Shown here: positions 1 to 64,000 of the stretch, one piece after another | Layout of the letters: each line of letters opens with the position of its first letter | Position numbering within the stretch: position 1 is the first letter of the stretch | NCBI RefSeq assembly: GCF_011058165.1 | Contig: NZ_JAALEG010000008.1 | Location: 1 to 64,000 of the forward strand | Direction of reading: 5' to 3' | From: Rhodococcus aetherivorans | GTDB taxonomy: Bacteria > Actinomycetota > Actinomycetes > Mycobacteriales > Mycobacteriaceae | Length of the DNA: 64,000 nucleotides | Program-made: the position numbers and the translations under genes | The notes under the pieces: generated by a model | What the model saw: only the letters and a program-made list of their open reading frames with translations | Databases searched by the model: none | What the model was told of the DNA's origin: nothing

Positions 1-38
1 CTCTTTCGTCGAGTCGAGTTGGTAGCTCTCTCGAAGAA

Positions 39-1121
39 TCACGCGGTGACCGTCTTTCGTTCGGTTACGACACGCCGGTCATCGGGATCCGATCCGGCTC
101 GTACACCATCCTGATGGACGCAACCCCGGCCGCTCAGAACACGGTCGAGCTTCCACGACAGGTTCGCCGCATCGCGCATGCCGGAGCACATGCCCTGGCC
201 GGCGAACGGAGGCATCTGGTGGGCGGCATCGCCGGCCAGGATCAGTCGGCCCTTGTTCCATGCGTCGGCCCACCGGGCACCGAAGGTGTAGACCGCGTGC
301 CGCTCGAGATCGGTGTTCTCCGGGGTTCGCCCCCAGGCTGCGAGCAACTCCCACGCCTTGGCGGGGTCGTTGAGGGAGTCGCGTGTTTCCCCCGGCAGTC
401 GCATGAACTCCCAGCGTCGCCGTCCCGGTCCGCCGGACACCACGGTGGTGGGTCGCGCCGGATCGCACATCTGCCAGTTCTGCGGCACCGGGTCTACGTC
501 GTCCCAGCCCGGCGGTGCCCAGTCGGCTTCGTCGTGAGGCTTCGTGTCCACGACCAGCCAGTCGAAGAAGAATCCCCGATCGACCATGGAGACACCCATG
601 CGCTGGCGGACGAAGCTGTTCGCCCCGTCGCATCCCACCACGTATCGGGCACGGATCCGGCGTTGCTTGGTCACCGCGCTGGTGTAGGTCACCAGCACGT
701 CGTCGTCGGTTTCGTGGATCTGTACCACCTCGGCGCCGCGCCGCAGCCGCACATTGGGCATGGCGGTCACCGCGTCGGCGAGCACCTGTTCGAGCTCGGG
801 CTGGGAGAAGAAGGACGTACCCCAGCCGCACGGGCGGTCGAGCTCCCACGGGATCTTCACCAGTGTCCGGCCTTGGGCGTTGCGCCACTCGTACGAGTCG
901 TGCACCGGCTCGGAGATGGCCTTGACCTCGTCGCTCAGTCCCATGGACTGGAAGGCGCGTCCGATCTCGTCGTCGAAGACCACGGCCCGGGGCAAACCGT
1001 AGGGCTCGGGCCAGCGCTCGAGGATCACCACGTCGTGACCTTGCAGGCCCAGCAGCCGTCCGACGGCCAAGCCCACCGGACCGGCTCCGACCACGACCAC
1101 ATCGTGCAGTTCAGGCTGCAT
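39..1121 (-). pseudogene. Truncated FAD-dependent aromatic hydroxylase (MhpA-like)
   Basis: Class A flavoprotein monooxygenase of the type that hydroxylates phenolic substrates with NAD(P)H and O2. The N-terminal Rossmann motif GAGPVGLAVG, the DG motif CDGANSFVR and the GD motif GDAAHQMPPFAGQGM are all present. The start chosen is the ATG at 1121, preceded by GAGGACC. Family members run to roughly 500-550 residues; this frame stops after 360, just past the conserved NLSWKLDRVL helix, and the last 25 or so residues do not look like the family. The C-terminal third is therefore missing, and I infer a deletion or rearrangement rather than a short natural form. It is divergent from the GntR regulator. 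The substrate cannot be told from sequence. Confidence 0.7.
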
Positions 1122-1173
1122 TGCCGAGGTCCTCTCGTTTGGAAGGGGAATGGTGCGGATCACCCTCGCACCA

Positions 1174-1198
1174 ATTGAGCATGTTGAATATGCTTAAT
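1174..1198. promoter_or_regulatory. 25-bp palindrome, candidate GntR/FCD operator
   Basis: An inverted repeat with 11-bp arms, ATTGAGCATGT and ATATGCTTAAT, separated by TGA. The arms match at 9 of 11 positions. It sits in the divergent promoter region between the hydroxylase (start 1121) and the GntR-family gene (start 1289). Its AT-rich composition stands out in this GC-rich DNA. Position and symmetry suggest it is the regulator's own operator; that is inference. Confidence 0.55.
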
Positions 1199-1288
1199 AC
1201 TGTGACGTGATCTGAGTCTCATGTCAAGAGGCCTGAGAGAATCGGGCATGATGAATTGCGATCGAGTACGAAAGAGCAGGTAGAGGGC

Positions 1289-1990
1289 ATGACCACTCCA
1301 CAGCCGGACCTGCAGGTACGAGGGTCACTGACCCGGCCGGAGCAGGCCGCCCTCGCGATAGGCCGTCTCGCCGAGAGCGCCGAGCCCGGCGCGCGCCTCG
1401 GCACCAAGCAGGAACTACAAGAGCGCTGCGGGGTTTCGAAAGGAACCTTCAACGAGGCCCTGCGTTTGCTGCAGGCCCGGGGCCTGATCACCGTCCGATC
1501 AGGTCCGGGCGGAGGCCTGTTTGCCGCAGAGCCCACACCTGCCGTACGGATCGGCAACGCCATTCTGGCCCTCGATCGAACGGAAACCTCCGTCGACGAC
1601 GCGGTACGGATCCGCAGCGCACTGGATCCACTGTTGATCGACGACGCCATCCAGTTCGCCGGCCGCGCCGACATCGCCCGGATGCGTCAAGCACTCGACG
1701 AAATGAGCCGATCGGTCGAGACCGAGGACGTGCTGACCTTCCTGCGCGCGAATTGGGATCTGCACGCCGCCATCGCACGCACCAGCCCCAGCCGGGTACT
1801 TCGATCGGTCTATCTCAGCCTGCTCGACGTGCTTGCCTCGCATACTGTTTCAGCCGACCCTGTCGACGGTCGGACCCTGGCCGAGGTGCTCGCCGAACGC
1901 TTGGTGCTACATTCCGATATCGTCGAAGCTCTTGCAGGCAAAGACCTTTCGCGCGCCCAGGAACTTATCGCTGTCCACAATCAGCGCTGA
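1289..1990 (+). CDS. GntR-family (FCD) transcriptional regulator
   Basis: A 233-residue regulator. Residues about 21-78 form a winged helix-turn-helix (KQELQERCGVSKGTFNEAL followed by a GLITVRSGPGGG wing). The C-terminal part, with NWDLHAAIA and a late conserved His, fits the all-helical FCD effector domain, which usually binds carboxylic acids with a metal. The ATG at 1289 is preferred for its upstream AGGTAGAGGG; an ATG at 1256 would add 11 residues. It is divergent from the truncated hydroxylase and 31 bp ahead of the dehydrogenase, so it probably controls a small aromatic or carboxylate catabolic set, through the palindrome at 1174-1198. Confidence 0.85.
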   Translation: MTTPQPDLQVRGSLTRPEQAALAIGRLAESAEPGARLGTKQELQERCGVSKGTFNEALRLLQARGLITVRSGPGGGLFAAEPTPAVRIGNAILALDRTETSVDDAVRIRSALDPLLIDDAIQFAGRADIARMRQALDEMSRSVETEDVLTFLRANWDLHAAIARTSPSRVLRSVYLSLLDVLASHTVSADPVDGRTLAEVLAERLVLHSDIVEALAGKDLSRAQELIAVHNQR

Positions 1991-2021
1991 CTCCATCCAG
2001 CCCTCCAGAAGGAGCCATTAC

Positions 2022-2993
2022 GTGCAGGCAGCAGTTGTCCATCAGTGGGGCGGTCCCGAGCAACTCGTCCTCGAAACCGTGGCCGATCCCACCCCCAGCC
2101 CGGACCATGCCGTCGTCGAGCTCAAAGCCAGTGCCGTCAATTGGCACGACATCCTTGTCCGCCGCTCCGGCCGCGGATTCCCGCTTCCTCGCATCCTCGG
2201 CATCGACGGTGCCGGAATCCGGCGCGACACCGGTGAAGAAGTGCTCATCTATCCCGGCTTGAACTGGGGCGACAACCCCGCTGCCCCATCGGCACAGTTC
2301 TCGATCCTCGGTGACGACACCGACGGCACCTACGCCGAACTCGTCTGCGTACCTGCCGCCAACCTCTTCCCCAAACCTCGCCACCTCGGCTGGGAGGAAG
2401 CCGCGGCGCTGCCGGTCGGTGCGCTGACCGCATATCGCGCGATCGTTACCCGGGCCGGCCTGCGCCCCGGCGACACCGTTCTCGTCCTCGGCGCCGGCAG
2501 CGGCGTGTCCACCTTCTCGATCATGATCGCCGCCACCCTCGGCGCCACCGTGCTGGTCACCTCCTCGAGTACGGACAAGATCGAGCGGGTTCGCGAGCTC
2601 GGTGCCACCGACGGAGTGCTCTACACCGACCCGAACTGGCCCCGGCAGATCATCGACGCGACAGGTGGCGTCGATGTCGTCGTCGACGGTGTCGGCGCCA
2701 ACCTCGACCAGTCCCTTTACTGCCTCAAACCCGGCGGCCGTGTCGTCGTCTTCGGGGCCACCGCAGGCACAGTCGGGAACATCGACATCCCTTCCCTCTA
2801 CTTCGGGCAGCACACCATCCTCGGATCGACTCTCGGCACCCGAGACGAGTTCGGCCGGATGCTCTCGCTGTTCGATGCCCATCGCCTCCGCCCGGTGATC
2901 GACTCCGTACGTCCTCTGACCGATGTCCGGGCTGCCCACGAACGCATCGAAAGCCGTGCCCACTTCGGCAAGCTGGTCCTGTCCATCGATTGA
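2022..2993 (+). CDS. Zinc-independent MDR alcohol dehydrogenase / quinone oxidoreductase-like
   Basis: A 323-residue medium-chain dehydrogenase/reductase. It has an N-terminal GroES-like domain, the NAD(P) motif VLVLGAGSGVST near residue 155, and the late DVVVDGVG strand. The structural and catalytic zinc cysteine clusters are absent, which places it with quinone-oxidoreductase-like MDRs rather than zinc alcohol dehydrogenases. The GTG start at 2022 is supported by AGAAGGAG at 2007-2014. It lies 31 bp after the GntR gene on the same strand and is probably co-transcribed. The substrate is unknown; a reductive step in the decayed aromatic pathway nearby is plausible but not shown. Confidence 0.85.
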   Translation: MQAAVVHQWGGPEQLVLETVADPTPSPDHAVVELKASAVNWHDILVRRSGRGFPLPRILGIDGAGIRRDTGEEVLIYPGLNWGDNPAAPSAQFSILGDDTDGTYAELVCVPAANLFPKPRHLGWEEAAALPVGALTAYRAIVTRAGLRPGDTVLVLGAGSGVSTFSIMIAATLGATVLVTSSSTDKIERVRELGATDGVLYTDPNWPRQIIDATGGVDVVVDGVGANLDQSLYCLKPGGRVVVFGATAGTVGNIDIPSLYFGQHTILGSTLGTRDEFGRMLSLFDAHRLRPVIDSVRPLTDVRAAHERIESRAHFGKLVLSID

Positions 2994-3035
2994 GGACGGA
3001 GTTCGTCGATCTCGGGCGGGCCATGGAGCGTTTCG

Positions 3036-3231
3036 TCAGATCAGCGGGGTGACCTGCTCATCGATGTCGAGCAGCGCTCGTCCGTACGCCTCCGCACTGA
3101 TGGACGGGTTGACCACTGCGTGACGCGAGCCGGTCTCGAGATCGCGCAACTTCAGCTGCAGCGGGCTGCCTTCGGCGAAACTGCCGGCGCCCTGCACACT
3201 GAGCAGCAAGTCTATTTCTCCCGAGTCATGG
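3036..3231 (-). pseudogene. 3' fragment of an acyl-CoA-dehydrogenase-fold gene
   Basis: The minus-strand frame ending at 3036 encodes about 60 residues, including GAGSFAEGSPLQLKLRDLE and SRHAVVNPSISAEAYGRALL. This is the typical C-terminal helix region of acyl-CoA dehydrogenase-like flavoproteins, including the group D hydroxylases. No upstream coding sequence for the other 300 or so residues is present; the VOC gene begins directly upstream. I read it as the remnant of a deleted gene. With the truncated hydroxylase it points to loss of a catabolic cluster. A short expressed ORF starting at TTG or GTG inside it cannot be excluded. Confidence 0.5.
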
Positions 3232-3283
3232 AAAGTGACTCGAGTTATGGGAAGTCCTCGAAAGCGACGACCTCCGAGTGTCG

Positions 3284-3667
3284 TTACGAGTCGCGCCTGG
3301 ACTCCCACAGCCCGATCACGTTGCCCTCGGTGTCGGCGAAGTACGCTGCGAATCCCATGTCGCCGACGGGCATTCGCCCCGTCACCGTCTTCCCGCCGAG
3401 GGATTCGATCCTCTGCAGCGCGGCGTCGATGTCCTCGACGTCGACGGTCACGACGGGACTCTTCAACTCGTCGCGTCGGAACATGCCCCCGTTGATGTAC
3501 CCGGGTTCGGTGGAGGTGCCGGTCTCGTCGACGGGACCGGTGGTGACGAGGGTGTAGTCCATGCCGGGGACGTCCGCGAGCGACCATCCGAATGCGTCGC
3601 GATAGAAGGACCGGGCGCGGTCACCGTCGTCGTAGGGGAGCTCGAAGTGCACGATGCGTCCTGCCAT
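3284..3667 (-). CDS. VOC-family (glyoxalase/bleomycin-resistance fold) protein
   Basis: A 127-residue protein with the paired beta-alpha-beta-beta-beta modules of the vicinal oxygen chelate fold. It opens RIVHFELPYDDGDRARSFY, and the second half ends in FADTEGNVIGLWE, both typical of the family. Such proteins use a metal held by His/Glu residues for isomerisation or ring cleavage, or simply bind ligands; no specific substrate can be assigned. The ATG at 3667 has AGGAGG upstream. It is monocistronic on the minus strand. Upstream of it lies the CGCTAAG direct repeat (3754-3771), which the IS element now abuts. Confidence 0.85.
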   Translation of the reverse strand: MAGRIVHFELPYDDGDRARSFYRDAFGWSLADVPGMDYTLVTTGPVDETGTSTEPGYINGGMFRRDELKSPVVTVDVEDIDAALQRIESLGGKTVTGRMPVGDMGFAAYFADTEGNVIGLWESRRDS

Positions 3668-3753
3668 GACGTTCGCCTCCTGTGCGACCGGAACGACCGG
3701 GTTTCAGCGTAGCCTCCGCGAACTGGTGGACCCGCCCGATCGAGGTCGATCGG

Positions 3754-3771
3754 CGCTAAGCCATCGCTAAG
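3754..3771. promoter_or_regulatory. CGCTAAG direct repeat with 11-bp period
   Basis: CGCTAAG occurs at 3754-3760 and again at 3765-3771, exactly one helical turn apart, about 87 bp upstream of the VOC start. OmpR-type response regulators and SARP activators bind such repeats. The same heptamer and spacing recur upstream of the RiPP precursor (46390-46409). The IS target lies within the second copy. Confidence 0.35.
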
Positions 3772-4636
3772 AGCGTGTCTTGTATGGGTCGGATCCTGTG
3801 TACGGCATGATGCATGGCGTGGTCGATGCGTTGTCTACTCGGTTGGTGCCGGATGCGTTGTGGGAGATCGTCGAACCGCTGCTGCCTCGGTTCTCGCCGA
3901 GGCCGCAGGGCGGCGGCCGGGCGGCGCTCGATGATCGGGCGGTGTTCACCGCCGTCGTCTACGTGCTCACCAGTGGCTGCGCCTGGCGGCACCTGCCACC
4001 GTCGTTCGGGGTCAGCGTCCCGACCGCGCACCGCCGCTTCGCGGCCTGGGCAAAGGCCGGGGTGTTCGACGAGCTGCACCGCCAAATCCTCGACCGACTC
4101 GGCGCCGGCGGGGACCTGGACTGGTCCGCGGCGATCCTGGACGCCGCGCACGTCCGGGCGAAAAGGGGGGCTCTCTGACCGGTCCCAGCCCGGTCGACCG
4201 GGGCAAGAACGGCTCGAAGATCCACATCCTCACCGACGCCGACGGGATCCCACTCGTCACCGCGGTGACCTCGGCGAACACCCACGACAGTGTCATGCTG
4301 CAGCCCATGGTGGCCGCGATCCCGGCGGTCCGGTCGCGTCGTGGTCCGCGGCGCCGGCGACCCGGCCGGTTGCGGGCGGACAAGGGCTACGACTACCCCG
4401 TGCACCGTCGGTGGCTGCGTCAGCGGGGCATCGTCCCGCGGATCGCTCGCCGTGGCGTCGACAGCAGCGAGCGTCTCGGGCGGTACCGGTGGAAGATCGA
4501 ACGCACCCTGGCGTGGCTGAGCGGCTACCGCCGGCTGACGATGCGCTACGAACGTCACGGTGAGCACTTCGCTGCCTTTCTCCAACTCGCTGCTGCGCTG
4601 ACCTGCTTCAAGAAACTGGCCAAATGAGACATACTC
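3771..4636 (+). mobile_element. Complete IS5-family insertion sequence
   Basis: About 866 bp. The imperfect terminal inverted repeats begin GAGCGTGTCT at the left; the right end, read inward on the minus strand, is GAGTATGTCT. Over the first 17 bp of each end about 12 positions agree. A TAA trinucleotide flanks both ends (3768-3770 and 4637-4639; CTAA if one base is shared), consistent with the short target duplication of this family. One transposase is encoded in two overlapping frames. Matching ends and a matching duplication suggest a recent, intact insertion. Confidence 0.85.
3807..4627 (+). CDS. IS5-family DDE transposase made by -1 frameshift
   Basis: The first frame (to a stop at 4178) carries the N-terminal transposase domain (LWEIVEPLLP, SGCAWRHLPP) and the first catalytic Asp in LDAAHVRAK. 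The second frame (to 4627) carries GKNGSKIHILTDADG, the second Asp in RADKGYDYP and the Glu in WKIERTLAWL. The two meet at AAAAGGGGGG (4161-4170). A -1 slip there joins HVRAKRGG to SLTGPSPVDRGKNG without loss, giving a protein of about 273 residues, normal for the family. The start is uncertain: ATG 3807 is used here, but GTG 3798 or TTG 3780 are in frame. Confidence 0.85.
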
Positions 4637-4654
4637 TAAGAGGATGCGGGTGTA

Positions 4655-4678
4655 CTCGACCGTGACAGCCCGGTCGAG
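4655..4678. promoter_or_regulatory. Palindrome upstream of hypothetical gene
   Basis: CTCGACCG and CGGTCGAG form perfect 8-bp arms around an 8-nt spacer (TGACAGCC). They end 12 bp before the ATG at 4691 and abut its ribosome binding site (GAGGAAG). It could be a repressor operator or an RNA hairpin limiting translation; sequence alone does not decide. Confidence 0.35.
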
Positions 4679-4690
4679 CGAGGAAGAACC

Positions 4691-5149
4691 ATGCACGAGA
4701 GCACGTTGACCGTCCACCTCCGGGCGGTGCTGCAGTTGACGCAGACGCAGATCCAGATCTTGGCGGCGCGCCGGGAGCGCACGGCCGACCCGGTGCGCCT
4801 GCGGGAGATCGCGGACGATCTGGAGCACGCGCTCGGCTACCGGGACGCTCTGGAGCAGGCCCTCCAGGATGGCGGCGCGCCGGCCGAGCGCCCGTCGGCG
4901 CGGGCCGCGCGCCTGAGTCGCTGCGTGGAGCAGATTGCGACGTCCGGCGACGGGCGCCGGGTGGCGGTGCTGGAACGGGTCCTGCACGAGCAGCTGGTGG
5001 ACCGCACCCGGGCGCTGGCTCGACTCACCGCGGCCGGCGACCATCGGCCGGTGCACTACTGGGCACGGCGCTACCTGGCGCACTGCCGGAGCCTGGGCGA
5101 ACCGCAACCGGCCGGGGGCGACGAGCAGTGGTCCGTCAGGTCACGGTGA
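4691..5149 (+). CDS. Hypothetical helical protein
   Basis: A 152-residue protein I do not recognise. It is rich in Leu, Ala, Arg and Glu, looks entirely alpha-helical (for example QTQIQILAARRERTADPVRL and EQALQDG) and has no signal peptide or membrane segment. The ATG at 4691 has GAGGAAG at a good distance. A perfect palindrome sits directly upstream. Its 3' end overlaps the 3' end of the convergent chagasin-like gene by 14 bp. A helical bundle, perhaps DNA- or protein-binding, is all that can be said. Confidence 0.6.
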   Translation: MHESTLTVHLRAVLQLTQTQIQILAARRERTADPVRLREIADDLEHALGYRDALEQALQDGGAPAERPSARAARLSRCVEQIATSGDGRRVAVLERVLHEQLVDRTRALARLTAAGDHRPVHYWARRYLAHCRSLGEPQPAGGDEQWSVRSR

Positions 5150-5435
5150 CGGTCATGCTCCGCTCGTCCGCCGACATGTGCTCGGCCCGCTGCAACTGGA
5201 GCGACACCGGCCAGGTGCCGGGCCGCTTGGCGCGCAGGTAGAGGATGCGTTCGCTGCCGGCGCCGGGGAGCGGATTCCGGGACGGTACGAATCGCACGTC
5301 GCTGAGCAGGAGACCCTTGCCGATGTGGGTCGGGCACCAGGTGTAGTCGCGGGAGGTGTTCTCCGGCAGGTGCAGTTCGATGGTGTCGCCCACGGCGACC
5401 TGCAGGTCCCGGGGTCCGGTCGTCACGTGCCTCAT
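5136..5435 (-). CDS. Chagasin-like cysteine-protease inhibitor (I42 family)
   Basis: A 99-residue beta-rich protein. It carries the I42/chagasin pattern: VAVGDTIELHLPENTSRDYTW (VGD..ELHLPEN then a loop ending in YTW) near residues 13-33, followed by SERILYLRAKRPGTWPVSLQ in place of the usual second binding loop region. Known members inhibit papain-type proteases by inserting three loops into the active site. Most bacterial members are exported, but no signal peptide is visible here, so either it is cytoplasmic or the family call is loose. It is convergent with the upstream hypothetical gene. The ATG at 5435 is the only good start. Confidence 0.6.
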   Translation of the reverse strand: MRHVTTGPRDLQVAVGDTIELHLPENTSRDYTWCPTHIGKGLLLSDVRFVPSRNPLPGAGSERILYLRAKRPGTWPVSLQLQRAEHMSADERSMTVTVT

Positions 5436-5578
5436 TGGACCAGAGTACGGCGGCTTTGTGATCTATGTCACTATCGGGAGCGATCCGGGGGCCTCGTTCG
5501 TCGGAACACGTGTCGGGGGTCCGCGAGGCGGGTACCCGGACCACCGAGATGGGAATCGACCAGGGAGTGGGAACACAT

Positions 5579-6016
5579 ATGGCCGCATCGGTGTCAGACG
5601 AGTTCGAGATCGAGGCGACGCCCGAGCAGGTGATGCGCGCGTTGACCGACATCGAGCGCATCCCGGAGTGGTCGTCCTCCCACAAGGACGTGCAGGTCGA
5701 ATCGCGGCACGACGACGGCCGGCCCCGCGTCGTGCGCATGACGCTCGCACTGTTCGGCATCTCGGACACGCAGGTGATCGAGCACGAGTGGACCGAGGAG
5801 TCCACCTCGTGGACGCTGATCGAGAGCGAGATGCAGCACTCCCAGGACGGCGAGTACCGCCTGACCCGCACCGAGCGCGGGACGCGCGTGCGGGTGACGA
5901 TGTCCACCGACCCGAAGATCCCGGTGCCGGGCTTCATGCTCAAGCAGGGCCAGAAGCACGCGGTGAAGACGATCCGCAAGGGTCTGACCGAGTTCGTCCT
6001 GCGGCACTACGCCTGA
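5579..6016 (+). CDS. SRPBCC (polyketide cyclase-like) family protein
   Basis: A 145-residue START/Bet-v1-like protein. It opens VSDEFEIEATPEQVMRALTD and contains IERIPEWSS, the usual first strand and helix of SRPBCC ligand-binding proteins; a long C-terminal helix (KHAVKTIRKGLTEFVLRHY) closes the pocket. Mycobacteria carry several such paralogues of unknown ligand. The ATG at 5579 is chosen because GGGAGTGGGA precedes it and the family similarity begins there; upstream in-frame sequence back to 5465 looks non-coding. It is monocistronic and ends at the hairpin 6077-6109. Confidence 0.8.
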   Translation: MAASVSDEFEIEATPEQVMRALTDIERIPEWSSSHKDVQVESRHDDGRPRVVRMTLALFGISDTQVIEHEWTEESTSWTLIESEMQHSQDGEYRLTRTERGTRVRVTMSTDPKIPVPGFMLKQGQKHAVKTIRKGLTEFVLRHYA

Positions 6017-6076
6017 CCCGGCAGCCTGACCCGGCACCAGGTCCGGCACGCCACCCGCCCACAGTCTCGGCACGCC

Positions 6077-6109
6077 GAGCCGCCGGCGCGTCGTGCGCGC
6101 CGGCGGCTC
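6077..6109. terminator. Bidirectional terminator hairpin
   Basis: Perfect 14-bp arms, GAGCCGCCGGCGCG and its complement, with a 5-nt loop. It lies between the convergent SRPBCC gene (stop 6016) and flavin monooxygenase gene (stop 6124). No T-run follows, as is common in high-GC actinobacteria. Confidence 0.7.
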
Positions 6110-6123
6110 GTCGCTTTCCCGGA

Positions 6124-7944
6124 TCAGCTCAGGTGGTGGACCTCCTGAAGCCCGTACACCGGCGTCGGGATCCCCTCGTGCCGGGCCTTGAGCTGCAACG
6201 CCAGGTACAGCGAGTAGTGCCGCGACTGGTGCAGGTTGCCGCCGTGGAACCACAGGCCCTCCTGCCGGGTGGGCTTCCACATGTTGCGCTGCTCGCCCTC
6301 CCACGGGCCGGGGTCCTTGGTGGTGTCCGACCCCAGGCCCCAGCACTTGCCGACCTTGTCGGCGACGTCCTGGCCGATCAGGTCCGCCGCCCACCCGTTC
6401 ATCGAGCCGTAGCCGGTCGCGTAGACCACCAGGTCGGCCTCGAGCTCGGTGCCGTCCTCGAGGATCACGCTGTTCTCGGTGAGTTCGCGGACGCCGCCGT
6501 GGGCCAGCTTGATCTCGCCGTCGGCGACGAGTTCGGCGGCACCGACGTCGATGTAGTAGCCGGACCCGCGGCGCAGGTACTTCATGAACAACCCGGAGCC
6601 GTCGTCCCCGAAGTCGAGCATGAACCCGGCCTTCTCGAGCCGGGCGTAGAAGTCGGCGTCGCGCTCCCGGATCGCGTTGTAGACGGGAATCTGGAACTCG
6701 TGCATGATCCGGTACGGCAGCGACGCGAACGTCAGGTCGGCCTTGGCCGTCGTCATCCCCGCGGCCAGGGCCCGCTCGGAGTACAGGTCGCCGAGGCCGA
6801 GGTCCATCAATGAGTCGGATTTGACGATGTGCGTGGACGAGCGCTGCACCATCGTCACGTCGGCGCCGACCTCCCACAGCGCGGCGCAGATGTCGTGCGC
6901 CGAGTTGTTCGCGCCGATCACCACGGCCTTCTTGCCCGCATACGCGTCCGGCCCGGGATGCTGGCTGGAGTGGTGCTGGTCCCCGCGGAACCGGTCCATG
7001 CCGGGGAAGGTCGGGATGTTGGGCTTGCCGGACATGCCGGTGGCGAGCACCAGCTGCTTCGGCCTCAGCACGACGGGTTCGCCGTCGCGGACCACGTTCA
7101 CGGTCCACTCGCCGGTCGCCTCGTCGTAGGACGCCGAGGTGCACGTGGTCTTGGACCAGTAGGGCACCTCCATGACCTTGGTGTACATCTCGAGCCAGTC
7201 ACCGATCTTGTCCTTGGGCGCGAACACCGGCCAGTTCTCGGGGAACGGCATGTACGGCAGGTGGTCGTACCAGACGGGATCGTGCAGGCACAGCGACTTG
7301 TAGCGGCCGCGCCACTGGTCGCCGGGCCGGTCGTGCTTGTCGAGCACGAGCGCGGGCACGCCGAGCTGGCGCAGGCGGGCGCCCAGGGCGATGCCGCCCT
7401 GGCCGCCGCCGACGATCACGACGTACGGCTGGGTGGTGTAGCCGAGTTCGCGCTCCTCGGCCTCGCGCTTCTCGGACCAGGTGACGCGGTTGCGGTCGGC
7501 GCCGTGCTGCACGCCCTTGGGCCGGCGGACACCCTTGCTCTCCTCGTGCCCCTTCAGCTCCTGCATCGTGGTGAGCAGGGTCCAGGCACCCTCGTCCTTC
7601 AGCCGCAGGTGCCCGACGCCGCGGCCCACAGCGGTCTCGAACGCGATCCAGGCGCTGACGACGCCGCCGTCCTCGGTGGGGGGCTCGGTGGTGCGGAACC
7701 CGCTGGGGTCGGCGTCGTGCAGCCGCGCACGGAGCATGTCGCCGACACCTTCCCGGCCCTCGACGGTCTTGAGGTTCCAGGTGAAGGCGACCAGGTCGCG
7801 CCAGAAGCTGTCGGTGGCGAACATGCCCGCGGCGGCCTCGACGTCGCGCGCGGCGAGGGCGGCCTCGAAGTCGGCCAGCCACGCGTCGACCCTCTGCTGC
7901 GGTCCGGTGATCGCGGCGTCGGGTGGGGTCAGTGTGTCGGTCAT
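6124..7944 (-). CDS. Flavin-containing monooxygenase with N-terminal NTF2-like domain
   Basis: A 606-residue protein. Residues about 15-150 (VDAWLADFEAALAARDVEAA, FWRDLVAFTW) look like a SnoaL/NTF2-like cone. Residues about 172 onward form a two-dinucleotide-domain oxygenase: FAD motif VIVGGGQGGIALGARLR, an NADPH motif AVVIGANNSAHDICAALW, and a late LVVYATGYGS strand. Group B monooxygenases use NADPH and O2 to oxygenate heteroatoms or ketones; the substrate is not predictable here. The ATG at 7944 has GAGGAGC upstream. It is monocistronic, divergent from the GH26 operon, with a 22-bp-armed palindrome between them. Confidence 0.85.
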   Translation of the reverse strand: MTDTLTPPDAAITGPQQRVDAWLADFEAALAARDVEAAAGMFATDSFWRDLVAFTWNLKTVEGREGVGDMLRARLHDADPSGFRTTEPPTEDGGVVSAWIAFETAVGRGVGHLRLKDEGAWTLLTTMQELKGHEESKGVRRPKGVQHGADRNRVTWSEKREAEERELGYTTQPYVVIVGGGQGGIALGARLRQLGVPALVLDKHDRPGDQWRGRYKSLCLHDPVWYDHLPYMPFPENWPVFAPKDKIGDWLEMYTKVMEVPYWSKTTCTSASYDEATGEWTVNVVRDGEPVVLRPKQLVLATGMSGKPNIPTFPGMDRFRGDQHHSSQHPGPDAYAGKKAVVIGANNSAHDICAALWEVGADVTMVQRSSTHIVKSDSLMDLGLGDLYSERALAAGMTTAKADLTFASLPYRIMHEFQIPVYNAIRERDADFYARLEKAGFMLDFGDDGSGLFMKYLRRGSGYYIDVGAAELVADGEIKLAHGGVRELTENSVILEDGTELEADLVVYATGYGSMNGWAADLIGQDVADKVGKCWGLGSDTTKDPGPWEGEQRNMWKPTRQEGLWFHGGNLHQSRHYSLYLALQLKARHEGIPTPVYGLQEVHHLS

Positions 7945-8073
7945 TGCGTGCTCCTCGTCCTGAACTGTTGTGATACAGAGCACACCGCACGGCAGGTGGG
8001 TGCGGCCAGCGTTGCATCGTGTTGCACCCTGCGGCACACCGCTGCACGGACCCGGACGTCCGGCATAGACCCG

Positions 8074-8128
8074 CTCGCATCCCGGACGAACCGTCACAAA
8101 CCCGGCGACGGTTCGTCCGGGATGCGAG
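8074..8128. repeat. Perfect 22-bp inverted repeat in divergent promoter region
   Basis: Arms at 8074-8095 (beginning CTCGCATCCCGGACG) and 8107-8128 are exact reverse complements over 22 bp, with an 11-nt loop. The right arm ends 9 bp before the GTG start of the GH26-like gene, directly against its ribosome binding site. It is far longer than a typical operator. It could form a strong RNA hairpin in the GH26 leader, stop antisense transcription, or bind a dimeric regulator. Confidence 0.6.
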
Positions 8129-8137
8129 GGTGGAGCG

Positions 8138-9124
8138 GTGAGAAACGGACATCCTCGCCCGGCGGCGGTCGCGGCGGGCCTCGCCGTCGCGGTGTCGACC
8201 GCCGTGGGATGCGCGCCGGCGATCGACTGCGGCGCCGCGATCACGCCGCTGCACGAGCCGGTCGGCGCGTGCCTGCGATTCGGCGTGAGCACGCCCGGCG
8301 GCCCGACCGCCGTCGACGAGTTCGAACGGGTCGCCGAGATCGCGGGCACTCCCCCGACCGTGGTGCTGTCGTTCTCCGACTTCGCCTCGCCGCCGCCCGT
8401 CGCGGGGCTCGCCGCCGTGCGGCGGCTGGGCGCCGACCCGATCGTCACGTGGGAGCCGTGGCGCTGGCTCGGCGACGGGCGGTACGAGCGCGGCGAGTTC
8501 ACGATGGCGTCGATCGCCGCGGGCGTGCACGACGACTACCTCTACCGCTGGGCCGACGAGCTCGCCGCGTGGGGTTCGACCGTCTACCTGCGTTTCGCGC
8601 ACGAGCCGAACGGGACCTGGTACCCCTGGAGTCCGGCCGGGGGGACACCGCCGCACGTCTACGTCGCCGCGTGGCGTCACGTGCACGAGTTGTTCGCGTC
8701 GAAAGGGGTGGCCAACGTGAAATGGGTGTGGGCTCCGAACGTCTCGTTCGAGGGCAGCAGCATGATCGCGGACCTGTACCCGGGGGCGGAGTATGTCGAC
8801 GTGGTTGGGGCCGACGGATACAACTGGGGCGCCACGCAGCCGTGGAGCCGCTGGACGTCGCCGCGGGAGCTGTTCGAGGAGACCCTCGACGAGCTCGGCC
8901 GGATCGCGCCGGGCAAGCCGATCGTGGTCACCGAGGTGGGCAGCACCGACGTCGGCGGGTCGAAGCCGGACTGGGTCGGCGACCTGATCTCCTTCCTCGA
9001 CGACCGGACGGATGTGGCGGCGTTCGTCTGGTTCGATCACGACAAGGAAACCGACTGGCGGCTGGCGAGCACCCCGGAAGCGGCTGCCGCGCTGGCGGAA
9101 GCCCTGCAGAGGGGGCAGCGCTGA
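8138..9124 (+). CDS. Secreted GH26-like glycoside hydrolase (lipoprotein)
   Basis: A 328-residue protein. The first 25 residues are an export signal ending AVGC, a possible lipobox. The body is a TIM-barrel like GH26: the acid/base Glu lies in RFAHEPNGTWYPW (about residue 156) and the nucleophile Glu in PIVVTEVGS (about 267). GH26 enzymes cut beta-1,4-mannan or related beta-glucans. It heads an operon with only 1 bp to the phosphatase gene, followed by a processive glycosyltransferase. It may therefore trim or edit the polymer that the synthase makes, as endoglucanases do in cellulose operons. That functional link is inference. Confidence 0.75.
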   Translation: MRNGHPRPAAVAAGLAVAVSTAVGCAPAIDCGAAITPLHEPVGACLRFGVSTPGGPTAVDEFERVAEIAGTPPTVVLSFSDFASPPPVAGLAAVRRLGADPIVTWEPWRWLGDGRYERGEFTMASIAAGVHDDYLYRWADELAAWGSTVYLRFAHEPNGTWYPWSPAGGTPPHVYVAAWRHVHELFASKGVANVKWVWAPNVSFEGSSMIADLYPGAEYVDVVGADGYNWGATQPWSRWTSPRELFEETLDELGRIAPGKPIVVTEVGSTDVGGSKPDWVGDLISFLDDRTDVAAFVWFDHDKETDWRLASTPEAAAALAEALQRGQR

Positions 9125-9125
9125 C

Positions 9126-10367
9126 ATGACGACCGACGCCTCGCACCTCCCCGACGACCTCGAGGACCAGCGGGTCCGCGACCTCGAACGGCTGGAGATC
9201 CTCGACACGCCCCGAGAAGACCGGTTCGAGCAGATCACCCGCATGGCCCGACACGTGTTCGGGGTGCCCATGGCGAGTGTGGCACTGCTCGACCGGGACC
9301 GGCTCTGGTTCAAGTCCCTCCAGGGGCTCGACCTCGTACAGGTGCCGCGCGAGGAGAGCATGTGCAAGACCACGATTGCGCGCACCTACCACCATCCCGG
9401 CGATCCGACGCTGATCGTGGAGGACGCCTCCGCCGACCCCCGGTTCGCCGGCATTCCCGGTGTCGGCGGCGCCGACGGCGTCCGCTTCTACGCGGGCTAC
9501 CCGTTGTACGGTCCCGCGGGTCATCCCGTCGGCACGTTCTGCATCTACGACACCGAGCCGCGGACACTCGACCCCGACCAGCTCGACGCGTTCGCCGAAC
9601 TCGCCGAATGGGCGCAGCGGGAACTGCAGCGCGCCGACGAACTCGATCGCGCCGCCGCGATGCAGGCCCAGCTGCTGCCGCGCCCGTTGACCGGGCTGCC
9701 CGGATTCGAGGTGCAGGCCGTGTGCATTCCGGCGTTCGTGGTCGGCGGCGACTTCTACGACCACTACCGGTTGCGCGGCGGGCTGGTCGTCACCGTCGCC
9801 GACGTGATGGGCAAGGGCCTCGGCGCGGCGATCCTGTCCTCGGCGGTGCGCTCCACGTTCCGCGGCGCGTCCCGGGTGATGGAGCGGTTCAGCCACGCCG
9901 AGGCGTGCAGCGTCCTGGACACGGGCGCCGCGCTCGGCGCCGCCGCCGAGAACCTCACGGACGACTGCGAACACACCGGCACCTTCGTCACCGTGTTCCA
10001 TGCCGCCGTCGAGTTCGCCACCGGGTCGGTGGACTACGTCGACGCCGGGCACGGCCTGGCCGCGATCCGCCGTCGCGACGGCTCCGTGGTGCCGCTGGCC
10101 GGCACCGGGCTACCCGTCGGCGTGCTCCGCGACACGTCGTGGCAGGCGCAGTGCACGCGCCTCGAACCCGGTGACACGCTGGTGATCTGCTCCGACGGGC
10201 TGCTCGACCTGCTCGACGAGCACAGCGACCGGGAGGCCCTGTACCGGTTCGTGGCCGACCATGCGACGCCGCACGACCTGACCGAGGCGGCGCGGGCGCT
10301 GGCCGAAGGCAACCCACCGATGGACGACGTCACCGTCGTCGCCGTCCGTCGCTGCGAGGACGCATGA
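9126..10367 (+). CDS. GAF-domain PP2C (SpoIIE/RsbU-type) phosphatase
   Basis: A 413-residue cytoplasmic protein. Residues about 25-165 form a GAF sensor domain (ITRMARHVFGVPMASVALLD, YAGYPLYGPAGHPVGTFCIYD). After a short coiled linker ending AAAMQAQLLPRPL comes a PP2C phosphatase with metal-binding Asp in VVGGDFYDHY, VTVADVMGKG and a late PPMDDVTVVAV. Such enzymes dephosphorylate STAS-domain antagonists in partner-switching pathways, and a STAS protein and its kinase lie two and three genes downstream. The 4-nt overlap with the synthase gene indicates translational coupling. The signal sensed by the GAF domain is unknown. Confidence 0.9.
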   Translation: MTTDASHLPDDLEDQRVRDLERLEILDTPREDRFEQITRMARHVFGVPMASVALLDRDRLWFKSLQGLDLVQVPREESMCKTTIARTYHHPGDPTLIVEDASADPRFAGIPGVGGADGVRFYAGYPLYGPAGHPVGTFCIYDTEPRTLDPDQLDAFAELAEWAQRELQRADELDRAAAMQAQLLPRPLTGLPGFEVQAVCIPAFVVGGDFYDHYRLRGGLVVTVADVMGKGLGAAILSSAVRSTFRGASRVMERFSHAEACSVLDTGAALGAAAENLTDDCEHTGTFVTVFHAAVEFATGSVDYVDAGHGLAAIRRRDGSVVPLAGTGLPVGVLRDTSWQAQCTRLEPGDTLVICSDGLLDLLDEHSDREALYRFVADHATPHDLTEAARALAEGNPPMDDVTVVAVRRCEDA

Positions 10368-12328
10368 GTGCGGCCGGCGCGGACCGCTACCCGTCGCCGG
10401 GCCTGCGGATCCTGATCACCGCGACGGTGCTGCTCGGCGTGAACTACGTGGTGTGGCGCTGGCTGTTCTCCGTCAACTGGTCCGCGTGGTGGATCGCGGT
10501 GCCACTCGTCGTCGCCGAGACGTACAGCCTGATCGACTCGATGCTGTTCGGGCTCACGATGTGGCGGTGGCGCCGGCGGGCCGCGCCGCCGGTCCCGCCG
10601 GACGGGCTGACCGTCGACGTCTTCATCACCACCTACAACGAGCCGGTCGACCTGGTGATCGGGACCGCCGAGGCGGCGGCACGCATCCGGTATCCGCACG
10701 AGACATGGATCCTCGACGACGGGGAGCGGCCCGAATTGGAGCGCGCCGCAGCCGAACTCGGGGTCCGGTACATGACGCGGGCGGCCAGCTGGACGAACAA
10801 GCCCCGGCACGCCAAGGCGGGCAACCTCAACAACGCCCTGCTGCACACGCACGGCGAGTTCATCCTCGTCCTCGATGCCGACCAGGTGCCCGACCCGGAG
10901 ATCCTGCACCGCACCCTCGGCTACTTCGAGGATGAGCGGACGGCCCTGGTGCAGACACCGCAGTACTTCGTCAACGTGCCGGACTCCGATCCGCTGGGCA
11001 GCCAGGCCCCGCTGTTCTACGGCCCGATCCAGCAGGGCAAGGACGGCTGGAACGCCGCCTTCTTCTGCGGCTCGAACGCGATCCTGCGCCGCGAGGCGCT
11101 GATGCAGCTGGGCATCACCGGCTACGTCCGTGCCGTCGAGGAGGGCGTGGTGCGGGCGCTGCGCACGGCCGGCAAGGTGCTCGACCGGGCGCGATCCGAG
11201 GTCGGTGCGAACCAGCCGGAGGTTCTCGCCGCCCTCGATTCGGTGCGGGTGGCCGTGCGCACGGCCCGCGCGGCCGTCCGGCAGGGACAGCCGCTCGCCG
11301 AGGTGACCTACCGGTTCCAGCAGAGCGTGGACGAGGCCGCGCGGGCCGTGGTCGACGCGGACGCCGGATCGATCCGCGCAGACCTGGAGGCGATCGCCGC
11401 CCTGACCGCCACCCCCGGGTCCGACGCCGACGGAGTTCTGCTCGACGAGACGACACTGTCGCGCCTCGCAGACCGCGAGTGGTCGCCGCTCGGGGCACTC
11501 GAGTCGATCCGCACGATGATCCGCGCCGTCGACGTCAGCCGCGACGACGAGGCCGAACCGACGCTGGCGCTGGCAACGATCTCGGTGACCGAGGACATGG
11601 CCACGTCGATGCGCCTGCACGGGGTGGGCTGGAAGTCGGTCTACCACCACGAGGTGCTCGCGCACGGTCTCGCGCCGGAGGACGTGGGCACGATGCTCAC
11701 CCAGCGGCTGCGCTGGGCGCAGGGCACGATCCAGGTGATGCTGCGGGAGAATCCGCTCGTGCAGCGAGGATTGACGATCCCGCAGCGGCTGATGTACTGG
11801 GCGACGATGTGGAGCTACCTCGCGGGTTTCGCGGCCGTCGCCTACATCGCCGCGCCGGTGATCTACCTGATCTTCGGAGTGCTGCCCGTGCAGGCCTACA
11901 GCTGGGACTTCTTCGGCCGGCTCATCCCGTTCCTGCTGTTGAACCAGCTGCTGTTCTTCGTGGTCGGTCGGGGCACCCCGACCTGGCGGGGGCAGCAGTA
12001 CAGCCTGGCGCTGTTCCCGGTGTGGATCAAGGCGTGCTGGACGGCGTTTCGCAACGTGTACCTGCACAAGCCCCTCGACTTCGCGGTGACCCCGAAGACG
12101 CGGCAGGGCCGCGCCACACTCCCGTGGGGCAAGGTGCGGTACCAGATCGCGGCCATGGCGCTGCTGGTGATCGCGTCGGTGGTGGGCGTGGTGCGCTTGT
12201 ATCTGGGCGCGAGCTCGGTGCTGGGCGTCGGCGTCAACCTGTTCTGGGTGCTGTTCGACCTGGCGATCCTGAGTGTGGTGATACCGGCGGTCCGCTACCG
12301 CGGGCCCGACATGGAAGGAAGACGATGA
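10364..12328 (+). CDS. Cellulose-synthase-like processive glycosyltransferase (GT2)
   Basis: A 654-residue membrane protein. Two N-terminal membrane helices (about residues 15-65) precede a GT2 domain with DVFITTYNEP, DDG (118-120), DAD (171-173), FFCGSNAILRREAL, the base motif TED and the acceptor motif QRLRWAQG. Several membrane helices follow. This is the layout of cellulose and other beta-glycan synthases. There is no PilZ domain, so c-di-GMP control is not indicated. Between residues about 255 and 405 an Ala/Arg-rich helical insert of some 150 residues splits the catalytic domain where BcsA-type enzymes have almost nothing. It overlaps the phosphatase and STAS genes by 4 nt each. Confidence 0.85.
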   Translation: MSAAGADRYPSPGLRILITATVLLGVNYVVWRWLFSVNWSAWWIAVPLVVAETYSLIDSMLFGLTMWRWRRRAAPPVPPDGLTVDVFITTYNEPVDLVIGTAEAAARIRYPHETWILDDGERPELERAAAELGVRYMTRAASWTNKPRHAKAGNLNNALLHTHGEFILVLDADQVPDPEILHRTLGYFEDERTALVQTPQYFVNVPDSDPLGSQAPLFYGPIQQGKDGWNAAFFCGSNAILRREALMQLGITGYVRAVEEGVVRALRTAGKVLDRARSEVGANQPEVLAALDSVRVAVRTARAAVRQGQPLAEVTYRFQQSVDEAARAVVDADAGSIRADLEAIAALTATPGSDADGVLLDETTLSRLADREWSPLGALESIRTMIRAVDVSRDDEAEPTLALATISVTEDMATSMRLHGVGWKSVYHHEVLAHGLAPEDVGTMLTQRLRWAQGTIQVMLRENPLVQRGLTIPQRLMYWATMWSYLAGFAAVAYIAAPVIYLIFGVLPVQAYSWDFFGRLIPFLLLNQLLFFVVGRGTPTWRGQQYSLALFPVWIKACWTAFRNVYLHKPLDFAVTPKTRQGRATLPWGKVRYQIAAMALLVIASVVGVVRLYLGASSVLGVGVNLFWVLFDLAILSVVIPAVRYRGPDMEGRR

Positions 12329-12663
12329 CGCACTTCGCAACCCGCACCACCGGCTCGGACGTGGTGGTGGTCCGGCCCGAGGGCCGGCTGAACATGGTCG
12401 CCGCACCGCGGCTGCGGGAACAGCTGCGCGGCCTCGTCGAGGGCGGGTCCGCCCGCGTCGTCGTCGACCTCGGCGCCACCGAGTTCATCGACTCGTCGGG
12501 GCTCGGGGCGCTGGTGTCGGGGCTCAAGGCCGCCCGGCAGGCCGGCGGGGACCTGCGGCTGGCGGCGCCCACGGCGCAGGTGCGCAGCGTGCTGTCGCTG
12601 ACGAGCCTCGACCGCGTGCTGCGCACGTACGACTCCGCGGACGCCGCGTTCGATGGCGACTGA
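12325..12663 (+). CDS. STAS-domain anti-sigma-factor antagonist
   Basis: A 112-residue single STAS domain. The phosphorylatable Ser lies in EFIDSSGLGALVSGL, as in SpoIIAA and RsbV. The known cycle is: unphosphorylated antagonist binds the kinase and frees the kinase's other partner, kinase phosphorylates it, and a PP2C phosphatase resets it. Kinase (next gene, 11-nt overlap) and phosphatase (9126-10367) are both in this operon. No sigma factor is in the window, so the output may be a distant sigma factor or the synthase itself. Confidence 0.92.
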   Translation: MTHFATRTTGSDVVVVRPEGRLNMVAAPRLREQLRGLVEGGSARVVVDLGATEFIDSSGLGALVSGLKAARQAGGDLRLAAPTAQVRSVLSLTSLDRVLRTYDSADAAFDGD

Positions 12664-13078
12664 CCCCGGCGCGGGATCTTGGGCCCTGACGACCGTCACG
12701 GGCGCCGACACGCTCACCGACGTGCACGCGCTGATCGAGAAGATGATGTGCGCGGGGCAGGTGGAGGACGAGGATCGCTTCCCGTTCGAGATCGCGGTGG
12801 CCGAGATCGCCGCCAACATCGTCGAGCACGCAGGCGACGGCGCTCCGGTCACGATGCGGCTGGAGCTGCGCCTGTCCCCGGACCGGATCGAGGCCTGCTT
12901 CCACGACGACGGCCGGCCCGCGCGCGTCGACCTCGAGACGGTCCGGATGCCCGGGGACATGGCCGAGCGGGGCCGGGGCCTGGCGATCGCCCTGGCGGCG
13001 CTGGACGAGTTGTCCTACCGCAGGCGGGGCGGCAGCAACCGGTGGATCCTCGTGCGGGAACGGACCGACCCGGCATAA
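12653..13078 (+). CDS. RsbW/SpoIIAB-type serine kinase (HATPase)
   Basis: A 141-residue GHKL ATPase. The N box is EIAVAEIAANIVEHA and the G1 region is CFHDDGRPARV; a G2 segment MAERGRGLAIALAALDEL follows. It has no sensor or dimerisation domain of the two-component type, as expected for anti-sigma kinases. It would phosphorylate the upstream STAS protein. The ATG at 12653 overlaps the STAS gene by 11 nt. It is the last gene of the operon that starts at 8138. Confidence 0.88.
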   Translation: MATDPGAGSWALTTVTGADTLTDVHALIEKMMCAGQVEDEDRFPFEIAVAEIAANIVEHAGDGAPVTMRLELRLSPDRIEACFHDDGRPARVDLETVRMPGDMAERGRGLAIALAALDELSYRRRGGSNRWILVRERTDPA

Positions 13079-13379
13079 CCGCGCACCGGTCCGCCCGGGG
13101 CCGGCCACGCGACCGGCCCGGCGTCCGCCCTCGCCGCGGCGACCGAGATGCCGACTTTGTCCGGACCACCCCCGTTAACTTCCCGTTAAGTCGACTCCCA
13201 CGCGACCGCTCGGACCGCCGGAAAAGCCCAGGCCGGCGCCGCGCATCTGCCGTTTCGTCGAACGTCGGGATCGACGGCTCGCCGATGTGTCTATTACAGC
13301 GGCGGAGCGGGAACCTCAGACTCAGGCGGTCGAGAGGTACATCACACTCGATACCAAACCTGGTTGTGAAGGGGTTCCC
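13079..13379. other. Intergenic region before permease
   Basis: About 300 bp with no convincing gene. It holds the GTTAA direct repeat at 13174-13191 and presumably the permease promoter. No strong terminator hairpin for the upstream operon is evident. Confidence 0.5.
13174..13191. promoter_or_regulatory. GTTAA direct repeat with 11-bp period
   Basis: CCCGTTAAC (13171-13179) and CCCGTTAAG (13182-13190) repeat with an 11-bp period, about 190 bp upstream of the permease start. The layout is that of an OmpR-family (PhoP/RegX3-like) response-regulator site, although the core differs from the usual GTTCACC. Confidence 0.35.
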
Positions 13380-14795
13380 ATGTCGAACAGCGATCAGCCC
13401 GAGCTGAGGCACACGCTCGAGAAGCGGCACCTGTCGATGATCGCGATCGCGGGTGTCATCGGCGCAGGCTTGTTCGTCGGCTCGGGCGCTGCGATCCGGG
13501 AGACCGGTCCCGGGGTGCTGGTCGCCTACGCACTCGCCGGGGTGGTCGTCGTGCTCGTCATGCGCATGCTCGGCGAGATGGCGGCGGCGAATCCGCAGAC
13601 GGGGTCGTTCTCGGCGTACGCCGACCGGGCCATCGGCCGATGGGCCGGGTTCTCCATCGGATGGCTCTACGCCTGGTTCTGGATCATCGTCCTGGGCATC
13701 GAAGCGACGGCCGGTGCGGTGATCATGAACCGCTGGATTCCCGGCGTGCCCCAGTGGACGTGGGCGCTGGTCCTCATGGTCGTGCTGACGCTGACCAACA
13801 TCGCGTCGGTGAAGTCGTTCGGCGAGTTCGAGTTCTGGTTCGCCGCCATCAAGGTCACGGCGATCGTGGCGTTCCTCGTGCTCGGCGTCCTCGCGATCTG
13901 CGGCTTTCTGCCCGGCGTCGAGGCGCCGGGACTGAGCAACCTCACCGGTCACGGCGGCTTCTTCCCCAACGGGACAGGTGCCGTACTCGCCGGGGTCCTC
14001 GTCGTGGTGTTCTCCTTCTTCGGAGCCGAGATCGCGACCATCGCCGCCGGCGAGTCCGCCAACCCGGCCGAGGCGGTGCGCAAGGCGGTGCGGTCGGTCG
14101 TGTGGCGGATCCTGATCTTCTACATCGGCTCGATCGCCGTCGTCGTCACCCTGCTGCCGTGGGACGACGCCTCGGTGGCGTTGAGCCCGTACGTGGCGGT
14201 CATCGACTCCTTCGGCATCCCGGCGGCCGCCACCATCATGGACGTCATCGTGCTGACGTCGGTGCTCTCGTGCCTGAACTCGGGCCTGTACACCGCCAGC
14301 CGCATGATCTTCTCCCTGTCGCGCCGCGGTGACGCCCCGCCGTCGCTGGCCACCATCGGGCGGTCCGGTGTGCCCCGCAACGCGGTTCTCGTCTCCACCG
14401 TGGTCGGCTTCCTCACCGTGGGCCTGAACTACCTCTACCCCGAGACGGTGTTCCTGTTCCTGGTCAATTCCTCCGGAGCGATCGCCCTGTTCGTGTGGCT
14501 CGTCATTGCCGCGTCCCAGCTGCGCATGCGCCGCTCGCTCGAGGCCCAGGGCCGGGAGCTGTCGCCGAGGATGTGGCTCTTCCCGTACCTCACCTGGTTC
14601 ACCATCGCGGCGATCGTCGCGCTGTGCGCCGGCATGATCGCCCTGGAGAGCACGCGCAGCCAGATGCTGACGTCCTCGGCCCTCGCCGCCGTCGTCGTCG
14701 GAGTCGGCGTGTACCGGCAGCGCCGCAGTGCCGCTCCGGCTGCGCCGGTGGACGCGAACGCCGGCGTCGCCGACGTGGTCCCGGAAACCACCTGA
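13380..14795 (+). CDS. APC-family amino acid permease (GabP/AroP-like)
   Basis: A 471-residue inner-membrane transporter with about 12 membrane helices. The first has the substrate-binding break IAGVIGAGLFVGSG, diagnostic of the amino acid transporter branch of the APC superfamily. LRHTLEKRHLSMIA just before it is typical of GabP/AroP/CycA-type proton symporters. The substrate could be gamma-aminobutyrate or another amino acid. The ATG at 13380 follows AAGGGG. It is transcribed alone; the next gene is convergent. Confidence 0.88.
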   Translation: MSNSDQPELRHTLEKRHLSMIAIAGVIGAGLFVGSGAAIRETGPGVLVAYALAGVVVVLVMRMLGEMAAANPQTGSFSAYADRAIGRWAGFSIGWLYAWFWIIVLGIEATAGAVIMNRWIPGVPQWTWALVLMVVLTLTNIASVKSFGEFEFWFAAIKVTAIVAFLVLGVLAICGFLPGVEAPGLSNLTGHGGFFPNGTGAVLAGVLVVVFSFFGAEIATIAAGESANPAEAVRKAVRSVVWRILIFYIGSIAVVVTLLPWDDASVALSPYVAVIDSFGIPAAATIMDVIVLTSVLSCLNSGLYTASRMIFSLSRRGDAPPSLATIGRSGVPRNAVLVSTVVGFLTVGLNYLYPETVFLFLVNSSGAIALFVWLVIAASQLRMRRSLEAQGRELSPRMWLFPYLTWFTIAAIVALCAGMIALESTRSQMLTSSALAAVVVGVGVYRQRRSAAPAAPVDANAGVADVVPETT

Positions 14796-14875
14796 CCGAC
14801 CGGCCGGTGTCGCCCTCGCGGGTACCTGCCTCACCCCGGGGGGGCGACGTCGTGTCCCGAGTTCCGCAGCGCCGC

Positions 14876-15895
14876 TCAGAACAGGGTGGGGTCCGCCGAC
14901 TCGGCTGCCGGCCGCGGCGGCGCTGCGACCGGGCGCCGGTGCTCGGCCACGCGCGCGCCGAGCCCGTAGCGGGACACCAGCGGATCGACGCGGTCCTTCA
15001 ACCACGTCTTGTACTCCGGTGAGACGTACGCGCCGCGGCCGTAGATCTGCCGGTACCGCCGGATCAGGGCGGGGTGCTCCTGACCCAGCCACGACAGGAA
15101 CCAGCCGCGGGTGGCGCCGCGCAGATGCATCGGCAGCACCGTCACGCCGGTCGCCCCCGCCGCCGAGATCGCACCGAGCAGATCGTCGAGGTGCCGGGTG
15201 GAGTCGGTGAGTCACGGGATGACCGGGGCGACCATGACGTGGCAGGGCAGCCCGGCGTCGCTGACGGCCCGGATCAGGTCCAGACGTGCCTTGGGCGACG
15301 GGGTGCCGGGTTCGATCTGCTTCTGCAGGTCGGGCTCGCCGATCGCGAGGGAGACGGCGACGCCGACGTCGACCTGCCCGGCGGCGAGGGTGAGCAACGG
15401 CAGGTCGCGGCGCAGCAGCGTGCCCTTGGTCAGGATCGAGAACGGGGTGCCGGATTCGGCGAGGGCCCGGATGACGCCGGGCATCAGCCGGTAGCGGCCC
15501 TCGGCCCGCTGGTACGGGTCGGTATTGGTGCCCAGGGCGACGTGCTCGCGCTTCCACGACCGTCGCGCGAGTTCGCGGCGCAGCACGGCCGCGACGTTGG
15601 TCTTGACCACGATCCGGCTGTCGAAGTCGCGGCCCGCGTCGAGGTCGAGATACTCGTGGGTCGGTCGGGCGAAGCAGTATCGGCACGCGTGCGAGCAGCC
15701 GCGAAAAGTGTTGACGGTGAAGCGGAACGGCAGGTTCGGCGCCTCGGGGGTCTTGTTGAGCGCGCTCTTGCACAGCACCTCGTGGAAGGTGATGCCCTCG
15801 AACTCGGGGGTCTGGACGCTGCGGACGAGCCCGGCCCGTTCGAGGCCGGGGAGCGCGCCGTCGTCGACGTCGAGAGTCTGTGCCGCCCACCGCAT
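14876..15895 (-). pseudogene. Radical SAM protein (Rv2578c-like) with in-frame TGA
   Basis: The reading frame from ATG 15895 to the stop at 14876 is 340 codons and continuous except for one TGA at 15212-15214 (codon 228). Upstream of it lie the radical SAM cysteines in CSHACRYCFARPTHEYL. Downstream, in the same frame, are LTDSTRHLDDLLG, LHLRGATRGWF and the family C-terminus ending PTLF. The match to the M. tuberculosis Rv2578c family is lost only at this codon, in VAPVIP-stop-LTDST. A point mutation (or sequencing error) is the simplest reading. Family members belong to the mycobacterial DNA-damage regulon, and a LexA-like box lies just upstream. Confidence 0.75.
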
Positions 15896-15903
15896 GCAGC
15901 CAG

Positions 15904-15919
15904 TCGAACATACGTGCTA
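15904..15919. promoter_or_regulatory. Degenerate LexA (SOS) box
   Basis: TCGAACATACGTGCTA agrees with the mycobacterial/actinobacterial SOS consensus TCGAACnnnnGTTCGA at 10 of 12 defined positions. It lies 8 bp upstream of the radical SAM start and 50 bp before ridA. The M. tuberculosis homologue of the radical SAM gene is LexA-controlled, which makes the site credible. Confidence 0.45.
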
Positions 15920-15969
15920 AAGACAGTCAAGCGCGGGGCGGCGGGGGCGGCCTGACAGAATTCCGGGCC

Positions 15970-16329
15970 ATGACCCGTGTGAACATCTCGTCCGGCTCCG
16001 AATGGGAACCCAGGATCGGCTACTCCCGCGCCGTGCGCATCGGCAACCAGATCGCCGTGTCCGGCACCACCGGCGCCGGCGACACGCTCGCCGACCAGAC
16101 GCGCGCCGCACTGAAGACCATCGAGGCCGCGCTCGGCGAGGCCGGCGCCTCGCTGACGGACGTGATCCGCACGCGCATGTACCTCACCGACATGTCGACA
16201 TGGGAGGAGGCCGCGCTCGTGCACGGCGAGGTGTTCGGCGAGATCCGCCCGGCCTCCACCATCCTCGAGGTCTCGAGCCTCATCGACAAGGGCCTGTTCA
16301 TCGAGATCGAGGCCGACGCCGTCGTGTAG
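15970..16329 (+). CDS. ridA: RidA-family enamine/imine deaminase
   Basis: A 119-residue YjgF/YER057c/UK114 protein. The family pattern is clear: AVRIGNQIAVSGTTG, IEAALGEAGASLTDVIRTRMYLTD with the active-site Arg, and a C-terminal SLIDKGLFIEIEADA. RidA proteins hydrolyse reactive 2-aminoacrylate-type enamines released by PLP enzymes. Some subfamilies act in specific catabolic pathways; this one ends next to the DUF1989 operon but is convergent with it, so no link is implied. The ATG at 15970 is the start. Confidence 0.88.
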   Translation: MTRVNISSGSEWEPRIGYSRAVRIGNQIAVSGTTGAGDTLADQTRAALKTIEAALGEAGASLTDVIRTRMYLTDMSTWEEAALVHGEVFGEIRPASTILEVSSLIDKGLFIEIEADAVV

Positions 16330-16341
16330 GCGGCTGCGCCG

Positions 16342-16387
16342 CCGGTGCGTCCTTCGGGCGGCAGGAACAGCCCGAAGGACACACCGG
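16342..16387. terminator. Bidirectional terminator hairpin
   Basis: CCGGTG-c-GTCCTTCGGGC pairs with GCCCGAAGGAC-a-CACCGG around a 10-nt loop, one mismatch in a 17-bp stem. It separates the convergent ridA gene and carboxylase-like gene and ends 3 bp from the latter's stop codon. Confidence 0.7.
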
Positions 16388-16389
16388 TG

Positions 16390-18360
16390 CTACGCGCCCG
16401 CGGCCTCCCAGCGGGCGCGCTCGGCGGCGAACGCCACCGACTGCACCTGTTGGAAGGCGTCGATCGACGCGGCGTTGCCGGCCAGGAACCGCTGGTGCTC
16501 GGCCAGGGAGAACGTGCCGTCGGTGATGTCCACTCCCCCGCCGCGGCCCGCCGCGAGGTCGGCGCGCAGGTCCATCAGCTCCTCCGGTTCGACGGGATAC
16601 CAGGAGATCCGGTCGAAGAAGCGCAGCAGCCACGGTGTGCCGGCCTCGAACGGGCCCGCGGCCTGCGGGTGGCGGTGGTTCCACACCTGGGTCGTGCGGC
16701 CGACGAACTGGTAGCCACCCGGGCCCTCCATGCCGTAGATGCACAGGTACGCCCCGCCGATGCCGACGGCGTTCTCCGGCGTCCACGTGCGGGCCGGGTT
16801 GTACTTGGTCGTCACGAGCCGGTGCCGCGGGTCGAGCGGGGTCGCGACCGGCGCCCCGAGGTACACGTCGCCGAGACCGAGCACCATGTAGTCGGCGGCG
16901 AAGACGGTGTCGAACACGTCGTTCACCGAATCGAGGCCGTTCATCCGGCGGATGAACTCGATGTTCCACGGGCACCACGGCGCATCCGCCCGCACCCCGT
17001 GCATGTACCGCTGGATCGCCTCGCGGGTGGCCGGGTCGTCCCACGACAGGGGCAGGCGCACCCGCCGGCTCGGCACCACGAGCTCGTCGCTCGCCGGGAG
17101 CTGCTCCTCGGCCTCGGCGAGCAGATCGAGCAGCGTCGGCACCGGCAGCACGTCGGGGTCGACCTTGACCTGGAGCGACCGGATGCCGGGGGTGAGTTCG
17201 AGCAGGCCCGCGGGGCGTTCGGTGTCGAGCCGCCGGTGCAGCGCGTGCACGCGGGCCCGCAGCGCGAGATCGAGCGTCATGTCACCGTATTCGACCAGGA
17301 CGTTGTCGTCGCCGCTGCGCCGGTAGGTGACGGCGGTGTCGCCGTCGCGGCGGGCGAGGACGCCGTCGTCGCCGTCGCCGCCGGGCGAGACCACCAGCGA
17401 CAGCCCGGCGCGACGGGCGACGCCGAGTGCGCGGCGCGACGCGGCGTGCTCGGCGCGGACGGGCACGAACCGCACCGTGTGCCCGGGCGCGAGCTGGCCG
17501 AGCTTCCACCGGTCCGCGGCGACGACGGTGACGGGACAGACGAATCCGCCCAGGCTCGGGCCGTCCGGCCCGAGGAGGATGGGGGTGTCACCGGTGAAGT
17601 CGAGCGCACCGACGGAGTACGCGTTGTCGTGGATGTTGGACGGGTGCAGGCCGGCCTCCCCGCCGTCGGTGCGTGCCCACTGCGGCTTCGGCCCGGTCAG
17701 GCGCACGCCGGTGCGGTCGGAGTTGAAGTGCACCTCGTAGTCGGTGGCGTAGAGCGTGTCGATGTCGCTGCGGGTGAAGAACTCCGGAGCGCCGTGCGGG
17801 CCCTCGGTGACGGCGATCTCCCAGCGGGCGGTCATGGCCGGCACGTGTTCGGCCGGCACCGGGACGGCCGCGCCGGTCGCGACCTCCCCGACGACGAGCA
17901 CGTCGCCCTCGGTGAGGGTGCGGCCCTCGTGGCCGCCGAACCTTCCGAGGGTGAAGGTGGCTGCGCTGCCGAGGAATTCGGGGATGTCGAGTCCGCCGCC
18001 GACGAGTACGTACACGCGCAGGCCGGGGCCGGCGACGGCGCCGACGTCGAGCACGCCGCCGGCGGGGACGGTGACGGGACGCCACTGCGGGACCACCGTG
18101 CCGTTCACCGTCACGGTCGCCGGGGCGCCGGTGACGCACACCTCGGTGGCGTCGGTGAAGCGCAGGGCCGGCCCGGCCATGGTGGATTCGAGGCCGGCCG
18201 CGCCCTCGGGGTTGCCGAGTGCGGCGTTGCCGAGTCGGAACGACAGGTCGTCCATCGGGCCGGAGGGCGGGACCCCGATCTGCCAGTACCCGGTGCGGCC
18301 CGGATAGTCCTGCACCATGGTGAGCATGCCGGGACGGTCGACGGTGATCTTGGTGGTCAT
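16390..18360 (-). CDS. Urea/guanidine carboxylase-like protein lacking biotin domains (AHS2-AHS1)
   Basis: A 656-residue protein. Residues about 1-300 match the AHS2/KipA carboxyltransferase half ([37 protein letters not shown]). Residues about 320-610 match AHS1/KipI ([26 protein letters not shown]). In urea and guanidine carboxylases these sit between a biotin carboxylase of about 450 residues and a C-terminal biotin carrier with an MKM-type site. Both are absent, and the ATG start overlaps the upstream gene by 4 nt, so nothing is hidden in front. It may need biotin subunits encoded elsewhere, or act as a PxpBC-like 5-oxoprolinase. It is the last gene of the operon starting at 21401. Confidence 0.8.
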
Positions 18361-19013
18361 GACGGTCGGGCCTCCGGTCGGGTGACGATCATCCGCACCG
18401 TGGTGGGGTCGAAACCGTTGCACGGATTGTTGATCTGCGGGCAGTTGGAGACGAGGACGAGCACGTCTCGGTCGGCGCGCAGTGCGAGGCGCTTGCCGGG
18501 CGCGGAGAGTCCGTCGACGATGCCGAGGGTGCCGTCGGGGTCGACGGGCACGTTCATGAAGAAGTTGATGTTGGACACCAGGTCGCGTTTGCCCAGGCCC
18601 CACAGGGCACCCTCGACGAGGAAGTTCTCGACGCAGGCGTGCTGGTGCTTGGTGTGGTGGCCGTAGCGCAAGGTGTTCGACTCCTGCGAGCAGGCGCCGC
18701 CGACGGTGTCGTGGTTGCCGACCTCGTCGGCGACGAGGGTCATCAGTTCCTCGCCGTCGGCGGCGCGCAGCACCGAGCCGGCGGTGAGGAACAGGTTGCC
18801 CTGCGCGGCGACGGTGGCGGCGGCGCTGTAGCGGACGGTGGTGTCGTGGGCGTCGTAGATCAGGGTGTCGACGGCCTGGTTGCCGTGCAGATCGACGATG
18901 GTGAGCACGTCGCCGGCGGCGACGACGGCCGACCACGGTCCGCGGGCGCCGGCGATCTCGTCGCGGATCACGGTCCCGGGGACGAGCGCCGGCAGGTCGA
19001 GGGTCGAGGTCAT
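18357..19013 (-). CDS. DUF1989 protein, UAAP2 / carboxyguanidine deiminase subunit-like
   Basis: A 218-residue DUF1989 protein. The [19 protein letters not shown] strand and [20 protein letters not shown] segment hold the Cys/His cluster expected for metal binding. The family was long called urea-amidolyase-associated protein 2. Established work assigns UAAP1/UAAP2 pairs as the two subunits of carboxyguanidine deiminase, which turns carboxyguanidine into allophanate and ammonia. It is 2 bp downstream of its partner gene and overlaps the carboxylase-like gene by 4 nt. No allophanate hydrolase is present in the window. Confidence 0.82.
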
Positions 19014-19015
19014 GA

Positions 19016-19855
19016 TCAGTGCTCCGTTCCGGTGGCGGCAGTCCAGGCGTCCTCGGTGTTGAGGACGGCGCGCCGGTATTCGGGGTCCGTGTTCGGCAGG
19101 GTGTCGAGGTCACGCGGGGCGTGCCAGGCGAGCACCTCGAGGGTGGTGGTGGGGAACCCGGGTGCCGGGTCGAGGGGGTGGGCGGTGTTGGCGATGAGTG
19201 CGATCACCGGCAGGTGGATCAGCAGCTCGACGCAGGCTCCGGCGCCGGCGGTGCCGGTGCTGGTCAGGGCCCCGTCGGCCGCGACGCGCACGCCGTGGAA
19301 GAACGACAGGGACGGCGGCAGGTCGCGCGGGGCGAGGCCGTGCTTCGCGGCGGCGACGGTGAACAGCTCCCGCCCGGCGGGGGCGTGCGAATGCAGGCTG
19401 CCCGCCCCGTATTTCGCCGTGTTCCCGGCGAGGTTCGTGGTGCAGCACAGGGCGTCGTGGCGGCCGGAGGTGTCGGCGACGACGGTGGCGAGCACCCGGC
19501 CCTGGTCCGACAGCAGCGGGTGCCCGACGCCGAGGTAGGCCTGCCACGGCACCTTGACGGTGTCGGCGACGTTGAGCCGCTCGTGCGGGGCGTCGGCACG
19601 GAAGAGCAGCAGGTGGGCGCAGGCGGCGCCGTCGATGTCACGCAGCCGCAGCCGGGTGCCGCGGGCGAGGACCTTGGCGGTGTAACGGCCGCCGGGCACG
19701 GTCTCCGCCCAGGTCATGGCGGCGGTGCGGCCGCCGGGCGGGGTGGGGTACGCGGTGGCGGGCACGGTGGGCATGCCGTCGGTGACGGTGCCGGCCTGCG
19801 CGCGGGCGTGCGCCTTGGCGGCGTGGGTGGTGGCGGTGTCGAGGACGCCGGTCAT
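19016..19855 (-). CDS. DUF1989 protein, UAAP1 / carboxyguanidine deiminase subunit-like
   Basis: A 279-residue DUF1989 protein and partner of the previous gene. It has [35 protein letters not shown] and [12 protein letters not shown], typical of the UAAP1 branch. The pair is expected to form a heteromeric amidine hydrolase. It starts 1 bp after the permease stop, so the operon is permease, UAAP1, UAAP2, carboxylase-like. The ATG at 19855 is used; the first 35 residues are Ala/Thr-rich and poorly conserved. Confidence 0.82.
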
Positions 19856-19856
19856 C

Positions 19857-21401
19857 TCAGGCTCCGATCGTGACGGGGTTCGGGTGCGCGGCGCGGCGCG
19901 GGAAGCACAGGGCGCCCAGAGCGACGACGGCGGCGACGGTGAGCGGTGCGGCCCACTGCAGCAGCGGCATGGTGCCGTCCGGGTTGAAGATCTCGGCGCG
20001 CGGCCAGGACAGGTTGATCACCATCAGCAGGCCGTACGCGACGGCGAGGGCGTTGACGGGCAGGCCCCATCGGCCGAGGGAGAACAGCGGGTCGCCGTCG
20101 GCGTCGGTCGCCGTGCCGTCGTGCGGCCAACCGCGCAGCCGGCGCAGCAGCAGAGGCACGGTGACCATCAGGTACGCGAGGTAGATGAGCACGATGCACA
20201 CGCTCGACAGGGTCGCGAAGATCGCGCTGTTGCCCATGTTGACCGCGAGGATGCCGATGCACACCACGCCGATCAGCACGGCCGGCGCGATGGGAGTGCC
20301 GGTGCGGGCGTTGACGTGCGAGAGGATCTTCGATGCGGGCAGTCGCTCGTCGCGGGCCATCGAGAAGATCAGGCGCGACGCGGCGGTCTGGATGGCGAGG
20401 GTGCAGATGAACACGGCGATGGCGACGTCGACGAGGAGCAGCGTGCCCCACGGTGAGGACAGGATGGCGCCGAGCACGTAGGGCAGGCCCTCGGCGGCGA
20501 GGCGGCCGTCGGTGAGGCTGGGGGCGGCCATGAGGGCGCCGAGGATCATCAGGCCGCCGCCGAGGGCGGAGACCGACAGGGCGAGGCGGATGGTGCGGGG
20601 TGCGACGCGCCGCGGGTTGCGGGTCTCCTCGGCGAGTTCGCCGGCCGAGCCGAAGCCGACCATGACGTACGCGGCCATGAGGCCCGAGACGATCCACGCC
20701 CAGCCGTAGCCGGGGGCCTCCCCGGTGACGCCGGTGTCGAGGACGACCTGCGGGCCGCGGACGGCGTGGGCGAAGAACATGCCGATCACGGCGACGACAC
20801 CGACGATCTCGCAGGTGACGCCGATGCTGTTGATCCGCGACATCCAGTTCACGCCGATGCTGTTGATGATCGTGGTGAGCACGAGCAGCACCGAGCCGAG
20901 CAGGACGGCATTGGCGGCGCCGGAGGAGGAGGTCAGCGACGGGTCGTCGCCGATGATCTGGAATCCGCTCCAGATGTTCGGCAGGACCACCTGCAGGGCG
21001 ATCGCGGCGGCCGAGGCGGTGACCATCTGGGCGAGGATCATGAACCAGCCGGCGAACCAGCCGACCACCTCGCCGCCCATCCGGCGGGCCCATTGATAGA
21101 TCGCCCCGGAGATCGGATAGCGCGCCGCGAGTTCGGCGAAGTTCAGGGCGACCATGAACTGACCGGCGAAGACCACCACCCACGTCCAGAAGAAGGCGGG
21201 GCCGCCGAAGCCGAAGCCGAGGCCGAACAGCTGGAAGATGGTCGTCAGGATGGAGACGAACGAGAAGCCGGCGGCGAAGGAGGCGAACTTGCCGAGGTTG
21301 CGGTGCAGCTGCTGCTGGTAGCCGAATTCGCCCAGGTCGCCCGCGTCCTGGTGCGAGGCGGTCGGTGCAGCGGCAGCCGGCCGGGTGAGCGTCAGGCTCA
21401 T
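19857..21401 (-). CDS. APC-family permease of the DUF1989 operon
   Basis: A 514-residue membrane transporter with about 12 helices. The first is FASFAAGFSFVSILTTIFQL; FAELAARYPISGAIYQWARR follows helix 2. It belongs to the amino acid/polyamine/organocation family members seen with urea-amidolyase-associated proteins. By context it should import the substrate of the downstream enzymes, perhaps urea, guanidine or a guanidino compound. It is the first gene of the operon, divergent from the TetR gene, with a palindromic operator candidate 49 bp upstream of its ATG. Confidence 0.85.
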   Translation of the reverse strand: MSLTLTRPAAAAPTASHQDAGDLGEFGYQQQLHRNLGKFASFAAGFSFVSILTTIFQLFGLGFGFGGPAFFWTWVVVFAGQFMVALNFAELAARYPISGAIYQWARRMGGEVVGWFAGWFMILAQMVTASAAAIALQVVLPNIWSGFQIIGDDPSLTSSSGAANAVLLGSVLLVLTTIINSIGVNWMSRINSIGVTCEIVGVVAVIGMFFAHAVRGPQVVLDTGVTGEAPGYGWAWIVSGLMAAYVMVGFGSAGELAEETRNPRRVAPRTIRLALSVSALGGGLMILGALMAAPSLTDGRLAAEGLPYVLGAILSSPWGTLLLVDVAIAVFICTLAIQTAASRLIFSMARDERLPASKILSHVNARTGTPIAPAVLIGVVCIGILAVNMGNSAIFATLSSVCIVLIYLAYLMVTVPLLLRRLRGWPHDGTATDADGDPLFSLGRWGLPVNALAVAYGLLMVINLSWPRAEIFNPDGTMPLLQWAAPLTVAAVVALGALCFPRRAAHPNPVTIGA

Positions 21402-21449
21402 GGCGGTGTCCGTTTCTGTGCGCGGTGGCGGCGGCCGGGTGACCGTCGA

Positions 21450-21471
21450 AAAACTGTCGAGTGACAGTTTT
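21450..21471. promoter_or_regulatory. Candidate TetR operator
   Basis: AAAACTGTC and GACAGTTTT are perfect 9-bp arms around GAGT. The palindrome lies in the 199-bp divergent region between the permease (start 21401) and the TetR gene (start 21601). Size and symmetry suit a TetR-family dimer. Confidence 0.6.
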
Positions 21472-21600
21472 CGCGAGGTCACGTCTTGTCCGAATGACCG
21501 CGGCGTAACGAGTTCGTGACCGACGTTTCCTCCGTGTGACGGTCTGCTCACCGCCCGCCCGGGGCGCTGTCACCGTCCGATCTGTGCCATCGTCGAGGAC

Positions 21601-22278
21601 GTGACCCACGCCCGTCCCGGACGCCCCCGACTGCACCGGCCACGCCGGCCCGGTTCCACCGCGCGCGCCGAAATTCTCGACGCCGCAGCAGAACTGTTCA
21701 CCACCCGTGGATTCGCGTCGACCTCGACGCGGCTCGTGGCCGAGGCGGTCGGCGTCCGGCAGGCCTCCCTGTACAACCACTTCGCCACCAAGGACGACAT
21801 CCTCGCGGCGCTGCTCGAGCAGACCGTCGCCCCCACCCTGTCGTTCTGCGAGCGCCTCGGCGACGACGCGCCCGCCGAGGCGCGGCTGTACGCCCTGGCG
21901 CTGTTCGACACCGCGCAGCTCGTCGCGGGACGCTGGAATCTCGGTGCGCTGTACCTGCTTCCGGAGGTGCGCACCGAGCGCTTCGCACAGTTCCACACCG
22001 CCCGGACCGGTCTGCGCGAGTGCTACCGGCGGCTCACGGTCGCCGTCCTCGACCGCCTCGGCGCCGGCGCGGACGCCGACGACCCGCGCGCCGATCTGCC
22101 GTTCCGGCTGGTCGAATCCGCCATCAACATCCGCGCGGACCGGGGCACGGACGCCGTCGCCGACCTGCCCGACGTGCTGGCGGAGGCGGCGCTGCGCGTG
22201 CTCGGATTCACCGCGCCCGCAGAGCCCGTGCGCGACGTCGCCCGCACGCTCGTCGCCCGTGTCGCCGACTCGAGTTAG
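21601..22278 (+). CDS. TetR-family transcriptional regulator
   Basis: A 225-residue repressor. The N-terminal helix-turn-helix is clear: EILDAAAELFTTRGFASTS, VAEAVGVRQASLYNHFATKDDIL (helices 1-4, about residues 22-72). The C-terminal ligand domain is divergent, as usual. The GTG at 21601 is the start. Divergent placement and the palindrome at 21450-21471 suggest it represses the permease-DUF1989 operon until substrate is present. The EspC-like gene follows 35 bp later on the same strand but is probably unrelated. Confidence 0.88.
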   Translation: MTHARPGRPRLHRPRRPGSTARAEILDAAAELFTTRGFASTSTRLVAEAVGVRQASLYNHFATKDDILAALLEQTVAPTLSFCERLGDDAPAEARLYALALFDTAQLVAGRWNLGALYLLPEVRTERFAQFHTARTGLRECYRRLTVAVLDRLGAGADADDPRADLPFRLVESAINIRADRGTDAVADLPDVLAEAALRVLGFTAPAEPVRDVARTLVARVADSS

Positions 22279-22313
22279 AGTGCTGCCCACGCGAATCTGA
22301 TTGGGGGGTCATC

Positions 22314-22661
22314 ATGAGCGGTTTACTCGACGCTGTCGGCTCGTTCTCGACGGGAGGCGGCGTCCGTGTCGTACCCGACGGGGTCCGGGCCTTCGGCAGC
22401 ACATCCCTGCGCGCCGCGGAGGAGGTCGCCCGCGCGGGCGCGATGGATCTGCAGGCCAACGTCTCGTCGCTGAGCCCCGCCATGGGCCTGATCGGCGCGG
22501 ACTTCGTCGCGGCGTTCGCCGTCACACAGGGTGCGCACACCCGCACCGTCGCGCAGCTGGCATACGTCTACGCGTCCGGCGGTGTCGCCGCGCACGACGC
22601 CGCCGCCCGGTACGAGGCGCTCGACGCCGCGGTCGCCGCGGGACTCGGGGGCGCGCGATGA
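22314..22661 (+). CDS. Type VII secretion target, EspC-like (YxxxD motif)
   Basis: A 115-residue, Ala/Gly/Val-rich helical protein. It ends with RYEALDAAVAAGLG; YEALD at residues 100-104 fits the YxxxD general signal for ESX export, which sits just after a helical hairpin. The size and composition match the ESX-1 secretion-associated (DUF2580/EspC-like) family of mycolic-acid bacteria. The ATG at 22314 follows a GGGGGG purine run. It overlaps the next gene by 4 nt, a WXG-bearing partner. No ESX membrane components are in the window, so it would use a system encoded elsewhere. Confidence 0.65.
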   Translation: MSGLLDAVGSFSTGGGVRVVPDGVRAFGSTSLRAAEEVARAGAMDLQANVSSLSPAMGLIGADFVAAFAVTQGAHTRTVAQLAYVYASGGVAAHDAAARYEALDAAVAAGLGGAR

Positions 22662-23875
22662 TCGCACAGGAGACGCCGGTCGCCTCGCCCACCGTTCTCG
22701 ACGCGCTGCGCGCGTCCCCCGCCGGCCCGGCCCTCGACCTGCCGCTGCCCGCGCCGCCGGCCCCGCCGACGTGGTCGCCCGAACCCGAGCTCGACGCGAT
22801 AACTGAAGTGCTGCAGTCTCTTCCGGTTCCGGCAGTGCCGGGAATCGACGAAATGCTGCGTCCACTGCGCGACCTCGGCGACCTGTTCGGTACCGGCATC
22901 GTCGACGCGCTCGACCCGTCGGCGGTCCTGCAGCAGTCGTCGCGGATGCTCGACGGCGCGGCGTCGCTGGCCCGCACGGCACTGCACGCGCTGCCGGACT
23001 CGTGGGAGGGCGCACCCGCCGAGGCGGCGCTCGACAAGGGTCGCCAGGCCCAGGTCACCGCGGTCGAGCTGAGCGAACGGGGCGACGAGATCGGGGCCGT
23101 CACGCGCGCCGCCACCGCGAGTGTCGAGCGGGGCAACGTCGAACTCGGCGGGATCGCCCAGTCCTTCCTGGCCTTCGCCACCGCGACCGCGCCCGTCGCG
23201 TTGACGCCGCCGGGTCAGATCGCGCTGCTCACTTCCGCCGCCGAGCATGTATCCGCGGCACTGGCGGTGGTCGCGCGCACCCGCGGTGAGCTTCTCGGCT
23301 ACACCACGGCGATGAACGCCCTCGCCGCACCCATCGCCGTGCCCGCCCCCGTCGCCGCGCCCGGCCTGCCGGCTGCGGACGACGTCGCAGCGGCGGCCAC
23401 GGGAGCCGTGGACACCGTCGCCGGCGCGGTCGGTGTGTCCGACGACCTTCCCGCGCAGACGCACGCCGCGGCGTTCGGGGGTGGCACCGTCACCGCCGGC
23501 CCCACGATGACCGCCGCGACCGCACCGGTGAGCACCGGCGCCGTGGCACCGGGCGCCGGAGGCGCCGTTGCACCGGGCGCCGGAAGCGCCGTGGCGCTGG
23601 GCGCGGGAGGCGCCGTGGCGCTGGGGACCGCGGGCGGGGGTCTCACCGGCACGCCGTCGGGCCCGCGACCGCCCACGTCCGCTCCGGTGACGGCCGCAGC
23701 TGCGGCCGCACGTCATCCCCTCCCCGCCGCCGTCCCGGGCACCGGACGCGCCGACGAGGACGCTCCGCGACGGGCGCGTCCGACGATCCTGGTGACCGCG
23801 GCGAACACCACCGCCGTGATCGGCGAGGTGCCGCCGGCGACCGCCCCGGTGATCGGGGCCGGCGACGACTGGTGA
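22658..23875 (+). CDS. Ala/Pro/Gly-rich protein with WXG motif, probable ESX substrate partner
   Basis: A 405-residue protein. Residues about 85-240 are long helices with W-E-G at 116-118 (LPDSWEGAPAEAAL), the turn motif of WXG100-like proteins. The tail (about 255-405) is low complexity, with GAVAPGAG-type repeats near residues 290-325. There is no Sec signal peptide. Overlap with the EspC-like gene suggests co-secretion as a heterodimer, as EspA/EspC-like or PE/PPE pairs are. The repeat tail may be surface-exposed. Function is unknown; the family call rests on motif, size and pairing only. Confidence 0.6.
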   Translation: MIAQETPVASPTVLDALRASPAGPALDLPLPAPPAPPTWSPEPELDAITEVLQSLPVPAVPGIDEMLRPLRDLGDLFGTGIVDALDPSAVLQQSSRMLDGAASLARTALHALPDSWEGAPAEAALDKGRQAQVTAVELSERGDEIGAVTRAATASVERGNVELGGIAQSFLAFATATAPVALTPPGQIALLTSAAEHVSAALAVVARTRGELLGYTTAMNALAAPIAVPAPVAAPGLPAADDVAAAATGAVDTVAGAVGVSDDLPAQTHAAAFGGGTVTAGPTMTAATAPVSTGAVAPGAGGAVAPGAGSAVALGAGGAVALGTAGGGLTGTPSGPRPPTSAPVTAAAAAARHPLPAAVPGTGRADEDAPRRARPTILVTAANTTAVIGEVPPATAPVIGAGDDW

Positions 23876-23991
23876 TTCCGAGTCCCCCGCCCCGGCGCGC
23901 GGGGCGGGGACACGGTCGACGGCCACGCTGGTGTCCGTGACCCGCGGTTTCCTTCTGCGAGGACGATCCGGGCCGCGTAGCGTGTAAACGC

Positions 23992-26607
23992 ATGTTCGGT
24001 GGCGGTGCCCGCAAGCTTGGTGTCGAGGAGGAATTCCACCTCATCGACGCGAAGACCCGCCGTCTCACGCCGCGCGCCCCGGAACTGCTCGCGCGCCTGC
24101 CCGGCGACGTCTACGTCGAGGAACTGCAGCGCTGCGTCGTCGAGGTCAACAGCGGCGTGTTTCCGGATCTCGCGGGTCTCCGCGCAGATCTGGTGCACCG
24201 CCGGTCCGTTCTCGTCGACACCGCCGCCGAGCTCGGCCTCGGCATCGCCGCCGCGGGCGCGGTCCCACTGGCCGTGCCCGCGGAGATGCAGGTCACCGAG
24301 ACGCCGCGGTATCGCCGCATGCTGGCCGACTACCAGCTCCTGGCCCGCGAGCAGCTGATCTGCGGCACCCAGGTGCACGTGGACATTCCCGACCGGGACG
24401 AGGCGGTGCAGGTCGCCAATCGGGTCGCCCCGTTCCTGCCGATCTTCCTCGCCCTGAGCGCGAGCTCGCCGTTCTGGGCCGACGGCACGGACACCGGATA
24501 TGCCAGCGTCCGCAACCTGGTGTGGATCCGGTGGCCGAGTACCGGGCCGGCCGCGCCGGTGTCGTCGGCCGCCGAGTACGACAAGCTCATCGCGGACCTG
24601 GTCTCGACCGGCGTGATCACCGACCCGGGCATGGTGTACTTCGATCTCCGCCCGTCGGACCGGTATCTGACCCTCGAGCTGCGCGTGTGCGACAGCTGCC
24701 CGTCGGTGGACACGATCACGCTGATAGCCGGGCTGTTCCGCGCCCTGGTCGATCGGGAGGTGACCGACCTTCGGGCCGGTGTCCCGGGGCTCGACGTCTC
24801 GCCGACCCTGGTGCGCGCCGCCATGTGGCGCGCCTCGCGCTCCGGCCTCGAGGGTCCTCTGGTCGACGTGCAGTCGGCCACCCCGCGGCCGGCACGGGAG
24901 ATCGTCGACGGACTGATCCGGTCGCTCCGGCCCCAGCTCGAGGGGAACGACGACTGGGCCCTGGTGTCGGAGCTCGCGGAGACCGCCCTGCAGGTCGGCA
25001 GTTCGGCCGCCCGCCAGCGGCGGGTGCTGCGCCGACGGGGCCGCCTGACCGACGTGGTGGATCTGCTTCTCGACGAAACCGCGGGGCGCGTGCGCGCGGT
25101 GCCGGAGATCGCCGATCCCGGTGCAACCCTGCTCCACGGCTACGTTCCGCTGCGAGCGGGCGACGTGGACGACCGGTACGACGAGGCCGTCGAGGTCGGC
25201 GGGCGTCCACGTCGCGAGTACGAGGCGGTCCTGGCCGCGGTGGCGCGGGTCGGTGCGGCCGAACTGCGCCGCATCCAGGAGTCCATCGACCGGGAACAGA
25301 GCGTCGACGGCGTGACGTTCCGGGTGAGCGGCGAGGATCGTGCCCAGGTCTTTCCCATGGACATCGTCCCGCGCATCGTCCCGCACACCGAATGGTCGCA
25401 CCTGGTCCCGGGTTTGCAGCAACGCGCCCTGGCCCTCAACGCCTTCCTCGGCGACATCTACGGCGAGCAGGCCGCGGTGCGGGACGGGGTGATTCCCTCC
25501 GAGTTGCTCGACCGTGCCCCGGGCTATCGGGCCACCGGGGCCGCCGCAGCAAATCCCCCGGTGCGCGCCCACATCTGCGGGATCGACCTCGTCAGCACGG
25601 GCCCGGGCGACTTCGTGGTGCTCGAGGACAACCTGCGGGTGCCGTCGGGCGTGGGGTATGCGATGGCGCATCGCGCGATGACGACCCGGTTCCTCGGGGC
25701 CCTCGGCATGCCGGCCGACGTGATGTCCGTGGACTCGATGCCGGAGATGACGCGGCAGACGCTGCAGGCGGCGGCGCCCGCCGCGGCCGCGGGACCGGAC
25801 GTCTCCGTGGCGCTGCTCAGCGCCGGGTGGAAGGACTCGGCATGGTTCGAGCACCGGTTGCTCGCCGAGAAGTCCGGACTGCCCCTCGTGCTGACCGGGG
25901 AACTGTCGGTACGCGACGACGTCGTGTACCGACACCGGGGCCGCGAGGCCACGCGAGTGGACGTGCTGTACGTCCGCCTCGACGAGGACATGCTGCTGTC
26001 CTCGATCGGGCACGACGGGCACCCGCTGCGCAGGGGGCTTCGGGCCGCGCTGCAGGCCGGCAACGTGACGATCGCCAATGCCCTGGGGAACGGGGTCGGG
26101 GACGACAAGGCCGTCTATTCGTATGTGCCGGCAATGATCGAGTACTACCTCGGCGAGAAGCCGATCCTCGAGCAGGTACCCACGTGGGTGTGCGCCGAGC
26201 GTGAGCAACGCGACTACGTCCTCGACCGGTTGGCGGAGCTGGTGGTCAAGCCGATCGACGGGTTCGGCGGCGCCGGAATCACCATCGGCCCGGAAGCGTC
26301 GCGACACGAACTGCTGGAGCGGCGTCGGGACCTGCTCACCCACCCGGAGCGATACGTCGCGCAGGAGGTCGTGCCGTTGTCGACGCATCCGACGTTCGAC
26401 GGGAGCGGCCTGTTTCCGCACCATATCGACCTGCGCGCATTCGTTCATCTTCGGGCCGAGGGGCCGTCGGTGCGTGCCCACGTCGCTCCGGCGGCGCTGA
26501 CCCGGGTGGCCCCCATCGGGAGCATGGTCGTCAATTCGTCCCGGGGCGGCGGGGGGAAGGACACCTGGGTGCTCGGTCCCCCACGCGGCGCGGGCAGCGA
26601 CGAATAA
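23992..26607 (+). CDS. GCS2 carboxylate-amine ligase fused to circularly permuted ATP-grasp enzyme
   Basis: An 871-residue two-enzyme fusion. Residues about 7-370 resemble glutamate-cysteine ligase family 2 (YbdK-like): LGVEEEFHLID, EVNSGVFPDL, GTQVHVDIPD. Residues about 440-860 resemble the circularly permuted ATP-grasp family: FPMDIVPRIVPHTEWSHL, GIDLVSTGPGDFVVLEDNLR, VVKPIDGFGGAGITIG. Both halves form amide bonds with ATP, so the protein could build a short peptide from two or three amino acids. It begins an operon with an AsnB-type amidotransferase and two hydrolases. The ribosome binding site is weak, and TAGCGT lies 12 nt before the ATG, so the transcript may have a very short leader. 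Confidence 0.82.
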   Translation: MFGGGARKLGVEEEFHLIDAKTRRLTPRAPELLARLPGDVYVEELQRCVVEVNSGVFPDLAGLRADLVHRRSVLVDTAAELGLGIAAAGAVPLAVPAEMQVTETPRYRRMLADYQLLAREQLICGTQVHVDIPDRDEAVQVANRVAPFLPIFLALSASSPFWADGTDTGYASVRNLVWIRWPSTGPAAPVSSAAEYDKLIADLVSTGVITDPGMVYFDLRPSDRYLTLELRVCDSCPSVDTITLIAGLFRALVDREVTDLRAGVPGLDVSPTLVRAAMWRASRSGLEGPLVDVQSATPRPAREIVDGLIRSLRPQLEGNDDWALVSELAETALQVGSSAARQRRVLRRRGRLTDVVDLLLDETAGRVRAVPEIADPGATLLHGYVPLRAGDVDDRYDEAVEVGGRPRREYEAVLAAVARVGAAELRRIQESIDREQSVDGVTFRVSGEDRAQVFPMDIVPRIVPHTEWSHLVPGLQQRALALNAFLGDIYGEQAAVRDGVIPSELLDRAPGYRATGAAAANPPVRAHICGIDLVSTGPGDFVVLEDNLRVPSGVGYAMAHRAMTTRFLGALGMPADVMSVDSMPEMTRQTLQAAAPAAAAGPDVSVALLSAGWKDSAWFEHRLLAEKSGLPLVLTGELSVRDDVVYRHRGREATRVDVLYVRLDEDMLLSSIGHDGHPLRRGLRAALQAGNVTIANALGNGVGDDKAVYSYVPAMIEYYLGEKPILEQVPTWVCAEREQRDYVLDRLAELVVKPIDGFGGAGITIGPEASRHELLERRRDLLTHPERYVAQEVVPLSTHPTFDGSGLFPHHIDLRAFVHLRAEGPSVRAHVAPAALTRVAPIGSMVVNSSRGGGGKDTWVLGPPRGAGSDE

Positions 26608-26637
26608 CCGGAGGGCGTGAGCCGGAAGGAGAGCACG

Positions 26638-28422
26638 ATGTGCGGTGTGTGTGGGGAGATGCGCTTCGACGGGGCTCCCCCGGACGTGGCCGCGGTCGGG
26701 CGGATGACCGACGCCATGAGCGCCCGGGGCCCCGATGCGGCCGGCCTCCACGCGCGCGGATCGGTGGCGTTCGGGCATCGGCGGCTGACGATCATCGACC
26801 TGTCGGCGCGCGGCAGCCAGCCGATGATCGACAGTGAGCTCGGGTTGGCACTGGTCTTCAACGGGTGCATCTACAACTACCGGGAGCTGCGCTCGGAACT
26901 GGAGGGGGCCGGCTACCGGTTCTTCTCGACGGCGGACAGCGAGGTGGTGCTCAAGAGCTTCCACCGTTGGGGCGCGGAATGCGTGCAGCACTTCAAGGGC
27001 ATGTTCGCATTCGCCGTGCACGACACCGACACCGGCGCGGTGACCCTGGCCCGCGACCGGCTCGGCATCAAGCCGCTCTATCTGGCGGAGGGCCCGGGAC
27101 GGTTGCGCTTCGCCTCCACCGTGCCGGCGTTGCTCCGCGCCGGCGAGGTCGACACCACCGTCGATCGCGTCGCGCTGCACCACTACCTGAGCTTCCACTC
27201 GGTGGTGCCCGCACCGCACACGATGCTGCGGGGGATCCGGAAGCTGCCGCCGGCGACCGTGCGGGTGATCGAGCCCGACGGTGGCAGCACCGAGCACCGC
27301 TATTGGGAGCCCGCATTCACGCGGGACCCCGCGCGGACGACGTGGACGGCCGTGGATTGGCAGGAAGCACTGCTGGATTCGCTGCGGACCGCGGTGAGCC
27401 GGCGAATGGTCGCCGACGTGCCGGTGGGGGTGCTGCTCTCGGGAGGCATCGACTCGAGCCTGGTCGTGGCGTTGCTCGCGGAGCAGGGCCAGCGAGACCT
27501 GGCCACGTTCAGCATCGGATTCGATCCGGCCGGTGGCGAATCCGGGGACGAGTATGTCTACTCCGATCTCGTGGCGCGGAGGTTCGGCACCGTCCATCAC
27601 AAGATCCACATCGACTCGTCCCGGCTGTTGCCGGCGGTGCCGAAGACCGTGGCGGCGATGAGCGAGCCGATGGTCAGCCACGACTGCGTGGCGTTCTACC
27701 TGCTGTCGGAGGAGGTGAGCAAGTCGGTGAAGGTGGTGCAGTCCGGGCAGGGCGCCGACGAGATCCTCGCCGGCTACGACTGGTATCCGCCGCTGACGGA
27801 GGTGGCCCGGGAACGGTCCGCCGAGGCGTACGCGAAGGTGTTCGCCGACCGTACCCACGCCGACATCGTCGCGCTGCTCGACCCTCGGTACTCCCTCGAT
27901 CACGACGCGAGTGGCGAGTTCCTGGCCGAGCAGCACGCCGCGGCGGGGGCGGCGACGGCGGTCGATGCGGCGCTGCGTCTCGACACGACGGTCATGCTGA
28001 TCGAAGACCCGGTCAAGCGGGTCGACACGATGACGATGGCGTGGGGCCTCGAGGGGCGGGTGCCGTTCCTCGACCACGACTTCGTCGAACTGGCCGCGAC
28101 CTGCCCGCCCGAACTGAAGCTGGCCTCCGGCGGCAAGGGCGTCCTCAAGGAGGCGAGCCGCAAGCACCTGCCGGCGGAGATCATCGACCGGACCAAGGGC
28201 TACTTCCCGGTGCCGGGCATCCGGCACCTCGACGGGGACGTACTGACCCTGGTGCGCGATGCGTTGCACAGCCGGAGCGCCCGCGACCGCGGGCTGTACC
28301 GGCCCGAAGCACTCGACGCGCTGCTCGCCGACCCGAACCGGCATCGCACCACCCTCGGGGCGAACGCCCTGTGGCAGGTGGCCCTGCTGGAAATGTGGCT
28401 CCAGGAAATGGAACAGCTGTGA
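26638..28422 (+). CDS. AsnB-type amidotransferase (N-acetylglutaminylglutamine-amide synthase-like)
   Basis: A 594-residue class II glutamine amidotransferase. The start is fixed at 26638 by the catalytic Cys2 of MCGVCGEMRF and by AAGGAGAG upstream. The glutaminase domain (GPDAAGLHARG, FNGCIYNYRELR) is followed by a synthetase domain with the PP-loop VLLSGGIDSSLVVALL near residue 268. It most resembles the amidotransferase of the NAGGN osmolyte operon (AsnO), which amidates the C-terminus of a dipeptide. It would amidate the product of the upstream fusion ligase, using glutamine and ATP. The downstream peptidase overlaps it by 4 nt. Confidence 0.82.
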   Translation: MCGVCGEMRFDGAPPDVAAVGRMTDAMSARGPDAAGLHARGSVAFGHRRLTIIDLSARGSQPMIDSELGLALVFNGCIYNYRELRSELEGAGYRFFSTADSEVVLKSFHRWGAECVQHFKGMFAFAVHDTDTGAVTLARDRLGIKPLYLAEGPGRLRFASTVPALLRAGEVDTTVDRVALHHYLSFHSVVPAPHTMLRGIRKLPPATVRVIEPDGGSTEHRYWEPAFTRDPARTTWTAVDWQEALLDSLRTAVSRRMVADVPVGVLLSGGIDSSLVVALLAEQGQRDLATFSIGFDPAGGESGDEYVYSDLVARRFGTVHHKIHIDSSRLLPAVPKTVAAMSEPMVSHDCVAFYLLSEEVSKSVKVVQSGQGADEILAGYDWYPPLTEVARERSAEAYAKVFADRTHADIVALLDPRYSLDHDASGEFLAEQHAAAGAATAVDAALRLDTTVMLIEDPVKRVDTMTMAWGLEGRVPFLDHDFVELAATCPPELKLASGGKGVLKEASRKHLPAEIIDRTKGYFPVPGIRHLDGDVLTLVRDALHSRSARDRGLYRPEALDALLADPNRHRTTLGANALWQVALLEMWLQEMEQL

Positions 28423-30326
28423 GCGGCGAGACGGAGACGACCCCGGTGGCGCGAACACCGGATGCCGCGACGACCGCCGCGGCGGCACAGCCGCGCCACA
28501 TCCGCTTCACGTCGGGTGCGTCGGTCGCGCCGGACGGCACGGCGATCGCTCATCTCGTCGACGACGGCGGCTATCCCCGTGCGGTGCAGCGGTTCCTGTC
28601 CGGCCGCGCCACGAGCGCGGCGCGGTGGGTCGAGTTGCCGGTGGACGGGCCGGTCACCCGGATCATGCACTCGGCGGACGGCCGTTGGCTGGCGTGCGAG
28701 GTGGCGCCCGACGCCGGTACGCGCACCCAGGTATGGGTGGTGAGCACCGACCCCGACGACCGCGGCGCCCGCCGCCTCGGGTCGGCCGGGGACTCCTCGA
28801 CGGAACTCGTCGGGTGGGACGGGAACCGGGTGGCGACGGTCGCCACCGACGAGGAGGGGGTGGCGGAATCCCGGCTGGTGGACCCGCACACCCAGGACAC
28901 CGTGGTGCTCGATCGCCGCGTCGGCGGTCACCTCGTCGACGCGTGGGCGGGGTCGGCGCTGCTGCGGGTCGGTCCGCGCGGCCACCGGGAGTTGCTGCTG
29001 CTGCACGAGGACGGCACGCGGATTGCGCTGCTGCCCAACGACGTCGGTTCCACCACGGACGCCGGGGTCATTCTCGACGACCATCGGCTGCTCGGCGTGG
29101 TGGACCAGCTTCGTTCGCCGTGGGCGTCCAGCGACGGCGAACCGGAGAGATATCTGCGGTCGCTGGTGCGCAGCGACAACGGCGCGGAGTTCGCGCGGCT
29201 GCTGGGCGTGGCGGTGTCGTCGGAGGGCGTGTCGTACCGGGTGCTGGCCGAGCGGGAGGACGGCGATCTCGACGAGTTCGCCGTGAGCGACGACCACAGC
29301 ACGGTAGCCCTGCTGTGGAACCACAAGGGTCTGAGCCAGTTGCAGATCCTGCACCTGGCGGACGGCTCGCTCGACGATCCCCTCGGGTTGCCCGGACTGG
29401 TGGCATCCGAACTGAGCATCAGCGCGGACGGCTCGCTGCTGGCGGTGACCGTGCAGGGTCCCGGAATGCCGCCTTCGGTGGAGATCGTCGATCCGCGGAC
29501 CGGGGAGTGGGGCCCCGCGGAGGCCGCGCGGACCCGGATGGACGACGACGATCTGCCGACGTTGCTCGAGTTCCCGGCACGGGACGGGACGCCGCTCTCG
29601 GGTTGGCTGTATCGGGCGCAGGGCAGCGGCCCGGGCCCGGTGCTGCTGTACTTCCACGGCGGACCGGAAGCCCAGGAACGGCCCGGATACAGCGACTACT
29701 ACCCGGCGATCGTGGCGGCGGGATTCACGGTCTTCGGGACGAACGTGCGCGGGTCCGGCGGTTTCGGGCGGACGTTCATGCACGCCGACGACCGCTACGG
29801 GCGGTTCGCCGGGATCGACGACGTGGCCGACTGCGTGCAGTACCTCGTCGACCACGGCATCGCCGATCCCGCCCGGGTGGCGTGCGCGGGCAGATCGTAC
29901 GGCGGCTACCTGACGCTGGCATCGCTGACCTTCCACGCCGAGTTGTTCGCCGCCGGGATAGCGATCTGCGGGATGAGCGACCTCGAGAGTTTCTACGCCA
30001 ACACCGAGCCGTGGATCGCGGCGGCGGCCTACCCCAAGTACGGGCATCCGGTGCACGACCGGGAACTGCTGCGCGAGCTCTCCCCCATCCATCGGATCGC
30101 GGAACTGCGGGCACCCCTGCTCGTGGTGCACGGGGCGCACGACACCAACGTGCCGGTCAGCGAGTCGGAGCAGATCGTCGCCGCGGTACGCGACCGGGGT
30201 GGGATCGCCGAGTTCCTCCTGTTCGACGACGAGGGCCACGACATCGTCAAACGCGAGAACAGGGACGTGCTCGCCGAGGCCATGGTGAACTGGCTGACGA
30301 GCCGGCTCGGTACGGCCGGCCCGTAG
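28419..30326 (+). CDS. S9-family (prolyl oligopeptidase-like) serine peptidase
   Basis: A 635-residue cytoplasmic hydrolase: an N-terminal beta-propeller-like region (residues about 25-380) and a C-terminal alpha/beta hydrolase. The catalytic Ser lies in CAGRSYGGYL (about 492), the Asp in HGAHDTNVP (about 574) and the His in DEGHDIV (about 607). The GTG start overlaps the AsnB-like gene by 4 nt, so the two are translationally coupled. S9 enzymes cleave short peptides, including acylated N-termini. Here it may degrade or process the amidated peptide made by the operon, or act as an aminoacyl transferase. That role is inferred. Confidence 0.85.
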   Translation: MSGETETTPVARTPDAATTAAAAQPRHIRFTSGASVAPDGTAIAHLVDDGGYPRAVQRFLSGRATSAARWVELPVDGPVTRIMHSADGRWLACEVAPDAGTRTQVWVVSTDPDDRGARRLGSAGDSSTELVGWDGNRVATVATDEEGVAESRLVDPHTQDTVVLDRRVGGHLVDAWAGSALLRVGPRGHRELLLLHEDGTRIALLPNDVGSTTDAGVILDDHRLLGVVDQLRSPWASSDGEPERYLRSLVRSDNGAEFARLLGVAVSSEGVSYRVLAEREDGDLDEFAVSDDHSTVALLWNHKGLSQLQILHLADGSLDDPLGLPGLVASELSISADGSLLAVTVQGPGMPPSVEIVDPRTGEWGPAEAARTRMDDDDLPTLLEFPARDGTPLSGWLYRAQGSGPGPVLLYFHGGPEAQERPGYSDYYPAIVAAGFTVFGTNVRGSGGFGRTFMHADDRYGRFAGIDDVADCVQYLVDHGIADPARVACAGRSYGGYLTLASLTFHAELFAAGIAICGMSDLESFYANTEPWIAAAAYPKYGHPVHDRELLRELSPIHRIAELRAPLLVVHGAHDTNVPVSESEQIVAAVRDRGGIAEFLLFDDEGHDIVKRENRDVLAEAMVNWLTSRLGTAGP

Positions 30327-30356
30327 ATGTCACCGAACCGACGGAGTTCTCGACGG

Positions 30357-31520
30357 ATGAGGATCGACCACGACCGCCTCGTCGCCTGGCGACGGGACCT
30401 GCATGCCCACCCGGAGCTGTCGTTCGCGGAGTTCCGGACCACCGCGCTGGTGCGCGATCAGCTCGTCTCGCTCGGGCTGGACCCGGTGACGCTGCCCGGC
30501 GGCACCGGCCTGTGGTGCGACGTCGGCCCGGACACCACCGGATGCATCGGGTTGCGGGCCGACCTCGACGCGTTGCCGCTGACCGAGACCACCGGGTTGC
30601 CGTACGCGTCGACCGTGGAGGGCGTGTGCCACGCGTGCGGGCACGACGCCCACACCGCGATGCTGCTGGAGGCGGCCACCGTGCTCGCGGCGGATCCGCC
30701 CCCGCAGCGGGTGCGGTTGATCTTCCAGCCCGGCGAGGAGACCACCCCCGGTGGTGCGCTCGAGGTCGTCGCCGCGGGTGGCCTCGCCGGGGTGTCCCGG
30801 ATCTTCGCCCTGCACTGCGCCCCCCAGCTCGAGGCGGGCAAGCTCGCCACCCGCGCCGGGCCGATCACCTCGTCCGGGGCCGTTCTCACGGTGCGGTTGT
30901 CCTCGCCCGGCGGCCACTCGGCCCGCCCGCACCTGACCGGCGACCTGATCCACGCGGCGGGCGTGCTGGTGACCGGGCTGGCGTCGGTGCTCGATCGGCG
31001 CCTCGACGCCCGCACCGCCACCGTGCTGACATGGGGCCGGATCCACGCCGGCCACGTCGGCAACGCCATCCCCGAGTCCGGTGAACTGGTGGGCACGCTG
31101 CGCAGCGCGTCGCATCGGACGTGGGCGACGGTCGAGCCGCTGGTGCGGCGCAGCGTCGCGGAACTGCTCGCACCCTACGCGGTGGACCACGAACTGGACT
31201 ACGTGCAGGGCGTGCCGCCGGTGGTCAACGACGCCGAGGCAACCGCCGAGATGCTCGCCGCGATCGAATCCGTGGTGGGCCTGGAGAATCTGGCCGAGGC
31301 GGGACAGTCCAGCGGCGGCGAGGACTTCGCGTGGTACCTCGAGCACGTCCCGGGGGCCATGGCGCGATTGGGAGTCTGGGACGGGACGAGCCCGCGACAC
31401 GATCTCCACAAGCCCGACTTCGAACTGGACGAACGAGCCCTGGTGTACGGGGCGCGCACCCTGCTGGCCCTCGCCTACGGAGGCAAGTACGAACCTCGTA
31501 CGCCTGACCCGAGCGAATGA
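30357..31520 (+). CDS. M20-family amidohydrolase / peptidase
   Basis: A 387-residue zinc hydrolase of the M20D (IAA-amino acid hydrolase/hippurate hydrolase) type. HACGHDAHTAMLLEA carries metal ligands, followed by IFQPGEETTPGG with the catalytic Glu and FALHCAPQLEAG. A dimerisation domain inserts at about residues 180-295. It cleaves N-acyl or amide bonds of amino acids. It closes the four-gene operon and probably turns over the peptide amide. The start is uncertain: ATG 30357 is used because similarity starts there; ATG 30327, directly at the preceding stop, is in frame and better coupled. Confidence 0.82.
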   Translation: MRIDHDRLVAWRRDLHAHPELSFAEFRTTALVRDQLVSLGLDPVTLPGGTGLWCDVGPDTTGCIGLRADLDALPLTETTGLPYASTVEGVCHACGHDAHTAMLLEAATVLAADPPPQRVRLIFQPGEETTPGGALEVVAAGGLAGVSRIFALHCAPQLEAGKLATRAGPITSSGAVLTVRLSSPGGHSARPHLTGDLIHAAGVLVTGLASVLDRRLDARTATVLTWGRIHAGHVGNAIPESGELVGTLRSASHRTWATVEPLVRRSVAELLAPYAVDHELDYVQGVPPVVNDAEATAEMLAAIESVVGLENLAEAGQSSGGEDFAWYLEHVPGAMARLGVWDGTSPRHDLHKPDFELDERALVYGARTLLALAYGGKYEPRTPDPSE

Positions 31521-31564
31521 ACCATGCTGTCGGACTGATCGAGTGAGCGATACATTCGCTCGGG
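31508..31564. terminator. Long-range inverted repeat after M20 gene
   Basis: CCCGAGCGAATG (31508-31519, overlapping the M20 stop) and CATTCGCTCGGG (31553-31564) are perfect 12-bp complements. A shorter alternative hairpin GAGCGA-tacat-TCGCTC lies inside. It separates the convergent M20 and J-domain genes and probably ends transcription. Confidence 0.45.
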
Positions 31565-31584
31565 GAAGCGCCCGCGCGGCGCCG

Positions 31585-31929
31585 TCACCGGTGGCGACGG
31601 ACGGGTCCGGCCCGGATGGGCGGATCCGCCGCGGGGGGCGGGTCCGAGCGACGCACGGTCACCCGGACGGTCCGCGCGGAGGGCCGGGTGACCGTGTCGG
31701 CACGGCGGCGGTCGTACTCCGCGCGGCGGTGCGGATCGCGCAGGACGGCGTAGGCCGCGACGATCCTGCGCAGCTGCTCGTCCGGATCCGGGCCGAAAGG
31801 GACATCCGGGCTGCGGAGGTCGGGGTGGTGCTCGCGGAGCTTGCGGCGGAAGGCCGCGGTGATCTCCGCCTGCCCGGCAGACCCGGGCACGCCCAGCACG
31901 GCGTAGAGATCGGGTTCCCTGCCGGACAC
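31585..31929 (-). CDS. J-domain (DnaJ-like) co-chaperone
   Basis: A 114-residue protein. Residues 5-68 are a J domain: DLYAVLGVPGSAGQAEIT, the HPD tripeptide in KLREHHPDLR, then AAYAVLRDPHRRAEYDRRR. There is no Gly/Phe-rich or zinc-finger domain, so it is a type III J protein whose tail would define its client. It should stimulate DnaK ATPase. The GTG at 31929 is chosen because the domain begins there and GGGAAGGGCGGGG precedes it. It lies downstream of Hsp20 and a small acidic ORF on the same strand. Confidence 0.82.
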   Translation of the reverse strand: MSGREPDLYAVLGVPGSAGQAEITAAFRRKLREHHPDLRSPDVPFGPDPDEQLRRIVAAYAVLRDPHRRAEYDRRRADTVTRPSARTVRVTVRRSDPPPAADPPIRAGPVRRHR

Positions 31930-31990
31930 GGCCCCGCCCTTCCCTTCCGTTGTCGACGCCGAACGGCGTGACGGCGCGTGACAGGAGCGA

Positions 31991-32042
31991 ACGCCCGGCC
32001 ACCCGCCTCGTGGATGGGTACGAACGGCGGGTGGCCGGGCGT
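31991..32042. terminator. Perfect 17-bp inverted repeat upstream of J-domain gene
   Basis: ACGCCCGGCCACCCGCC (31991-32007) is the exact reverse complement of 32026-32042, with an 18-nt loop. It lies between the small acidic ORF (stop 32202) and the J-domain start (31929) on the minus strand. It may terminate the Hsp20 transcript or form a leader structure for the J-domain gene. Confidence 0.5.
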
Positions 32043-32201
32043 CGGCGATGATCGGGTGCGGCCCGCACTGTGTGTGCCGAATACCGGCGGTGCGCTGCCC
32101 GGTCACCGGCTCCGGGCCGGTGCCCCGCCCAGCGCCTCGTGGCTGCCGTCCGGGCGGGCGGCACGCACGTCAACGCCTGGCGACTCTGCTGCGATGTCGT
32201 A

Positions 32202-32510
32202 TCACCGTCCTTTCGCTACTACGTGGCTTCGGCGGGCCGATCCGGTACGGACCGGAGGAGAGCGCTGCGTGGCAACCACTTCCCCCGGAGCCCGCGTCCC
32301 GGCTCGACCCGGCGGTCCCGCGGTGCGCGCCGCGCCCCGCGGACGACGGACCGCGGCGGTCCGGCACCTCGGGTCCGCCACCGGTCGTCGCGGCCGGGGC
32401 CACTCGAGCATCTCCAGCTCGAGATCGAGCAGGAGCAGCTCGAGGTCCACGCCGTCGACGGTGGGCGGCTGCCCGACGGGCGGTTCGGCAATCAGGTCGA
32501 GTTCGTCCAT
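32202..32510 (-). CDS. Small protein with acidic Leu-rich N-terminus
   Basis: A possible 102-residue protein I cannot assign. The first 40 residues are strikingly acidic and leucine-rich (DELDLIAEPP, DLELLLLDLELEMLEW), unlike the antisense frames around it; the rest is Arg/Ala/Pro-rich and may be weakly constrained. ATG 32510 has GGGAGA upstream. It lies 31 bp after Hsp20 on the same strand and ahead of the J-domain gene. A role as a small stress-linked protein is suggested by context only. Confidence 0.4.
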   Translation of the reverse strand: MDELDLIAEPPVGQPPTVDGVDLELLLLDLELEMLEWPRPRRPVADPRCRTAAVRRPRGAARTAGPPGRAGTRAPGEVVATQRSPPVRTGSARRSHVVAKGR

Positions 32511-32541
32511 GGTCGTCTCCCGGGGACACGCCTCGGACGGA

Positions 32542-32958
32542 TCAGCCGTCGATCGCCTTCTTGTCGCCTACCGCGATCTCGATCTTGCGCGGCTTGGCCT
32601 TCTCCGCCACCGGGATCGTCAGCCTCAGCACGCCGGCGTCGTACGTCGCCTCGATGTTGTCGGTGTCGAGGTTCTCGCCGAGGAACAGCTGCCGGCTGAA
32701 CACTCCGCGCGGGCGCTCGGCAGCCACCATCTCCTGACTCTGGTCGCGTGCCGGCCGCTCTGCGTGCACCGTCAGCACGTTCCGTTCGACGTCGAGGTCG
32801 AGCGAATCCTCGGCGACGCCGGGCAGATCGAACTCGACGACGAACTTGTCGCCCTCACGCCAGGCGTCCATGGGCATCACCGCGGGACGGGCCGCCGTGC
32901 CGAGAACCTGCTGCGCGAAGCGGTCGAGCTCGCGGAACGGATCGGTGCGCATCAACAT
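32542..32958 (-). CDS. Hsp20/alpha-crystallin small heat-shock protein
   Basis: A 138-residue holdase. The alpha-crystallin domain spans about residues 40-130 ([20 protein letters not shown], then [16 protein letters not shown] with the conserved GVL). It would keep unfolding proteins soluble for DnaK to refold; a J-domain protein is encoded downstream. The ATG at 32958 (MLMRTDPF) has GGAGG 8 nt upstream and is preferred over the ATG at 32973. Confidence 0.9.
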
Positions 32959-33259
32959 CGTTTCCACCTCCACAGACTCTCTTCGTGCCGGTTGAGGAGA
33001 GCGGTCGATCTATGCTGGCCGCTACACCTTTCTTGTACCACTCACAACACAGCGGGGCAAGGAATTGTTCCCGGAAACCCCTCGAATTCCGCGCGGACGG
33101 ACGACAATCCGCCTCGCAAAACCTCCCGCGCGCGGCCGGTGCCGGTTACGCTCGACCTACCGCATGATGCCGCGGTCGTTCCGGGGTGCCGTCTCAGGCC
33201 GAGCGGAGCACCCGGCGCCGCAGCGACATCGCCGCCCCCGGGAGGCGCAAGGAGGCACC
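32959..33259. other. Divergent promoter region Hsp20 / ctaD
   Basis: About 300 bp between divergent genes, with no convincing ORF. It should hold both promoters. A short AT-richer tract (TTTCTTGTACCACTCACAACAC, around 33028-33049) contains a weak TTGT/ACAA symmetry but no full HAIR or CIRCE element. Confidence 0.4.
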
Positions 33260-35008
33260 ATGGTTGTCACCGAGACGAAGGCCGTTCGCCCGTATCCGCC
33301 GCGGTATGCGCCCAAGGGCTCGACGTTCTACAAGCTGGTCACGACGACCGACCCGAAGATGCTCGGGCTGATGTACATCGTGACCTCGTTCGCCTTCTTC
33401 CTGATCGGCGGGCTGATGGCCCTGCTGATCCGCAGCGAACTCGCCGTCCCGGGCATGCAGTTCCTGTCCAACGAGCAGTACAACCAGCTGTTCACCATGC
33501 ACGGCGGCATCATGCTGCTGATGTACGCGACCCCGATCGTGTTCGGGTTCGCGAACTACATCCTGCCGCTGCAGATCGGCGCGCCCGACGTCGCGTTCCC
33601 CCGGCTGAACGCGTTCAGTTACTGGCTGTACCTGTTCGGCGCCTCCGTCGTGGCCTTCTCCCTCGTCACCCCGGGCGGCGCCCCGGACTTCGGGTGGACC
33701 TCCTACGTTCCGCTCGCGGACGACCTGCACAGCCCCGGTGTCGGCGGAAACCTGTGGTTCGCCGGTCTGGCCGTCGCCGGTCTCGGCACCATCCTCGGCG
33801 GGGTCAACATGATCACCACGGTCGTGTGCCTGCGTGCCCCCGGTATGACGATGTTCCGGATGCCGATCTTCACCTGGAACATCTTCATCACGATGATTCT
33901 GATCCTGCTGATCTTCCCGCTGCTGACCGCCGCGTTCATGGGAGTGCTGGTCGATCGCGTGCTCGGCGGCAACATCTACGACCCGGCCAACGGCGGGGTG
34001 ATGCTCTACCAGCACCTGTTCTGGTTCTTCGGCCACCCCGAGGTGTATGTCATCGCGCTGCCGTTCTTCGGCATCATCTCCGAGGTCATTCCGGTGTTCT
34101 CGCGTAAGCCGATCTTCGGCTACACCGGCCTGGTCTACGCGACCCTGGCGATCGGCGCCCTGTCGATGGCCGTGTGGGCGCATCACATGTACGCCACCGG
34201 CGCCGTGCTGCTGCCGTACTTCTCGTTCATGACGTTCCTGATCGCGGTGCCCACCGGCGTGAAGTTCTTCAACTGGATCGGCACCATGTGGCGGGGGCAG
34301 GTGACGTTCGAGACCCCGATGCTGTTCGCGGTCGGCTTCATCATCACCTTCCTCTTCGGCGGCCTGACCGGCGTGGTCCTCGCCAGCCCGCCGCTGGACT
34401 TCCACGTCCACGACTCCTACTTCGTCGTCGCGCACTTCCACTACGTGCTCTTCGGCACCATCGTGTTCGCCACCTACTCGGGCATCTACTTCTGGTTCCC
34501 GAAGATGACCGGGCGGCTGATGGACGAGCGCCTCGGCAAGTGGCACTTCTGGCTGACCTTCCTCGGCTTCCACACCACGTTCCTGGTGCAGCACTGGCTG
34601 GGCAACGAGGGCATGCCGCGCCGCTACGCCGACTACCTGCCGTCGGACGGGTTCACCACCCTCAACACCATCTCGACGATCGGTGCCTTCACCCTCGGCG
34701 TGTCGACCCTGCCGTTCCTGTGGAACGTGTTCAAGAGCTACCGGTACGGGCAGGTCGTGATCGTCGACGACCCGTGGGGTTACGGCAACTCCCTCGAGTG
34801 GGCCACCACCTGCCCGCCGCCGCGGCACAACTTCTACGAGCTGCCGCGCATCCGCTCCGAGCGCCCGGCGTTCGAGCTGCACTACCCGCACATGGTGGAG
34901 ACCATGCGGGCGGAGGCGCACGTCGGCGTCGGCCGGCGCCACGCCGCCGAGGTGGCCGAGGAGCCCCACGTCCGGGACACCGCCGAGCGGACACCGCCGA
35001 GCACCTGA
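33260..35008 (+). CDS. ctaD: Cytochrome c oxidase subunit I (aa3)
   Basis: A 582-residue inner-membrane protein with 12 or more helices, the catalytic subunit of the terminal oxidase that reduces O2 and pumps protons. Haem and CuB ligands are visible: [10 protein letters not shown] (haem a), [10 protein letters not shown] with the cross-linked His-Tyr pair, WAHHMYATG, and [16 protein letters not shown] (haem a3 and a). The start is ATG 33260 with AAGGAGG upstream. In actinobacteria ctaD normally stands alone, away from ctaC and ctaE, as here. The hydrophilic C-terminal tail is longer than in proteobacteria. Confidence 0.97.
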
Positions 35009-35106
35009 TTCGGACGGATCGGTGTAATCGGGCTCCTGCCGGGGTATCTGGAGCGCACGCCCCTCACGGCGGCGGGCATTCGAGAACCACTTCGGCGGGA
35101 GGCCTG

Positions 35107-35601
35107 GTGTCCACTGACGCGATCGTGTTGTTGAAGGAAGACCACAAGGAGATCCGGAAGCTGTTCCGCGAGTTCCGCGGAGCGGACGACGGCGACGAGA
35201 AGGGCCGGATCGTCGGCCGGATCATCGAACTGCTGACGGTGCACACCTACATCGAGAACGAGGGCATGTACCCCGAGGTGCGCGCGCTGCTGCCCGACCT
35301 CGAATCGGACATCCTCGAATCGTTCGAGGAGCACCACGTCGCGGACGTCCTCGTGACGGAACTGGCCGGGATGAAACCCGACGCCGAGCGGTTCGACGCG
35401 AAGACGACCGTCCTCATCGAGAACGTCGAGCACCACATCGAGGAGGAGGAAGAGGAGTGGTTCCCGAGGGTGCGGGAGGCACTCGGCCGTAAGCAGCTAC
35501 AGGAGATCGGGGCGCGGATGCTCGAGCTGAAGGAGAAGGCCCCGCACTCCCCCGCGCAGCCCTCGGCCCTGAAGAAGACGATCGACGCCGTCGTGAGCTG
35601 A
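35107..35601 (+). CDS. Hemerythrin-like HHE-domain protein
   Basis: A 164-residue four-helix protein. The di-iron ligand pattern is present: LLKEDHKEIRKLF, LTVHTYIENEGMYPEV, FEEHHVAD, and IENVEHHIEEEEEEWFP. Such proteins bind O2, NO or iron; in mycobacteria relatives are linked to redox stress and sigma-F. The GTG at 35107 follows GGGAGG. It lies 98 bp after ctaD and may be co-transcribed, which would fit a role near respiration. Two hairpins follow the stop. Confidence 0.88.
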   Translation: MSTDAIVLLKEDHKEIRKLFREFRGADDGDEKGRIVGRIIELLTVHTYIENEGMYPEVRALLPDLESDILESFEEHHVADVLVTELAGMKPDAERFDAKTTVLIENVEHHIEEEEEEWFPRVREALGRKQLQEIGARMLELKEKAPHSPAQPSALKKTIDAVVS

Positions 35602-35607
35602 CGCGTC

Positions 35608-35629
35608 GCCGGACCGGTTCCGGTCCGGC
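35608..35629. terminator. Terminator hairpin 1 after hemerythrin gene
   Basis: GCCGGACCGG and its complement form a perfect 10-bp stem with a 2-nt TT gap, 6 bp after the hemerythrin stop. Confidence 0.55.
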
Positions 35630-35637
35630 CCACGAAG

Positions 35638-35670
35638 GCCGGGGGTGCAGAGTTGCTCTGCACCCCCGGC
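35638..35670. terminator. Strong bidirectional terminator
   Basis: GCCGGGGGTGCAGAG and its exact complement (15 bp) flank a 3-nt loop. It lies between the convergent hemerythrin gene and the minus-strand gene ending at 35673. Confidence 0.8.
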
Positions 35671-35672
35671 TA

Positions 35673-36425
35673 CTACGTTCCGGCGGTGTCGAGGAAACCG
35701 CTCCGCGCGGACGCGTCGGATGCCCCGCGTCCCGAGCGGCTGCCGCGGTATGCGTCGCGGCGGAACGGCACGAGCCAGCGCGGCCACAGCTCGACGGCCG
35801 CCGGGTGGTTGAGCACCGGATCGAACGACGGCTGGGCCTCGTCGGAGGCGGGCACCGCGGACTCGAGCGTGACGCGGCCGGCCGGCACGAGCGGCCCACG
35901 GGCCGAGGCCACGTGCAACGAGAACAGCAACGGGACGCCGTGCCGGGCCAGTTCCAGGACGGACGTCGAGGACGGCTGGTCGCCCTCCGGGAACGCGAAG
36001 ATCCACCGCGGCGCGAGGTCGACATTCGTGCGATAGGCCATCAGGGAGCCGTACCGCGCGGTCGACCAGCCCCGGGCCGGCAGCAGGACCGCCCTGGTGG
36101 GCACGTGCAGGGTGGCGAGCAGGATGTCCCACGGGCCGTCCTCGAGGGAGAACCGCAACGCCAGACCCAGGATGTCGGGCACGCCGTCGGGCGTGCCCAC
36201 GGCGCCGGACAGCCGCGCGGTGACCGGCACCCGCGCCGGTGCCGGAACCGGCCACCACCGCGAATCCAGTTCCGCGACGCCCCGGAAGAGCACCCCACGT
36301 GGATGGAACACCCGCGCCCCGCGCAGCGCGGAGGCGGCTCGGAACGGCCCGGAGAACACCGAGTGCAGCGAGATCATGCGCCCCGCATACCCGGGGTACC
36401 CACAGCCCAATCGGTCCGCGCTCAC
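35673..36425 (-). CDS. Uncharacterised protein, possible catalase-like fold
   Basis: A 250-residue protein without signal peptide. The segment FHPRGVLFRGVAELD, followed by VTARLSGAVGTPDGVPDILG and LALRFSLEDG, recalls the haem-side barrel of catalases (HPRG..FRG, ARLS.GVG..P, ALRF), but the catalytic His and proximal Tyr motifs are not evident. It may be a catalase-fold protein without that activity. The GTG at 36425 overlaps the upstream gene by 4 nt, so it belongs to an operon with the membrane protein and hisS. Functional assignment is weak. Confidence 0.55.
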   Translation of the reverse strand: MSADRLGCGYPGYAGRMISLHSVFSGPFRAASALRGARVFHPRGVLFRGVAELDSRWWPVPAPARVPVTARLSGAVGTPDGVPDILGLALRFSLEDGPWDILLATLHVPTRAVLLPARGWSTARYGSLMAYRTNVDLAPRWIFAFPEGDQPSSTSVLELARHGVPLLFSLHVASARGPLVPAGRVTLESAVPASDEAQPSFDPVLNHPAAVELWPRWLVPFRRDAYRGSRSGRGASDASARSGFLDTAGT

Positions 36426-37066
36426 TCGACGAGCGAGGCCACCTCGTGGTCGGTGAGCGTGGTCTGCGGCACGCGCCCGGCGTCACGGGCCAGCAGCACC
36501 GCCCGGTACAGCGGCCGCTGCTCGAGCCCGGCGTCGCGGGCCTCCGCCCGCAGCTGCTCCACCAGCACCGACGACATCGCGGCGGCCGAGGCCAGCTCGC
36601 TCGCCGCCAGCGCGTCGGCGAGTCGGCGCAACGCCAGTACGTCGAGCTCCCGGCAGCCGCCGTTCGCGTACAACGCCAGCGGAACCGACACGAGCCGATC
36701 CCCGTCGTTGAGCCGCAACACCACCTGACTCACCCGCAGCGCCGACACCACCAGCTCGACCCCGGCGAGGTTGCGCAGCTCCACCCGCCGGGTGCGCAGC
36801 GCCCCCTTCGCGGTGACCGTGGTGCCGTCGATCCAGCGGTGCCGGCGCAGCACCGCCAGGGCGCCCACCGCGGGCGGCACCCCGACGAGCACACCGAACA
36901 CGACCGCAACCAGCGGGCTGGACACCAGGTACACCAGCAGACCGGCCACCACGCCGATCAGGAGGGAGAACACCGCGACTCTCCCGGCGCGGGGCGCGAG
37001 CACCCGCGTGGGGATCAGGTCCAGACGGGTCGGCGCGGGACGGGCCGACGGGTCAGGTGCGGGCAA
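36422..37066 (-). CDS. Membrane protein with PH-like domain
   Basis: A protein of about 214 residues. Two adjacent membrane helices ([19 protein letters not shown] and [20 protein letters not shown], about residues 32-75) are followed by a small beta-rich domain ([38 protein letters not shown]) like bacterial PH domains, and a helical tail. The start is uncertain: TTG 37066 lies within the hisS 3' end (14-nt overlap) after GGGGA. It is co-transcribed with hisS and the following gene. Its function is unknown. Confidence 0.6.
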
Positions 37067-38327
37067 CGACGTCCCCGACCCGGGCGACCACGTCGTCGAG
37101 CGGCACGGTGTGCTGTTCGCCGGTGCGCAGGTCCTTGACGACGATCTCGCCGGCCTCGAGTTCGCGCTCCCCCAGCACGAGCGCGACCACGGCACCGGAA
37201 CGGTCGGCGGCCTTCATCGCGCCCTTGACGCCGCGACCGCCGTACGCCAGGTCCACGCGGATGCCGGCGGCGCGCAGCCGGTGGGCGATCGGCACCAGCG
37301 TCGACTTGGCGGCCTCGCCCATCGGCACGCAGAACACCTCGCAGCGGGCGGGGCTGCCCGCGGTCCTGCCCTCGGCGGCGAGCGCGAGGACCGTGCGGTC
37401 GACGCCGAGCCCGAAGCCGATACCGGAGAGCGGCTGGCCGCCGAGCTGCGCCATCAGGCCGTCGTAGCGGCCGCCGCCACCGATCCCGGACTGGGCGCCG
37501 AGCCCGTCGTGGACGAATTCGAACGTCGTCTTCGTGTAATAGTCGAGGCCGCGCACCATGCGCGGGTTGATCGTGTACGGCACGCCGAGCGCGTCGAGAT
37601 GCGAGCGCACCTCGTCGAAGTGCGCCTTGGCCGTGTCGGAAAGGTGGTCGAGCATGAGCGGCGCGTCGGCCGTCATCTCCCGCACGTGGGGGCGTTTGTC
37701 GTCGAGCACCCGCAACGGGTTGATCTCGGCGCGGCGGCGGGTCTCCTCGTCCAGGTCCAGCTTGAACAGGAACTGCTGCAACAACTCCCGGTACTGCGGG
37801 CGGCACGTCTCGTCGCCGAGGGACGTGATCTCGAGGCGGAACCCCTCGAGGCCCAGGCTGCGGAATCCGGCGTCGGCGACGGCGATGACCTCGGCGTCGA
37901 GGGCCGGATCGTCGACGCCGATCGCCTCGACGCCCACCTGCTGCAGCTGGCGGTACCGGCCGGCCTGGGGGCGCTCGTACCGGAAGAACGGGCCCGAGTA
38001 GCTCAGCTTGACGGGCAGCTGGCCACGGTCGAGGCCGTGCTCGATCACCGCCCGCATCACACCCGCGGTGCCCTCCGGGCGCAGCGTGACGGACCGGTCG
38101 CCGCGATCGGCGAACGTGTACATCTCTTTGCTGACGACGTCGGTGGACTCGCCGACGCCGCGCGCGAACAGTCCGGTGTCCTCGAAGATCGGCAGCTCGA
38201 TGTGCCCGTAGCCGGCCAGCCGCGCCGCGCGGGTCAGCCCGTCGCGCACGGCGACGAACTCCGCGGACTGCGGGGGGACGTAATCGGGTACACCCTTGGG
38301 CGCCGAGAACGTGGAGGGCTTGCTCAA
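37053..38327 (-). CDS. hisS: Histidyl-tRNA synthetase
   Basis: A 424-residue class II synthetase that charges tRNA-His. Motif 2 is [13 protein letters not shown] followed by [17 protein letters not shown]. The histidine-specific motifs [15 protein letters not shown] and [10 protein letters not shown] are intact, as is motif 3 ([10 protein letters not shown]). The C-terminal anticodon-binding domain spans about residues 335-420. The start is TTG 38327 with a poor ribosome binding site. Order with the upstream metallo-beta-lactamase gene matches M. tuberculosis Rv2580c-Rv2581c. Confidence 0.96.
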
Positions 38328-38381
38328 CTGTCGCTGCTTTCTCTCGTCGGTGGATCGGAGGCCGGGCCGGCCCGGGCCGGG

Positions 38382-39071
38382 TCAGCGGGAGCCGGCCAGC
38401 CCCACCAGGAACGGGTTCGACACCCGCTCCTGGCCGATGGTGCTGGACGGGCCGTGGCCGGGCAGGATCGCGGTGGCGTCGTCGCGCACGAGCAGTTTCG
38501 CCGCGATCGACGCGAGCAGCTGTTCGTGGTTGCCACCCGGCAGGTCGGTGCGGCCGATCGACCCCTGGAACAGGGTGTCGCCGGTGAGGGCGATCTCGAC
38601 GTCGTCGCCGTCGGGGGTCGTCGCGTGGGTGCGCAGCACCACCGAGCCCTGGGTGTGCCCCGGGGTGTGATCGACGGCGAACCGGATGCCGGCGTGCTCG
38701 ATCTCGTCCCCGTCGGCCAGTTCGATCACGGTCCGCGGCTCGGCGAATTCGGCGCCCTCGAGGAACGGCTTCAACGTCGGGCCGATGCCGCGCCCGGGAT
38801 CGGTCAGCATGTAGCGGTCGTCCGGATGGATATAGGCCGGGATGTCGTAGCGGTCGGCGACGGCCTGCGCCGACCAGATGTGGTCGAGGTGCCCGTGGGT
38901 GAGCAGCACCGCGCGCGGCGTCAATCCGGACCGGGTGAGAAAGTCGGCGAGGGGCTCGGCGGCATCCTGCCCGGGGTCGACGACGACGCATTCCTTCGCG
39001 TCGTCCTGCGCGAGGATGTAGCAGTTGGTCTGGAACATCCCGGCGGGGAATCCGGTGACGAGCACGGGCAT
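38382..39071 (-). CDS. Metallo-beta-lactamase-fold hydrolase (glyoxalase II-like, Rv2581c type)
   Basis: A 229-residue MBL-fold enzyme. Metal ligands are in LLTHGHLDHIW (THxHxDH), DHTPGHTQGS, LTGDTLF and LPGHGP. The family includes hydroxyacylglutathione hydrolases; actinobacteria lack glutathione, so the true thioester may carry mycothiol or coenzyme A. It lies 54 bp upstream of hisS on the same strand and divergent from ppiB, as in M. tuberculosis. ATG 39071 has TAGGAG close upstream. Confidence 0.88.
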   Translation of the reverse strand: MPVLVTGFPAGMFQTNCYILAQDDAKECVVVDPGQDAAEPLADFLTRSGLTPRAVLLTHGHLDHIWSAQAVADRYDIPAYIHPDDRYMLTDPGRGIGPTLKPFLEGAEFAEPRTVIELADGDEIEHAGIRFAVDHTPGHTQGSVVLRTHATTPDGDDVEIALTGDTLFQGSIGRTDLPGGNHEQLLASIAAKLLVRDDATAILPGHGPSSTIGQERVSNPFLVGLAGSR

Positions 39072-39232
39072 CGCTCCTACGGTGTGGGCCTTCGCGTGGC
39101 CCCTACAGCCTAGGCCGGGCTCCCCGTCGCCCGGTTCTCAGGTTGGGGTGGCAGACTCGATCCGGCTCGAGCCGGGTTCCAGCGGCGACGCTGGGACCGG
39201 CAACGACGATCGGTTACGGGAGGACTACTGCA

Positions 39233-40108
39233 GTGCCGAGCAACGCACAGCGGCGCCAGGCCGCCAAACGCAAACTCGAGCGGCAACTCGAACGGCGGGC
39301 ACAGCGGGCGCGCAAGCGCCGCCAGCTGACCATCGGTCTGTCGGCGCTCGGTGTGGCCGCGGTCGTCGCGGCGGGCGTCGGCATCTGGGTGCTCGGCCGC
39401 GGCGGCGACGACGCCGCCTCCACCGCGGCGTCGGAGACGACCGACCCGGCGCAGACCGAGTTCGCGGCGCTGCCCGCGGGCCGGTCGGAACCGCTGCCCG
39501 AATCGGTGAACTGTGCGTACCCGCCCGGCGGCGAACCGGCCAGGCCGGTGCAGCCGCCGCGCACCGACGGCATCCTCACCACCGGCGAGGGCAATACCGA
39601 CATCAGTGTCAGTGTGGAGACCACCCAGGGCAACATCGGCCTGGTCCTGCACAACGACACCTCCCCGTGCACGGTCAACAACTTCCTGTCCCTGGCGTCG
39701 CAGGGGTACTTCGACGACACCGCCTGCCACCGCCTGACCACGTCCGACTCGCTCGCCGTGCTGCAGTGCGGCGACCCGACCGGCACCGGCGCCGGCGGCC
39801 CCGGCTACCAGTTCGCCAACGAGTTCCCCACCGACCAGTACGCGCCCGAGGATCCGGCGGCCACGCAGCCGCTGACGTACCCGCGCGGCACCGTCGCGAT
39901 GGCCAACGCCGGCGCCGGCACCAACGGCAGCCAGTTCTTCCTCGTGTACGGCGACTCGATCCTGCCGCCGCAGTACACCGTGTTCGGCACCATCGACGAG
40001 ACCGGCCTGGCGACCCTCGACACGGTCGCCGCCGCCGGGGTCGAGGGCGGCGGCCAGGACGGCGCGCCGGCCCAGCCGATCTCCCTGACCAGTGTGAGGA
40101 TGGACTGA
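39233..40108 (+). CDS. ppiB: Membrane-anchored cyclophilin-type peptidyl-prolyl isomerase (PpiB)
   Basis: A 291-residue protein matching M. tuberculosis PpiB (Rv2582). The basic N-terminus QRRQAAKRKLERQLERRA is followed by one membrane helix (about residues 36-56) and an extracytoplasmic cyclophilin domain from about 115. The catalytic Arg is in CHRLTTS, with LQCGDPTGTG, ANAGAGTNGSQFFLVY and YTVFGTI around the active site. It catalyses proline isomerisation in exported proteins. The GTG at 39233 follows GGGAGG. It overlaps the next, paralogous gene by 1 nt (TGATG). Confidence 0.92.
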   Translation: MPSNAQRRQAAKRKLERQLERRAQRARKRRQLTIGLSALGVAAVVAAGVGIWVLGRGGDDAASTAASETTDPAQTEFAALPAGRSEPLPESVNCAYPPGGEPARPVQPPRTDGILTTGEGNTDISVSVETTQGNIGLVLHNDTSPCTVNNFLSLASQGYFDDTACHRLTTSDSLAVLQCGDPTGTGAGGPGYQFANEFPTDQYAPEDPAATQPLTYPRGTVAMANAGAGTNGSQFFLVYGDSILPPQYTVFGTIDETGLATLDTVAAAGVEGGGQDGAPAQPISLTSVRMD

Positions 40109-40902
40109 TGACCCGTACCCGATCCGGCGCTGCCCGGGCCGCCGTGGCCGGGGTCGGTGTGGCGCTGCTGCTCACCGCCTGCTCCGGCGACCCGGACGAC
40201 GGGTCCGCGACGTCCACGTCGAGCACCGCGGCCTCGGCACCGACGTCCGCACCGTCGCTGTCCGACTTCCCGGCCCTGCCCGCCCAGCGGGCCGAGCCGC
40301 TGCCCGATACGGTGAGCTGCGCGTACCCGTCCGACGGGCGACCGGCCGCGAAGCCGGTGCAGCCGCCGCGCGCCGAGGCCGTCCCCACCACCGACACCGA
40401 CGTCACCGTGGCGACCACCCAGGGCGACATCGGGCTGGCCCTGCGGGGCGAGCTGTCCCCGTGCACCGTCGGCAGCTTCCTGTCGCTGGCCTCCCAGGGG
40501 TATTTCGACGACACCGACTGCCACCGGTTGACGACCGACCCGACGCTGTCGGTGCTGCAGTGCGGCGACCCCACCGCCACGGGTACCGGCGGACCGGGCT
40601 ACGAGTTCGCCAACGAGTTCCCCACCGACCAGTACGCGGCCGGAGATCCGCAGGCGCAGAATCCGATGATCTACCCACGGGGCACGCTCGCGATGGCCAA
40701 TGCCGGCCCCGGCACGAACGGCAGCCAGTTCTTCCTGGTCTACGGCGATTCGATCCTGCCGCCGCAGTACACCGTGTTCGGCACCATCGACGAGACCGGC
40801 CTGGCGACCCTCGACGAGATCGCCGCGGCCGGGGTGGACGGCGGCGGACCCGACGGACCACCGGCGGCGCCGACGACGCTGACCGCCGTCCGCACGGACT
40901 GA
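40108..40902 (+). CDS. Cyclophilin-type isomerase, lipoprotein paralogue
   Basis: A 264-residue lipoprotein. The signal peptide ends in the lipobox LLTAC (Cys about 26); after a Ser/Thr/Ala linker comes a cyclophilin domain about 70 percent identical by eye to the upstream paralogue, with CHRLTTD, LQCGDPTATG, NGSQFFLVY and YTVFGTI. The catalytic Arg is kept, so it should be active at the outer face of the membrane. The 1-nt overlap implies coupling with ppiB. A strong hairpin follows. It is a tandem duplicate that swapped the membrane helix for a lipid anchor. Confidence 0.9.
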   Translation: MTRTRSGAARAAVAGVGVALLLTACSGDPDDGSATSTSSTAASAPTSAPSLSDFPALPAQRAEPLPDTVSCAYPSDGRPAAKPVQPPRAEAVPTTDTDVTVATTQGDIGLALRGELSPCTVGSFLSLASQGYFDDTDCHRLTTDPTLSVLQCGDPTATGTGGPGYEFANEFPTDQYAAGDPQAQNPMIYPRGTLAMANAGPGTNGSQFFLVYGDSILPPQYTVFGTIDETGLATLDEIAAAGVDGGGPDGPPAAPTTLTAVRTD

Positions 40903-40917
40903 TTCTGCGCGTCTCCC

Positions 40918-40951
40918 AACGCCCCGCCCACCCGCCGGTGGGCGGGGCGTT
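40918..40951. terminator. Terminator hairpin after second cyclophilin gene
   Basis: AACGCCCCGCCCAC and its exact complement flank a 6-nt loop, 15 bp after the stop codon at 40902. It should isolate ppiB and its paralogue from the third cyclophilin gene. Confidence 0.8.
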
Positions 40952-41008
40952 CGCGTCCCCGCCGCCGGCAGGGGTCTGTCGGATTGTGACGGGATCGTCT
41001 ACTGTGCC

Positions 41009-41809
41009 GTGTCTGTGACCTCAGGTACCTCCATTGCTGCGCGCCTGGCCGCGACGCTCGGCGCAGCACTCGCGGCTGCGGCGTGTGCCGCTTCCGACAC
41101 CGGGCCCGCCCCTGCCGCGCTGCGGGCGACGACCACCGCGGCCGCCACTTCCCCCGGGTTCGACCCGTCCGCCTATGTTGCGATGCCGCCGCGGCCGGAA
41201 CCGGCGGCCGCCACCGTCGCCTGCGCGTTCCGTGCCGCCGGGCCGGCCGCGAGGACGGCGACCGTGCCCGCGTCGACGTCCGTGCCCGCGACCGGGACGG
41301 TGGAGCTGACGCTGACGACCTCCGCGGGTCCGGTCCCGCTGGTCCTCGAGCGCGCCGCAGCGCCGTGTGCGGTGCAGAGTTTCGTCGGCCTCGCCCGGCA
41401 GGGCTTCTTCGACGGGACCGAGTGCCATCACGTGACCGACGAACCGGGGATGCAGATGTTCCGGTGCGGCGACCCCACCGGATCCGGGACGGGAGGGCCC
41501 GGCTACACGTTCGCCGACGAGTACCCCGTCACGGTCGTCCGCGGGGAGAACGGCTACCTGCCGTCCCCCGTCGTGTATCCGCGCGGCACCGTCGCGATGG
41601 CCAACGCCGGGCACCGGGACAGCAACGGCAGTCAGTTCCTGCTCGTGTTCGGCGATTCCCTGCTGCAGCCGCAGTATTCGGTGTTCGGCACCGTCGGAGA
41701 ACCCGGCCTGCGGGCGCTCGAGGAGGTCGCCGCGGCGGGCGACGACGGATCGAGTCCCCTGGGCGGTGGGCGCCCCCTGATCCCGATGCGGATCGTCGCG
41801 GTCGGGTGA
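41009..41809 (+). CDS. Degenerate exported cyclophilin-like protein
   Basis: A 266-residue exported protein: signal segment to about residue 27, possible weak lipobox AAAAC. The cyclophilin domain has CGDPTGSGTGGPGYTFADEYP and NSNGSQFLLVFGDSLLQPQYSVFGT. Where the two paralogues have CHRLTT, this one has CHHVTD, so the catalytic Arg is replaced by His; the conserved Gln (LQCGD) is also changed (FRCGD). Proline isomerase activity is therefore doubtful, and it may only bind peptides. It has its own promoter behind the hairpin at 40918-40951 and is convergent with the RiPP exporter, 28 bp apart. GTG 41015 is an alternative start. Confidence 0.82.
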   Translation: MSVTSGTSIAARLAATLGAALAAAACAASDTGPAPAALRATTTAAATSPGFDPSAYVAMPPRPEPAAATVACAFRAAGPAARTATVPASTSVPATGTVELTLTTSAGPVPLVLERAAAPCAVQSFVGLARQGFFDGTECHHVTDEPGMQMFRCGDPTGSGTGGPGYTFADEYPVTVVRGENGYLPSPVVYPRGTVAMANAGHRDSNGSQFLLVFGDSLLQPQYSVFGTVGEPGLRALEEVAAAGDDGSSPLGGGRPLIPMRIVAVG

Positions 41810-41837
41810 GTGCGGCCGGGTGAGTGCGGCCGGCCAC

Positions 41838-43982
41838 CTACCGCGTCTGCAGGGCGACGAGTTCCGCGTACCGCCCGTCCCGGCTCAGCAGTTCGTGATG
41901 GCCGCCCCTTTCGACGATCCTGCCGTCGTCGAGCACGAGAATCACATCTGCGGTGCGGACGGTGCTGAGCCGGTGCGCGATGACGATCCGGGTCTGGCGC
42001 AGCCCTCCCAGCGACGCCACGACCGACGCTTCGGTCGCGGCGTCGAGGGCGCTGGTCGCCTCGTCGAGCAACAGCACCCGGGGCGCGCCGAGCACCGCCC
42101 GCGCAAGCGCGATCCGTTGGCACTGCCCACCGGACAGGCCCGACCCGTCCCGCAGCATCGTCTCGTACCCCATCGGCATGGCGACGATCGCGTCGTGGAT
42201 GTGCGCCAGTTTCGCGGCCTCGACGATGCGGGGGAGGGAGGCCTCCGCCCGTCCCGCGGCGATGTTCTGCGCGACGGTCCCGGTGAACAGGGCGCTGTTC
42301 TGCGTCACCACCCCGAACTGGGCGCGCAGCGAACGGGATTCCAGGTCCGCGGCGTCGTGTCCGTCGAACAGCACCCGTCCCTCCGTCGGCTCGTAGAGTC
42401 CGAGCAGCAGGCGGGCGAGGGTGCTCTTGCCGGAGCCGGACGGTCCCACCAGCGCCACCGTCGACCCGGCGGGGATGTCGCAGTCGATGTCGCGCACCAC
42501 CCACGGCGAGCGCGGGTCGTACCGGAATCCGACACCGCGCAGCGAGATCGCGCCGCTGAGTGCCGGGGCGGGCCGCACGCTCCGGCCGTGCTGTTCGACG
42601 TCGCTGTCGACGATGTCCCGCAGCCGGGCCAGGTGGGCCGCCGCGAACTGCAGCCGCTGCAGCACCGACACCACCGAGCCGAGCGGGGCGAGCGCGGCGA
42701 GCGCGATCCCGTTCGCGGCGATCATGGCACCGAGCGTCTGCCGTCCGTCCAGCACGCCGACGACGCCGACGATCATCAGGACCGCGGGCGCCGCGACCCT
42801 GAGACCGGCCACCAGCGATTCGACCACACCCTCGAGGCGGCCGCTGCGCGACGCCGCGTCCAGGGCGGTGGTGAACAGAGCGTGCCACTGCGCGGCCGCA
42901 GCCGCCTCGGAACCGGAGGCCTTCACCGTCTCGATGCCGTTCACGGTCTCGAGCAGGCGTCCCTCGGCGAGGGCGTGCGCGCGCAACTCCTCCTGACCGA
43001 GCTGACCGACCCGGCGGCCGGTGCCCACGATCAGGACGATCTGCACCGTCGCGAGCACCATCAGCGTGACGCCGAGCATCGGCGCCCACCACAGCAGCAG
43101 AGCGAGGTACGTCAGCGCCAACGGCCCGTCGAGCACCGCCGCCACGACGGGTCCGGTGAGCAGCTCCCGAATGGCCCCGACGCTCGAGACCCGCTGCACC
43201 ACGTCACTGGTTCCCCGGCGAGCGAAGTATGCATACGGCAATGCCAGCAGGTGCGCGACGGCGGCGCCGGTGAGCTCACCGTCGGCGCGCCGGCGCAGCG
43301 CCTCCAGCATCCGGCTGCGCACCACCCCGACCGCACCGTGCGCAAGGCACGCGACGACCGTCGCACCGACCACGGCGTACAGCAGCGGGCGGTCGGCGCT
43401 CGGCAGGACCCGGTCCACCAGAATCGCCGAGACCACCGGAAGCGTCATCCCGATCGCCTGCAACGCGATCGAGGCCACCACGACCGACGCGAGCAGTGCG
43501 CGGTGGCCGTGCAGGAACCGGGCCGGCATCGTTCGTCGCCGGGAGGCGGGCAGGGCCGGCGGCGGATAGACCGACGGGTCGCCGGGGCCGAACTCGATGC
43601 TCACGCCCGAGTACCCGTCGCGGAACTGTGCCCGGGTCAGGCGCCGGCGCCCCCGCGCCGGATCGACGATGTGCACGTGCCGCTCCGTGCACCGTTCGAC
43701 CACCACGAAATGGTTGCCGTCCCAGTGCACGACGGCGGGCAGCTGTGCACCGCCCCCGGCGACGGCGTCGGCGGAGCGGCCGAAGGCGCGGACGTCGAGC
43801 CCGTGGCCGCGGGCACATCGCACGAGCGCCAGGGCGGTGAGTCCGTCGCGGGAAACCCCCAGCTCGTCGACGAGGTCCGCGACGCCGCGTGGGACGCCGA
43901 AGTAGGCGAAGATCATCGCCAGGCACGCCGCGCCGCAATCGGACATCCCGGTCTGAGCGAGCGGCCGGATGCGGCGCGTCAC
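41838..43982 (-). CDS. Peptidase-containing ABC transporter (C39) of the RiPP cluster
   Basis: A 714-residue bifunctional exporter. Residues 1-135 are a C39 protease: Gln10 and Cys16 in QTGMSDCGAACLAMI, His in HWDGNHFVVVE, Asp in VDPARG. About five or six membrane helices follow (residues 155-440). The ATPase has Walker A GPSGSGKST, Q-loop VVTQNSALF, signature LSGGQCQRIALARA, Walker B VLLLDEATSAL and switch IVIAHRLS. Known C39 exporters cut the leader after a Gly-Gly and export the core, and the precursor at 46176-46331 has such a site. The GTG start overlaps the upstream gene by 4 nt. It is the last gene of the cluster. Confidence 0.93.
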   Translation of the reverse strand: MTRRIRPLAQTGMSDCGAACLAMIFAYFGVPRGVADLVDELGVSRDGLTALALVRCARGHGLDVRAFGRSADAVAGGGAQLPAVVHWDGNHFVVVERCTERHVHIVDPARGRRRLTRAQFRDGYSGVSIEFGPGDPSVYPPPALPASRRRTMPARFLHGHRALLASVVVASIALQAIGMTLPVVSAILVDRVLPSADRPLLYAVVGATVVACLAHGAVGVVRSRMLEALRRRADGELTGAAVAHLLALPYAYFARRGTSDVVQRVSSVGAIRELLTGPVVAAVLDGPLALTYLALLLWWAPMLGVTLMVLATVQIVLIVGTGRRVGQLGQEELRAHALAEGRLLETVNGIETVKASGSEAAAAAQWHALFTTALDAASRSGRLEGVVESLVAGLRVAAPAVLMIVGVVGVLDGRQTLGAMIAANGIALAALAPLGSVVSVLQRLQFAAAHLARLRDIVDSDVEQHGRSVRPAPALSGAISLRGVGFRYDPRSPWVVRDIDCDIPAGSTVALVGPSGSGKSTLARLLLGLYEPTEGRVLFDGHDAADLESRSLRAQFGVVTQNSALFTGTVAQNIAAGRAEASLPRIVEAAKLAHIHDAIVAMPMGYETMLRDGSGLSGGQCQRIALARAVLGAPRVLLLDEATSALDAATEASVVASLGGLRQTRIVIAHRLSTVRTADVILVLDDGRIVERGGHHELLSRDGRYAELVALQTR

Positions 43983-45058
43983 CGCGGCGTCTTCTCCGCC
44001 TCGCCCCAGAACCATTCGATCCGGGCGGTGCGGCGCCGGTCGGCGAGCCACTCGTCGAACAACCGCCTCGAGGCCTGCTCCAGCAGGTCCGAATCGGACG
44101 CGGCGGCGCGCGAGAGCACCTGTACCACTTCCCATTCCGTTCCGACCGCCCGCGGCGGCAGCAGCGTACCGGGCGCGACCGCATCGGCCAGGCCGGAGCC
44201 GAGGCCGAGGTCGAGGTCGGCCACGGTCCGCTCCATCAGCTCGGCCCCCAGCGGACGGGACGGGGCGACAGCCGTCAGCGCCGCGCCGAACGCGTCGGCC
44301 GTTGTGTCGCAGGTGCGTCGCCGCTCGGCGAACGCGGCGACGAACCGCTCGGCGGCGGCGCGGTCGGCGAAGCGCACGCGGGCGATCCGGAGCCGGTCGT
44401 ACGTCGATCGGTGCGCCGCGCACCACGAGTCGACGCGGTCGACCGTCACCCGCGTGCGCAGCGCGGCAACGGCGGCCTCGCGTGCCACCATCTCCTCGAG
44501 CGCCGCGTGGTCGAGGTGCCGCCGTGCCATCCATGCAGCGGTCGCCGCCGGGGTCAGCAGGCCGCGCGCGCGACGGAAGGCGTCCATGGCGTCCTGCAGC
44601 TCACCGTCGGTCAGCGTCACCGGGCTCTCGGCGAGTTCCTGCTGGACGAGACACACGTCGACGAGTCGGTCGAGCAGGGCCGTCTGCTCCCACATCACGT
44701 CCAGATACGCCATCGCGTGCTGGATGTCGAGCGCCTCGCCGTTGACGCGTAGCAGCATCGATTCGGCGCTGCGTTGCGCGCCGCGCAACATCCACGGCAC
44801 CTCCGACGGCGGCGCCCAGGACAGCGTGACGGTGCCACCGCGGGGCCCGGAGACGAGCAGGCCGAACTGCACGGTGTCCCCGTAGGCTTCCCGGTGCCGG
44901 AGCAGGCGAAGGCGCAGTCCGGGGTGCTCCGCCCGCAGGGCCGCCAGCAGTTCCTCCGCGGACCCGGCCGCTACCGGGTCGGTGTTGAGGCGCGCGAGCA
45001 GAGTCAGCGCCTGCCCGAGAGCAGCGTCGTCGAGCGCCGCGCCGGCCGGGGCGATCAT
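43979..45058 (-). CDS. PpiC/SurA-related putative peptide maturation protein
   Basis: A 359-residue, probably cytoplasmic protein: no signal peptide, mostly helical, ending IEWFWGEAEK. It resembles the PpiC-related family described as putative peptide maturation system protein, which occurs beside RiPP precursors and exporters, though I recognise it only by overall character (Cys-poor, VCLVQQELAESPVTLTDGEL, AALTAVAPSRPLGAELM). It may chaperone the precursor or present it to the ligase or exporter. Translation is coupled at both ends: ATGA overlap with the ATP-grasp gene, GTGA overlap with the exporter gene. Confidence 0.6.
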   Translation of the reverse strand: MIAPAGAALDDAALGQALTLLARLNTDPVAAGSAEELLAALRAEHPGLRLRLLRHREAYGDTVQFGLLVSGPRGGTVTLSWAPPSEVPWMLRGAQRSAESMLLRVNGEALDIQHAMAYLDVMWEQTALLDRLVDVCLVQQELAESPVTLTDGELQDAMDAFRRARGLLTPAATAAWMARRHLDHAALEEMVAREAAVAALRTRVTVDRVDSWCAAHRSTYDRLRIARVRFADRAAAERFVAAFAERRRTCDTTADAFGAALTAVAPSRPLGAELMERTVADLDLGLGSGLADAVAPGTLLPPRAVGTEWEVVQVLSRAAASDSDLLEQASRRLFDEWLADRRRTARIEWFWGEAEKTPR

Positions 45059-46080
45059 GCGGGCACCTCCTGGACGGCGGGGCGCCGGGAGCGGTGGGCA
45101 CCGTCGAGCAGCAGCTCGCACAGTGCGTCGGAGATGGGCAGACCCGTCGCGTCCTCGATCCACAACCACTGTCCCGACGGGTTGATCTCGAGGAACACGT
45201 AGCGGCCGTCCGGAGTGAGTATGAGATCGATTGTCCCGTACTGCAATTCGAGCTCAGCCACCAGACTGCGGCACAACGCGGCGAGCGCGGCCGGCAACTC
45301 GTGCCGGCTGTAGCGGGTCGTGGAAGGGTCGTAGCTGCGCCAGTCGAGCCGCGTGTGGTTGCTGTCCTGGCTGTGGATGGCGGCGCCGAGGACCCGCTGC
45401 CCGACCACCGTCACCCGCACCTCGATCTGTTTGGGCACATAGCCCTGCACGATCATCGGGCACAGGCGCATCGCCTCCGCGTACCCCAGGTCCGTCGTCG
45501 TGACAGGCTCGCACATGCGGAAGTAGCCGTCGTCACCGTCGATCAGGAACGGCCGGTCGAGCGGTTTGCTGATCACCTGCCCCTCGTGCCGGTCCCAGAA
45601 ATCGAGGAACTCGTCCGGGGAGGTGGTCACGATCGTGGGCGGAAGCTCGAACCCGAGACGGCCGGCCAGGGTGAGCTGGGCGGTCTTGCGGGCCGCCTGC
45701 CGGATCGCGGCCCGCGTTCCCGGCACCGCGAGACAGTCCAGATCGTCCCAGAGCGCGGAGGTCATTGCCTCGCATTCCCTTTCGACGTACTCGCGGACCG
45801 CCGGGGCGGTGACCTCCGGGTGCGCCCGCGGGTTGCGTGGGCGGCGGAACCAGACCGTGTCGACGGCGGACAGGTCGATCCGCCCACCGCGGTGGTCGAG
45901 GGTGCGGCGGACCGCACCGCCGGCGGTGTAGCCGACGGAGATCGACGCGTGGACAGGAAAATCGGCGGGGTCGAACACGACGACCCGGGCGTCGCGCCGG
46001 CGCAACAGGTCGACGACGTGGTCTGCGTGCGGGTCACCCGGCTGGGTGAGCACCAGGATGCGGGCGGGATGCGCGCTCAT
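45055..46080 (-). CDS. ATP-grasp ribosomal peptide maturase (graspetide-type ligase)
   Basis: A 341-residue ATP-grasp enzyme of the MvdD/TgmB-like group. The N-terminus RILVLTQPGDPHADHVVDLL and DTVWFRRPRNPRAHP are characteristic. The ATP-grasp core includes GQVISKPLDRP, MIVQGYVPKQIEVRVTVVG and the metal-binding FLEINPSGQWLWIE. Known members join Asp/Glu side chains to Thr/Ser or Lys side chains of a precursor, forming omega-esters or omega-amides. Its likely substrate is the peptide encoded 95 bp upstream. ATG 46080 has GAGGAAC upstream. It overlaps the PpiC-related gene by 4 nt. Confidence 0.88.
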   Translation of the reverse strand: MSAHPARILVLTQPGDPHADHVVDLLRRRDARVVVFDPADFPVHASISVGYTAGGAVRRTLDHRGGRIDLSAVDTVWFRRPRNPRAHPEVTAPAVREYVERECEAMTSALWDDLDCLAVPGTRAAIRQAARKTAQLTLAGRLGFELPPTIVTTSPDEFLDFWDRHEGQVISKPLDRPFLIDGDDGYFRMCEPVTTTDLGYAEAMRLCPMIVQGYVPKQIEVRVTVVGQRVLGAAIHSQDSNHTRLDWRSYDPSTTRYSRHELPAALAALCRSLVAELELQYGTIDLILTPDGRYVFLEINPSGQWLWIEDATGLPISDALCELLLDGAHRSRRPAVQEVPA

Positions 46081-46175
46081 GAGCTGTTCCTCGGGGCGGA
46101 TCGGATCGGATCGGTCGACGGACGAGCGCCGGGTGGGCGAGGCGAGCCGCCTCCCCACCCGGCGTCCTCGGTCCG

Positions 46176-46331
46176 TCAGAAGTCCTGATCGGTACCGACC
46201 GCGCCGGTCGACATGTCGATCGTCTTGCTCGACCGATCCTCGCACGCGCGACCGCCGGACACGGTCGCGAGGCGCGCCTCGTCGAGTTCCGCACCCTCGG
46301 CGGAAATGGCGGTGATGACGGTGTTACGCAA
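46176..46331 (-). CDS. RiPP precursor with double-glycine leader (graspetide candidate)
   Basis: A 51-residue peptide starting at TTG 46331, with AGAGGAG 6 nt upstream; no ATG fits. The leader contains AELDEARLATVSGG, the classic double-glycine pattern. The predicted 24-residue core is RACEDRSSKTID followed by MSTGAVGTDQDF. It offers Glu/Asp donors (5) and Ser/Thr/Lys acceptors (8), as an ATP-grasp side-chain ligase needs, and one Cys. It does not carry the TxxxEExxDE-type repeats of microviridins or the plesiocin motif. It is first in the cluster ahead of the ligase, maturation protein and C39 exporter. An 11-bp-period direct repeat lies upstream. Confidence 0.78.
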   Translation of the reverse strand: MRNTVITAISAEGAELDEARLATVSGGRACEDRSSKTIDMSTGAVGTDQDF

Positions 46332-46389
46332 TGCGTTCTCCTCTGTCAGGATGTGCCGGACCGTCCGGCGAGGAGAACGATCGCGCAGC

Positions 46390-46409
46390 GCGCTTAGCAT
46401 GCGCTTAGC
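46390..46409. promoter_or_regulatory. Direct repeat upstream of RiPP precursor
   Basis: GCGCTTAGC at 46390-46398 and again at 46401-46409, an exact 11-bp period, 59 bp upstream of the precursor start. On the coding strand it reads CGCTAAGCGCATGCTAAGCG. This is the layout bound by OmpR-type response regulators and SARP activators, and it shares CGCTAAG with the repeat at 3754-3771. Confidence 0.5.
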
Positions 46410-46478
46410 GTCGGCTGACGGACCGCGACGTGCGGATGGGCGAGGTGGGGTCGCCGATCCTGCTACGCCGCGGACCTT

Positions 46479-48785
46479 CTATGCCGCGGAGGTCACCCGG
46501 TACACGTCGTAGACGCCCTCGACGTTGCGGACGACGTTGAGCACGTGCCCGAGGTGCTTGGGATCGCCCATCTCGAACGTGAAGCGGCTCACCGCGACCC
46601 GGTCGCCGGTCGTGGTCACCGACGCCGAGAGGATGTTCACCTTCTCGTCGGCGAGTGCCTTGGTGACGTCCGAGAGCAGCCGGTGCCGGTCGAGCGCCTC
46701 GATCTGGATGGCCACGAGGAACACCGACGACGGGGACGGCGCCCACTTGACCTCGATGATCCGCTCGGACTGCTGCTGCAGGGATCCGGCGTTGGTGCAG
46801 TCGGTGCGGTGCACGCTCACCGAGCCGGTGCGGGTCACGAAGCCCATGATCTCGTCGCCGGGCACCGGCGTACAGCACTTGGCCAGCTTCGACACCGTGC
46901 CCGGCGCGCCGGGCACGAGGATGCCGGAGTCACCGCTCTGCCGGGACCGGGTCGGAATGGACGACGGGGTGGACCGCTCCGCGAGCTCCTCCTCGACGCC
47001 ACCGACCCCGCCGAGCAGCGCGACGAGGCGCTGCACGACGTGGTGCGCCGAGACATGGTGCTCACCGACCGCGGTGTAGAGCGCCGACACGTCGGCGTAC
47101 CGCAGTTCCTTGGCCACGGCCTGCATCAGGTCCGCGTTCATCAGGCGCTGCAGCGGCAGCCCGACCCGCTTGACCTCCTTGCCGATGGCGTCCTTGCCGG
47201 CCTCGAGCGCCTCCTCGCGGCGTTCCTTCGCGAACCACTGCCGGATCTTGGCCTTCGCGCGCGGCGAGACCACGAACGACTGCCAGTCGCGGCTCGGCCC
47301 GGCATTGGGGTCCTTGGACGTGAAGACCTCGACGACCTCGCCGTTCTCGAGCTTGCGTTCGAGCGCGACGAGCCGGCCGTTGACCCGCGCGCCGATGCAG
47401 CGGTGCCCCACCTCGGTGTGCACGGCGTACGCGAAGTCCACCGGCGTCGACCCGGACGGCAGCGTGATCACGTCGCCCTTGGGGGTGAAGACGAAGATCT
47501 CCTTCACGGCGAGGTCGTAACGCAGCGACTCGAGGAACTCGCCGGGGTCGGCGGCCTCGCGTTGCCAGTCGAGCAACTGCCGCATCCACGCCATGTCGTC
47601 GAGCTCGGCGACGTCGCCCGAGTGTTTGCCCTTGGTCTCCTTGTACCGCCAGTGCGCGGCGATGCCGAACTCGGCGGTGCGGTGCATCTCGCGGGTGCGG
47701 ATCTGCACCTCGAGCGGCTTGCCCTCGGGGCCGATCACGGTGGTGTGCAGCGACTGGTACACGCCGAACCGCGGCTGGGCGATGTAGTCCTTGAACCGGC
47801 CCGCCATCGGCTGCCACAGCGAGTGCACGACGCCCACGGCGGCGTAGCAGTCGCGGATCTCGTTGCACAGGATCCGCACGCCGACCAGGTCGTGGATGTC
47901 GTCGAAGTCGCGGCCCTTGACGATCATCTTCTGGTAGATCGACCAGTAGTGCTTCGGCCGGCCCTCGACGGTGGCATCGATCCGCGACGCTGCGAGCGTC
48001 GCGTTGATCTCGGCGCGGACCTTGGCCAGGTAGGTGTCGCGCGACGGCGCCCGGGTGGCGACGAGCCGCACGATCTCCTCGTACTTCTTCGGGTGCAGGA
48101 TCGCGAAGGACAGGTCCTCGAGCTCCCACTTGACCGTCGCCATGCCGAGACGGTGCGCGAGCGGCGCGATCACCTCGAGGGTCTCGCGCGCCTTGCGGGC
48201 CTGCTTCTCCGGCGGCAGGAAGCGCATGGTGCGCATGTTGTGCAGCCGATCGGCGACCTTGATCACCAGGACCCGGGGGTCGCGCGCCATCGCGATGATC
48301 ATCTTGCGGATGGTCTCGCCCTCGGCGGCGGTGCCGAGCACCACCTTGTCCAGCTTGGTGACGCCGTCGACGAGGTGGGCGACCTCCTCGCCGAACTCGG
48401 CGGTGAGCTGCTCGAGACTGTAACCGGTGTCCTCGACGGTGTCGTGCAGCAGCGCCGCGATCAGCGTCGTGGTGTCCATGCCGAGCTCGGCGAGGATCGT
48501 CGCGACCGCGAGGGGATGGGTGATGTACGGGTCGCCGGACTTGCGCTTCTGCGACGCGTGCCGCTCCTCCGCCACGTCGTAGGCGCGCTGCAGCTCCGAC
48601 AGGTCGGCCTTCGGGTACAGCTCGCGGTGGATCGTGACCAGCGGCTCGAGCACCGGCTTGAGAGTGGTGCCGCGCTGCCCGGTGATGCGGCGCGCCAGCC
48701 GCGCCCGCACCCGGCGGGAGGCCGACGTGGACGCCGAGGTCGGGGTCGGACCGGAATTCTGGGACCGATCAAGATTCTGGGTCAT
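46479..48785 (-). CDS. rel: Bifunctional (p)ppGpp synthetase/hydrolase
   Basis: A 768-residue Rel protein, master of the stringent response. Domains in order: hydrolase HD domain (about 55-210; [12 protein letters not shown] intact), synthetase (about 240-390; [27 protein letters not shown]), TGS (about 420-480), helical/zinc-finger region with [13 protein letters not shown], and a C-terminal ACT domain. Both catalytic centres look intact, as in the single actinobacterial Rel. The ATG at 48785 follows GGGAGG. It lies 91 bp after apt, the usual order in this phylum; the RiPP cluster now sits downstream where ppiB would be next. Confidence 0.97.
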
Positions 48786-48876
48786 GCCCACACCTCCCGT
48801 CGCCGATGCACACCGGACGCACCGCCGCACATTCCTCGTCGTCCGGAACCACCGGCACCTGCGCCAACTCTAGCTC

Positions 48877-49434
48877 TCAGAGCCGAACCAATGACGTCAC
48901 CGGGTACTTTTCCAGCCGCGCCCGCCCACCGAGGGCCTCGATCTCGGTCACCACCGCCACCGCGACGACCAGGGCACCGGCCGCGTCGAGAAGCTCCGCC
49001 GTCGCCGAGAGGGTGCCGCCGGTGGCGAGCACGTCGTCGACGACGAGTACCCGCCGCCCGCGCAACCGAACCGAATCCTGCGGGATCTCGATCGCCGCGG
49101 TGCCGTACTCGAGGGAGTACTCGCGGGTGTCCACCGGCGGAGGCAGCTTGCCGGCCTTGCGCACCGCGAGGACGCCGACACCCAGAGCGTGGGCGATGCC
49201 GCCGCCGAGCAGGAAGCCGCGGGCGTCGACGCCGGCCACCAGTTCCGCGTCCGGCGCGGTGGCGGCCAGCGCGGCGATGACCGCCCCGAAGGCCTCGCCG
49301 TCGGCGAAGACCGGGGTCAGGTCGGCGAAGCGGACGCCGGGCGCCGGGAAGTCGTCGACCCAGCGGGTACGGGCGGTGACCGCCGTGGCGGCACGTTCGA
49401 TCAGAGCGTGCGCTCCGGCGGGATTGCTGTTCAT
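48877..49434 (-). CDS. apt: Adenine phosphoribosyltransferase
   Basis: A 185-residue purine-salvage enzyme making AMP from adenine and PRPP. The PRPP-binding motif is VLVVDDVLATGGT, and ARGFLLGGGIAHAL is the conserved flexible region. The phase FPAPGVRFADLTPVFAD at the N-terminus is typical. ATG 49434 overlaps the lipoprotein gene by 4 nt, and rel follows, so purine salvage and the ppGpp enzyme are co-transcribed as in M. tuberculosis (Rv2584c-Rv2583c). Confidence 0.95.
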   Translation of the reverse strand: MNSNPAGAHALIERAATAVTARTRWVDDFPAPGVRFADLTPVFADGEAFGAVIAALAATAPDAELVAGVDARGFLLGGGIAHALGVGVLAVRKAGKLPPPVDTREYSLEYGTAAIEIPQDSVRLRGRRVLVVDDVLATGGTLSATAELLDAAGALVVAVAVVTEIEALGGRARLEKYPVTSLVRL

Positions 49435-51185
49435 CTGTTGAGGATCCACCTGTCCATGTTCCAGCCCGCACCGGCAGCGCTGGGGTTGGCGACGGCGGCA
49501 CGCAGGCCGCCGGCGAAGGTCGTCTCCCGGGGCTGCGCGTACAGCGGCAGGGTCGGCATCGCGGTCCACAGGATCGTCTCGGCCTCACCCACCAGACCGG
49601 AGATGGTGGCGTCGTCGGTGGTGACGGCGAGGGCGTCGAGGATCTGGTCGACGCGGGCGTCGGCGAAGCGCCCGACGTTGCTGCCGGCCGCGGAGTTGAG
49701 GGCGCCGCGCGCGTCCTGCATGTCGGCCGTGCCTCCCGCCCCTGCCGCGACGGCGGTCCCGGCGAGGACGGCATCGACCTGTCCCGCCGTGAGCTGCGAC
49801 GGCGTGAACGTGTCCGAGGCGGCGTCGACCACCTCTATGCCCGCCTCGCGACAGGACTGGGCGATCAGCTCGACGGTACGGGCGCGGCGCGGGTCCGGGC
49901 CGAGGTACCCGATCCGCACGGTGATGCGGTCCGTCCCCGCAGCGGCGAGCTCGGCCTGCGCCGCGGTCGTGTCCGCCCGGTCGTAGCGGGCTGCGGGCCC
50001 GGACACGCCCGGGTACAGCGGCGAGTCGGCGGGCAGCAGCCGCGACGACGTCGTCCCGGAACCGAGTCCGGTGGCGGGCACGTCCCCGACCCGGCCGAAC
50101 TCGTCGAACAACTGCGAGCGGGGCACGCACAGCGCGAACGCCCGGCGCGCGGCGGCGGCGCCGAGGCTGCCCCCGCCGGTGCCCAGCACGAGCTGCTCGA
50201 CGTTGCGCGACGCCGCGGCCGTCGTCTCCACGTCGTCCCCGAGGGACAGGTCGAGTGCCCCGGTGCCGGTGTCGGCGACGTGGACGCGGCCGTCGGCGGC
50301 CGCCGCGGAGGCGTCGGTGCCGCGCGGCCACACCACGATCCGGTCGGTGCCGGGCTTGTTGCCCCACCAGCGTTCGTTCGCGACGAGGACGAGCCCGTCC
50401 TCGGCGGTGAACGACTCGATCCGGTAGGGGCCGGAGGCCGGCAGCAGCGACAGGTCCAGCCGGCCGGGGGTCAGGTTCCACCCGGTGTTCCAGAAGTCGG
50501 CGAGCCGGCGCAGCGCCTCGACGTCGCCACCGCCGATGGCGGCGACCACGTCGGGCACCCCCGAGACCCGGGCAGCGACGTGCGCGGGCATCAGCTCGGT
50601 GGCGCCGAACAGGGCTCGCCAGTCGGCGTAGGCTCGGCCGGCGCGGAAGACGACGGTGGCGTCCTTGGACCCGGTCTGACAGTCGATCCGTTCGATGTCG
50701 ACGTAGCCGGAGCGCCGGGCGGCGGAGAACAGGTTCGCCGGAGCACCCGAGGCGTCGGGCGCGGTGAATCGGCCGCTGGCGGCGGCCCAGGCGAGCACCA
50801 GGTCGTCGCACGACATCGGCACCCCGTCCGAGTACACGGAGTCCGGGGACAGCCGGTACTGGACGGTCAGCGGGTCCTGCGAGACGACGGTGGCCGCCCC
50901 GATGTCGGTGTCGGAGATCACCTGACCGGCCGGATCGACGTAGCCGAAGCCGGGCAGCACGCGGGCCAGGGCCTGCCGGGCTCCCGAGGCGGCGCCGTCC
51001 ACGGTGTTGGCGTTGTAGGTGGTCACCGTGTTGTCGACGGCATACCCGATGGAGGGCAGGGACTCCTCCGTCGTGCCACAGGCGACGGTGGTCGCGGCGA
51101 GCGCCGCCGCGGCGGCCGCGCCCGCGATCGCCGCGCGGACGGACCGGCGGCGCCGGGCTCGACGTGTGTGCTCGGGTGCCGACAT
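49431..51185 (-). CDS. Family 5 (oligopeptide-type) solute-binding lipoprotein
   Basis: A 584-residue exported lipoprotein (M. tuberculosis Rv2585c type). An Arg-rich N-region and hydrophobic stretch end in the lipobox TVAC (Cys about 36). The mature part has the SBP_bac_5 layout: YRLSPDSVYSDGVPMSCDDLVLAW and ALCVPRSQLFDEF. Relatives bind peptides or nickel for ABC importers, but no permease genes are here, so it may work alone or with distant partners. Proximity to secDF hints at an envelope function. It lies 1 bp after secF. Confidence 0.88.
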   Translation of the reverse strand: MSAPEHTRRARRRRSVRAAIAGAAAAAALAATTVACGTTEESLPSIGYAVDNTVTTYNANTVDGAASGARQALARVLPGFGYVDPAGQVISDTDIGAATVVSQDPLTVQYRLSPDSVYSDGVPMSCDDLVLAWAAASGRFTAPDASGAPANLFSAARRSGYVDIERIDCQTGSKDATVVFRAGRAYADWRALFGATELMPAHVAARVSGVPDVVAAIGGGDVEALRRLADFWNTGWNLTPGRLDLSLLPASGPYRIESFTAEDGLVLVANERWWGNKPGTDRIVVWPRGTDASAAAADGRVHVADTGTGALDLSLGDDVETTAAASRNVEQLVLGTGGGSLGAAAARRAFALCVPRSQLFDEFGRVGDVPATGLGSGTTSSRLLPADSPLYPGVSGPAARYDRADTTAAQAELAAAGTDRITVRIGYLGPDPRRARTVELIAQSCREAGIEVVDAASDTFTPSQLTAGQVDAVLAGTAVAAGAGGTADMQDARGALNSAAGSNVGRFADARVDQILDALAVTTDDATISGLVGEAETILWTAMPTLPLYAQPRETTFAGGLRAAVANPSAAGAGWNMDRWILNR

Positions 51186-51186
51186 G

Positions 51187-52389
51187 TCAGTGCCTTCTCT
51201 TGGCGCGCTTTCCGGTGGGCCGGACGCCCGGTCTGGGGGTGCGCTCGGCCACCGGCGCGGCGCCGGCGCCCGCCGTCGTGGTCGCTCCGATGCGTTTGGT
51301 CACGGACACGGGTGTCGCGCCGGCGTGCGCGCCGACGGCCTCCCCGGCGGGGGGCACGGTCCGCGATTCGGCGGCGCCGCGCTTGGCGAGCACCTTGCGG
51401 GTGTGTGCGGCCACCGGCCCGCGCCATTCCTTGAGGGTCACCAGCAGCGGAGTCGCGAAGAAGATCGACGAATAGGCGCCGACCACGATGCCGACGAGCT
51501 GGACGAGGGCGAGGTCCTTGAGGGTGCCGACGCCGAGCAGCCACACCGCGATGACCATCAGCGCGAGCACCGGCAGCACCGAGATGACCGTGGTGTTGAT
51601 CGACCGCATGAGGGTCTGGTTGACGGCGAGGTTGGCCTGCTCGGCGTAGGTCCGACGATGCAGGTGCAGGATGCCGCGCGTGTTCTCCTCGACCTTGTCG
51701 AACACCACCACGGAGTCGTACAGCGAGAAGCCGAGGATGGTGAGCAGGCCGATGACGGTGGCCGGGGTGACCTCGAATCCGACGAGCGAATACACCCCCG
51801 CGGTGACGATCATGTCGAAGAACAGGGCGGCCAGCGCCGCGAGCGCCATGTCCCGCTCGTAGCGCACCGCGATGTAGATGCTGACGAGCACCAGGAACAC
51901 CGCGAGCGCGATGAGGGCCTTCTGGGTGATCTGTCCGCCCCACGTCTCGCTGACGTCGGCGACGCTGATCGCGTCGCGCGACGGCACGCCGTCGGGCCCG
52001 GTCGGCTGGAACTCGTCGTACAGCGCGTTCTGCAGGGTCCGGACCTGCTCGAGGTCGAGGGCCTCCGAACGGATCTGAATGGAGGCGCCCGCGCCGGACC
52101 CGACGGTCTGCACCGATACGGGCTCGGTGCCGAGGGTGTCGGAGTACACCGTCTCCACCTGCTCGGTGGTGACGCCCTCGGCGGCCGGGAGCTGGATGCG
52201 GGTGCCGCCCTCGAAGTCGATGCCCCACGTGAAGCCGCGGATCAGCATGCTCAGCAGCGCCACCAGCACGATGCCGCCGGTGAGCAGGTAGTAGAACTTG
52301 CGGCGGCCGACGATCTCGAACGCGCCGGTGCCGGTGTAGAGGCGGGAGAGGACGCTGTGCCGGGGTGCGGTCGTGGTGGTGTCGGTCAT
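51187..52389 (-). CDS. secF: Protein translocase subunit SecF
   Basis: A 400-residue membrane protein with six helices and a large periplasm-side loop after helix 1. The SecF signatures GIDFEGGTRIQLP and LYDSVVVFDKVEENTR are present. With SecD it uses the proton gradient to complete protein export. ATG 52389 is preferred because AAGGAGG lies 7 nt upstream; a GTG at 52395 overlapping the secD stop is the alternative. The C-terminal tail is Arg/Pro-rich. Confidence 0.94.
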   Translation of the reverse strand: MTDTTTTAPRHSVLSRLYTGTGAFEIVGRRKFYYLLTGGIVLVALLSMLIRGFTWGIDFEGGTRIQLPAAEGVTTEQVETVYSDTLGTEPVSVQTVGSGAGASIQIRSEALDLEQVRTLQNALYDEFQPTGPDGVPSRDAISVADVSETWGGQITQKALIALAVFLVLVSIYIAVRYERDMALAALAALFFDMIVTAGVYSLVGFEVTPATVIGLLTILGFSLYDSVVVFDKVEENTRGILHLHRRTYAEQANLAVNQTLMRSINTTVISVLPVLALMVIAVWLLGVGTLKDLALVQLVGIVVGAYSSIFFATPLLVTLKEWRGPVAAHTRKVLAKRGAAESRTVPPAGEAVGAHAGATPVSVTKRIGATTTAGAGAAPVAERTPRPGVRPTGKRAKRRH

Positions 52390-52391
52390 CG

Positions 52392-54104
52392 TCACGCCTC
52401 CTTCGCCGAGGCAGCCGCGAGCTGGCGTTCACGGGCGACCTGCTGAATGGCGCCGAGACCGTTCACGCTCGGCTTGGACCAGAACTTCGACGTCGACGCC
52501 AGGTGCACCAGCGGCCACGTCACCAGGAACACCACCACGACGTCGAGGATGGTGGTCAGGCCGAGGGTGAAGGCGAAGCCGCGGACCTGACCGACCGCGA
52601 GGACGTAGAGCACCGCGGCGGCGATGAAGCTCACGGCGTTGCCGGACAGGATGGTCCGGCGGGCCCGGGCCCAGCCGCGGGGCACGGCGGAGCGGAAGCT
52701 CCGACCCTCACGGATCTCGTCCTTGATGCGTTCGAAGAACACCACGAACGAGTCGGCGGTCATGCCGATGCCGATGATCAGGCCGGCGATGCCGGCGAGG
52801 TCGAGGGTGAAGTTGATGTACCGGCCGAGCAGCACCATCACCGCGTACACGGCGAGCCCGGACATCACCAGCGACAGCGCGACGAGCACGCCGAGCATGC
52901 GGTAGTAGACGAGACTGTAGAGCAGCACGAGGACCAGGCCGACGACGCCGGCGATCAGCCCGGCCTCGAGCGATGCCAGGCCGAGGGTCGCGGACACCGT
53001 CTCGGCCTCCGACGCGGCGAACGACAGGGGCAGCGAGCCGTACTTGAGGGTGTTGGCGAGCTCGGTGGCCTGGGTGTTGGTGAAGTTGCCGGTGATCGAG
53101 GTCGCGCTGCCGGCGGGGGTGGCGCCCTGGATCACGGGCGCGCTGACCACCTTGGAGTCGAGGACGAACGCGGCCTGCTGGCCGATGCTGGCGGCGGTGA
53201 ACTGCGCCCAGGTGCTGCTGCCCTCGGAGTCGAACGTGAGGCTGACCTCGTAGCGGGACTGCTGGGTGTTGTAGCCGGAGGAGGCGTCGGTGATCTGCTG
53301 GCCGTCGATGATGCTCGGGCCGAGCAGATAGACGGCGGTGCCGTCGGTGGAGCACGCGACGAGCGGCTTTGCCGGATCGTCGTTGCCGGCGAGCGGGTCG
53401 GCGGCCGAGCAGTCCAGGGTGGCCATGGCCTGCTGCAGGACGGCCGGGTCCTCGCTCTGCCGGGTCTCCTTGGCGGCGGCGATGTCCGCGGCGGCCCGGG
53501 CCTGCGGGTCGAGGTCCTCCGTGGGAGCGGGAGCGGGCGCCGGGGCGTCGGTGGCGGGCGCCGGGGCGTCGGTGGCGGGCGCCGGGGTGTCGGTGGGATC
53601 CTGCGCCGGGAAGGGCCGGCCCTGCGGTTCGGGAGCGGGCGTGGCGGCGTCGGGCGCCGGCGTCGCGGGGGCGGGAGCCTGCGGGTCCGTGGGCGCGGGC
53701 GCCGGCTGCGCGGCGTTAGCGCTGGCGATGGGCTGACCGATCACGGGCCGGATGTACAGCCGTGCGGTCTGGCCGAGAGTGCGGGCCTGCGAGCTGTCGT
53801 CGCCGGGAACCGTGATCACCAGGTTGTCACCGTCGATCACCACCTCGGAGCCGGACACGCCGAGGCCGTTCACGCGGGTCTCGATGATCTGCTGGGCCTG
53901 CCGGAGACTGTCCTGGCTGGGCGCGCTGCCGTCCGGGGTGCGGGCGGTGAGGGTCACCCGGGTGCCGCCCTGCAGGTCGATGCCGAGTTTCGGCGTCGCC
54001 GACTTGTCCCCGGTGAAGAAGATCAGGGCATACAGCGCCACCAGGATCGCCCCGAACAGGGCGAGGGAGCGAACTGGATGCACCGATCCGTTGGAAGGTG
54101 CCAC
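52392..54104 (-). CDS. secD: Protein translocase subunit SecD
   Basis: A 570-residue membrane protein. Helix 1 (about 12-30) is followed by [15 protein letters not shown], a long external domain and five further helices with [20 protein letters not shown]. It partners SecF to pull exported chains outward. Unusually, the external domain carries a Pro/Ala/Thr/Asp-rich linker at about residues 130-200, including a tandem 7-residue repeat. The GTG at 54104 is the start. yajC lies upstream, secF 2 bp downstream. Confidence 0.94.
53535..53597. repeat. secD: 21-bp tandem repeat inside secD
   Basis: Three copies of a 21-bp unit (53535-53555, 53556-53576, 53577-53597; the last with two changes). They encode the heptapeptide DAPAPAT in the SecD external linker. 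Being a multiple of three, copy-number change would keep the frame. Confidence 0.75.
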
Positions 54105-54229
54105 GGTCTGTCAGTCTCCTCGATGCGAGTGAGTGATGCGCTGGTCACGGGGCCACCGCACCCGTCGGGCGCGGCCCCCGGCGCGGCCCGCACATCGGCC
54201 GGGGTGTCGACCGGTCGGTGTCCGACCGT

Positions 54230-54571
54230 TCAGTGCTCGGCCGGCCGGCCGGCGGGCGGCTCGGTGTCGTCGCCCTTGTCCAGCGAGAGGCCACCGGTCT
54301 CGTCCGTCGCCGAGCCGAGCTCGGTGACCCGCTCGCGGACCACGACCCGGGCCCAGGTGGTCACCACGCCGGGAGCGATCTCGAGATCGACGGTGGTGTC
54401 GGTGAGCGCGACGATGGTGGCGTGCAGCCCCGCCGTGGTCATCACCCGGTCACCGACCCGCAGCGCGTCCTGCAGTTCCGCGGTCTTCTGCATCTCCTTC
54501 TTCTGGCGCCGGATGCCGAGGAACGTCGGCACCAGCAGGGCAAGGATCAGCAGCGGGAAGAGCAGTTCCAT
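54230..54571 (-). CDS. yajC: Preprotein translocase accessory protein YajC
   Basis: A 113-residue protein: one N-terminal membrane helix (LLFPLLILALLVPTFLGI), then RRQKKEMQKTAELQDALRVG and GDRVMTTAGLHATIVAL, the YajC signature. It associates with SecDF. It lies between ruvB and secD with 125-bp spacing to secD, as in mycobacteria. Confidence 0.93.
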   Translation of the reverse strand: MELLFPLLILALLVPTFLGIRRQKKEMQKTAELQDALRVGDRVMTTAGLHATIVALTDTTVDLEIAPGVVTTWARVVVRERVTELGSATDETGGLSLDKGDDTEPPAGRPAEH

Positions 54572-54688
54572 CGTTGAAGTCAGTCCTCGAGGTCGTCCGG
54601 TATCGGGCGCCGGCGGTCGTGGACCGGCGCAGTAGACCAGTGTGCCATTACCGGCGCGGCTCCTGTACCGGCGCCGGTGGCCGACCGG

Positions 54689-55783
54689 TCATTCGTCGTC
54701 GAACAGGCCGGGTTGCGGTTCGCGGGCCCGCACCTCGATGCCGCCGGTAGCAGCCTCCGGCGGCGGTGTCAGCCCGAGCTGCAGCCACGCGGCCTGGGTC
54801 GCGACCCGCCCGCGCGGAGTTCGCGCGATCATCCCCGCCCGTACCAGGAACGGTTCGCAGACCTCCTCGACGGTGCCGGGTTCCTCACCGACGGCCACCG
54901 CGAGCGTGGACACGCCCACCGGCCCGCCCCCGAAGCTGCGGACCAGCGCGCCGAGCACGGCACGGTCGAGCCGGTCCAGGCCGAGCGCGTCGACGTCGTA
55001 GACCGCCAGGGCGGCCTGCGCGATCTCGCGGGTGATGATGCCGTCGGCGCGGACCTCGGCGTAGTCGCGGACCCGGCGCAGCAGCCGGTTGGCGATGCGC
55101 GGGGTGCCGCGGGAACGGCCGGCGATCTCGGTGCTCGCCTCCTCGCCCAGGTCGATGCCGAGGATCCGGGCCGAGCGCAGCAGGATCTGCTGCAGTTCCG
55201 CCGGGTCGTAGAAGTCCATGTGCGCGGTGAAACCGAACCGGTCGCGCAAGGGTCCGGTCAGCGCGCCGGAACGGGTGGTGGCGCCGACGAGGGTGAACGG
55301 GGCGACCTCGAGCGGAATCGACGTCGCGCCCGGGCCCTTGCCGACGACGACGTCGACCCGGAAGTCCTCCATCGCCAGGTACAGCATCTCCTCGGCGGGA
55401 CGCGCGATGCGGTGGATCTCGTCGATGAACAGCACGTCGCCTTCGACGAGGTTGGACAGCATCGCGGCCAGGTCGCCGGCCCGCTCGAGCGCGGGGCCCG
55501 ACGTCAGCCGCAGCGACGACCCGAGTTCGGCGGCGATGATCATGGCCATCGACGTCTTGCCCAGGCCCGGCGGGCCCGACAGCAGGATGTGATCCGGGGT
55601 GCCGCCGCGCAGCTTCGCCCCGCGCAGCACCAGCTGCAGCTGTTCCCGCACCCGAGGCTGGCCGATGAAGTCGTCGAGGTTCTTCGGCCGCAGGCTCGCC
55701 TCGACGTCGCCGTCGGCGGGCGTGTACTCGGCGGTCATCGGCGCCTCGTCGGGGGCACCCGCAGGGGGGAAGTCCTCGATCAT
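54689..55783 (-). CDS. ruvB: Holliday junction branch-migration helicase RuvB
   Basis: A 364-residue AAA+ motor. Walker A is GPPGLGKTS, Walker [10 protein letters not shown], sensor 1 LVGATTRSG, arginine finger in GIDLGEEAS-flanking [15 protein letters not shown]. The C-terminal winged helix (about 275-350) binds DNA. ATG 55783 overlaps the ruvA stop by 4 nt; an internal ATG at 55738 is possible but less coupled. It acts with RuvA and RuvC to move and resolve recombination junctions. Confidence 0.97.
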
Positions 55784-56373
55784 CGGCTCTTGCCCAGCAA
55801 GGCCAGCGCCGAACGCAGCGCGGTGGAGGTGTCGGAGTGCGGGTCACCCGCGAGGACCGTGTCGGTGGACTGCTCCGCCTGTTTGACGGGGAAGCCGAGT
55901 CCGACGAGAGCCTCGACCACCTGGTCGCGCATGGGCGAGCCGACCACCGCGGCCGGGGCGGAGGTTCCGGCGAACGCGGCGACCTTGTCCCGCAGTTCGA
56001 CGACCATGCGTTCGGCGCCACGCTTGCCGATGCCCGGGACCCGGGTCAGGGCGGCGGTGTTGCCGTCGGCGAGGGCCGCACGCAACGAATCCGGATCCAG
56101 CACGGCCAGGGTGGCCATGGCGAGGCGGGGTCCGACACCGGAAACCGTCTGCAGCAACCCGAACAGATCCCGGGCGTCGGGGTCGGGGAACCCGTACAGC
56201 GTCATCGAATCCTCGCGCACGATCATCGCCGTCACCAGGCGGGTGTCCTCGCCACGGCGGAGCGTGGCCAGGGTGGCGGGCGTGGCGTGGATCCGGTAAC
56301 CGACCCCCGCGGATTCGATGACGACGTGGTCGAGTGCGATCTCGAGCACTTCCCCGCGCACCGAGGCGATCAC
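55780..56373 (-). CDS. ruvA: Holliday junction DNA-binding subunit RuvA
   Basis: A 197-residue protein: OB-fold ([20 protein letters not shown]), two helix-hairpin-helix motifs ([20 protein letters not shown] and [20 protein letters not shown]) and the C-terminal RuvB-binding domain. GTG 56373 overlaps the ruvC stop by 4 nt. It is part of ruvCAB, downstream of an SOS box. Confidence 0.97.
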
Positions 56374-56948
56374 CGTGCACCTGCCTTCCGCGCGGCGGCC
56401 TGTTCCCGCAGCCGCGCTTCGTATCGTCGTTTCTGTTCGGCCGCGGCGGCCTCGGCGGCGGCCATGCGTGCGAGCATGGGCGCACGCCAGCAGTGGCAGA
56501 TCGCGAGGGCGAGGGCGTCCGCGGCGTCCGCGGGCTTCGGCGCGGTGGCGAGGCCCAGGATCTTGGTGACCATGGCCGTGACCTGCTTCTTGTCGGCCGA
56601 GCCGTTCCCGGTCACGGCGGACTTCACCTGGCTGGGGGTGTGGAACGCCACCGGGATGCCGCGTCGGGCAGCGGAGAGCGCCACCACTCCCCCGGCCTGG
56701 GCGGTGCCCATCGCGGTGCGGACGTTGTGCTGGGAGAACACCCGCTCGACGGCGACGACATCGGGCCGGAATCGGTCGAGCCAGTCCTCGGCGGCCGCGG
56801 AGATGCGCAGCAGCCGCGACGGCAGTTCCAGGTCGGGGGGTGTGCGGATCACGTCCACCGCCACGGCGGCGACCTCGCGTCCGCGGCCGGTGTCCACGAT
56901 GCCGAAGCCGCATCGCGTCAGTCCCGGGTCCACACCCATCACGCGCAC
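56370..56948 (-). CDS. ruvC: Holliday junction resolvase RuvC
   Basis: A 192-residue endonuclease that cuts recombination junctions in pairs. The RNase H-like core has Asp7 in [13 protein letters not shown], Glu in [13 protein letters not shown], and the [12 protein letters not shown] acidic pair. GTG 56948 is the start. It is first in the ruvCAB operon; a near-perfect LexA box lies 20 bp upstream of the start codon, so the operon should be induced by DNA damage. The C-terminal tail is Ala/Arg-rich. Confidence 0.97.
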
Positions 56949-56968
56949 CCGTTCACCTCTCGACCGCT

Positions 56969-56984
56969 ACGAACAACTGTTCGA
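56969..56984. promoter_or_regulatory. LexA (SOS) box of ruvCAB
   Basis: ACGAACAACTGTTCGA, read as TCGAACAGTTGTTCGT on the coding strand, matches the actinobacterial SOS consensus TCGAACnnnnGTTCGA at 11 of 12 defined positions. It lies 20 bp upstream of the ruvC GTG, in the only gap wide enough for the ruvCAB promoter. Confidence 0.82.
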
Positions 56985-57049
56985 GAGCATAGCGGCCGGG
57001 GCGGCGCGTCGCGGTATCGACACGCAGCCCCGGCCGGGAGCCGTCCGTC

Positions 57050-57802
57050 TCAGGCGTCGAGTTCGGCGAGGACCTCGTCGGAGACGTCGACGTTGGTGTA
57101 GACGTTCTGCACGTCATCGGAATCCTCGAGGGCGTCGACGAGCTTGAACACCTTGCGGGCGCTGTCCGCGTCGACGGGGACCTCGACCGAGGCCCGGAAG
57201 TCCGGGTCGGCCGATTCGTAGTCGATGCCGGCCTCGACGAGCGCGGTGCGCACAGCGATGAGATCGCCGGCCTCGGAAACGATCTCGAAGCTGTCACCGA
57301 GGTCGTTGATCTCCTCGGCGCCGGCCTCGAGCACGACCTCGAGGATCTCGTCCTCGGTGCGGCCGTTCTTCTCGAGCACGACGACGCCCTTGCGGGTGAA
57401 CAGGTAGGACACCGAGCCGGGGTCGGCCATGTTGCCGCCGTTGCGGGTCATCGCGGTGCGGACCTCGCCCGCCGCGCGGTTGCGATTGTCGGTGAGGCAC
57501 TCGATGAGGATGGCGACACCGCTGGGGCCGTAGCCCTCGTAGGTGATGGTCTGCCAGTCCGCGCCGCCGGCTTCCTCGCCGCCGCCGCGCTTGCGGGCCC
57601 GCTCGATGTTGTCGTTGGGGACCGAGTTCTTCTTCGCCTTCTGGATGGCGTCGTACAGCGTCGGGTTGCCCGCCGGGTCACCACCGCCTGTCCGGGCCGC
57701 CACCTCGATGTTCTTGATCAGCTTCGCGAACATCTTGCCGCGCTTGGCGTCGATGGCCGCCTTCTTGTGCTTGGTGGTGGCCCATTTGGAGTGGCCGCTC
57801 AT
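57050..57802 (-). CDS. yebC: YebC/PmpR-family translation or transcription regulator
   Basis: A 250-residue protein with the invariant family start [20 protein letters not shown] and [26 protein letters not shown] and [19 protein letters not shown]. Family members bind DNA or, as shown more recently, help ribosomes through polyproline stretches. ATG 57802 follows GGAAGGGG. It lies upstream of ruvCAB on the same strand, the usual order in actinobacteria and many others. Confidence 0.95.
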
Positions 57803-57866
57803 TCGATTGGAGCCCCTTCCGGCGAGGTGAGGTCGGACCGGGTCCGACTGGTTCGGAGGGTCGATT

Positions 57867-58487
57867 CTACTCCGCGCCGACCTGCCCCGAACGGACGGTG
57901 TCGACGAACAGCCGATGCACCCGCAGGTCACCGGTGACCTCGGGGTGGAACGACGTCGCCAGCACCGCTCCCTGCCGCACCGCGACCACCCGTCCGGCGG
58001 CCGGTCCCTCGGGGACGGTGGCCAGGACCTGCACGCCGGGACCGACCTCCTCCACCCAGGGCGCTCGGATGAACACCGCGCGCACCGGATCCCCCTCGAT
58101 GCCCGCGACGTCGAGGTCGGCCTCGAACGAGTCGACCTGCCGGCCGAACGCGTTGCGCCGGACGGTGATGTCGAGGGCGTCGAGGTGCTCGGCGTCGGGG
58201 CGGGTGTCGAGCACCTGCGAGGCGAGCAGGATCATGCCCGCGCAGGACCCGTAGGCGGGCAGGCCGGCCTTCAACCGGGCGCGCAGCGGCTCGAGCAGGT
58301 CGAACACCTGCAGCAGCCGGCTCATCGTGGTGGACTCCCCGCCGGGAATCACCAGGCCGTCGACGGCGTCGAGTTCGGCGGTCCGGCGCACCCCGATCGC
58401 GCGGGCGCCGGCCGCCTCGAGTGCGGTCAGGTGCTCGCGTACATCGCCCTGGAGCGCGAGCACGCCGATGGTCGGAGAACTTCCCAC
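57867..58487 (-). CDS. pdxT: Pyridoxal 5'-phosphate synthase glutaminase subunit PdxT
   Basis: A 206-residue class I glutamine amidotransferase that supplies ammonia to PdxS. The nucleophile Cys is in [10 protein letters not shown], the oxyanion region in [13 protein letters not shown] and the His-Glu pair in [12 protein letters not shown] 58487 is the start, after a weak AGG. It is separated from pdxS by tesB, as in mycobacteria. Confidence 0.95.
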
Positions 58488-58599
58488 TGTCGCCTGTTCT
58501 GTCGGGGACGGGACGACACCCGTCCGAAGCCTGGATATCAACGCTAGCAGCCGCGGCGGGGTGTCCCGGCTCACGGACCGCGAGCCGGATGCCGGCGCA

Positions 58600-59415
58600 T
58601 CAGCGCAGGTAGCGGGCCAGTCCCTCCTGCACCACCGCGGCGACCATCCGCCCGTTCCGGTCGAAGATGCGGCCCTGCGTCAGGGCCCGCCCGAAACCTG
58701 CCGACGGGGACGTCTGGTCGTACAGCAGCCAATCGTCGGCGCGGAACGAGCGCAGGAACCACATGGCGTGGTCGAGGGAGGCGCCCTGCGTCTGCTCGTC
58801 GGGATGGGCGACGCTCGCGGAGCCGAGCAGCGTCATGTCGCTCATGTACGCCAGGGTGCACACGTGCAGCACGTTGTCGTCCGGGAGCGGGTCACGGACC
58901 CGGAACCACACCTGCTGCTGTGACACGATGCCGGCGCGCCGGAAGAGGCGATCCTCCGGCACCCGTCGCAGGTCCCATTCCGGCCACTCGCGCCTGGCCC
59001 ACAGGTTTCCGGGGTCGTCCGAGTCCGCGAGGTCGGCGAGGTCGTCGGGATCCGGCACCTGGGGCATCTCGTCCTGGTGCTCGATGCCGTCGTCCTGGAC
59101 GTGGAACGACGCGGACATGGTGAAGATCGCCTGCCCGTCCTGTACGGCGGTCACCCGCCGGGTGCCGAACGACCGGCCGTCGCGGATCGGGTCGACGAGA
59201 TACACGATCGGCTTCTCGGGGTTGCCGGGGCGGACGAAGTACCCGTGCAGCGAATGCACCGAGTACGCGGGATCGACGGTGCGCACCGCGGATACCAGCG
59301 CCTGTCCGGCGACCTGCCCCCCGAAGGTGCGCTGCAGCGACGTCTCCGTCGCCACGCCCCGGAAGATGTTCTTCTCGAGGTGTTCGAGCGCCAGGATCTC
59401 CTCGATCTTCGCCAT
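58600..59415 (-). CDS. tesB: Acyl-CoA thioesterase II (TesB-type)
   Basis: A 271-residue double hot-dog enzyme hydrolysing medium- to long-chain acyl-CoA. The first hot dog has [15 protein letters not shown] and [11 protein letters not shown]; the second has [11 protein letters not shown] and [11 protein letters not shown] with the catalytic Asp/Gln/Thr region. ATG 59415 is preceded by GAAGGAGC. A strong hairpin lies between pdxS and this gene on the same strand, so tesB probably has its own promoter. Confidence 0.93.
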
Positions 59416-59466
59416 GCGGGCTCCTTCCCGGTCCTGCGACAGGCTATCCGCAGGGCCCGGCGAGAA

Positions 59467-59505
59467 GCGACGGGAGCCTCCGACACGGTCGGAGGCTCCC
59501 GTCGC
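59467..59505. terminator. Very strong terminator hairpin after pdxS
   Basis: GCGACGGGAGCCTCCGAC (59467-59484) is the exact reverse complement of 59488-59505, an 18-bp perfect stem with a 3-nt loop. It lies 26 bp past the pdxS stop and 51 bp before the tesB start, both on the minus strand. Confidence 0.82.
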
Positions 59506-59531
59506 ACGCGGGGATGCCGGCGGCGGTGGGG

Positions 59532-60434
<903 letters not shown>

Positions 60435-60560
60435 AGCAAGAACTCCTGGGGTATGGCCTGCAGAAACTGACGCGGCGGACGGAATCGGGCACGTCGCGGC
60501 GCCGCTCCCGATTCTAGGGGCACCGCGGGGACCGTCCCATAGCCAGTCGCGAGGCCCTGG

Positions 60561-60670
60561 CCTGCCTCGCAGGCAATCGGACTCCGCCTGCCTCGCCGGC
60601 AATCGACTCCGCCTGCCTCGCCGGCAATCGACTCCGCCCGCCTCGCCGGCAATCGACTCCGCCTGCCTCG
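60561..60670. repeat. 25-bp minisatellite upstream of pdxS
   Basis: Four full units and one partial, beginning at 60561 (26 bp, one extra base), 60587, 60612, 60637 and 60662. Each starts CCTGCCTCGC or a one-base variant and ends GACTCCG. The first unit contains a perfect small hairpin, GCCTGC-CTC-GCAGGC. It lies between the NUDIX stop (60682) and the pdxS start (60434). Units are contiguous and without spacers. Confidence 0.9.
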
Positions 60671-60681
60671 AGTGCCGGCGC

Positions 60682-61701
60682 TCACCGGATGGCGCGGACC
60701 TCCGGCTCCACACGACGCACGGCGACGTCGCGCGCCTCCCCCAGCAGGTCTGCGAGATCCTGCGGATACACGGCCTCGCCGTGGCGCTGCAGGTCCCGGA
60801 TCTCGCCCTCGGCGAACCAGCGGTGCTCGAGGCTCATGCGGCGCTCGAGGTCGGTGAATCCGCCGTCGCCCGGCTCGAAGGCGGGCGTCTGCAGCGCGAA
60901 GAACAGTTCCTCCGAGCGGATGAGCTCGCCGTTGAAGGGGAACACCGCCACCCGCCGCCACATGGGCCCGCACAGCTGCTCGGGCGCGACCGGCAACCCG
61001 GTCTCCTCCCCCACCTCGCGGACGGCGGCCGCGCGCAGCGTCTCCCCCACCTCGACCGCACCGCCGACGGTGAACCAGAAGTGCACGTCCGGCGTGGTCG
61101 GGTCGTGGCCCCGCAGTAGCAGCACCCGTCCCTCGTGGTCGAACAGCACCACCCGCGCCGAGGTGCGCGTCTCGTCGAGCGACAGGCCCGTCGCCGCGGC
61201 CGGGTTCGTGCGCTCGGCGATCTCGAAGTAGTTCGGCAACGGCGCCGTGCCGCCGAGATGCAGCCAGCGCACCGGCCGGCGGCTGCGCAGCGTCAGCGTG
61301 TCGCGGACGGCGTCGTTGTGGAACCGCCGTGCGATCAGCACCCGCGCCTCGGCATCGGCGAGTTCGGCCACCAACTGCGGGCGCAGCCGCTCGGTGTCCA
61401 CCGCGGCCAACGCGGCCGACAGCGCGTTCTCCGCCGATTCCCGTTCGGCACGGTCCGCCCGTTCGGCGCGGTCGGCCAGCGCGGCCAGCCGACGGCCCTC
61501 GGCGACCGGGGTGGAGGCCGCGATGCCGCGCGCCACCACGGCGCGACGGGCCAGGGCGGCGTCGAGCGCCTGCCAGGAGAGGTCCGAACGCACGTGGAGC
61601 CGGTCCAGCCGGTTGGCCGTGCCGTAGGCCCACAACCCGAGCGCGACGATGATCGCGGAGATCAGCGCCAGGACGAGAACGGTGACCGCGGACAGCGTCA
61701 C
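60682..61701 (-). CDS. Membrane-anchored NUDIX hydrolase with LemA-like N-terminus
   Basis: A 339-residue protein like M. tuberculosis Rv2609c. One N-terminal membrane helix ([20 protein letters not shown]) leads into a helical region resembling LemA ([24 protein letters not shown]). A NUDIX domain follows from about residue 185, with the box [20 protein letters not shown] plus ETGL intact. NUDIX enzymes cleave nucleoside diphosphates linked to another group. The pimA-pgsA neighbourhood suggests an activated sugar or lipid precursor, but that is not established. The GTG at 61701 is the start. Confidence 0.88.
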
Positions 61702-61741
61702 GTCCCACTCCCCTCACGCGGTGCCGTCGCCGGCTCGCACC

Positions 61742-62869
61742 TCACGACCGGACCTCCCGAACCGGCCCGGCTCCGACGGTGACGGTTTCGTACACGCGCA
61801 GGATCTGCTCGGCCACCACCGGCCAGTCGTAGGAGCCGACGATCTCGTTCGCCGCCGCCACCAGGGCGCGACGGCGGGCACCGTCGTCGAGCAGGCCGCG
61901 GATCGCGGCGGCGAGAGCCTCCGAGTCGCCCAGCGGGACGAGCACGCCGGCGCGCCCGTCGCGCAGTACCCGGCGGAACGCGTCGAGTTCGCCGGCCACC
62001 ACAGGGGTACCGGCGGCCATCGCCTCCACCAGCACGATCCCGAAACTCTCCCCACCGAGGTTGGGGGCGCAGTACACGTCGGCGCTGCGCATCGCCGAGG
62101 CCTTCTCCGCGTCGGACACCTGGCCGAGCAGCCGCAGGTGCCGGGCGTACCGGCTGGCCTCCTTGCGCAACCGGTCCTCGTCCCCGCGGCCGACCACGAG
62201 GATCTCGAGGTCCGGGTAGTGCTCGACGAGCAGCGGCAACGCGCCGAGCAGCACCGCCATGCCCTTGCGCGGCTCGTCGTACCGGCCGAGGAACAGCACG
62301 GTGCGGCCGGCGCGGGGATAGCCGGGCAGCGTCGGGGCGTGAGCGAACGAGGACACGTCGACACCGTTCGGGATCTCCACGGCGTCCGAGCCGAGCGACG
62401 TCACCTGCCAGCGCCGGGCGAGTTCGGACACGGCGATGCGGCCGCTGATCTTCTCGAGATACGGCTGCAGCACACCCTGGAAGGTGCTCAGCACCAGCGA
62501 TTTGGTCGTCGACGTGTGGAACGTCGCGACGATGGGGCCCTCGGCGATCTTCAGCGCGAGCATCGACAGGCTCGGCGCGTTCGGCTCGTGGATGTGCAGG
62601 ACGTCGAAGTCGTTGTCGTTGATCCACCGTCGGACCCGCGCATAGGAGACGGGGCCGAAGCTCAGGCGCGCCACGGACCCGTTGTAGGGGATGGCGACGG
62701 CGCGCCCGGCGGAGACGACGAAGTCCGGCAGCTCCGTGCTGTCGGACGCCGGGGCGAGGACGCTGACCTTGTGGCCGCGTTCGATGAGCACGTGGGCCAG
62801 GTCCACGACGTGCGCCTGCACCCCGCCCGGTACGTCGAACGAGTACGGGCACACCATCCCGATCTTCAC
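61742..62869 (-). CDS. pimA: Phosphatidylinositol mannosyltransferase PimA
   Basis: A 375-residue GT4 glycosyltransferase that adds the first mannose from GDP-mannose to phosphatidylinositol at the cytoplasmic face of the membrane. The N-terminal glycine loop CPYSFDVPGGVQAHVVDLA, GRYDEPRKGMAVLL and the EX7E motif GGESFGIVLVEAMAAG are typical. The GTG at 62869 overlaps the acyltransferase gene by 4 nt. With pgsA and the acyltransferase it forms the conserved operon for phosphatidylinositol mannosides, which marks this as a mycolic-acid-type actinobacterium. Confidence 0.96.
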   Translation of the reverse strand: MKIGMVCPYSFDVPGGVQAHVVDLAHVLIERGHKVSVLAPASDSTELPDFVVSAGRAVAIPYNGSVARLSFGPVSYARVRRWINDNDFDVLHIHEPNAPSLSMLALKIAEGPIVATFHTSTTKSLVLSTFQGVLQPYLEKISGRIAVSELARRWQVTSLGSDAVEIPNGVDVSSFAHAPTLPGYPRAGRTVLFLGRYDEPRKGMAVLLGALPLLVEHYPDLEILVVGRGDEDRLRKEASRYARHLRLLGQVSDAEKASAMRSADVYCAPNLGGESFGIVLVEAMAAGTPVVAGELDAFRRVLRDGRAGVLVPLGDSEALAAAIRGLLDDGARRRALVAAANEIVGSYDWPVVAEQILRVYETVTVGAGPVREVRS

Positions 62870-63771
62870 CGCGCCTCCATCCGGGCCAGGCGGGCCTCGG
62901 AGAGGTCGTCGAACCAGAGCGGTTGCAGCATGTGCCAGTCCGCGGGGTGTTCGGCGATGTCGGCGGCGAAGCAGTCGGCGAGAGCCTGTGTCGCCGGCCC
63001 GATCCCGCCGGTGACGTCGAGTTCGGGGTGGACCCGGAAACCCCAGCCGCCGTCGGTGAACCAGCAGTGCACCGGCAGCAGCGGCGCGCCGGTCTCGGCG
63101 GCTAGCTTCGCCGGGCCGGCGGGCATGCGGGTGGGCTCCCCGAAGAACGTCACCGGCACGCCCTTGCGGGCCAGGTCGCGCTCGCCGAGCAGGCAGACGA
63201 TCCGGTTCTCGCGCAGCCGCGTCGCGAGCCGGTCGAACGGCGGCGACTCACCCCCGCTGAGCGGGAAGATCTCGAAGCCGAGGCTCTCGCGGTACGCGAC
63301 GAACCGCTGGTAGAGCGATTCGGGGCGCAGGCGTTCGGCCACCGTCGACAGGCCACCGTAGGTCTGCGTGCACCACACGCCGGCCATGTCCCAGTTCCCG
63401 CTGTGCGGCAGCGCGAGGATCACACCGCGCCCGGCCGCCAGTGCTTGCTCGATGTGCTCGCGGCCCTCGACGGCGTGATCGAGGGCGGCGGCCGTCACGG
63501 TCAGGTCCATCGAGGGCAGCCGGAACGCTTCCCGCCAGTAGCGGGCGTAGGACCGCACGGACTGCCGGATCAGCTCGTCCGGGACCTGCGCGGCGGGCAC
63601 GCCCAGGACCCGGGCGAGGTTGCGGCGCAACTGCTGCGGGCCACCGTGGCGCCGGGCGGCGACGTCGGCGCCGAGGTCGAACAGGCGGCAGGCGGTGGAC
63701 TCGGGCAGCGCCCGCACGAGCCGCCACCCGGCGGCGTAGCCGAGGTCGGAGGCACGTTCGGTCGCGCTCAT
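62866..63771 (-). CDS. Phosphatidylinositol mannoside acyltransferase (PatA-like)
   Basis: A 301-residue LpxL/HtrB-type acyltransferase. The HX4D catalytic motif is LPHSGNWDMAG near residue 127, followed by ERLRPESLYQRF and CLLGERDLARKGVPVTFFG. The family member in M. tuberculosis (Rv2611c) transfers palmitate to the mannose of PIM1. ATG 63771 overlaps pgsA by 4 nt, and its stop overlaps pimA by 4 nt, so the three are tightly coupled. Confidence 0.93.
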   Translation of the reverse strand: MSATERASDLGYAAGWRLVRALPESTACRLFDLGADVAARRHGGPQQLRRNLARVLGVPAAQVPDELIRQSVRSYARYWREAFRLPSMDLTVTAAALDHAVEGREHIEQALAAGRGVILALPHSGNWDMAGVWCTQTYGGLSTVAERLRPESLYQRFVAYRESLGFEIFPLSGGESPPFDRLATRLRENRIVCLLGERDLARKGVPVTFFGEPTRMPAGPAKLAAETGAPLLPVHCWFTDGGWGFRVHPELDVTGGIGPATQALADCFAADIAEHPADWHMLQPLWFDDLSEARLARMEAR

Positions 63772-64000
63772 CGGGCTTCTCCGTCGGCCGGGGTCGACGA
63801 CGGCAGGGGCAGCAGCTCGCGGGCATCCGGGGAGCGGCGCACGGCGAGCACCCGCTGGAACACGGTGATCACCGAGCCGGCGGCGAGCAGCCACATGGCG
63901 GCGTGGATCGCCCACCACACGCCGAGTCCGGTGACGCCGGCGCCGACCAGCACGATGACGAGCCGGTCGGGCCGCTCGATCAGGCCGCCGTCGGCGGACA
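63768..64000 (-). CDS. pgsA: CDP-alcohol phosphatidyltransferase PgsA (C-terminal part)
   Basis: Only the last 77 or so codons lie in the window; the 5' part runs off the right edge. The visible protein has GLIERPDRLVIVLVGAGV, which carries the usual late loop, and a membrane helix AAMWLLAAGSVITVFQRVLA ending in a Pro-rich tail. Identity as the phosphatidylinositol (phosphate) synthase rests on this and on the order pgsA, acyltransferase, pimA. The CDP-alcohol signature itself is outside the window. Confidence 0.85.
   Translation of the reverse strand, partial: SADGGLIERPDRLVIVLVGAGVTGLGVWWAIHAAMWLLAAGSVITVFQRVLAVRRSPDARELLPLPSSTPADGEAR

Follow-up and report, generated by a model that had tools for sequence, protein, structure and literature searches.

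A block of four genes lies between rel and a cyclophilin-type ppi gene in Rhodococcus aetherivorans, and the locus raises the question of what this block makes and whether it represents a new kind of graspetide cluster. It was analyzed within the window, i.e., the whole stretch of 64,000 nucleotides under study. The block very probably encodes a graspetide pathway of the rosaritide kind that depends on a partner protein. Judged by sequence comparison, it is related to the rosaritide cluster with a ring pattern that is not identical, and its ring count is probably lower.

Gene layout and family assignments

The four genes on the minus strand follow the order precursor, ATP-grasp ligase, PpiC-related protein, and C39-ABC exporter (Table 1), in agreement with the initial annotation. 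The overlaps reported there for the last three genes were found as well, an ATGA at 45058 joining the ligase and its partner and a GTGA at 43982 joining the partner and the exporter. Upstream of the precursor gene, an 11-bp sequence (CTAAGCGCATGCTAAGCGC) occurs as a direct repeat and is a putative regulator site. Neither a sigma-70-like promoter nor a terminator was found in the region 46100-46600.

Table 1. Coordinates of the four-gene block, its flanking genes, and the upstream repeat in the window.
Feature	Coordinates	Strand	Evidence
Precursor peptide, 51 aa, TTG start	46176..46331	(-)	TIGR04497 match and alignment with 14 related precursors
ATP-grasp ligase (predicted graspetide synthetase), 341 aa	45055..46080	(-)	TIGR04187 below cut-off; Pfam ATPgraspMvdD above
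TIGR04500 protein, MirC-like partner (PpiC_rel_mature), 359 aa	43979..45058	(-)	TIGR04500 above cut-off
C39 peptidase-ABC exporter (PCAT), 714 aa, GTG start	41838..43982	(-)	Pfam domains; TIGR03796 best model
Flanking rel (RelA/SpoT family)	46479..48830	(-)	TIGR00691, 914 bits
Flanking cyclophilin-type ppi gene, convergent	41009..41809	(+)	PpiA model 1.9e-11, below cut-off
Putative regulator site, 11-bp direct repeat upstream of precursor	46390..46408	(-)	Exact match and lag-11 comparison

The precursor matched TIGR04497 (“putative ATP-grasp target RiPP”, GRASP_targ_2) with 105.9 bits against a cut-off of 32 (E 7.6e-31) and covers profile positions 1-50 of 50, a full-length match that makes it a member of this family. 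The partner is a member of TIGR04500, with 512 bits against a cut-off of 180. Both are NCBIfam annotation models, and both proteins exceed the curated cut-offs. The ligase scored 247 bits against TIGR04187, the best among the models listed, and the exporter 540 bits against TIGR03796, top in the best 25 of 194 matches; these scores fall below the cut-offs of 350 and 853, respectively, and leave both proteins short of the curated scores of those families. Pfam ATPgraspMvdD in the ligase and Peptidase_C39, ABC_membrane, and ABC_tran in the exporter were all above cut-off. The models named for checking in the initial annotation were TIGR04187, TIGR04186, and TIGR04500, among which TIGR04500 was confirmed and TIGR04187 matched below its cut-off, while TIGR04186 was absent from the precursor’s matches at E<=1, the precursor falling in TIGR04497 instead. 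No literature naming TIGR04497 or GRASP_targ was found in an open-access search.

A microviridin/MvdD-type ATP-grasp ligase adjoining a precursor with a GG or similar leader characterizes the graspetide class, and this combination is present in the window. A PDB sequence search returned 5ig8, 7m4s, 5ig9, and 7mgv as solved relatives of the ligase, which are microviridin-type enzymes (MdnB/MdnC), with AMdnB and CdnC among the entry names. The ATP-grasp motifs are kept in the ligase, and its DWR stretch, which aligns with the solved microviridin-type ligases, may be the counterpart of the DFR motif in the rosaritide paper. Fold and ATP-grasp motifs are common to the microviridin ligases and the window ligase. 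As a microviridin equivalog the ligase was rejected, with 205 of 475 and 203 of 425 bits for TIGR04184 and TIGR04185 (MvdD/MvdC), respectively. Microviridin ligases are not known to depend on a TIGR04500 protein.

Chromosomal location and distribution

The stops of rel and ppi lie 9-91 bases apart, with nothing between them, in 17/17 further genomes examined from the genus, and the site is empty in G006, whose rel protein is the closest (98%). In the window, this gap spans 4669 bases (41810-46478). Three congeners (G009, G010, and G011) carry a TIGR04500 gene with different cores on contigs other than that of rel. The near-empty gap in the congeners and the position of their TIGR04500 genes away from rel therefore make the block accessory, as had been proposed from its splitting of a conserved housekeeping order. 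The source genome comprises 6.43 Mb in 216 contigs. Matches of the flanking ppi gene to the PpiA and PpiB models were weak and all below cut-off.

GC of about 0.69-0.75 extends across cluster and flanks alike and thus gives no mark of foreign origin. The repeat search around the block recognized neither flanking repeats nor a target duplication. Long direct repeats in the region sit within the tandem ppi genes. A mobile element was considered and set aside, with no integrase or transposase seen among the four genes of the block.

The TIGR04500 gene occurred in 4/18 genomes of the genus, the window’s own included. Matches above cut-off were found in 7/401 genomes of the family, 15/394 of the class, and 6/300 of another family of the order (f2), so these genes are uncommon. 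A search of viral contigs found no relative of the partner, as 10 stretches matched a pattern and 0 were confirmed. Among plasmids, one partial match to the partner was found, on pHAU01 of Herpetosiphon aurantiacus.

Comparison with the rosaritide cluster

The rosaritide cluster mirABCD of Micromonospora rosaria NRRL 3718 belongs to graspetide group 21, the groups being defined by the authors’ synthetase similarity network at an alignment score of 70 (Carter et al. 2026, PMC13097080). It encodes the precursor MirA together with MirB, MirC, and MirD, which are assigned to TIGR04187, TIGR04500, and TIGR03796, respectively. According to that paper, modification of MirA needed MirB and MirC together and reached up to -54 Da, MirB alone was inactive, and the active MirB-MirC complex co-purifies. 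The esters of rosaritide link Ser8-Asp22, Ser9-Asp26, and Thr11-Asp24. MirC, as described there, combines an N-domain weakly resembling a RiPP recognition element with a chaperone domain of the SurA type and lacks a PPIase domain, and rosaritide is reported to show no growth inhibition (PMC13097080). In an earlier survey, TIGR04500 forms cluster 145 among ATP-grasp neighbours and is a predicted graspetide modifier (Makarova et al. 2022, PMC8939145). An open-access literature search found nothing on rosaritide or graspetide group 21 beyond PMC13097080 and no paper on this particular cluster.

Both clusters consist of four genes in the same order with a GG leader, and the window cluster shows the four-gene arrangement, including a TIGR04500 protein, whose conservation marks group 21. 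SSxT donor positions and near-C-terminal DxD acceptors are common to both cores. The window core differs by being shorter (24 residues), by lacking proline, and by a Gly in place of the acceptor Asp22, and the window cluster further differs in being inserted between rel and ppi. The claim of a new kind of graspetide cluster fails because the precursor and partner are above the NCBIfam cut-offs and the genes follow the rosaritide order. The initial annotation had itself named matches placing the precursor and ligase in a characterized group as grounds against novelty, and the searches largely returned such matches.

The comparison was made through MirA-like relatives and the MirA positions named in the paper, in place of the MirA, MirB, and MirC sequences. 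Four MirA-like relatives (L024, L138, L139, and L142) from genus g32 of family f2 carry the core LPRNGAGSSKTIDDIPGGGRPDTDTDF(D). The L024-type core LPRNGAGSSKTIDDIPGGGRPDTDTDFD agrees with 13/14 of the MirA core positions named in the paper, position 25 being Thr and not Ser, and it also fits the trypsin cut of MirA after residue 3. The proteins share modest identity with the MirA-like clade, at about 43-47% for the ligase, about 35-42% over the matched part for the partner, and 34-36% for the exporter. This modest identity, the scores below cut-off for TIGR04187 and TIGR03796, and the loss of Asp22 were counted against a reading of the rosaritide kind.

Core peptide and predicted rings

The window precursor consists of the leader MRNTVITAISAEGAELDEARLATVSGG and the core RACEDRSSKTIDMSTGAVGTDQDF, with a presumed cut after GG. 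Its core was aligned among 15 SS-type precursors (the window and 14 others), leaving out the near copies L053, L062, and L139. The donor positions Ser8, Ser9, and Thr11 of rosaritide are all present in the window as SSKT at core residues 7-10 (Ser7, Ser8, and Thr10), and the window core aligns with the L024-type core at SSKTID and TDxDF. Two of three acceptors are present in the DxDF motif, where Asp21 and Asp23 align with rosaritide Asp24 and Asp26, respectively, and the place of Asp22 is taken by Gly19. The core had been described as lacking the repeat motifs of the described graspetide classes, but it does carry the known pattern SSxT...DxDF.

With 2/3 acceptors kept, the cluster was not filed as a three-ring rosaritide. 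The Gly at the Asp22 place leads to a prediction of two lactones (-36 Da) rather than three; the product would carry two esters from SSKT hydroxyls to Asp21 and Asp23, with a predicted shift of -36.02 Da and a core mass of 2553.12, as against a calculated monoisotopic mass of 2589.14 Da without modification and 2535.11 with three rings. Across the 15 rows, Thr at the third donor occurs with Asp at the Asp22 place in 4, Val occurs without Asp in 10, and Thr without Asp occurs in the window alone. Since rosaritide pairs Thr11 with Asp24 and Ser8 with Asp22, the joint loss of the third donor and Asp22 in other rows would require new pairing among the residues that are left. Owing to the relatedness of the rows, this pattern does not amount to 15 independent events.

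In the proposed pathway, the ligase and the TIGR04500 partner would first form a complex that holds the precursor via its leader, as the MirB-MirC complex suggests. By analogy to rosaritide, the ligase would activate the core residues Asp21 and Asp23, and ester bonds would form to two of Ser7, Ser8, and Thr10. The GG motif and the C39 domain point to a cut behind Gly-Gly by the exporter, whose ABC domains would send out the 24-residue peptide with two lactones. The need for a partner, the chemistry, and the pairing of the rings are what we infer by comparison. A pathway of the graspetide type that includes cleavage at GG and export, as first suggested for this block, is well supported as a prediction by family and domain matches and by gene order. 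As to the biological role, one may guess at protease inhibition, for which microviridins provide a precedent.

Alternative explanations

Three rings would form if Ser7, Ser8, and Thr10 were all used and Asp12, Asp5, Glu4, or the terminal carboxylate served as the third acceptor. Such spare carboxylates exist in the window core, and Thr10 is kept in the window where the 10 other rows without an Asp22 equivalent have Val. However, the donor-adjacent Asp residues of rosaritide are reported not to be acceptors (PMC13097080), and Asp12 of the window lies two residues from Thr10, which makes a third ring rather unlikely. A decayed or silent cluster without a product is improbable. While the TTG start of the precursor and the patchy spread of TIGR04500 (4/18 in the genus and 7/401 in the family above cut-off) would agree with decay, the four overlapping frames are intact, the precursor scores high against TIGR04497 with its donors and acceptors kept, and the ligase motifs are preserved.

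The TIGR04500 protein could in principle be a genuine prolyl isomerase that acts in folding of the product, as its name and a match to SurA_N_3 below threshold (E 0.025) might indicate. Rotamase is absent from the partner’s Pfam matches at E<=1, however, and the window core has no proline, so an isomerase acting on the window product is highly improbable. The label PpiC-related is thus upheld as a match to TIGR04500 (PpiC_rel_mature) and not in the sense of an isomerase. No sequence relative of the partner was found in the PDB at E<=1. Still more remote is a ligase that forms no side-chain cross-links and instead, for example, releases its product as a free acyl phosphate or attaches an amino acid, like distant RimK-type enzymes. 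RimK-family models do match the ligase weakly, but the microviridin-type models score far above them, and microviridin-type ligases are its closest relatives of solved structure.

Relatives and core classes

A scan of named genomes yielded 78 loci with a TIGR04500 relative, and a relative of the window ligase adjoins the partner in 59 of them. These 59 ATP-grasp loci hold a C39-ABC relative in 49 cases and, by pattern, a GG-leader precursor in 54. The pattern missed five loci (L075, L089, L091, L094, and L098); inspection by eye recovered precursors in L075 and L091, several candidates in L089, and none in L094 and L098. Leaders are similar across the loci (ELxE..L...GG) and cores dissimilar, and in other actinomycetes the same type of leader and partner appears to serve a number of core classes that are unrelated to one another.

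The window’s four genes are also present in Rhodococcus maanshanensis (L042), R. triatomae (L043), Rhodococcus sp. RD6.2 (L044), and Blastococcus litoris (L075). Their cores follow SSxV-ID...GTDADF, like that of the window except for Val in place of Thr10, and proline is absent from all five. For the R. maanshanensis core, with Val at the third donor place, no more than two rings are predicted. These clusters sit elsewhere on the chromosome, as a rel match was found in 0/78 loci.

A joint reading, to which we give an even chance, combines a two-lactone partner-dependent graspetide that arose by loss of Asp22 with a rewired pairing, where Thr10 would be an idle relic of a three-ring ancestor or one Ser would be idle, and one leader and TIGR04500 partner serving at least six core classes without a common ring pattern. 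If it is true, what stays constant in this evolvable platform for cross-linking would be the leader and partner, and not the core. The cluster would extend to Rhodococcus a helper-dependent four-gene cross-linking pathway that has had an experimental footing only since 2026. As a natural core minus one acceptor, with the third donor kept and no proline, the window peptide offers a test of ring number and pairing, and also of the partner as a chaperone or substrate carrier versus an isomerase. The conserved leaders and unrelated cores of the wider set may be a source of new ring topologies.

The ligase tree comprised 73 rows with core-class labels assigned by eye, 17/73 rows being unlabelled and long branches flagged. 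The window ligase clades with those of R. maanshanensis, R. triatomae, and Rhodococcus sp. RD6.2 (support 99/86), and the precursors of these three clade-mates share the window’s core type. Five of the six core labels are each confined to one side of a branch. The SS core type occurs in three separate places of the tree, which corresponds to one gain and two losses or to convergence.

Precursors and cores

Among the loci with a TIGR04500 (PpiC-related partner) relative in other genomes, several have more than one precursor: there are two to four per locus, whose leaders are nearly identical and whose cores differ (L051, L054, L060, L063, L066, L067, L070, L071, L078, and L081). A separate core class, AKSQVI.I...H(S/T)HTSGDSN, was found in L052, L056, L057, L069, L072, L074, and their kin. 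These cores are histidine-rich and seem to allow at most one cross-link unless other residues take part, because most members contain a single Asp as possible acceptor.

Surroundings of the cluster

The window also contains a direct repeat upstream of the precursor and tandem cyclophilin-like genes beside the cluster. Direct repeats of 11 bp (TGCAAGTGGAT-like) also occur upstream of the precursor in R. triatomae (L043) and Rhodococcus sp. RD6.2 (L044). When 25 lags were ranked against one another over 52 upstream regions, lag 11 had the top mean, with just 3 of the 52 regions reaching 14/18 at this lag and two of these three being near copies. As a guess, a regulator might bind direct repeats spaced one helical turn in the precursor upstream region. 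In the tandem cyclophilin-like genes, the repeat search returned a 125-nt repeat at 78% identity and a 120-nt repeat at 73%, and a hydrophobic N-terminal stretch was seen by eye in each gene.

Features in the window and its genome
Feature	Position	Strand	Remark
Tandem cyclophilin-like genes	window 39143-41809	+	kinship clear from repeats
11-bp direct repeat CTAAGCGC	window 46390-46408		two copies, exact match; upstream of precursor
Remote TIGR04187-like ATP-grasp (L153)	G000:C168:27345-28211		second such gene in the window's genome

TIGR04500-like genes in Streptosporangiaceae

Distant TIGR04500-like ORFs for which an ATP-grasp was not found occur in L100, L102, L104, L105, L106, L108, L110, and L119. 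By eye, pyruvate-dehydrogenase-like E1 and E2 genes lie upstream of the TIGR04500-like ORFs in these eight loci of Streptosporangiaceae, out of 10 loci examined; the arrangement was not seen in the other two (L099, L116). The partner of L098 still has a neighbouring ATP-grasp, a divergent one (29%), and upstream there is an E2-like end. The ORFs near E1/E2 are perhaps what was once a graspetide pair, retained next to a housekeeping operon.

Further ATP-grasp frames

The remote ATP-grasp of L153 scored 105 bits against TIGR04187, below the cut-off of 350. It is flanked downstream by a SagB-type peptide dehydrogenase, which scored 106 bits against TIGR03605 and so exceeds the cut-off of 78.4, and upstream by a small ORF that ends C-terminally in TRPGCKGCHGG and matched no NCBIfam model. 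L153 is reminiscent of the “branch 6” loci described in PMC8939145, which also carry SagB.

The record of L046 is titled Rhodococcus sp. JCM 9791, whereas its taxonomy label in the ligase tree is Cyanobacteriota. Its ligase frame matches only partially, at 57% along a short segment, and the letter composition of the frame is unusual; these oddities perhaps reflect draft-sequence errors.
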